Shown here: piece after piece, positions 1-28,613 of the stretch | Position numbering within the stretch: position 1 is the stretch's first letter | Layout: each line of letters begins with the position of its first letter | Virus record (IMG/VR): IMGVR_UViG_3300010150_000106 | Location: 1 to 28,613 of that record | Strand: one strand, 5' to 3' | DNA: 28,613 nt | Source of the DNA: a virus | Program-made: the position numbers and the translations under genes | The notes under the pieces: model-generated | What the model saw: only the letters and a program-made list of their open reading frames with translations | Databases searched by the model: none | What the model was told of the DNA's origin: nothing

Positions 1-489
1 ATCTACTTGAAAATATCCGTTACCCACCATTCTATCAAATATGTTACCACCAGATAAAACCTTATTAGTTGCACCATAATATGTTGGATTATCGAAACTT
101 TGATACCACCAAAATCTCCCATTGGAATGCCACATAAAATATCCACCAAAGTCTACACTACCCCCAAGGTATCTGTCTGTTCCAGCAAATGCCTGCCAAC
201 TAGTTGTTACACTATCATCAAATTCTTGCCATTGAGATAATGTAAATGAAGAACTAGATAGAAATTGAATATTGTCGTGAAGAACTGAATCATCCACCCC
301 ATCAAATACAATACTTCCACCATTTCCCGAATCAAATGTAGGCCCATTGGTTAAAGTTCCATTGTTACTATTCCCACTCATATCCCTCCAAGTTGTTGAA
401 CCTGAAGTATAAGAATTGGTATCAGCTGCATCTAATGCTAGAACTAATCCATCAGTTACTATTTTTCCAAATCCGTGAGAAACTGCCAT
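1..489 (-). CDS. LamG-type tail adhesin, 3' part outside window
   Basis: An open frame of 163 codons runs from an ATG at 489-487 to the window edge, so the C-terminus is missing. The protein opens with MAVSHGFGKIVTDGLVLALD and continues through a WRDMSGN motif and an FDGVDDSV motif. This pattern is typical of the concanavalin/LamG jelly-roll adhesins found at the ends of phage tail operons. Its first ~40 residues are nearly identical to those of the gene at 762-1457, and the DNA is also almost identical (83 bases, one mismatch), while the rest diverges. By family knowledge it should be a receptor- or glycan-binding tail protein; the ligand cannot be told. It follows the gene at 493-747 by 3 bases. 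The LamG call is good, the exact role is inferred. Confidence 0.8.
   Translation of the reverse strand, partial: MAVSHGFGKIVTDGLVLALDAADTNSYTSGSTTWRDMSGNSNNGTLTNGPTFDSGNGGSIVFDGVDDSVLHDNIQFLSSSSFTLSQWQEFDDSVTTSWQAFAGTDRYLGGSVDFGGYFMWHSNGRFWWYQSFDNPTYYGATNKVLSGGNIFDRMVGNGYFQVD
370..452. repeat. 83-base direct repeat, copy 1 (LamG 5' end)
   Basis: Matches 1341-1423 in the same orientation with a single mismatch (a at 409 versus g at 1380). It encodes the shared stretch from NGLVLALD/DGLVLALD to WRDMSGN near the N-terminus of two adjacent LamG adhesins. Identity falls off sharply on both sides, which suggests recent duplication or recombination rather than slow divergence. Confidence 0.93.
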
Positions 490-492
490 AAC

Positions 493-747
493 TTAGGGTT
501 GTAAATCTTCTTCGGGAGTCCACTCTTCTGTAGATAAAATGGTTATGATTTCAGAATGAGTGTACGGGCCTTCTTTGGTTGTAAGTGATTGGATTGAAGA
601 GGGAGTATCACCTTCGAACTTAACAAAAGTTTTTGATTCATCTACAGATTTTCTAACAGTATCAATTGAGGTTTCTAATACTTGAGAGAAATCTACATTG
701 GGTAGTTCTGTTGTTGAAAAAATAATATAGTGTCTATTTGTATACAT
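493..747 (-). CDS. Small conserved tail-region protein, function unknown
   Basis: An 84-residue acidic protein starting MYTNRHYIIFSTTELPNVDF and ending TEEWTPEEDLQP. I recognise the general pattern (YIIFST.EL, QVLETS.DTVR.SVD, TFVKF, GPYTHSEI) as a small hypothetical protein seen near tail-fibre genes of environmental phages, but no function is known to me. No signal peptide or membrane segment is visible. It sits exactly between two LamG adhesin genes (14 bases after one, 3 before the next). A purine-rich AAAGGAA lies just upstream of the ATG and may act as ribosome binding site. A role as adhesin chaperone or connector is possible but only from position. Confidence 0.72.
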   Translation of the reverse strand: MYTNRHYIIFSTTELPNVDFSQVLETSIDTVRKSVDESKTFVKFEGDTPSSIQSLTTKEGPYTHSEIITILSTEEWTPEEDLQP

Positions 748-761
748 AATGTTCCTTTGTT

Positions 762-1457
762 TTATTGTAATCCGAATCTTCCTTTTAATGCGTTGTAGTT
801 TTGTAGGACTTCATTTTCAGATAAAGCTCTATTGTAAAGAGATATCATATGATAATCAAATTCATCGTATGGGCCTTCTGTAAAATTTCTTCTTCTACCT
901 AACTCCCAATCATAAGTCCATAAATAATCTGTTGCGTTACCCGAGTAATCATGAGTATTTCTTAGAGTACCATTCACATAAAATTTTGTTATGTAATTTT
1001 CATCTATCACCAATGTTAAATACACCACATCTTCATTGATAGTTCCTAAATCTATGTCTTGTACAGTTACATTATTTACTCTTATGTAGTGGGTAGTTTC
1101 ACTATCCCGTTTCCATAAACAACTAAATACAGAAGAAATCGAGTACAAATATGTAGAAATTCCTGGAGATGTTGTTAGTCTAGAATCGTTGAATACAATA
1201 GTGAAAGTGGAATTTTTGATTGTGTTGTTTCTGTTTGGATTAGAGGGTAAGTCTATGTAATCATCTACTCCATCTAATTGAATTTTACCACTATCTACTG
1301 ATGAAAAATCAGGGGAATTAACAAGTGTAGCATTATACCCATTCCCACTCATATCCCTCCAAGTTGTTGAACCTGAAGTGTAAGAATTGGTATCAGCTGC
1401 ATCTAATGCTAGAACTAATCCATTTGTAACTATTTTAGGTGAATGATGTAGCCCCAT
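762..1457 (-). CDS. LamG-domain tail adhesin (231 aa)
   Basis: A complete single-domain concanavalin-like (LamG_3 type) protein. Visible signatures are NGLVLALDAADTNSY at residues 12-26, WRDMSGNGYNATL at 33-45, LDGVDDYIDLPS at 61-72, the strand set around FYVNGTLRNT at 159-168, and the family's usual ending ISLYNRALSENEVLQNYNAL then KGRFGL. The domain fills the whole protein, with no separate tail-attachment region except the first ~10 residues. Members of this family are tail-tip or fibre-associated glycan binders in phages; the ligand here is unknown. It starts 1 base after the stop of the gene at 1459-1665. Residues 12-39 are encoded by a near-exact repeat shared with the next LamG gene. 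Confidence 0.87.
   Translation of the reverse strand: MGLHHSPKIVTNGLVLALDAADTNSYTSGSTTWRDMSGNGYNATLVNSPDFSSVDSGKIQLDGVDDYIDLPSNPNRNNTIKNSTFTIVFNDSRLTTSPGISTYLYSISSVFSCLWKRDSETTHYIRVNNVTVQDIDLGTINEDVVYLTLVIDENYITKFYVNGTLRNTHDYSGNATDYLWTYDWELGRRRNFTEGPYDEFDYHMISLYNRALSENEVLQNYNALKGRFGLQ
1341..1423. repeat. 83-base direct repeat, copy 2 (LamG 5' end)
   Basis: Partner of 370-452, 971 bases away, same orientation, one mismatch. It lies inside the 231-residue LamG gene and encodes residues 12-39. Confidence 0.93.
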
Positions 1458-1458
1458 A

Positions 1459-1665
1459 TTAACCTATATATTCTACTTTATAAACTCTATTTGTAGGATC
1501 ATCTGCAGCAAGTATGTCTGCGTATGCCTGTGCTTCCTCTCTTGTTGGAAACTCATCGATTGTATCTTCAGAGTTTAATTTTAAAACCCAAACTTGTCGT
1601 TTTGCCCAAAGTGGGTCTGACTCGTTAAGGGGTGCTGGGATAAGTTGTTTTAATATTCTATACAT
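1459..1665 (-). CDS. Small conserved protein downstream of the large fibre gene
   Basis: A 68-residue protein beginning MYRILKQLIPAPLNESDPLW and carrying WVLKLNSEDTIDEFPTREEA followed by an AYAD helix and an RVYKVEYIG ending. The alternation of a beta strand, an EEAQAYAD helix and a final strand suggests a small alpha/beta fold. I do not recognise a named family. Its ATG overlaps the end of the 1814-residue fibre gene by 8 bases, so the two are probably translationally coupled. Position suggests a fibre accessory or assembly factor; that is inference only. Confidence 0.72.
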   Translation of the reverse strand: MYRILKQLIPAPLNESDPLWAKRQVWVLKLNSEDTIDEFPTREEAQAYADILAADDPTNRVYKVEYIG

Positions 1666-4600
1666 TTTTAGACTGAATTACAAACCATTCTGTTCCATCA
1701 CTCCATACCATCAAACCTTCATAGTTTCGGTTGATTGTGAACCCTGATGTTCCACCATCCAATGTTTCCGATCCTGCGGGAACAATATCAATATTGTGGT
1801 TTGAATTTGTAGAGTCATCACTAATAATTCTAATACTTCTATTTGTACTTAAAGATGCGGATGGTAACTCTAAAGTATAATCTCCATTTGATACTCCATT
1901 ATGTGATGCTTTAATCAAAGTAGCGTTATCGAATGTACTTCCTGTTAATATTGTTGTATCACCACTTCCTCCAATTGTAGTTGCAGGTACTATATAACTA
2001 GCACCAGCATGGTTCATACTACCTGATAGGTCAAATTTATATGATGGTGCATCAGTTCCAATACCAACATTTGAACCCGTTACAACTAAATCACCCTGAT
2101 TGAAAGCACCCATCTTAATGGTATTGTCTGCGAATACCTCTAATACAGGTAAACCTGCGATGGTGTTAACTGAGAAGAGTGAATCAGATAAATCATCTGT
2201 TACTTCAAATAATCTACCATTTACCCCATCTACTGACATTAAGGTAGAACCACTTCCTTCAACTAAGAATACATCTGAGGTTCCTGATACATGCAGTTTG
2301 GCTTGTGGTGATGTTGTACCTATGCCTAATGAGCCTGATATGTAAGTATCCCCACTGGTTTTAACTGAGAATGCTTCACTACCTGAGTTGAAGTATTTTG
2401 ATAAATAAAATGGGCCTGTACCTCCCTCTATAGCATTTATGTAATGAGCTACTTTTTCTCTACCAAATGTGGTATCATTGGAAGTATCTTTAAATCTTGT
2501 TATTTGTAAAAATCCACCTCTTACACTACCACCACCGCCACTTATTTGACTGACTTCACCAAATGATGGGTTGGGTTTATCTCCTACTATACTTGAGTCA
2601 TATACATAAAAACTATTAGCCATTTGGGCTTGCATATCACTGTCGTTATTGAAGAAATATCCACCACCTGCACTTCCATCTCTTCCGAATTGGATTCTAC
2701 CATTATTTAAGTGGAGTTGTGCATTATAGTCTGTAGCACCACCAATGACTATTTTTCTATCACTGGGATTAATTTCTATTGTTCTAGTAGAATTTTCTAC
2801 TAAATTTAAGCTACCTGTAATTTGAACAGCTCCATCAAATCTACCACTACCACTTACATCTAATGTTGCAGTAGGAGTAAAATATCCCCTACCAATTCCA
2901 ACCTTACCATCTACATTATTATCTGTTATATTTGCTGAGAACAATTTATTCCATCTACGAGTATCTGTTCCTAATTCTCTAGAAGTCTCTAAGTCCCTAT
3001 TTGGGATGATATTTTTAAGGCTTTGGATAACTCCGCCAGATGAATCAAGGTATAAAGAAGTACCTATACCTTTTATCATTGGAGAAGTAATATATGTACC
3101 TAATTCAATTCCTCTACCTGATTGGTTTATATCAAGATTTATACTTCCTGTTACATCTAAATCGTCTGTAAATATACCACTACCAGATATTCTCGCATCT
3201 CCTTTTACATCTAATGGATAGTTAATTCCAGTTGTACTATTAAATCCAATACCAAAATATCCGTTTTCAGTTATAACACTTTTTGCAGCGAACCCATTAG
3301 CAAACCTTAACCCACCTTGGATTTGTTGAAATATAGCACCAGAGTTTTTAGTGAGTAGTAGGTATTTATTTCCTATATGTAATCCCGAATAGTCGGTTAG
3401 AGTTGAGTTTGATTTAAGAGAAATTGTTGGTGCTCCTGCAGGTTCTACTAATAGTACATCACTACCACCACCACTACCACTTACATGCAGTTTTGAGGAT
3501 GGGGATGTTGTACCTATACCTACGTTGCCATTTCCTTGTACTTGGAATAAAGAATTCCAAGAAGCATCTACAACTCTAAATTGTCTGGTTGGATTAGTAC
3601 TTCCTAACTTAAAACTAAATTTTTCTTGACCATTATTAGGTACCTGAAAGTACCATCCTTGGTTAATTCCACCGCTGTAAAATATACCTGGTGATGGTGA
3701 GAATACTGAAGATCCTTCTTGGTTTAAATATAATCCATCTGTACCATCTATAAGTAAAGCCCCTTTAGTGGAGATGTTTCCGGAAGAAGAGATTGCTCCT
3801 TCTACGGTGAGTTTTTCGGATGGGGATGTTGTACCTATACCTACATCTCCCTGTACATAAAGTCCGTTTGTAGGAGCATTATTGGCGAAATTAGTTGTTA
3901 ATGCTAATGATCTTCCTTTAAGTGGAATAGCACTACCACCATCAGTAAAGAATCCAATATAATTACCATCAGCACCGTATATATTTCTTTTAACTCTAAC
4001 ATCTCCATTTACATCTAGTAATTTCTGAGGTGATGTTGTACCTATACCAACTTGTCCTGATTGGAATATTGAAATAGCATCATTACCATTTACAGTCATA
4101 TCTAGTGAAGTACCACCTGCTGTAAATTTATATAGTTCTGCTGAGCCTTCTCTTAATTGTAAAGTAGCATTTGAACCACTAATTGCTATGTTACCATTAA
4201 CTTGGAGTTTTTCGGATGGTGATGTTGTACCAATGCCTACGTTGCCGGTAGATAAGTCAACATTAAATGTTGAATCATCTGTACTACTGTTTGCAATATA
4301 AAACTTACTATTTTCAGACCTTAAGAAGGAGTTTGTAGTGTTATCCGAAATGATTATAAAAGCATTAGCATCAGTAGAGTTAAACATTGCAACCGTATTC
4401 AAAGTTCCGGAGTCTACGTGAAGTTTATAAGCAGGATTAGGTGTACCTATACCTACGTTACCGCCACCTAAGATAGTCATTCTTGGACTATTGTTTGTAC
4501 TAATAGTAATGGGTGAATTCTCGTAGTTCTTTAATTCTACACCTGTTGCAGTTAACCCAATTAAAAATCCACTGGAGATGTTAGTTCCTGTATTCGAATT

Positions 4601-7102
4601 ATGTAATCTTAATTGAGGATAAGTTTGCTCATAGATATCTATACCGGTAGATCCTCCTAATGTTGGTGATGTTGTTCCAATACCTACCTTACCTAAAAGG
4701 TATGAATTTGAACCTGATTGTTGTATTGAACCTGTAAACTGATGTACATCATCAGAGGTGTCTCCAAACTTGGTTGAGCCACTTTGGTATATGATAGATG
4801 CTGATACGAATTCGGTATGGAATTCTTTTGCGGTGATAATACCATCTACAGTTAAATCGCCTGTTTGGTTTATAGAACCTGTAATGGTTAATCCATCACT
4901 AATGTTAGCGCTTCCACTTACATCTAAGGTGTATGCTGTATTTGGGGTGTGAGTATTTAATCCTAAAGTATATCCTAATGGAAAATAAATTGTGTTTTCT
5001 TGAGTAGGTTGTATATTATTACCAATAAGTATAATGTTACTTATATCTTTAGTTGGATAAGATACGGGAGAGGATATTGATGTAGTAGGGTTTATTGTAG
5101 AATTATTTCCTATATGGATTATATTCTCACCTGTAACACCTCCAGTATTGAATCCTGCATAAGTTCCAATCAATATAGATTGTGTTACTGCGGCATATAG
5201 TGCTGCTTCAAATCCAATAGCTACACTGTCTGTTATTGTTTTGTTTGCAGTTTGTGGTATGTACCCAAAGTTATATGAGCCAATGGCAACACTTCTAAAA
5301 ATACTTATTTCATCAGGTCCCCATAAAGATCTTCCATCAAAACTACTTACATTATTTCGACCTGAAAATTCTCCTATAAAAACATTTCTAAAAGAATGCT
5401 TTAATCCTTGGCCTACACCTGAACCTATAAATTGTGAGTTATTAACTGCACTAATATCTCTACCAGCATTAGTTCCAAAAAAAGTGCCCGCTGTAGCTTG
5501 TCCTGTTGAGGTATCTGGGTTGAGGTTGAGGATACCTGAATATGCTTTTGTGTTTCTTCCTGCTCCTGCACCAATTCCTGTTGAGAAGTATCCAGACATA
5601 TCTTTACCGGCACCCCACCCCACAAATGTATTTACAGTATAAAATGCTGAGCTTGTTAGATTAAGTGCTGCTTCATCTCCTATGTAAGTTGAGTAATCGC
5701 CTGTATAATCTCCTCCATCATCTCCACCACCTATGTAATAAGTACCACCACCTATTGTATGGTATACTTTTTTAGCACCTATATTTAAAGTACCTGTTTG
5801 GTTTATAGAACCTGTAATGGTTAATCCATCACTAATGTTAGCGCTTCCACTTACATCTAATTTGTAGGATGGTGTGGGTGTGCCTATGCCTACATTACCA
5901 CTACCATCAATTCGAAGTCTTTCTGAACCACCGGTTTGTATTCTAATATTTCCACCACCTACACCACCTTGTGTTCCTGCTATGTAATTATTAGAACCAC
6001 CCCAATCAATTCTAAAGTTAGAGTTTAAAAGTATACCTCTTTCAAAAAAAGATTGATTTGTAGCTCTGATAGAGCCACCAAGAATAATATCTCCACTAAT
6101 ATTATATCCGGAGGGTGATGTAGTAACAGGTATACTTAGGTCTGTAGCTGATAATGCTGTAGTAGTTTTTGTACCACCTTTATCATATGAAATCTCAAAT
6201 GTATAGATATTGCCTGGGGTAAGTGCTTGGTCAAAAGAGGATCCATCAGGTTTTCTAAGGTTAAAGAAAAGACCTCTTGTTGAATCGCTTCGAACTCTTA
6301 GGGTAACTTGGACTTTATCTTCAGTTAGAGTTTCATCTCCTAATAGAATAATATCTTCTACTGTAATATCTTCTCCATCGAGTTTAAACTCTACATTGTT
6401 TAATATTTCTCCTCCTAGTCCTCCATTTAAAACTAAGTTGTATGAAGAAAGACCTTCAGTACCAAAATAGTTACTAAAATTTGAAGGACTACCTTCAAAT
6501 ACAGTATCGTGTACTACTACTGATTTTTGAACAAAGTTTTGGGCGATTGCGGTTCCTGAAAATAAAGCATTTGATGCGGTGATGTCACCTTTATTTGATA
6601 AACTGAATTTGTCAGTTTTGATTTCTACATCACCATCGTTTTGGTCAGTAAATGAAATCGATGAACTATTATTCGGCCCTACAAATTTGAATCCAGTTCC
6701 TTGTAAAGTGTCACTACCCAATGTAGTTGCAGAACTACCACTATAGATTACAAATCCAGATGGAGAACCTTGAGATGCTGATGTCTGTCCTAAGAATCCT
6801 GCTGAACGAATGATGGTAGAACCCTCTTCGATTATAAAACCATCTCCAATTCTACCTCTTACAAATTGACCTTCGAAAGAACCACTAAATGACCCACTAA
6901 ATGAACCCGATGTGGGTATTGGGCCTTGAGGGCCAACAGGTCCTTGAGGCCCTTGAACTTGTACCTTAATTGTGTTTACTATCTGTTGGTCTACATTTAC
7001 ACTATTTGCTTCAGTATTCCCTGATACGATGATTTTTTTATCGTCAGTAGTAATAACAACTTGTGTATTATCTGGTGTTATGTTTATGGGATTTATAGCC
7101 AT
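1658..7102 (-). CDS. Giant tail fibre protein (1814 aa), mosaic
   Basis: A very long fibre, probably a trimeric receptor-binding protein. In order: an N-terminal strand-rich segment; a short collagen-like GPQGPVGPQGP stretch at about 51-61; SGSFSGSFSGSF repeats at 65-76; a region at about 101-340 paralogous to residues 134-362 of the 1197-residue fibre; a YadA-like head module at about 450-720 (motifs such as FVGWGAGKDMSG, FFGTNAGRDIS, IGTYAGFNTGG); then about ten NVGIGT(T/P)SPS.KL(D/H)V.G repeats spaced through the rest; and a C-terminal beta domain ending EGLMVWSDGTEWFVIQSKNV. No intramolecular chaperone (S74 peptidase) signature is seen at the C-terminus. The YadA-like module is flanked by an exact 68-base repeat. 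Upstream lies AGAGGT about 14 bases before the ATG. The fibre role is confident; which fibre it is cannot be told. Confidence 0.9.
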   Translation of the reverse strand: MAINPINITPDNTQVVITTDDKKIIVSGNTEANSVNVDQQIVNTIKVQVQGPQGPVGPQGPIPTSGSFSGSFSGSFEGQFVRGRIGDGFIIEEGSTIIRSAGFLGQTSASQGSPSGFVIYSGSSATTLGSDTLQGTGFKFVGPNNSSSISFTDQNDGDVEIKTDKFSLSNKGDITASNALFSGTAIAQNFVQKSVVVHDTVFEGSPSNFSNYFGTEGLSSYNLVLNGGLGGEILNNVEFKLDGEDITVEDIILLGDETLTEDKVQVTLRVRSDSTRGLFFNLRKPDGSSFDQALTPGNIYTFEISYDKGGTKTTTALSATDLSIPVTTSPSGYNISGDIILGGSIRATNQSFFERGILLNSNFRIDWGGSNNYIAGTQGGVGGGNIRIQTGGSERLRIDGSGNVGIGTPTPSYKLDVSGSANISDGLTITGSINQTGTLNIGAKKVYHTIGGGTYYIGGGDDGGDYTGDYSTYIGDEAALNLTSSAFYTVNTFVGWGAGKDMSGYFSTGIGAGAGRNTKAYSGILNLNPDTSTGQATAGTFFGTNAGRDISAVNNSQFIGSGVGQGLKHSFRNVFIGEFSGRNNVSSFDGRSLWGPDEISIFRSVAIGSYNFGYIPQTANKTITDSVAIGFEAALYAAVTQSILIGTYAGFNTGGVTGENIIHIGNNSTINPTTSISSPVSYPTKDISNIILIGNNIQPTQENTIYFPLGYTLGLNTHTPNTAYTLDVSGSANISDGLTITGSINQTGDLTVDGIITAKEFHTEFVSASIIYQSGSTKFGDTSDDVHQFTGSIQQSGSNSYLLGKVGIGTTSPTLGGSTGIDIYEQTYPQLRLHNSNTGTNISSGFLIGLTATGVELKNYENSPITISTNNSPRMTILGGGNVGIGTPNPAYKLHVDSGTLNTVAMFNSTDANAFIIISDNTTNSFLRSENSKFYIANSSTDDSTFNVDLSTGNVGIGTTSPSEKLQVNGNIAISGSNATLQLREGSAELYKFTAGGTSLDMTVNGNDAISIFQSGQVGIGTTSPQKLLDVNGDVRVKRNIYGADGNYIGFFTDGGSAIPLKGRSLALTTNFANNAPTNGLYVQGDVGIGTTSPSEKLTVEGAISSSGNISTKGALLIDGTDGLYLNQEGSSVFSPSPGIFYSGGINQGWYFQVPNNGQEKFSFKLGSTNPTRQFRVVDASWNSLFQVQGNGNVGIGTTSPSSKLHVSGSGGGSDVLLVEPAGAPTISLKSNSTLTDYSGLHIGNKYLLLTKNSGAIFQQIQGGLRFANGFAAKSVITENGYFGIGFNSTTGINYPLDVKGDARISGSGIFTDDLDVTGSINLDINQSGRGIELGTYITSPMIKGIGTSLYLDSSGGVIQSLKNIIPNRDLETSRELGTDTRRWNKLFSANITDNNVDGKVGIGRGYFTPTATLDVSGSGRFDGAVQITGSLNLVENSTRTIEINPSDRKIVIGGATDYNAQLHLNNGRIQFGRDGSAGGGYFFNNDSDMQAQMANSFYVYDSSIVGDKPNPSFGEVSQISGGGGSVRGGFLQITRFKDTSNDTTFGREKVAHYINAIEGGTGPFYLSKYFNSGSEAFSVKTSGDTYISGSLGIGTTSPQAKLHVSGTSDVFLVEGSGSTLMSVDGVNGRLFEVTDDLSDSLFSVNTIAGLPVLEVFADNTIKMGAFNQGDLVVTGSNVGIGTDAPSYKFDLSGSMNHAGASYIVPATTIGGSGDTTILTGSTFDNATLIKASHNGVSNGDYTLELPSASLSTNRSIRIISDDSTNSNHNIDIVPAGSETLDGGTSGFTINRNYEGLMVWSDGTEWFVIQSKNV
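4860..4927. repeat. Exact 68-base direct repeat, copy 1
   Basis: Identical to 5793-5860. It encodes residues 726-748 of the 1814-residue fibre, which read LDVSGSANISDGLTITGSIN followed by QTG. The identity stops abruptly on both sides. Confidence 0.95.
5793..5860. repeat. Exact 68-base direct repeat, copy 2
   Basis: Identical to 4860-4927 and encodes residues 415-437 of the same fibre. The two copies bracket about 865 bases that encode the YadA-like head module. Both copies are in the same reading frame, so recombination between them would remove the module and leave the frame open. Confidence 0.95.
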
Positions 7103-7103
7103 C

Positions 7104-7484
7104 TCATCGAGTAACCTCTTTAGAAAGTTTTACCTTTCCCTCTAATATTCTTGTTACAATAGAACCTGATGTTATTTCCAAGTCGTAGACTGCTTCACCA
7201 AATGAAAAATTAGAAGAGGATGTGGCTGAAATGAATACTCCAATTGAACCAGATGTTGGTGGTGTAGTTCCATTTGAACCACTAAAGTTTAGACCTGTTC
7301 CATCCGAATCCCTTGATGATGATAGTGTAATGATTACATCTGTTGATGAAACACTTGGTCTGATTTGCATCTTACCACTATGGTCTGTTAAATCAACTGG
7401 ATTGGAGTTAGAATCTAAATATTGTAGGTTGAAATCTAATGTCGTTCCCTGTTCAATTGTAAAAGAGTATTTTCCTGCTGCCAT
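7104..7484 (-). CDS. Small beta-sandwich tail protein (BppU-N-like)
   Basis: A 126-residue protein starting MAAGKYSFTIEQGTTLDFNL. Features are an IEQG(T/A)T opening, SNPVDLTDHSGKMQIRPSV at about 27-45, a SGSIGVFISATSSSNF segment, a YDLEITSG strand and a RILEGKVKLSKEVTR ending. This arrangement resembles the small domain found at the N-terminus of siphophage baseplate upper proteins, which occurs as a stand-alone gene next to fibre genes in many phages. It probably links or caps a fibre, but that is inferred. It ends 1 base before the ATG of the 1814-residue fibre. No good Shine-Dalgarno sequence precedes its ATG, and a 75-base gap separates it from the gene upstream. Confidence 0.75.
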   Translation of the reverse strand: MAAGKYSFTIEQGTTLDFNLQYLDSNSNPVDLTDHSGKMQIRPSVSSTDVIITLSSSRDSDGTGLNFSGSNGTTPPTSGSIGVFISATSSSNFSFGEAVYDLEITSGSIVTRILEGKVKLSKEVTR

Positions 7485-7559
7485 TTTAACTCATATATTA
7501 ATTTTGTATCTCTATAATAAGTATCCCCCACATAGAAATTTTAGAAAAAAGCTAATAAG

Positions 7560-9137
7560 TTAGGGCCAAGTTGATAAAGCTGCTCTTTTCCAACCAGCAG
7601 AAGTTTTTACATAAAAATAATCATCATCATAAGATATATCACCTTGACTTCCTTGTGAATCTGAGGTGCCTGTTGGTGTTATAGAAGTTGGTATACCTAC
7701 TCTACCATCAGATGTTACTTTAAATAAATCTGTTCCATTTGAATCTTCAACAAGGAAAGCCATTTGGGCGCTAGTTGTAAATCCACTTTTTATATGAAGT
7801 CTAGCAGTAGGTGTAGAAGTTCCTATTCCCACTTTCATATAAGTATAAGTTGGTCTACCTAATACAATGGAGTAAGATTGAGTTAAAGTAATAGAATTCC
7901 CTATACCAATTGCCCCTAGTATACCACCTGATGAATTCCCATAAGTAACATTATACCCAATAAAAATATTTTGTTGCCCCGTAAGAGCAGTAGCACCATT
8001 AGCACCAGCATTTCTTCCTAAAGCAATATTGTATTGACCAGTTGTTTGATTTTTAAGGGCAGCATTACCTATTGCTATACTATGATCTCTAGTACTATTT
8101 AATAGATTTTGACTACCATATGCAAAATTATTATCACCTGAGTTGTTATAACCTACACGATATCCTAAAAAGACATTACCATTCCCCGTATTATTTTCCC
8201 CAGCTTCTTGTCCTACAAATAAATTATTAGAGCCTTGATTATCTTTTCCTGCGTTTCTTCCAAAACTCACATTGTAATTACCTTGGTTATTTTGTAAGTT
8301 ATTTGAACCAATAGATACATTATGCTCTCCTAATGTATTAGAATTGAGAGATAAATACCCTATTCCTGCATTATTTCCACCAGTATTACTTTGGCCTGCT
8401 TGTTGTCCTATGAAAGTATTAAAAGTTCCTTGGTTATTTTCTCCAGCGTTACCTCCTATTAATGTATTACTTCCAGATGAATTTAGTCCTGCTTTAGCTC
8501 CTATAGCTAAAGTTCCATCTGCATCAATCGATTCAGAATGTAAATTTCTAGCTGCTTGGAAACCTATTGCTACAATATTGGCAATAAAACCTACATTTTC
8601 TCCTGCACTACTTCCTATAAATACTGATTGATTACTTGTGCTAAATCTTCCTGCACTAGATCCTATTATGGTCTGATTGCTACCTGTATAGTATTCCCCG
8701 GCTCTATCACCTATAGCGATAGTAGAACTAGCTAAAGAAAATTGGGCTGCATCATTACCAATAGCTGTATTTCTAGTACCTGCATCATTGCTTAATGCTC
8801 TAAATCCCAATGCAGTTGAATATTGACCCCCATTCCCTGCTGCTGCTCCAAATGATATATTAGTGGCATCACTTCCTGTGATTATACTACTTCCATTAAA
8901 TTTATATTCGTCAGCATCAATAAACCCTGTTAAATCTATATCTTGAGTGGCTGTATTGCCTGTATCTAATACTTGTTGAAGATTTTGAGAACCACCACCT
9001 CCACCTCCACCACCACTAGCAATTGATGAAGACACATTTGAGATTCCTTGGATAGATAAGCTACCAGAAATATCTACTCTGCTAGCAGTTATAATTAAAT
9101 TACCCGTAGAACCATCATAAAATATACCTTGTGCCAT
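7560..9137 (-). CDS. YadA-head-like tail fibre protein (525 aa)
   Basis: Starts MAQGIFYDGSTGNLIITASR, a typical short fibre N-terminus. Residues 42-49 are eight consecutive glycines, an apparent flexible hinge. Residues 95-430 consist of 14-16-residue repeats such as NTFIGQQAGQSNTGGN and NLFVGQEAGENNTGNG, the left-handed beta-roll pattern of YadA-type trimeric adhesin heads. One VGIGTSTPTARLHI motif follows at about 436, then a C-terminal domain with GDISYDDDYFYVKT and a terminal WKRAALSTWP, an ending I recognise in other phage fibre proteins. It likely forms a trimeric fibre or a distal segment attached to the larger fibres. It follows the 1197-residue fibre gene by 8 bases with AAGGTAG upstream of the ATG. 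Confidence 0.86.
   Translation of the reverse strand: MAQGIFYDGSTGNLIITASRVDISGSLSIQGISNVSSSIASGGGGGGGGSQNLQQVLDTGNTATQDIDLTGFIDADEYKFNGSSIITGSDATNISFGAAAGNGGQYSTALGFRALSNDAGTRNTAIGNDAAQFSLASSTIAIGDRAGEYYTGSNQTIIGSSAGRFSTSNQSVFIGSSAGENVGFIANIVAIGFQAARNLHSESIDADGTLAIGAKAGLNSSGSNTLIGGNAGENNQGTFNTFIGQQAGQSNTGGNNAGIGYLSLNSNTLGEHNVSIGSNNLQNNQGNYNVSFGRNAGKDNQGSNNLFVGQEAGENNTGNGNVFLGYRVGYNNSGDNNFAYGSQNLLNSTRDHSIAIGNAALKNQTTGQYNIALGRNAGANGATALTGQQNIFIGYNVTYGNSSGGILGAIGIGNSITLTQSYSIVLGRPTYTYMKVGIGTSTPTARLHIKSGFTTSAQMAFLVEDSNGTDLFKVTSDGRVGIPTSITPTGTSDSQGSQGDISYDDDYFYVKTSAGWKRAALSTWP
8991..9014 (-). repeat. Glycine-codon tract (8 Gly) in the 525-aa fibre
   Basis: Eight GGN codons in a row, appearing as acc/tcc/cca-type triplets on the plus strand, encode residues 42-49. 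The tract is markedly GC-richer than its surroundings and is repetitive enough to be prone to in-frame slippage, which would lengthen or shorten the hinge. Confidence 0.85.
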
Positions 9138-9145
9138 AATCTACC

Positions 9146-12100
9146 TTAAATTATTTGTACCCAACCTGTTGATTTATAAATATAGAGTCCTTCAGTACTA
9201 TCAGTTTGATACACAATCAAACCTGTGGATGGGGATGAGATTGAAGTTCGTTGTGCTGATGTCATTCTAGGGAAGACAACACCTTTAGAAGTTGAGGCTA
9301 TGTCTAGGATTGCGGATGCATCGGGGGTGGTGTTATTAATACCTACTTTACCATCTGTAGTTAAGGAAAGATTTTCTTGTCCAAGAGCACCTTCTAAAGT
9401 AATTCCTCCTGCTGCCCCATATATTTTTGAACCTATACTTCCCCCAACTGCACCAGTGTTGGTTTTAATAACAACACCTCTATCTCCAGCACTATTTTTA
9501 AATTTAAAGTCAGTAGAACCAGCAGGGGTAAATTCAAAACATGCTTCTGTAGGAGAGCCACCTCCAGTTCCTAATAGAATTTTTCCACTTCCACTTACAT
9601 GAAATAGACCTTGTGGTGATGCAGTACCAATACCTACATTACCGTCACCGTCAAAGGTCATTTCTTTTCTACCATCAGTTAGATTGTTGATAGTTAGACC
9701 TCCATCTAAGTGTCTTATTTGGTAAGTATCGTTTCCATCTCTTGCTAATTCAAATCCATGAGATGTAGATGATCCACTCGATAATATAAACCCATCTCTT
9801 ACTTCTAACTTCTCAGATGGTGATGTTGTACCTATGCCTACGTTACCATCAGATTGTAAGCGCATTACCTCTGTTGGGGTGGTTTGCCCAACACTTAAAC
9901 GCATTGAACTTTCTTGAAGATTTCTATTGTCGTTTGTTACATCAATATACCCAAATGTAGTAAGTGCGCCACTTGCGTTTTCAGTTCTAAAGTCAAAACC
10001 GACTGAAAACCCATCGGCTGGGCTTATTGCAAGATCGTGGTCAAAAACATAGCGTTTTATAAGATTGGAATCTCGTACATAAAACCCACCATTTGCTGTA
10101 ATGCCTATTACTTCTACACCTGAACTATTTTGACCTGAAAGTAATATAGAAGATCCTCCTGATCCTTGTTTTAAACCAAGGACTTTTTGAGAAGAACTAT
10201 TTTGCCCTACCATATTAACCCTAGCAGCAATATCGCCACCAATTCTAAGATTTGTACTCGAAATTATTAAAGTGGATGCTGCTGAGATTGAAGATACATT
10301 TGTTATACTACCGTTACCTAACTCAATTATACCTTTATTACTATTAGTTACGTCTTGTAATGTTAAAGTGGGAGATCCAGAGGATCGCATTGTCATACGA
10401 CCGTTAGATGAGTTTATAGTAAAAGGTACAAATCCTAATGAGGTTTGGGGGCCTATATCAACTTTACCATCATCTGTTATAACTAAAGAAGCAGATGCAT
10501 TTGCATTTTCTACTCTTAAAGCAGTAGTTGAGGATGTTGTTCCTGATCCTTTAACTTGGAGTTTTGAGGATAGTGATGTTGTACCTATACCTACGTTACC
10601 TTTTAAAGCAGTAGTTGTGATGCTATCGTTACCTAAAACAACAGAGTTGCTACCGATGCCTTGAGCACTATATCCAATCACAACTTCGTTTGTATTTCCG
10701 TTTTTGTAAGATGCTTTTGTTCTGCTACCTAAGTATAGTGAATTGTTTACATGAGTAATAGTGTTGCTGCTTCCATCTTCGTAACCTGCATAATAACCTA
10801 AAGCTACGTTATTACTACCAGTAGCTACATATCTCATAGTACCAAGACCTAATGCAGCATTACCATTTTGTCTGATAGACTGACCTGCGAGGTGACCCAT
10901 GGTGATGTTGTTGTTACCAGCAGTATTGTATTGCAGTGTTGAACTACCTATCGAAACATTACCTCCTCCAGTTGTTACGTTGGTTTGGTTATCAATACCA
11001 ATAGCAGTATTTCTAGTACCTGTGTTTCCTCCTGTGTTTGTTGCATTTCGTAAACCATTACCTAATGCAATAGAATATATGTACGTTGAGGATGCTTGAT
11101 CTGGGTAGTATACTACTGGATCTCCGGCAACCCCAATCGTTCTTTCTGCTGCGGTTGAGCCGTTGAGCTCAAGCTTGTAAGATGGTGATGTTGTACCTAT
11201 GCCTACATTACCATCTTCTTGAATCCGCATATGGTTGTTTGCACCATTGGTCTGAAAGGTTATACCTCTGCTGGAATTAGCTCTTATTAAAAGACCATCG
11301 GTGCCGGGTGTACCATTTGTAGTAATATTTCCATATTCAGAACCATTTACATACCAACCAACTGTTCCTTTATCAGTTGCTCCGGCATTAGAATCATTTA
11401 ATTTTAATGCTACTTGCCCATCATCTCCTAAGATGTTGATTTCTCTTTGATCACCCGTAACATTAATCGACCCACTTACATCTAATGAACCTGTAATTTG
11501 AACATCCTGATTTAAAGGATTTACATATGAGGCTGTATCAGCAAATGAGGAACTTACCTCTTTTATAATTTCGTGAGATGCAGAAACAGCATATGAGGCA
11601 TATGATGCTGTACCATAAAAGTTGGTTGCATATACATCACCATTGATTCTATATCCATTTGAGGATGCTGTAACAGGTATACTTAAATCTGTTGCTACAA
11701 TAGGGGTTATAGTCTTTTGACCTTCATCATCAAACGATATCTCAAAAGTATAAATGTTGTTTGGAGATAAAGTTTGAAAAAATTGAGAGTCATTAGGTAA
11801 TCTAATTTCAAATGATATACTACCTATAGAATCATTTCTGTTTCTTATACTGATTGTAATTTTATCATTTGTTAATGAGGTTTCATCTTTAACTACAATA
11901 TCTGATAATGATAATCCTGAAAATGGTAATGCAAATTCTACATTATTTACTATTTCTCCACCTAAAGTACCATCTAAATATAAACTATATCCACCCTCAC
12001 CTTCTGAAAGATAAGAATCAAATGGAGAACCATTTATATCAGAACCACTTAATATAACTGATTTTTGAATAAAGTTTCTTGCGATTGCAGTACCACTAAA

Positions 12101-12739
12101 TAAAGCATTTGATGCTGTAATATCTCCACTATTTTGTAGAGTAAACTTATCTGTTCGGATTTCAAGGTCTCCACCATTTTGATCACTGAATGAAATGGAG
12201 GAACTATTATCAGTTCCTACAAATTTAAATCCTGTTCCTTGTAAGGTATCCGCCCCTAATTGGGTGGTGGCACTACCACTATAAAATACAAACCCAGATG
12301 GCCCTAATCCTAAAGATGCCGATGTTTGACCCTTAAATCCTCTGGTGAATAAAAGAGCGGATGAGTTTAATACTTGAATACCACCATCACCTAAACCACC
12401 TTCAAATCGGGGTGCTGTTAAGTTCTCATCTATTGTTACATTTCTCTTAAAAAATGCATCTTCATTAAAAGTTGCATCTGCATTAAGTACTTGAAATCCA
12501 ACTTCGGATTCTTCACTTATATATGCTCTTGATGTTCCTGATTCGATTCTATCTTGGTAACCATTAATACCAGATGGTGGGATGTTAGTTAACCCACTAC
12601 CATTACCTTTAAAAGATCCTGTAATTTTTAGGGTATCGACAACACTACCAGTACCATCATATAGAATACTACCATCAGTTTGTAATACTCTTTGATAGGT
12701 ATCTTGTATCTGTTGGCCTGTTAAATCTGGTAACGCCAT
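9146..12739 (-). CDS. Large tail fibre protein (1197 aa), mosaic
   Basis: Begins MALPDLTGQQIQDTYQRVLQ, an N-terminus seen on many phage fibres and probably the virion attachment end. Residues 134-362 are paralogous to residues 101-340 of the 1814-residue fibre (both contain SGF(V)F/IYSGS, DTLQGTGFKFVG, GDITASNALFSGTAIA and DLSIPVT). A segment at about 412-430 with ITGSLDVSGSINVTG precedes a YadA-like head region at about 555-710 and about five GNVGIGTTSPSxKL motifs. The C-terminus carries LDIASTSKGVVFPRMTSAQR then GLIVYQTDSTEGLYIY and W, a fibre ending common in Bacteroidota proteins and their phages. No S74 chaperone domain is seen. No Shine-Dalgarno sequence precedes the ATG; the leader is A-rich. 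Confidence 0.89.
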   Translation of the reverse strand: MALPDLTGQQIQDTYQRVLQTDGSILYDGTGSVVDTLKITGSFKGNGSGLTNIPPSGINGYQDRIESGTSRAYISEESEVGFQVLNADATFNEDAFFKRNVTIDENLTAPRFEGGLGDGGIQVLNSSALLFTRGFKGQTSASLGLGPSGFVFYSGSATTQLGADTLQGTGFKFVGTDNSSSISFSDQNGGDLEIRTDKFTLQNSGDITASNALFSGTAIARNFIQKSVILSGSDINGSPFDSYLSEGEGGYSLYLDGTLGGEIVNNVEFALPFSGLSLSDIVVKDETSLTNDKITISIRNRNDSIGSISFEIRLPNDSQFFQTLSPNNIYTFEISFDDEGQKTITPIVATDLSIPVTASSNGYRINGDVYATNFYGTASYASYAVSASHEIIKEVSSSFADTASYVNPLNQDVQITGSLDVSGSINVTGDQREINILGDDGQVALKLNDSNAGATDKGTVGWYVNGSEYGNITTNGTPGTDGLLIRANSSRGITFQTNGANNHMRIQEDGNVGIGTTSPSYKLELNGSTAAERTIGVAGDPVVYYPDQASSTYIYSIALGNGLRNATNTGGNTGTRNTAIGIDNQTNVTTGGGNVSIGSSTLQYNTAGNNNITMGHLAGQSIRQNGNAALGLGTMRYVATGSNNVALGYYAGYEDGSSNTITHVNNSLYLGSRTKASYKNGNTNEVVIGYSAQGIGSNSVVLGNDSITTTALKGNVGIGTTSLSSKLQVKGSGTTSSTTALRVENANASASLVITDDGKVDIGPQTSLGFVPFTINSSNGRMTMRSSGSPTLTLQDVTNSNKGIIELGNGSITNVSSISAASTLIISSTNLRIGGDIAARVNMVGQNSSSQKVLGLKQGSGGSSILLSGQNSSGVEVIGITANGGFYVRDSNLIKRYVFDHDLAISPADGFSVGFDFRTENASGALTTFGYIDVTNDNRNLQESSMRLSVGQTTPTEVMRLQSDGNVGIGTTSPSEKLEVRDGFILSSGSSTSHGFELARDGNDTYQIRHLDGGLTINNLTDGRKEMTFDGDGNVGIGTASPQGLFHVSGSGKILLGTGGGSPTEACFEFTPAGSTDFKFKNSAGDRGVVIKTNTGAVGGSIGSKIYGAAGGITLEGALGQENLSLTTDGKVGINNTTPDASAILDIASTSKGVVFPRMTSAQRTSISSPSTGLIVYQTDSTEGLYIYKSTGWVQII

Positions 12740-12751
12740 AACTTATTGTTT

Positions 12752-13318
12752 TTAATAAAGTTTGTCGATAACGGCCTCTAAGATATCGTTCTTTCTTTTT
12801 GGGTTTACCTTAAACTTTCTAATATAAGTATCTAATACATTGTTAACAAGCTTTCGATTCTCAACAATATTTTTCATACTTACATCTTTTCTTTTTAAGA
12901 CCTCCACCAAAACATCACTATGATTTCTTTTCTTTGGCTTGGAAACTTTTTTGGTATTTTTCTTTACCGATACCTTTGGTTTCATTTCCAAAATTGGTTT
13001 AGAATCTTTTTGTGATTTAACTTCTACAGTTACTTTTTTAGAGGTATCCACTTTGAAGTCATCTTCCCAAGGTGTAAAGTAAGTGTCTTCAGCAATAACT
13101 TCTAATTTCATTTTACCATTTACATTCTCATCTAATAGACCTCTTAATCTCTTTACAGGAATTTTACATTTACCTGATGAAGAAATTTCACCCTTAAATA
13201 CTAAGTTTAAGTTTTCTGATTCTATTAATAATCTTGCGAATGATTTTTTGAGAGATGCCCCCTCCAATTGTAAATCACATTCGAACAATTCGGTCTTATC
13301 TGTAAATAGTGTATACAT
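12752..13318 (-). CDS. Conserved structural-region protein (188 aa), function unknown
   Basis: The N-terminal ~95 residues form a beta-rich domain (ECDLQLEGASLKKSFARLLI, NLNLVFKGEIS, CKIPVKRLRGLLDENV, KLEVIAEDTYFTPWEDDFKV). A lysine-rich linker at about 100-133 (KKNTKKVSKPKKRN) leads to a small helical C-terminal segment ending VNPKRKNDILEAVIDKLY. I recognise the N-terminal pattern as a hypothetical protein of T4-like environmental phages located among virion genes, with no function known to me. The basic linker could contact nucleic acid or an acidic partner. It lies 1 base after the 98-residue gene and 12 bases before the 1197-residue fibre gene. Confidence 0.75.
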   Translation of the reverse strand: MYTLFTDKTELFECDLQLEGASLKKSFARLLIESENLNLVFKGEISSSGKCKIPVKRLRGLLDENVNGKMKLEVIAEDTYFTPWEDDFKVDTSKKVTVEVKSQKDSKPILEMKPKVSVKKNTKKVSKPKKRNHSDVLVEVLKRKDVSMKNIVENRKLVNNVLDTYIRKFKVNPKRKNDILEAVIDKLY

Positions 13319-13319
13319 C

Positions 13320-13616
13320 TTACTTTACCCTTATATCTATGTTGAGAACTTCTTTGATTACCAACTCAACATCTTTTGCTTTTACTTTTACATCTTTTAC
13401 TTCGTGAGTTTCTTTATATTCCTTACCTTTGACTTTACACAACAATTTGATGAATCGTTTCTTTTTTTCTTGATTACCAAGAATCTCTTCGTATCCACCA
13501 CCACCTGCATCAGCTAACTCCTCTACTAATTCGACTTCATCCCAAGTGTAGGGATTATTGTCCCAAGTAAAATTAGCATTATCCCAATTGAATGGAACTC
13601 CCTCTGCCATAGTCAT
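13320..13616 (-). CDS. Small WDN-repeat protein (98 aa), function unknown
   Basis: The N-terminus holds a short aromatic repeat, FNWDNANFTWDNNPYTWDEV at residues 9-28, in which W-D occurs every seven residues. This is followed by an acidic helix (VELVEELADA), a glycine-rich turn and a charged C-terminal half (KKKRFIKLLCKVKGKEY, then a beta/alpha segment). Two ATG codons are available (13616 and 13610); the second gives MAEGVPFN and is equally plausible. I know similar small proteins only as hypotheticals next to phage structural genes. It opens the small-gene pair following the 55-base gap at 13617-13671. Confidence 0.7.
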   Translation of the reverse strand: MTMAEGVPFNWDNANFTWDNNPYTWDEVELVEELADAGGGGYEEILGNQEKKKRFIKLLCKVKGKEYKETHEVKDVKVKAKDVELVIKEVLNIDIRVK

Positions 13617-13655
13617 AAATATTTAAACTCTATGTATAAATATGTCGATAAATAT
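13615..13655. promoter_or_regulatory. Triple ATAAATAT motif in the 13617-13671 gap
   Basis: The plus strand carries ATAAATAT at 13615-13622, 13636-13643 and 13648-13655, so the coding (minus) strand reads ATATTTAT three times. The first copy overlaps the ATG of the 98-residue gene. The middle copy is part of TATAAATA at 13635-13642, which equals the T4 late octamer but on the strand facing away from all genes. It might be a regulatory site or simply AT-rich spacer; orientation argues against an ordinary late promoter for the minus-strand gene. Confidence 0.35.
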
Positions 13656-13671
13656 TTTTGGGTAATCTCAA

Positions 13672-16600
13672 TCAGAGTCCGTACTTTGTTCTAGTAGATG
13701 GAAGTGGTGTTGTGTTTATAAGTACATCAGTTGATTTAGTAGAGGAGTTTGTATCAAAGTCAGATTCTTCACTCTCCACAATATCTCTGTGAGGTACTAT
13801 TGGTCTTCCTAATTCACTTTCGATTTGCTTTACCCTATCGATGGTTTGTTGAACACTCAATACCCTTTCGTTTATCTGCCTTTGTCTTTCTTCCATCACC
13901 CTACTCCACTTAATATCTTCATTGACTTTTAAATCTTCCAATCTCAAAGTGGATAAGTTTGTGTTTGTGTCTACATCCAAATTACCAGCATCAGCAGTTT
14001 GTGATGTGTATATTAATACATTGGGGTCAGCAGTAAACACTTCGATTACAGGCTTTCCATCTGGCGTATCGGGTGAATCTGTAGTCAGAGAATCGGATGT
14101 CATCTTACACCCTAAGTACCTCAGATTATTCAATGCCAATGGTAGGTTGTCAGTCGATACAACTGATGGAACTAATGATGATGAGTTACTCAATCTTAAC
14201 GATGCGGAGAGTGCTGTGTCATAAAAGAAGACTTCACTCTTTGCGTATTTGGATTTCCTACCATTGAGTGCTGATGATGCTGTTGGTTCGTAATTCCAAT
14301 ATCCATTAGAACCTGTATTCCAATTTACACCAAATCCTACATCTGCTCCTGTATAATAGTTAAGGAAGGTGTATCTGTATGTGGATGGTGAGTACATATC
14401 CTTAATTTGAGGATTGGCTACACTCACAATGTCATCTCTCTGTGCAGATACCAATGTGGTTGATGTTACATCTAAAGTAGTATCGTACTTTGGTTGAGTA
14501 TATGATACATTAACTCTTGATACTGCTTTAGGCCTTTCCAATGTATGAGGTTCGATAAGGATACCTGAATCGTAATCTGCTCTCGCAGGTAAGGTTTGTC
14601 TGATTTGTTCGAAGATTGAGAAATCGTATCTTGCTAACATATCAATTGTATCGTTGATTAAGTTTTTCGAACTATATTTTTGGAATACCAATCTTCTTAA
14701 ATTATCAAACTCTGGATTACCATCATTGTAACCAGGTCTAATATCAGGACTGCCGAAATAATCATCACCATCAAAGAAGCCTGTGTGGTTGTAGATATCT
14801 TCATCATACATTCTAGTTGCTGATAGATATACACCAACTTTGTTTGTGTCCACAGGTGCGGTGTCATATTGTGACCTCTCTTTCTTTGTATCAACATCTA
14901 ATATACCACTCAATGTGTTTGCTTCAACTCTAACTTTGTTTGTCAGTATATTATTAGAACCAACCGATGGTGTTCTCGTATAATACTCTTCTGTTACCCC
15001 TGCCAAATCGGATGATTGGAATCCAGACAAAGAGGCAGATATTGGATATCCATTATCGGTTGATGTAACCTTTTGATTTGGGTGTTGTGATAAGATTCCA
15101 TCAGGATCCGTTACACTCTTTATTTGTGAATCAGGGATGAATCTAAACTTTAAGTCGTAGTAAGATGAGGTTGGTTGATTACTATGGTATGATTCTCTTG
15201 AAAGTGTATGTTCGTCAATGACCGTATCATTTAGTGGTTTAGTCCAATATCTTATTTCTTGAATCAAGCCACTTAAATAGTTGTCAGTAGATGAAAGTGA
15301 TATCCCATCTGTTGTTGATAGTTCTTTACCGATTGTCAATGTACCACTACCAGTCCATGCTGCGTTGTACGATGATTCGGTAGAACCATCTACTGAAATG
15401 GTAGATGACTTACTTACTGATATCTCATCCTTTCTGTTCTTTCTATAGATGAGTTTGTATTCGTTGTCTTGTGTAATATCATTTACGGCAGTCTTTCTTT
15501 GTACCAACAAAGTTCCCATTTTGGAATCAAAGATAGGTACATCAGATATAGATGCTGATTTGTATCCACTACTACCGCTCAAATATAAATGTATGTTACC
15601 ATTATTTGATGATGCAGTTGGTTCTAACATAACGACAAAATCAGTTCCTTTATTTAGAACTGTCGTTGTTCTGTTTAGGTTTTGTTGTACGAACAATTCA
15701 ATCGTATTGATTGTGTCAGTAACACTATCCCACGGAACATCAATGTAATTGTCACTACCATCGAATCTTAAATGGTATACAAATCTGTCATGCTCCCAAA
15801 GAGGTTTTACATCAGATACAACAGGCCCTCCATATTCTTTGATTGATAAGAATGATTGTGGAATACCATAGGTAGATATCAATGCTTTAACTGCTCTAGC
15901 AGAACCCTTTGTTTTCAAAAGGTATGGAATATTATTTACGATTCTTCTCCAAACCTCATAGGTGATTTGTTCATCTGGTTTTGATTTTAGTGAACCACTC
16001 TGAATTGGATTACCTAACTTATCTGTTCCTACTGCAAACTTCCAAAGGTCAGACCTCTGTTTACCATGTGAAAGTTTCCACCCCATTGCCTTTGCCGTAT
16101 CATACAACATTTCGTTTGGTATACCATCGTATGGGTGTTCTTCTCTATCGTTGATTGAAGTAAGTGCTTTGATGTAACTCCATGTGATATCAAAGTGGTG
16201 TCCAATCATATCAACAAAAAGAATGTAATCTGAATTGAGTGGTTCTTCAACAATTGATGATGGAATAACCTTTGTCAATCTTGAATCGTTTAATGCGTCA
16301 TAAACACTTGCCGAACTAATCAACCCATTGTAATGAGAAATACCTTCAGAAGAATTGACACTGTAGTTTACCGTTGGATATGTACTTTGTTTTGGCCAAG
16401 GTGAGATAACATAGTTAGACGAACTATAATGTGTATACAAAGAACCAGTTGCTTCGTGATACATCCACCTTTCCCACCCATCCATACCACTTATAACACC
16501 ATCTCTTCTCGTTATTGATTGCGATATGTTTGTTATAGCTTCTGAACCACTAACTGATTCTAATGTAGTTATTCTGCTGTTATACGATTCAATTAACTCT

Positions 16601-17520
16601 AATTTGTATTTAAAGTTATTGACCCTTTCCACAGCGGATGAGTATTTTACAAAGTTACCAAAGTATGTGTAATCTATATTCAGTTCGATATTCCCAAACG
16701 AACCACTAATGTACTTATCAATGATTTGTTGAGATGTAGATAGGTTTGCATCTAATAATGTATTCCAAGTTTTAAAATCAGTTCCTTTTGAACCACCATA
16801 AGTTCCTACATCAATTTTAAAGTTTGGAGTAGAGAAGTCTTCGTTCTCCTCGGCTTCAGTTCCTTCATAAACAGAAATCCTTTCGATGTATGAATCTCTG
16901 ACTACAACATCAATCGATGAAAACTCATTCTCTAAATTAGATGGTAATGGTTTGTATAGTTTGACAACTACACCCAATTCTACATCAAAGCTAATATCTG
17001 TAATTGTGTACAATCTGTTTTGACCGAAGTTCAATACTAAGTTTAGTTTGTAGTTTGTTTCACCGTCAACTAAATCTTTTAGCTCTGATAACGGATTCTG
17101 TTTAAAGGTTTGGATACTCCTAAATGTTCCTGCTGATAATTGTACTTCTGTAGAATCTGTAGATATGTTTTCTACTTTGAGTGATGGAACTACATTCTTC
17201 AAAAAATTGTAAACAATACTATAGTATCCTTTTGTAATGGTACTTAATCTAATATCCTTTTCTGGAGAAAGTAATACATCATATGTTCCGTTACCACCAT
17301 TCGATGATTCGTAAGAAAGTGGTTCTGTGTTTGATTCTACTAATGTACTTCTTGAGTAGATGTGTTTCTCTACAATAGAATCATCCAATAATGACTTTGA
17401 GCATGGTTCTGTAGTCTTATCTAACCTATCACTATCATCAATCGAATATGTCTGAACATTTGATACAGGCACCTTTGAGTCAGTTACTATGTTGGGGTTT
17501 TGAAATCTATCTATAGCCAT
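13672..17520 (-). CDS. Large baseplate-associated protein with embedded LamG domain (1282 aa)
   Basis: No signal peptide. Residues 1-430 are mixed alpha/beta with no recognised domain. Residues 430-575 contain a conserved block (HHFDITWSYIKALTSIND, AMGWKL, EVWRRIVNNIPYLLKTKGSA, LISTYGIPQSFLSIKEYGGP). Residues about 578-775 form a LamG/concanavalin-like module (HLRFDGSDNYIDVPWD at 583-598, then SGLIQEIRYWTKPL at 750-763). The end at about 1205-1245 is a charged coiled coil (MEERQRQINERVLSVQQTID). It lies downstream of gp6, the place T4 uses for gp7/gp8, and its size exceeds T4 gp7 (1032 aa), but I see no sequence basis to call it gp7. AGGGGT precedes the ATG. Virion protein at the baseplate periphery is the most likely role. 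Confidence 0.8.
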   Translation of the reverse strand: MAIDRFQNPNIVTDSKVPVSNVQTYSIDDSDRLDKTTEPCSKSLLDDSIVEKHIYSRSTLVESNTEPLSYESSNGGNGTYDVLLSPEKDIRLSTITKGYYSIVYNFLKNVVPSLKVENISTDSTEVQLSAGTFRSIQTFKQNPLSELKDLVDGETNYKLNLVLNFGQNRLYTITDISFDVELGVVVKLYKPLPSNLENEFSSIDVVVRDSYIERISVYEGTEAEENEDFSTPNFKIDVGTYGGSKGTDFKTWNTLLDANLSTSQQIIDKYISGSFGNIELNIDYTYFGNFVKYSSAVERVNNFKYKLELIESYNSRITTLESVSGSEAITNISQSITRRDGVISGMDGWERWMYHEATGSLYTHYSSSNYVISPWPKQSTYPTVNYSVNSSEGISHYNGLISSASVYDALNDSRLTKVIPSSIVEEPLNSDYILFVDMIGHHFDITWSYIKALTSINDREEHPYDGIPNEMLYDTAKAMGWKLSHGKQRSDLWKFAVGTDKLGNPIQSGSLKSKPDEQITYEVWRRIVNNIPYLLKTKGSARAVKALISTYGIPQSFLSIKEYGGPVVSDVKPLWEHDRFVYHLRFDGSDNYIDVPWDSVTDTINTIELFVQQNLNRTTTVLNKGTDFVVMLEPTASSNNGNIHLYLSGSSGYKSASISDVPIFDSKMGTLLVQRKTAVNDITQDNEYKLIYRKNRKDEISVSKSSTISVDGSTESSYNAAWTGSGTLTIGKELSTTDGISLSSTDNYLSGLIQEIRYWTKPLNDTVIDEHTLSRESYHSNQPTSSYYDLKFRFIPDSQIKSVTDPDGILSQHPNQKVTSTDNGYPISASLSGFQSSDLAGVTEEYYTRTPSVGSNNILTNKVRVEANTLSGILDVDTKKERSQYDTAPVDTNKVGVYLSATRMYDEDIYNHTGFFDGDDYFGSPDIRPGYNDGNPEFDNLRRLVFQKYSSKNLINDTIDMLARYDFSIFEQIRQTLPARADYDSGILIEPHTLERPKAVSRVNVSYTQPKYDTTLDVTSTTLVSAQRDDIVSVANPQIKDMYSPSTYRYTFLNYYTGADVGFGVNWNTGSNGYWNYEPTASSALNGRKSKYAKSEVFFYDTALSASLRLSNSSSLVPSVVSTDNLPLALNNLRYLGCKMTSDSLTTDSPDTPDGKPVIEVFTADPNVLIYTSQTADAGNLDVDTNTNLSTLRLEDLKVNEDIKWSRVMEERQRQINERVLSVQQTIDRVKQIESELGRPIVPHRDIVESEESDFDTNSSTKSTDVLINTTPLPSTRTKYGL

Positions 17521-17532
17521 ATCATACCCCTA

Positions 17533-18216
17533 TCAAAATAACTCTACTTCAAATAAAGATTGGTCACCTCTCATATATATACCCTCAACTTCAGTATTTC
17601 TATTTCTGCCATACTTCACTTGCACCTCCCATAAATCATTTTCTATCATTTCAGAATTTGTTATTTCGTATACAATTTGGTGGATAGTCCCTTGGCCAGG
17701 TGATACTTCAGTTTCACGAAAGACAAATCCACTTCCAGGTGGTAGTGGGATTCTCTTTCTTTGGAATCGAACTTGTGTAAATCGGTTTGTTTGAGTATCA
17801 TTTGATATGGCAACTGTAGCTTTCAGTCTTAAATTTTTTCCACTATCGATTAGCTCTTTAGTTATTCTGTAAGCACCATCTTCCAATGTGGGGCCGTTTA
17901 CAACATTATCCCAAAATATTGTGTCAAAGAATATATTGATGTTTTGTCTGTCTAATGTACCATTATAGGTTCTAGCCGAATCGGTTATCTCATATCTACC
18001 ACTAAAGGTATCGGTAAATACATTTCCATCAGTATCAACTTGCTGAAGTAAATCACCACTCAATCTATCCAATACTCTATTGTAGGAATCAATACCATAT
18101 ACAGTCTCAACTGCAGGTAATCTTACAACACCATACTCCACATCACTATTAGGTGGTATGGAGTATGAGATGATTTGATTAGATGTATTTCTTTTTATAT
18201 TTCGTATTCTAGCCAT
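17533..18216 (-). CDS. Putative baseplate/tail structural protein (227 aa)
   Basis: Starts MARIRNIKRNTSNQIISYSI. It is beta-rich throughout, with motifs such as VETVYGIDSYNRVLDRLSGD, FDTIFWDNVVNGPTLEDGAY, RFQRKRIPLPPGSGFVFRE and a NDLWEVQVKYGRNRN segment near the end. I recognise no family. Its ATG overlaps the TAA of the preceding gene by one base (TAATG), so translation is probably coupled to the 677-residue protein. Position between gp6 and the 1282-residue protein suggests a baseplate wedge component in the gp8 region, but sequence gives no direct support. Confidence 0.68.
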   Translation of the reverse strand: MARIRNIKRNTSNQIISYSIPPNSDVEYGVVRLPAVETVYGIDSYNRVLDRLSGDLLQQVDTDGNVFTDTFSGRYEITDSARTYNGTLDRQNINIFFDTIFWDNVVNGPTLEDGAYRITKELIDSGKNLRLKATVAISNDTQTNRFTQVRFQRKRIPLPPGSGFVFRETEVSPGQGTIHQIVYEITNSEMIENDLWEVQVKYGRNRNTEVEGIYMRGDQSLFEVELF

Positions 18217-20249
18217 TACCTAACCACTTTAAATATAGGCCCTTCAAAGTACCCAATCTTTCCGTTCCTATCTACTCTGAAGTCGAATTGATAGAATCTT
18301 TCAGGCTGAAGTGTATTGAACCAAAAATCAAAATAGTTTCCTGTTGAATCACAATTCACCTTTGTGTAGGTTGTGTCATATGGAATTACTGCAAGATTTG
18401 TTTCAACATCCTTTACCTGATAATAAGTAGTTTCTGGTAAATACTTTATGTCAGTATATGGGTATGTAGATGAGAATGTCCTCTGTGGGAATGCTGCTCT
18501 ACCAACCACTCTGAGTTTTGCTCTTGAGTTTTCTTTGTACTCTGTAGAAACATTCTTTACATAAAGTGTAATGTTGTCTTCTGTGAGTTCACTCAATGAA
18601 CCTGTATCAAATGAACCAGTAGTCCACCTCACCTCTAATGTAGGTACATAGATAGTATGAGTTTCATTTGAGAAGAATTTAGACGAACCATATCTCGTTG
18701 AACCGCTCTCTTGTGCTACAGGTCTTTTGATGAGGAATCCATTGTTTGGTCTACTACCACTTAACCAATCCTCTACATAGTCAGTAACATCAACCCTCAA
18801 ATCTTTTGTGTATCTGTTGAATGTTTGTGATGCATATGTTCCAGATAAAGATGATGTGAACCAAGTTGCTCCACCTGAGTTCTTATAGTAACCTGCTTCA
18901 GTTGTGGATGGAGTTGGTATAGTGCCTGAGAATCTTATCTTAAAGTTATCAATCGAACCACTTGCCCCATTAGAACCACTATCGTAGTATGTATATGCGA
19001 ATATGTAATCACCTTCGATATCAGGAGTAAACACCACCGATTGAGTTACAGGCTCATCGAACGAGCGAGAGTATCCAATGATACTATCACTATCTCTGTA
19101 TGTCAATCCGTTGGGGTCATAGATTGTAAATCCGATATCAGGATAATCACCTGGATTTATTTCACAACTAATGGAGTATTCCAAATTCGTTGATAGGTTT
19201 TTGATGAAAGTTGCATCACCACCTCCCACATTATCTGCATACAAATTCAATTTGGATTCTGATGCAAACATTCTTGGTAGTTCACCACCTGTGTTTTTGA
19301 TAACATTTCGTAATAAGAAACTTCCAGTGTTTACTGTAAATGTTTCATGTACTAATGTGTTACCTTCTTTTAATGCAACATACAATTCATCAAAAGTACC
19401 AGTTGTCGTATTACCATCCCCACTACCATCAAAGAATGTGAATCTTAATTGGTAGTCGCCAGCATCAGTTGATGTTAAGTCAAATGACTGAGTTGATGGT
19501 GTGGTTATCTTACCAACCATACCTTCATAATCTTCTTCAGTTTTTAATTCACCATTTGGGTCTTGGACTCTAAACTGAATGTCGTCAAATGAGTTAGGGT
19601 CGATTTGAAATTGTACTTCGTATGTTTGACTAGCAGCCAATGCGATTGGGAAGACCAATGTAGTACCAGCAAAGTTAGATGCTGATATAACTAACTTATC
19701 GTTCTCTGTAGATAATGATGGTGAGTTACCATCTAAATCTCTTATGGATTCTGTTAAGAATGCTGCACCTACACCATTCTCAAAGTTCTCATATAAAATG
19801 ATACCATTGGTGGGTGCTTCTGTTGGTCGTATCCCATTTAATATTTGTGCGGAAGAAACTCCCCATAAAGAGTCATCATTACGATAGACCCAACTACACC
19901 CATTAGTCGTTAAGGGGTTGTCGTAAAACAATCCTTTACCTTCAGACCAACTTTCTGATATGGGGAATATGTCTAACTGATATTCTGTTTCTACTTCGTT
20001 CTCATCAACAGATGTTAGGTTAAGGTAGAACTTTCTTGCTCCTGATATTTCTCCTGATGCTATTGATGATGATATGGGTGTCAAATCGAATTGTGTAAGG
20101 ATTCTACTATTACCGATCCAAGTAGTATTGAACTCCTCATCAAAAAACTTAGTTACCTCCAATACTTCATCATTACCAGCGTTCTGATTCTTACGAGCAT
20201 TCTGTTCGTATATGGTAGTATCTTTTTGTCCGTATATTCTATATATCAT
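18216..20249 (-). CDS. DNRLRE-like virion protein with two inserted beta-sandwich modules (677 aa)
   Basis: Residues 1-135 and 455-545 together look like one DNRLRE-type domain: RILTQFDLTPISSSI at 49-63, YQLDIFPISESWSEGKG at 90-106, GCSWVYRNDDSLW at 117-129, then GGATWFTSS at 459-467, TKDLRVDVTDYVEDWLSG at 481-498 and a TLEVRW strand at 537-542. The central part is split from it by two tandem ~145-residue modules (about 151-295 and 298-441). Each has the order N(F/T) start, leucine-rich strand, D(I/D)xFxxxDPNG, and GDYxxxxxxxDSGSxG endings, like carbohydrate-binding beta sandwiches. The C-terminus (550-677) is a further beta domain with FWFNTLQPERFYQFDFRVDR. A strong Shine-Dalgarno sequence precedes the ATG. 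By position a baseplate or tail-spike protein. Confidence 0.78.
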   Translation of the reverse strand: MIYRIYGQKDTTIYEQNARKNQNAGNDEVLEVTKFFDEEFNTTWIGNSRILTQFDLTPISSSIASGEISGARKFYLNLTSVDENEVETEYQLDIFPISESWSEGKGLFYDNPLTTNGCSWVYRNDDSLWGVSSAQILNGIRPTEAPTNGIILYENFENGVGAAFLTESIRDLDGNSPSLSTENDKLVISASNFAGTTLVFPIALAASQTYEVQFQIDPNSFDDIQFRVQDPNGELKTEEDYEGMVGKITTPSTQSFDLTSTDAGDYQLRFTFFDGSGDGNTTTGTFDELYVALKEGNTLVHETFTVNTGSFLLRNVIKNTGGELPRMFASESKLNLYADNVGGGDATFIKNLSTNLEYSISCEINPGDYPDIGFTIYDPNGLTYRDSDSIIGYSRSFDEPVTQSVVFTPDIEGDYIFAYTYYDSGSNGASGSIDNFKIRFSGTIPTPSTTEAGYYKNSGGATWFTSSLSGTYASQTFNRYTKDLRVDVTDYVEDWLSGSRPNNGFLIKRPVAQESGSTRYGSSKFFSNETHTIYVPTLEVRWTTGSFDTGSLSELTEDNITLYVKNVSTEYKENSRAKLRVVGRAAFPQRTFSSTYPYTDIKYLPETTYYQVKDVETNLAVIPYDTTYTKVNCDSTGNYFDFWFNTLQPERFYQFDFRVDRNGKIGYFEGPIFKVVR
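18927..19358 (-). repeat. Inserted beta-sandwich module, copy 2
   Basis: Encodes residues about 298-441 of the 677-residue protein (LVHETFTVN to IDNFKIRF). It aligns by order of motifs with copy 1: LVxE/ILYENF start, LxLYADN/LVISASN strand, YxISCEINPGDYPDIGF versus YEVQFQIDPNSFDDIQF, YDPNGL versus QDPNGE, and a closing GxFDELYV / GSIDNFKI strand. Similarity is at protein level only. Confidence 0.75.
19365..19799 (-). repeat. Inserted beta-sandwich module, copy 1
   Basis: Encodes residues about 151-295 (ILYENFENGVG to FDELYVALK), the first of two tandem related modules in the 677-residue protein. DNA identity with copy 2 is low, so the duplication is old. Confidence 0.75.
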
Positions 20250-20252
20250 TTT

Positions 20253-20260
20253 ACCTCCTT
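20253..20260 (-). promoter_or_regulatory. Strong ribosome binding site AAGGAGGT
   Basis: The minus strand reads AAGGAGGT followed by AAA and the ATG of the 677-residue gene. It overlaps the TAA stop of gp6. It is the best Shine-Dalgarno match in the window; most other genes have only partial (AGGT, AAGGA) or no match. Confidence 0.8.
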
Positions 20261-22190
20261 AGAATGATTGAGTTACTACCTTACCTCTAATATCGTTATT
20301 AGGGAATTTAACTTCAAATATAGATGGGTCTTTAGCAGGATATATTACACCATTCTTTGTAGCGTTACTAATGCTATATTTGTTTGGTGAATAGTTTCCA
20401 TTGAATCTGTTGAATATCTTTAAACCACCATTTCCTTCTCTGTCAGGTCTGAGAACACTCTGAACACCATCCACTCTGTCTAACATTACATAAAGTTTTG
20501 ATAGTTGGATTGGTTCACCGATTCTCCAATTGTCAATGTTGAAATAATTCTTTAACTCTTCTATACACCTCAACAATACCTCATTGGAATTGTAGTCAGG
20601 CATAACAGTAATTTCAAAATCAACACCGATGTTAATGATATGTGCGTCTTTGATGTTGACTGCATCAGTTAACATTCTGTAGTATGAGATATAGTTTCTT
20701 AGATTGTTTTTGGTTGCTGGATTCAATCCTACCAAATTCTTATTCAAATCATATCCCAATGTATACAAATTCAATGCCAATGGATTCGGTATTTCAGATG
20801 AGATTGTGGTATTGTCTTTTTTCTTATCTTCGATTTGGTAGTCTTGCATCAAATATGCTTTTGCTACTGAACCAAATTGTGGAGGTAATGCGTAACACCT
20901 CATTACATAATCTTCTCTAGTGACAGTTCTATTCTGTGCTGCGAAGAATGCCATAGCATTGTTACGAATCTCTTCGTTTGTTTCTTCACTCCTACCACCT
21001 CTAGCGGGTTCTGTATTGGTTACAGCTAATGAGTTTCTGATGAATCTGACAACACCACTATCCAAATTAGATTCGTTCTTAAACGATGTTACTACAGATG
21101 TAATGTTAGTTAAGTCTTTTGCAGATACATTATCAGATACACCATTACCCACCAAATACTCAACAGTCAATGTTGTGTTTGATGGTGCGACTCCATATGT
21201 CTTTGTGTATAAGAAATTCGATGGGTCAATCCCTTGGTCTAAATCACCAACGATGTTGTAGAGTGCTGAACCCACATTGTCAGGATTAGGAACAATTTCT
21301 TCATCTGCGTTCTGAGATATACCAGCACCAAACTGAATAACCATCTCACCCTTATCTTCCATTCTTGTAATGAATCTCTTTGGAACTCTTTTTAGTTCTA
21401 AAAGATATGGTGCATCACCACTATACTGAGAATAGTTGGTTGAGTTGTCTGAATTGTTTTCAACTTGATTGAATACAGTATCTTGTGCTAAGTAAGGAAC
21501 ATGCGTCCAAGTGTCACCATCCGAATCTGTTATACTTTTGATTCGAATAAGGTTAGGGTCTTCAATCTTAATCTTATCATAAATTTTTGGTGAACCGAAT
21601 GTGAATGTTTTACTCTCAATAGTTCCACTTGATACCTTTACACTTTTCTTCAGAAGATAGTATACGGGTATGTTGTTTGTTTCATCAATCTGATAAACCG
21701 TTATTTCTGTAGGACTAAAAGATGATGATACCGAAAAGTCTACTTGACCTTGAGCTATAAAGTTTACATTGTTGTTTTGTGATGAACCAACTTGCATCCC
21801 ATCTTCAATTGTCATAGCATAATCGAAATCAGGTGTAACATCGTCACCACTTCCTTTGGCGGGAACTAATTGGAATACATCTAATGTAGTTGTAGCAGGA
21901 ACAAAGTTCTTTGGTTTGTATCCATATGCTGATACGATGTTGAATAGGTTTCGGTTTTCTTCTGCTGATAGTAATAGAGATTCTCTTAATTGTGTATCTG
22001 TATAGAATGATAAAACATCACCCACATATGATGCCATCTCCATAAACATCATTCCTGGAGATGATTCGTTGAAATCATTATATGTATTGGGGAAATATGT
22101 TTTGGTGAAATCAACTAAGTTCTTTCTGAACTCACCGAAGTCCCTTCCTAATAGTGATACATCTTTTTTTACTAAATCGTTATTAGCCAT
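20259..22190 (-). CDS. 6: Baseplate wedge protein gp6-like
   Basis: 643 residues, close to T4 gp6 (660). The N-terminal region with FNESSPGMMFMEMASYVGDV (about 40-59) followed by LSFYTDTQLRESLLLSAEEN and a YGYKPK motif is the signature of T4-like gp6/baseplate J-like wedge proteins. A conserved QNRTVTREDYVMRCYALPPQ segment lies in the second half, and residues near 545-575 (FNIDNWRIGEPIQLSKLYVM) match the family's C-terminal region. In T4 two gp6 chains form the core bundle of each wedge, joining neighbours into the inner baseplate ring. It follows gp25 by 8 bases, the same pairing as in T4-like genomes. Confident assignment. Confidence 0.93.
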   Translation of the reverse strand: MANNDLVKKDVSLLGRDFGEFRKNLVDFTKTYFPNTYNDFNESSPGMMFMEMASYVGDVLSFYTDTQLRESLLLSAEENRNLFNIVSAYGYKPKNFVPATTTLDVFQLVPAKGSGDDVTPDFDYAMTIEDGMQVGSSQNNNVNFIAQGQVDFSVSSSFSPTEITVYQIDETNNIPVYYLLKKSVKVSSGTIESKTFTFGSPKIYDKIKIEDPNLIRIKSITDSDGDTWTHVPYLAQDTVFNQVENNSDNSTNYSQYSGDAPYLLELKRVPKRFITRMEDKGEMVIQFGAGISQNADEEIVPNPDNVGSALYNIVGDLDQGIDPSNFLYTKTYGVAPSNTTLTVEYLVGNGVSDNVSAKDLTNITSVVTSFKNESNLDSGVVRFIRNSLAVTNTEPARGGRSEETNEEIRNNAMAFFAAQNRTVTREDYVMRCYALPPQFGSVAKAYLMQDYQIEDKKKDNTTISSEIPNPLALNLYTLGYDLNKNLVGLNPATKNNLRNYISYYRMLTDAVNIKDAHIINIGVDFEITVMPDYNSNEVLLRCIEELKNYFNIDNWRIGEPIQLSKLYVMLDRVDGVQSVLRPDREGNGGLKIFNRFNGNYSPNKYSISNATKNGVIYPAKDPSIFEVKFPNNDIRGKVVTQSF

Positions 22191-22198
22191 CTTACTAC

Positions 22199-22636
22199 CT
22201 ATTCTACAGTTGTTGTTCCAGCAGAATCAACAAACACCACTATTTGTTGATTAGCTCCTTGCTCAGTAACTCTAAATGATAATTGTATCTTTACATAGTT
22301 TCTGTCAGGTTCTGTATCAACAATGATATCATCAATAATTATGTATGGTAACCATAAATTTATATCTTCTCTTAAAGATTCGGATAACCTATCTGACAAA
22401 TCCAATCCGATGTTCTCAAATAACAATGAGTACACATCCGAACCGAATTCTGGTTGAAATGGTCTTTCACCTTTTCTTGTTAAGAGCAAGTTCTTTAAGT
22501 TTGAAACGGATTGTTCTTCAGTAGTATAACTTAGATTAAACAAACCACCAAGCTTTCCATATGGTAATGTAACTCCAACTGCTACATTATCATTAAAGTC
22601 TATAGGGTTGTATCTATATTCAGTCCGTTCGCGCAT
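22199..22636 (-). CDS. 25: Baseplate wedge protein gp25-like
   Basis: 145 residues (T4 gp25 has 132). The GPW/gp25 family core is clear: LKNLLLTRKGERPFQPEFGS at about 47-66, then DVYSLLFENIGLDLSD, a helix with SLREDINLWLPYI, and final strands with VKIQLSFRV. In T4 gp25 sits at the base of the sheath, starts sheath polymerisation and binds the gp6/gp53 core. AAGGAAAA precedes the ATG. It is separated from the neighbouring genes by 3 and 8 bases, consistent with co-translation with gp6. Confidence 0.95.
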   Translation of the reverse strand: MRERTEYRYNPIDFNDNVAVGVTLPYGKLGGLFNLSYTTEEQSVSNLKNLLLTRKGERPFQPEFGSDVYSLLFENIGLDLSDRLSESLREDINLWLPYIIIDDIIVDTEPDRNYVKIQLSFRVTEQGANQQIVVFVDSAGTTTVE

Positions 22637-22639
22637 TTA

Positions 22640-23137
22640 TCATTTTCCTTTCTTAGCATTAATAGTTTTCATTAATGCAGAATAATCTCGTGTCAATGCG
22701 TCACCTACAGCAGTACCTTCGATATTTGTGTTGATGGGCTCCCCATCAGGTCCTGTCATTGGTGCCATTGTTTGTGCGGTAGCTACGCCATCACCATACC
22801 CAATCATTTCGGCCATTTGTGCTCTGTTGAATCCTTGTGCTTGTTGTGATGTGTATGGATTAGCATCTAAGTTTCTCCACTCACCATCGTTTGCAGTTTC
22901 ATTCAATATACCATTCAACATCGTATCGTCTGAAAATTTGATTTGTGGTTTTTGCTTTTCTTCACCCAATACTTCGAATAAACTTACACCACTCTTTTTA
23001 GTGGATGGTTGTTTTACTCTACTTTGTTCTACTGGTTTAGATGCTTTTACAACCTCTGTGATGATGGGTTTGAGTTCATCTCTAACCACCTTTCTAACTA
23101 CCACCTCTAATAGTTTTGCTAATTCTTTTGGTTTCAT
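22640..23137 (-). CDS. Small helical virion-region protein (165 aa), function unknown
   Basis: The first ~35 residues form an amphipathic helix (MKPKELAKLLEVVVRKVVRD) rich in Lys/Val. A low-complexity linker with QSRVKQPSTKKSGVSLFEVL follows, then a disordered polar region, and a short C-terminal helix ALTRDYSALMKTINAKKGK. No known domain. A similar small protein with this N-terminal helix occurs beside baseplate genes in other environmental T4-like phages, as far as I recall, without assigned function. It begins after a 52-base gap and directly precedes gp25. TATAAAAA (23147-23154 on the minus strand) lies close upstream but would leave almost no leader. Confidence 0.7.
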   Translation of the reverse strand: MKPKELAKLLEVVVRKVVRDELKPIITEVVKASKPVEQSRVKQPSTKKSGVSLFEVLGEEKQKPQIKFSDDTMLNGILNETANDGEWRNLDANPYTSQQAQGFNRAQMAEMIGYGDGVATAQTMAPMTGPDGEPINTNIEGTAVGDALTRDYSALMKTINAKKGK

Positions 23138-23189
23138 AATATTATGTTTTTATATAAATATCAGAATGTTTTGTTTTGTGATGATATCA

Positions 23190-24152
23190 CTATTGTTTCA
23201 TAGACTTCAAACTAGCAACCGCTTTAGATAAAGATGCGACATTGATTGGGATACCAAGCCCCACCATAACAGATGCAGCTTTTGATAGTTCAGTAACCAC
23301 TACTTCTAACTGATTGAATATCTCGTCCATATCAGCTCTCCAACTTTTAGTAGATATATTTACCGATTTCCCACCACTAATTAAAACTGAGTCTGACTTT
23401 GAATTGATTACCACTCTATCTGAATTGAATATCAGCTGTGGTTTGTTATATGAGTTTTGTGGGGTTACCCCTAATGTAAACTTATTGGATGGTTCTAACT
23501 TTATCTTTTGCGATGAACCCATCCATATAGATGATAAGTCTTTGTTGACATCCTCAATACTAAATTTATTGTAAGAACCACCCTCTCTACCATTTGACAA
23601 TATGGTTATAGGGTCAGATACGTTTGACGATTCCCACAATGGACTTTGTGTGGTATCTGATTCCTTTGGTGAGTATCCAAATCGGAGTGAGTGTCCGAAC
23701 CTACCTTCTAATAGAACGTCACCGATGAATGGCTGTAATGAACTAACATCAGGTCTCTCCTCAAACCCCTTACCTAAACTTACTTCTGATTTCTTACTTA
23801 CATTAGGGGTGCCTGTAAGAGTTTGTGTATATGTAGAAAGTGTATTCGTACTCCGTTGAGGTGCGGCGCCGTTAGGTAATGCATTATTATGTACATTTAA
23901 TTGTACGGCAGTTGATGATATGTAATATTGTTTAGCTCTTCGACTACCACCACTCGCCTCTGCACCCAATGAGGATATCAGTATTACACTCTCTCCTATT
24001 AGTGGAATTCGTTTTATGTTTACATCAAGTGGATATGCAACTTCAGACCGACCTGAACCTTTTGAGGTTAGAACTCTTACACTATAAACCTCATTTGGAT
24101 TATCATCTTTTAAATTTATAGATTGTATTGTGCCTGTTTGCAATGTACTCAT
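23190..24152 (-). CDS. Baseplate hub protein, gp5-like OB-fold (320 aa)
   Basis: Residues 1-80 look like an OB-fold domain (TGTIQSINLKDD, EVYSVRVLTS, AYPLDVNIKRIPLIGESVIL). A linker leads to FIGDVLLEGRFGHSLRFGYS at 142-161, then PITILSNG, EDVNKDLSSIWMGSSQKIKL at 200-219 and a beta stretch with VINSKSDSVLISGGKSVNIS (about 248-267). This layout is shared by hub/spike proteins of marine T4-like phages that lack the lysozyme domain of T4 gp5; no E-x8-D-x5-T lysozyme signature is seen here. The C-terminal 50 residues are helical. It overlaps the upstream gene by 4 bases (ATGA), with a GGAG sequence inside that gene as possible ribosome binding site. Confidence 0.8.
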   Translation of the reverse strand: MSTLQTGTIQSINLKDDNPNEVYSVRVLTSKGSGRSEVAYPLDVNIKRIPLIGESVILISSLGAEASGGSRRAKQYYISSTAVQLNVHNNALPNGAAPQRSTNTLSTYTQTLTGTPNVSKKSEVSLGKGFEERPDVSSLQPFIGDVLLEGRFGHSLRFGYSPKESDTTQSPLWESSNVSDPITILSNGREGGSYNKFSIEDVNKDLSSIWMGSSQKIKLEPSNKFTLGVTPQNSYNKPQLIFNSDRVVINSKSDSVLISGGKSVNISTKSWRADMDEIFNQLEVVVTELSKAASVMVGLGIPINVASLSKAVASLKSMKQ

Positions 24153-24517
24153 TCATCATCTCCATCATTTTTAAGAGAATCTATTTTTGCGTCAATCGCT
24201 TTTGCGTTTTCTAATAGTTGTTTCTTTTCGTCATCTGATAATCCCAATCCGCCACCATCTTCAGAATTTGCCTCTTTCATCATACGCTGGACAATAGCTG
24301 CGAGTTTTACAATCTGTTCATCGTTCTTTACAGATACCTCCATATATTCTTTTATCAAAGGGACTACCACCGTTGCATCATTGATGTTTTTAACCAATGG
24401 TTCTAATTGAGCAATAAGAAGTTTCAACTGCCTATCTTTCCTCTTTGAGTTAGTGTAGATATCAGCCATAATATCAGAGAATGTTTTTCCCTTAAATAAT
24501 TCAGTATCCTTATCCAT
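24149..24517 (-). CDS. Small acidic coiled-coil protein (122 aa), function unknown
   Basis: Almost wholly helical by composition, starting MDKDTELFKGKTFSDIMADI and including QLKLLIAQLEPLVKNINDAT, VVPLIKEYMEVSVKNDEQIV and a C-terminal DEKKQLLENAKAIDAKIDSL helix after a GGGLG break. No catalytic motif. I recall similar small helical proteins between gp55-like and gp5-like genes in environmental T4-like phages, but no function. It overlaps the sigma-factor gene by 8 bases and the hub gene by 4, so all three are probably translationally coupled. An assembly chaperone for the hub is one possibility. Confidence 0.72.
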   Translation of the reverse strand: MDKDTELFKGKTFSDIMADIYTNSKRKDRQLKLLIAQLEPLVKNINDATVVVPLIKEYMEVSVKNDEQIVKLAAIVQRMMKEANSEDGGGLGLSDDEKKQLLENAKAIDAKIDSLKNDGDDE

Positions 24518-25226
24518 CGATTCCTTTTAACTTATACAACATATCAATGTGTCCAAATTTATTGTATTCAGTATATAACTCTACATAAATATGTTTCATC
24601 TTACCCACTACTTTTGTTATGTACTGAGTATGGACACCTGTCCTCTCTCTAATAAGTATGTAAAGTGCTTTCTTATTGTAAGAGTATAAGTCATTCCTTG
24701 TTTTGAACAACTCATTTATTGAATCAGCGATTGCCCTATCTCTATCCTTAGAGAATATATCGTCTAAATGATAATCAATGTACTGAGTGTAGTGGTCGAT
24801 GAAGTCTGATTTGGATTCTTTCATCTGTTCACTAACAACTTCGTTTACGATATTCCTTGATGAATCAACTACATCTAAACCTTCTCTTGATTTCATTCTT
24901 GCATAGTTGGCATTGTTTTCGTTGAATAAATAATTTCTAGCTACTACCGTGAAGTAAGAAAACGCTCTACCATTTTCACCATTGAACTTATGAATCTTTT
25001 CATTTAAAAATGCCACTACACTTGCTTTGACATCTTCGTATGGTATATCGAAGTAATAAGTTTTGTAGGTATGTATTACATTCTCTGATAACTTATCAAA
25101 CGGATAATGTATGAATCTATTGTATATTTTATTCTTTAGTCGATCGTCATCACAATTATTGTAGGCATTTATAGCCATCTCAGTAATAGTGGTGAAATAT
25201 CTTTTATTCTTCCTTTTTCTCGGCAT
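24510..25226 (-). CDS. 55: Late-transcription sigma factor, gp55-like
   Basis: 238 residues (T4 gp55 has 185). A basic start (MPRKRKNKRYF) precedes a helical region with IYNRFIHYPFDKLSENVIHT and a sigma-region-2-like block at 60-105 (PYEDVKASVVAFLNEKIHKF, AFSYFTVVARNYLF) characteristic of T4-family gp55 proteins. A second helical region at 160-220 contains SYNKKALYILIRERTGVHTQ and a following VVGKMKHIYVE helix, resembling a DNA-binding C-terminal part. gp55 replaces the host sigma factor and directs RNA polymerase to TATAAATA promoters, with the sliding clamp and gp33 as helpers in T4. An exact TATAAATA at 28381-28388 agrees with this. The gene overlaps the upstream one by 23 bases. Confidence 0.9.
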   Translation of the reverse strand: MPRKRKNKRYFTTITEMAINAYNNCDDDRLKNKIYNRFIHYPFDKLSENVIHTYKTYYFDIPYEDVKASVVAFLNEKIHKFNGENGRAFSYFTVVARNYLFNENNANYARMKSREGLDVVDSSRNIVNEVVSEQMKESKSDFIDHYTQYIDYHLDDIFSKDRDRAIADSINELFKTRNDLYSYNKKALYILIRERTGVHTQYITKVVGKMKHIYVELYTEYNKFGHIDMLYKLKGIDG

Positions 25227-25494
25227 CTAAATTGAATTCTTCATTTAATTGTTCTAATGTAGATTTAATCTCTTCAAAGATAAATCCACTTTCATCATCA
25301 GCCTCAAATGAACCCAACCTATCTACCTTAACCATTCTTTCATATGCATCCTTCATTGATGAATATACATCACCCAAATATTTATCAGATAATTCTATAT
25401 CATCTTCTAATCTTTCATTCTTTCGAAGTAAGTTAAATGTTGTGAATCCAAACACTAAGGTTAGGGCTGATAGTATTACTATTGTCAGTATCAT
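25204..25494 (-). CDS. Small membrane-anchored protein (96 aa), function unknown
   Basis: One N-terminal transmembrane segment (residues 2-23, ILTIVILSALTLVFGFTTFN) is followed by a cytoplasmic acidic helix with NLLRKNERLEDDIELSDKYL, a KVDRLGSFEADDESGFIFEE motif at about 56-75 and an acidic tail. The motif D..GSFE.DDE.G..F is typical of a hypothetical membrane protein repeatedly found near gp55-like genes in T4-like environmental phages; its function is unknown to me. Lack of a charged cleavage site suggests an anchor, not a cleaved signal. It starts 2 bases after the HD gene and overlaps gp55 by 23 bases. Confidence 0.77.
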   Translation of the reverse strand: MILTIVILSALTLVFGFTTFNLLRKNERLEDDIELSDKYLGDVYSSMKDAYERMVKVDRLGSFEADDESGFIFEEIKSTLEQLNEEFNLDAEKKEE

Positions 25495-25496
25495 AA

Positions 25497-26270
25497 TTAA
25501 GCTTCTTTCACATCTCCAAAGATAGATTTGAAATCAATCTTCTCTGGCATAGTTACATTTTCTAATTTTTGTTTTTTAGTTGGCCTACCACCTACATTCT
25601 TAGTGGTAACTTGACCTTGCTTTAGTTTCAACCACCTCTCATTCTCAAATCTAGCAGCCATAATATCAGCCTGGTGCATTACGAATGGAAGTGATGTTTT
25701 GAGCGCATTGTCTTTGTTATACGCTATGTAGTACTCTTTATTAGAGTCATCATACAATCCATCTGTAAGTTTGATACCCAACCATTCAACTTCAGAACAT
25801 TTGATTCCAAAATGATTCAGCATCCAAAAGGTTCTGTCATTTAGATTCATCCAATGCATTGTTGGGTTGGTTTTGTAAATCTTACCCTGATTCTCAACAT
25901 GCCATTGTGAATCATTTGGGATGTACCAACTCTCATCTGCATTACCAACCTTACCCAAGTCGTGATGAAGAGCGGTAAAGATTACATTTTCTTTTGTATA
26001 ATCACCGATACCCAATCCAAGTTCTTCATACATATCAAACACTTTGACAGCATTTCTCGTGACTCTCAGAACATGATCGATGTACCCACCAGCGAAAGCA
26101 TTATGGAAATGCTCAGTTGATGATGCGGGCGTTAATACAATTCTGTCTTCAATGTGGTCGTACATCTTATTAAGGGATTCCAATCTATCCCCTGTGAATG
26201 TTTGATTAATTAACTTTCTGAACTTTTCGTAGTTCTCTTGTATTTGGTGTTCGTCCAAAATATGTACCAT
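25497..26270 (-). CDS. HD-domain phosphohydrolase (257 aa)
   Basis: The metal-binding HD signature is visible: His at 56 and 66 in HNAFAGGYIDHV, the HHD triad at 102-104 in FTALHHDLGKVG, and Asp202 in HQADIMAAR. The family hydrolyses phosphate esters or phosphodiesters, often nucleotides or cyclic nucleotides, but the substrate cannot be told from sequence. A segment between (about 115-185, with DSQWHVENQGKIYKTNPTMH and WLGIKLTDGLYDD) is not part of the canonical core and may shape the active site. The C-terminal 35 residues are basic (GGRPTKKQKLENV) then end KIDFKSIFGDVKEA. In this operon it could adjust nucleotide pools or degrade a signalling nucleotide; both are inference. Confidence 0.83.
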   Translation of the reverse strand: MVHILDEHQIQENYEKFRKLINQTFTGDRLESLNKMYDHIEDRIVLTPASSTEHFHNAFAGGYIDHVLRVTRNAVKVFDMYEELGLGIGDYTKENVIFTALHHDLGKVGNADESWYIPNDSQWHVENQGKIYKTNPTMHWMNLNDRTFWMLNHFGIKCSEVEWLGIKLTDGLYDDSNKEYYIAYNKDNALKTSLPFVMHQADIMAARFENERWLKLKQGQVTTKNVGGRPTKKQKLENVTMPEKIDFKSIFGDVKEA

Positions 26271-26275
26271 AACTT

Positions 26276-26572
26276 TTAGTTTTCGTTTAATACAGATAAC
26301 AACTCACTCTCTCTGTAAATGTGGTATGTGTCTTTACCATTTCTATGTTTGAATCCAGTTCCTTCCAATAGGACTGTATCACCAACCTTTACACTCATTG
26401 GGATTGTGTCCCCAGTTTGTGTAAACAATCCGTTACCAACTGCGATAACTTCACCTAACATAGTGGTTTCTGAACCAGATGGTTTATATAGACCACCTGA
26501 TGTTTTTTCATCATGCCGTTTTACAATCTTAATAACGACTCTATCACCTAAAGGTTTGTAGTTCCATTCCAT
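26276..26572 (-). CDS. groES: GroES-like co-chaperonin (gp31 analogue)
   Basis: 98 residues, the usual GroES length. It starts MEWNYKPLGDRVVIKIVKRH (compare KPLGDRV at GroES N-termini), has a mobile-loop region DEKTSGGLYKPSG at 21-33, GEVIAVGNG at 40-48, VKVGDTVLLEGTGF at 61-74 and an ESELLSVL ending. The protein would cap host GroEL, since no GroEL gene is present in this window; T4 uses gp31 in the same way to fold its capsid protein. The loop carries GGLYKP where E. coli GroES has GGIVLT, so the hydrophobic GroEL-contact tripeptide is altered. It lies 3 bases after clpP and 5 before the HD gene. Confidence 0.92.
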   Translation of the reverse strand: MEWNYKPLGDRVVIKIVKRHDEKTSGGLYKPSGSETTMLGEVIAVGNGLFTQTGDTIPMSVKVGDTVLLEGTGFKHRNGKDTYHIYRESELLSVLNEN

Positions 26573-26575
26573 AAC

Positions 26576-27211
26576 TTAAATTATTTTATCTATGATTCCT
26601 AATTCCAATGCTTCTGACGATGATAGGAAATAATCATTCTGTTGATTTGCCTCCCACCATTTTTTATCTTTCTTTGTACACTCTTCCATAATAGTGTTAC
26701 AATCATCTTCCAATTGTTCTGCGAACTTTGCATTCGATTTGATGTCACCTAACTTACCAAAATTGATTGTTGATAATTGGTGAACCATAATCTTTGAATG
26801 TTTGGAAGCTGCTCTAACACCAGTCCCAGCGGTTAATAACAATGCAGCAGCGCTCATAGCTGAACCCCTACATACCATATTTGTTTTGATACCTTCGTTG
26901 GTATTTAATGAACGAACATAATCAATCAACCCTAATGTTTCTACAACATCTCCGCCAGGTGAATTAATCAATAGTGTAATGGTTTTTAAATCAGGGTTTA
27001 TCTTTCTGAGTAATCTTACTTTTGAAATGATATCGAATGTTAATCCCTGAATAATATCGTCTTGAACTAGAATGATATTATCTTTGATATCCAATCCGTA
27101 ATCAAACTCCCTAAACTCTTGAAACCACTTTTCTTTTTCCGATGGGGTGGTGGAATAGTTTACTTGTGCGTCACCACTTGTGGTTCTCCCCTCATTATAT
27201 AAATCACTCAT
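26576..27211 (-). CDS. clpP: ClpP-like serine protease
   Basis: 211 residues, about the size of bacterial ClpP. The catalytic triad is complete: Ser120 in GSAMSAAA, His144 in IMVHQ, and Asp193 in NDYFLSSSEALELGIID. The oxyanion/substrate loop SPGGDV is at 84-89. The first ~40 residues are polar and lack a clear propeptide. ClpP forms a tetradecameric barrel that degrades substrates delivered by ClpX/ClpA; no such ATPase is in the window, so host partners or self-limited processing are possible. A prohead protease role is less likely, because T4-like phages use an unrelated gp21-type enzyme and this sequence looks like true ClpP. It heads the proteostasis operon, behind a Bacteroidota-type promoter. 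Confidence 0.92.
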   Translation of the reverse strand: MSDLYNEGRTTSGDAQVNYSTTPSEKEKWFQEFREFDYGLDIKDNIILVQDDIIQGLTFDIISKVRLLRKINPDLKTITLLINSPGGDVVETLGLIDYVRSLNTNEGIKTNMVCRGSAMSAAALLLTAGTGVRAASKHSKIMVHQLSTINFGKLGDIKSNAKFAEQLEDDCNTIMEECTKKDKKWWEANQQNDYFLSSSEALELGIIDKII

Positions 27212-27219
27212 AACAATAT

Positions 27220-27227
27220 ATTTTATA
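27220..27227 (-). promoter_or_regulatory. TATAAAAT, weak late-promoter-like element
   Basis: The minus strand reads TATAAAAT here, matching six of eight bases of the T4 late octamer, only 9 bases from the clpP ATG. It would leave almost no leader, so it is a weak candidate beside the better promoter at 27242-27273. Confidence 0.25.
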
Positions 27228-27241
27228 TCAGTATATTAATA

Positions 27242-27273
27242 CAAATATACGAATAAAATTTGAATTAACCAAA
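27242..27273 (-). promoter_or_regulatory. Bacteroidota-type promoter for the clpP operon
   Basis: The minus strand carries TTTG at 27273-27270, a 20-base spacer, and TATATTTG at 27249-27242. This fits the primary-sigma consensus of Bacteroidota (TTTG or TTG near -33, about 17-23 bases, TAnnTTTG near -7). Transcription would start around 27235, giving a leader of about 24 bases before clpP. The upstream gene ends at 27274, so the promoter fills the gap. It is based on consensus match only. Confidence 0.55.
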
Positions 27274-28365
27274 TTATCCTCTACCCTCATTTATAGCTAC
27301 TGAATCACTATACCGCTTTCTGACAGGTTGTGGGGACGTTACTTTTTTAATTTGTTTTTCTTTCTTTGTTTCTTCAATAACTTCTTTTGTTGCTTCAACA
27401 ACTTCTTCCTTCCCTTCCGATCCTTCTTTTTCCACTTCCTCTGAAAGTATTCGAACCTCATCGATGCTTTCACCATTAGTCTGTGTGTTATCTGCACTAC
27501 CACTATTGTTATTACTAATGTCGCCACTACTAATACTATTTCCATCTTCTTTCCTGTTTATAAGTTTATTTAATGCAATTACCATTGAGATTGCCAATGG
27601 GTCGAATACAAATACAATAAGTAATGTAAACCAATTAACAATGATACCCATTGGTTTGTTTGTAATTTCAGAGATGTATCTCAATGGCCCCACCTCTGCT
27701 GCTATATCATTGTTTGACTCTAAATCTAAAATCTGTAAATCCATTTTAGTAATTGAATCTGTCAGAGATTCCATCTTCTGTGATACACTACCCCTTTGGG
27801 ATTTCATATCGTTGAGTTGTTGTGTTAATACTCTACGTGTAGAAGATGAGGTCGTTGTGATGATTTGACCTGTTTCTTTATCTTTGTACTGAATCGTATT
27901 ATTAGACAACCCAATGGTTAACTCTGATATAGAATTATTCAGTTGTTGCTTCTCTAATTTGTACCCATCCAAAGACTCTACAAACCTATCTCTTTTTAAT
28001 TCAATTACATCCACCTTCTTATCAATAACATTCAATTGGTCTGCTGTTTTCTGATAAGCTGATGTGAGGAATCCATAGATACCTGCTGATGTAATACCCA
28101 TAAGTGTTACCAATGCAATCGTTAGATACCATTTCATCCACCCAGCTGACTTCCAATTATTATGGAGGTATGATGCTAATATTAATTTAGCAAACTCCAA
28201 TGCTGAAGCCATAATAATGACTTGAAACTTAGCACCAGCAAACAAAGTACTTAATCCAAATACAGAGTAATATGCTGATGTACCAGCCAATGTTAAGGTG
28301 CTGATAGTCATTAATACAATGAACCAAAACTTTTTTGAAAATATTTTGCTATTTTTTAGTTTCAT
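27274..28365 (-). CDS. Four-helix membrane protein with long coiled coil (363 aa)
   Basis: Three N-terminal transmembrane segments at about 12-34, 42-65 and 78-100, then a soluble coiled coil at about 105-220 (for example NVIDKKVDVIELKRDRFVES, RVLTQQLNDMKSQRGSVSQK), and a fourth membrane segment at about 240-264 (GIIVNWFTLLIVFVFDPLAI). The C-terminal ~95 residues are disordered and low-complexity: Ser/Asn-rich, then Glu/Lys-rich, ending in a basic patch (QIKKVTSPQPVRKRY). The architecture is shared by a hypothetical membrane protein I recall from marine T4-like phages. Function unknown; effects on the host envelope or superinfection exclusion are possible. It is the only gene here directly behind an exact T4-type late promoter, implying late expression. 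Confidence 0.8.
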   Translation of the reverse strand: MKLKNSKIFSKKFWFIVLMTISTLTLAGTSAYYSVFGLSTLFAGAKFQVIIMASALEFAKLILASYLHNNWKSAGWMKWYLTIALVTLMGITSAGIYGFLTSAYQKTADQLNVIDKKVDVIELKRDRFVESLDGYKLEKQQLNNSISELTIGLSNNTIQYKDKETGQIITTTSSSTRRVLTQQLNDMKSQRGSVSQKMESLTDSITKMDLQILDLESNNDIAAEVGPLRYISEITNKPMGIIVNWFTLLIVFVFDPLAISMVIALNKLINRKEDGNSISSGDISNNNSGSADNTQTNGESIDEVRILSEEVEKEGSEGKEEVVEATKEVIEETKKEKQIKKVTSPQPVRKRYSDSVAINEGRG

Positions 28366-28380
28366 TAAATTTCTGAGTTG

Positions 28381-28388
28381 TATTTATA
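28381..28388 (-). promoter_or_regulatory. T4-type late promoter TATAAATA
   Basis: The minus strand reads GATATAAATAC here, with an exact TATAAATA octamer, 15 bases before the ATG of the membrane protein gene. It lies just downstream of a hairpin terminator. It is the only exact minus-strand copy I found in the window. It fits recognition by the gp55-like sigma factor encoded at 24510-25226. Confidence 0.65.
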
Positions 28389-28403
28389 TCAAATTCTTTC
28401 TTA

Positions 28404-28436
28404 TATAAAAGAATGGAGTTGTTTATCAACAACCCC
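28404..28436 (-). terminator. Rho-independent terminator
   Basis: On the minus strand GGGGTTGTT (28436-28428), loop GATA, AACAACTCC (28423-28415) form a 9-bp stem with one G-U pair, followed by ATTCTTTTATA. It lies 55 bases after the stop of the partial gene at 28491-28613 and before the late promoter at 28381-28388, separating two transcription units. Confidence 0.7.
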
Positions 28437-28490
28437 ATATAAATATCAAAAAGAAATTAATTAAGATATTACAACAAGCTAAACGGAATA

Positions 28491-28613
28491 TTATGCGTTA
28501 ACGCCTCTGTACTCTAAAAGGGTTAATTCCTTAGCTTTTGCTTCTACCATTACATCTACATCAAGTCCATAAGTGTTAATGGTTTCAGAGATATAATCTG
28601 AATGAGCTTGTGG
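28491..28613 (-). CDS. C-terminal fragment of an unknown gene, 5' part outside window
   Basis: The open frame enters at the window edge and ends at TAA (28493-28491), giving 40 residues that finish ISETINTYGLDVDVMVEAKA then KELTLLEYRGVNA. The fragment is mostly helical, with an acidic-hydrophobic pattern. No family can be assigned. A terminator hairpin follows, so it is the last gene of its transcription unit. The 125-base gap down to the next start holds that terminator and a late promoter. Confidence 0.6.
   Translation of the reverse strand, partial: PQAHSDYISETINTYGLDVDVMVEAKAKELTLLEYRGVNA

Follow-up and report, generated by a model that had tools for sequence, protein, structure and literature searches.

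The host range of phage T4 is described as being expanded by duplications of a small domain in the gp37 adhesin (Tetart et al. 1996, J Mol Biol 258:726, as cited in PMC9603124 and PMC6957217). The window analysed here is a linear virus record of 28,613 bases of the IMG/VR type, a metagenome-derived fragment that encodes a giant tail fibre. To the extent that gp37 is described in the citing papers, the window fibre is like it in having an in-frame duplication of a segment within a fibre gene, and the window phage has baseplate-wedge genes of the T4 type. The two differ in that gp37 involves a small adhesin domain with a host-range phenotype, whereas the window has an internal module of roughly 290 residues known from sequence alone.

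Collagen-like repeats are known to serve as recombination points in the antireceptors of S. thermophilus phages, and an 81-nt loss has been described in a collagen-like gene of a virophage (PMC7242381). In these genes, as in the window fibre, repeated sequence permits the in-frame loss of a fibre segment, but collagen-like repeats are short and occur in arrays, whereas the window has two dispersed copies of a connector. The Bartonella adhesin A (BadA) is a trimeric autotransporter whose domain arrays have been reshuffled by recombination, for example through a join with a 39-bp overlap (PMC8859334). In being a fibre-like adhesin of modular build, with arrays subject to reshuffling, it resembles the window fibre. 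BadA is however a bacterial gene with pseudogene reservoirs, and it has no homology to the window fibre in the searches made. Domain shuffling has also been reported for phage receptor-binding proteins, the fibres of which are mosaics of exchangeable modules (PMC10684548). That study is agnostic on mechanism, whereas sequence-level joints and a series of alleles are available here. By analogy, the joint in the window fibre probably represents the same kind of process as the gp37, collagen-like, BadA and domain-shuffling cases.

The repeated connector and the module between its copies

The gene carrying the repeat has been assigned to the phage tail fibres on the basis of PHROG family matches and its location near baseplate genes (Table 1). 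An exhaustive scan for exact repeats has identified a 68-nt pair, identical and in one frame; no other exact direct repeat in the 28,613-nt window is as long. The copies are spaced by 933 nt, corresponding to 311 codons, and the gap between them is of 865 nt (288.3 codons). The fibre thus has long same-frame direct repeats flanking a discrete segment, and the claim of an earlier note on this DNA, that copies identical in sequence and frame bracket about 288 codons, is borne out. The VGIGTPTPSYK motif that leads into copy A has an apparent degenerate form (LGLNTHTPNTAYT) upstream of copy B in the protein. Since at least nine connectors of the VGIGT type are found in the 1814-aa fibre gene, the 68-nt repeat is considered to be one connector in two copies.

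Table 1. Features of the window referred to in the text, with positions counted from its first base
Feature	Coordinates	Strand	Remarks
Repeat copy A, N-terminal side	5793-5860	-	aa 415-437, LDVSGSANISDGLTITGSINQTG; exact 68-nt match to copy B
Repeat copy B, C-terminal side	4860-4927	-	aa 726-748, LDVSGSANISDGLTITGSINQTG; exact 68-nt match to copy A
VGIGTPTPSYK motif leading into copy A	5861-5911	-	From translation
Bracketed module, 865 nt	4928-5792	-	xIGxxAGxN-type repeats; homologous to the repeat protein 7560-9137
Segment after copy B (LTVDGIITAKEFHTEFVSASIIYQSGSTKFGDTSDD)	4733-4858	-	Widespread in other phages; 89% identity in L096/L097
Giant modular fibre gene, 1814 aa	1658-7102	-	ORF; PHROG tail-fibre matches, E 7e-24 to 1e-15
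Probable fibre assembly protein, adjoining the fibre	7104-7484	-	phrog_1084, E 7e-24; phrog_3304 (L-shaped tail fibre assembly), E 9e-6
Separate repeat protein, largely xIGxxAGxN repeats	7560-9137	-	ORF list, BLASTP
Paralogous giant fibre	9146-12739	-	67% nt identity over the shoulder region
Large structural gene	13672-17520	-	Nearest named relatives: Microcystis phage Mel-JY01, Flavobacterium phages immuto
Baseplate-wedge genes	20259-22190, 22199-22636	-	PHROG matches
LamG-type genes	1-489, 762-1457	-	One LamG-type protein of the window matched to Pfam

Identity at the DNA level far exceeds that expected from the shared peptide. With the amino acids kept constant, the codon usage of the window predicts that 13 of the 22 codons should differ and about 9 be identical; none differs, and the probability of 22 identical codons out of 22 is about 1e-9. 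Chance, or shared protein sequence alone, therefore does not account for the identity. Other peptides shared within such fibres have 8/16, 8/14 or 11/12 identical codons. Beyond the 68 nt the identity falls immediately to roughly 60-65%, giving the pair sharp edges. These edges, together with the identity of all the codons, indicate that the copies either have a recent common ancestry or have been homogenised. The 22 codons include 15 silent sites with no silent change, which bounds the silent divergence (dS) to below about 0.2, so that the dating of the identity is weak and a moderately old duplication would also be compatible with it. The earlier note had spoken of recent gene conversion or insertion: the direction of that claim holds, the copies being related or homogenised, while its date does not follow from so loose a bound.

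The same note had described the module as YadA-head-like. The module has no match to a YadA family in Pfam (E-values up to 10), no sequence relative in PDB (E up to 1) and no YadA-type hit with a three-sequence profile (E up to 10). The head repeat of YadA has a period of about 14 residues, which is not found in the module, where the xIG-type motifs are mostly spaced by 16-22 residues. A single-sequence AlphaFold2 model of residues 398-790 has a mean pLDDT of 38 and is unusable for judging whether the fold is the left-handed beta-roll trimer of YadA-type heads. The resemblance to YadA therefore appears to be a likeness by eye.

The module is instead related to the phage's own protein of xIGxxAGxN repeats (BLASTP E-value 1e-6, window 8013-8900). 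The paralogous fibre also has a module of this kind following the first VGIGTTSPSYKL motif (E-value 2e-7 to the same repeat protein), where it occurs without flanking repeats and without a duplicated connector. The GC and GC3 contents of the module are like those of the remainder of the fibre gene, and by these two measures it has no signature of foreign import.

Searches of IMG/VR with the repeat, the module, the N- and C-terminal parts of the fibre and the paralogous fibre have revealed relatives only for the 50 residues that follow copy B (LTVDGIITAKEFHTEFVSASIIYQSGSTKFGD...), which are common to many phage fibres. No relative of the repeat was found in IMG/VR with a 35-nt piece of it or with its degenerate peptide pattern. 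The module has no relative in IMG/VR, INPHARED or GTDB genomes, in a search that may omit near-identical records. Two contigs of the same species, L002 (99.7%) and L057 (97.1%), stop short of the fibres, at window positions 14238 and 16903 respectively.

In other phages the segment after copy B is situated behind unrelated sequence or behind a short VGIGT connector. This segment (TAKEFHTEFVSASIIYQSGSTKFGD) is up to 89% conserved among otherwise unrelated fibres, and the sequence preceding it is very different. In L097 a VGIGT connector lies directly before xxTAQEFHTEF and the module is absent, so that such a junction is tolerated elsewhere. From the sequence, the L097 junction appears to be of the kind that a deletion in the window fibre would leave.

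Exact repeats and natural alleles in other fibres

A survey of the fetched loci yielded, after dereplication, 318 ORFs with 500 or more residues, 64 of which are fibre-like by a rule of motif density. Exact dispersed repeats of 30 nt or longer are present in 19 of these 64, a proportion biased upwards because about half of the loci had been fetched with a repeat-rich fibre, and repeats of 68 nt or longer in 7, the window fibre included. In all 318 ORFs together there are 213 pairs of exact dispersed repeats that reach 30 nt, and every one of them keeps the frame. Exact in-frame repeats in fibres are plainly not unique to the window. Relatives recovered through the gene of the baseplate region have repeats of 80, 80, 65 and 45 nt. 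The paralogous fibre of the window has no long repeat, which indicates that the repeat is unnecessary for the architecture.

Comparison of 79 pairs of near-identical fibre-like ORFs has provided a full series of alleles from one phage, at about positions 6383-6957 of the L154/L122 locus and likewise in L125 and L127. The long allele, L154, has two copies of a connector that are 387 nt apart and differ in a tract of 51 nt. L122 differs from it by 18 mismatches in 17,899 nt, all of them within 51 nt of copy A of this repeat, where L122 has the sequence of copy B, resulting in an exact repeat of 121 nt. In L125 and L127 exactly 387 nt (129 codons) are missing between the copies, of which a single hybrid remains, and there is one further mismatch to the right of the joint. 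The connector is shared by an outgroup, Flavobacterium phage immuto; among the 15 informative sites it has the L154 state at 14 and the L122 state at none. L154 is therefore regarded as ancestral and L122 as converted. L122 returns to unique sequence within seven shared bases, from which we infer that the shared stretch is too short for a k-mer assembly chimera.

Alleles differing by the exact repeat-to-repeat unit are thus present in the fibre of another phage, and the series indicates that natural fibres undergo both in-frame deletion between copies and gene conversion that gives rise to an exact repeat. The conversion tract between copies, polarised by the outgroup, is that of L122 against L154, and the sharp edges of the window pair would be consistent with such a tract. 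No homologue of the baseplate-region protein encoded at window positions 13672-17520 was detected in the fragments of the allele series.

Other length and content differences were noted in the compared pairs. In each of the pairs L090/L093 and L092/L094, the first roughly 1,750 nt of the fibre are about 90% identical, and beyond them all similarity is lost. The breakpoints of both pairs lie at the same conserved SASIGG motif, with unrelated distal parts beyond, which makes an exchange of distal parts between phages at a fixed joint likely. The tail genes at L070:3414-4550 and L074:3667-5688 are 97-99% identical with an in-frame insertion of 885 nt. They were considered as a second case of deletion between repeats and rejected, as no long repeat flanks the insertion; judged from the sequence, this module was apparently gained or lost by another route. 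The L064/L073 pair has a length difference of 288 nt.

Origin of the window pair and its likely behaviour

We consider it probable (roughly 0.62) that the two connector copies were made identical by intragenic recombination and now act as a passive recombination joint. The starting point would have been two related inter-module connectors, the flanks of which are still about 65% alike, and which would have been homogenised within the gene, most simply by gene conversion during phage replication. A similarity of 60-65% outside the 68 nt is what would be expected if related connectors had been converted in their core. For classical homologous recombination, identity over about 50-150 nt is required (PMC8262927). 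As the copies are identical, in the same frame and longer than the approximately 50 nt usually needed in T4-type phages, they could act as such a joint. Crossing-over between them would remove or duplicate a unit of 311 codons, and the junction after a deletion would be an intact VGIGTPTPSYKLDVSG...TGSINQTGDLTVDGIITAKEFHTEF. Recombination of the UvsX type could carry out either change; the presence of a recombinase is suggested by the T4-type baseplate genes, and its gene would be situated outside the fragment.

The main competitor of homogenisation is a recent insertion of the module together with a copied connector, from another fibre gene or by duplicative exchange, in a manner resembling target duplication. 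The exact copies at both edges of the module favour such an event, as do the similar module without flanking repeats in the paralogous fibre and the occurrence of the segment after copy B in phages devoid of the module. We regard it as a possible though unlikely origin, because the base composition of the module equals that of the remainder of the gene, the databases searched have provided no donor, and the similarity retained outside the 68 nt would be unexpected from a simple insertion. Conversion rather than module insertion is tentatively suggested as the origin of the window pair.

An assembly artefact has to be considered for a metagenome-derived IMG/VR fragment in a region covered by no second contig: two fibre variants could have been merged at the shared 68-nt sequence, or a short stretch repeated there. 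Such an artefact seems improbable in view of the reading frame, which runs uninterrupted across both copies for 1814 codons, the unique flanks on both sides of each copy and the similar exact repeats in many independent contigs. A length of 68 nt is, moreover, below usual read and k-mer lengths. Selection on the DNA sequence itself, as for an RNA structure or a protein-binding site, could maintain identity without recent recombination, but silent sites differ freely among the other connectors of the gene and the repeat sequence is found nowhere else in the IMG/VR searches, making this explanation most improbable.

The in-frame design and the natural deletion alleles of another fibre could also be taken to indicate a dedicated cassette, with repeats under selection as sites where the module can be reversibly lost and regained, comparable to host-range switching by phase variation. 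This is very unlikely: inspection of the window gene list has revealed no recombinase gene, storage copy or reverse-transcriptase system, the many lengths and spacings of fibre repeats look opportunistic, and a deletion between direct repeats is irreversible without a second genome. Likewise, inspection of the genes listed for the 28.6-kb fragment revealed no ORF recognisable as that of a diversity-generating retroelement (reverse transcriptase, template repeat). A dedicated switch and a retroelement of this type have both been set aside, as no gene for either was recognised in the fragment, and the 68-nt pair is probably an ordinary recombination-prone joint. It is doubtful that exact in-frame connector repeats in the giant fibres of flavobacterial and marine T4-like phages constitute a general, selected mechanism by which receptor-facing modules are rapidly lost, gained and swapped within a population and in which conversion keeps the joints identical.

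If the homogenised copies do behave as a passive joint, a deletion allele of 933 nt is predicted, in which the sequence N-terminal to copy A is joined directly to DLTVDGIITAKEFHTEF. The proposal of the earlier note that recombination would delete the module and leave the gene intact agrees with the coordinates, 933 nt being in frame; the process itself has been seen in another giant fibre rather than in the window gene. By analogy with that fibre, deletion of the module may take place in the source population, and it would be expected to alter receptor binding. These observations provide a concrete route at the sequence level by which the length and module content of a phage adhesin could change without damage to the frame. 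The most useful incidental result of the analysis is the allele series. The L154, L122 and L125 states record conversion and deletion in natural phages that are otherwise identical, so that the rates and effects should be open to measurement.

A few further similarities and gene products of the window are recorded here. The first parts of the two LamG-type genes share 83 nt with one mismatch (370-452 and 1341-1423; 178 nt at 79%) and appear from their sequence to be another recombination-prone pair, in this case between genes. The separate repeat protein and the paralogous fibre have in common a 32-nt stretch that is 94% identical (8751-8782 and 10991-11022), perhaps as a result of exchange between the genes. 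Near the baseplate genes, the products of 26276-26572 and 26576-27211 resemble by eye a GroES-like protein and a ClpP-type protease.
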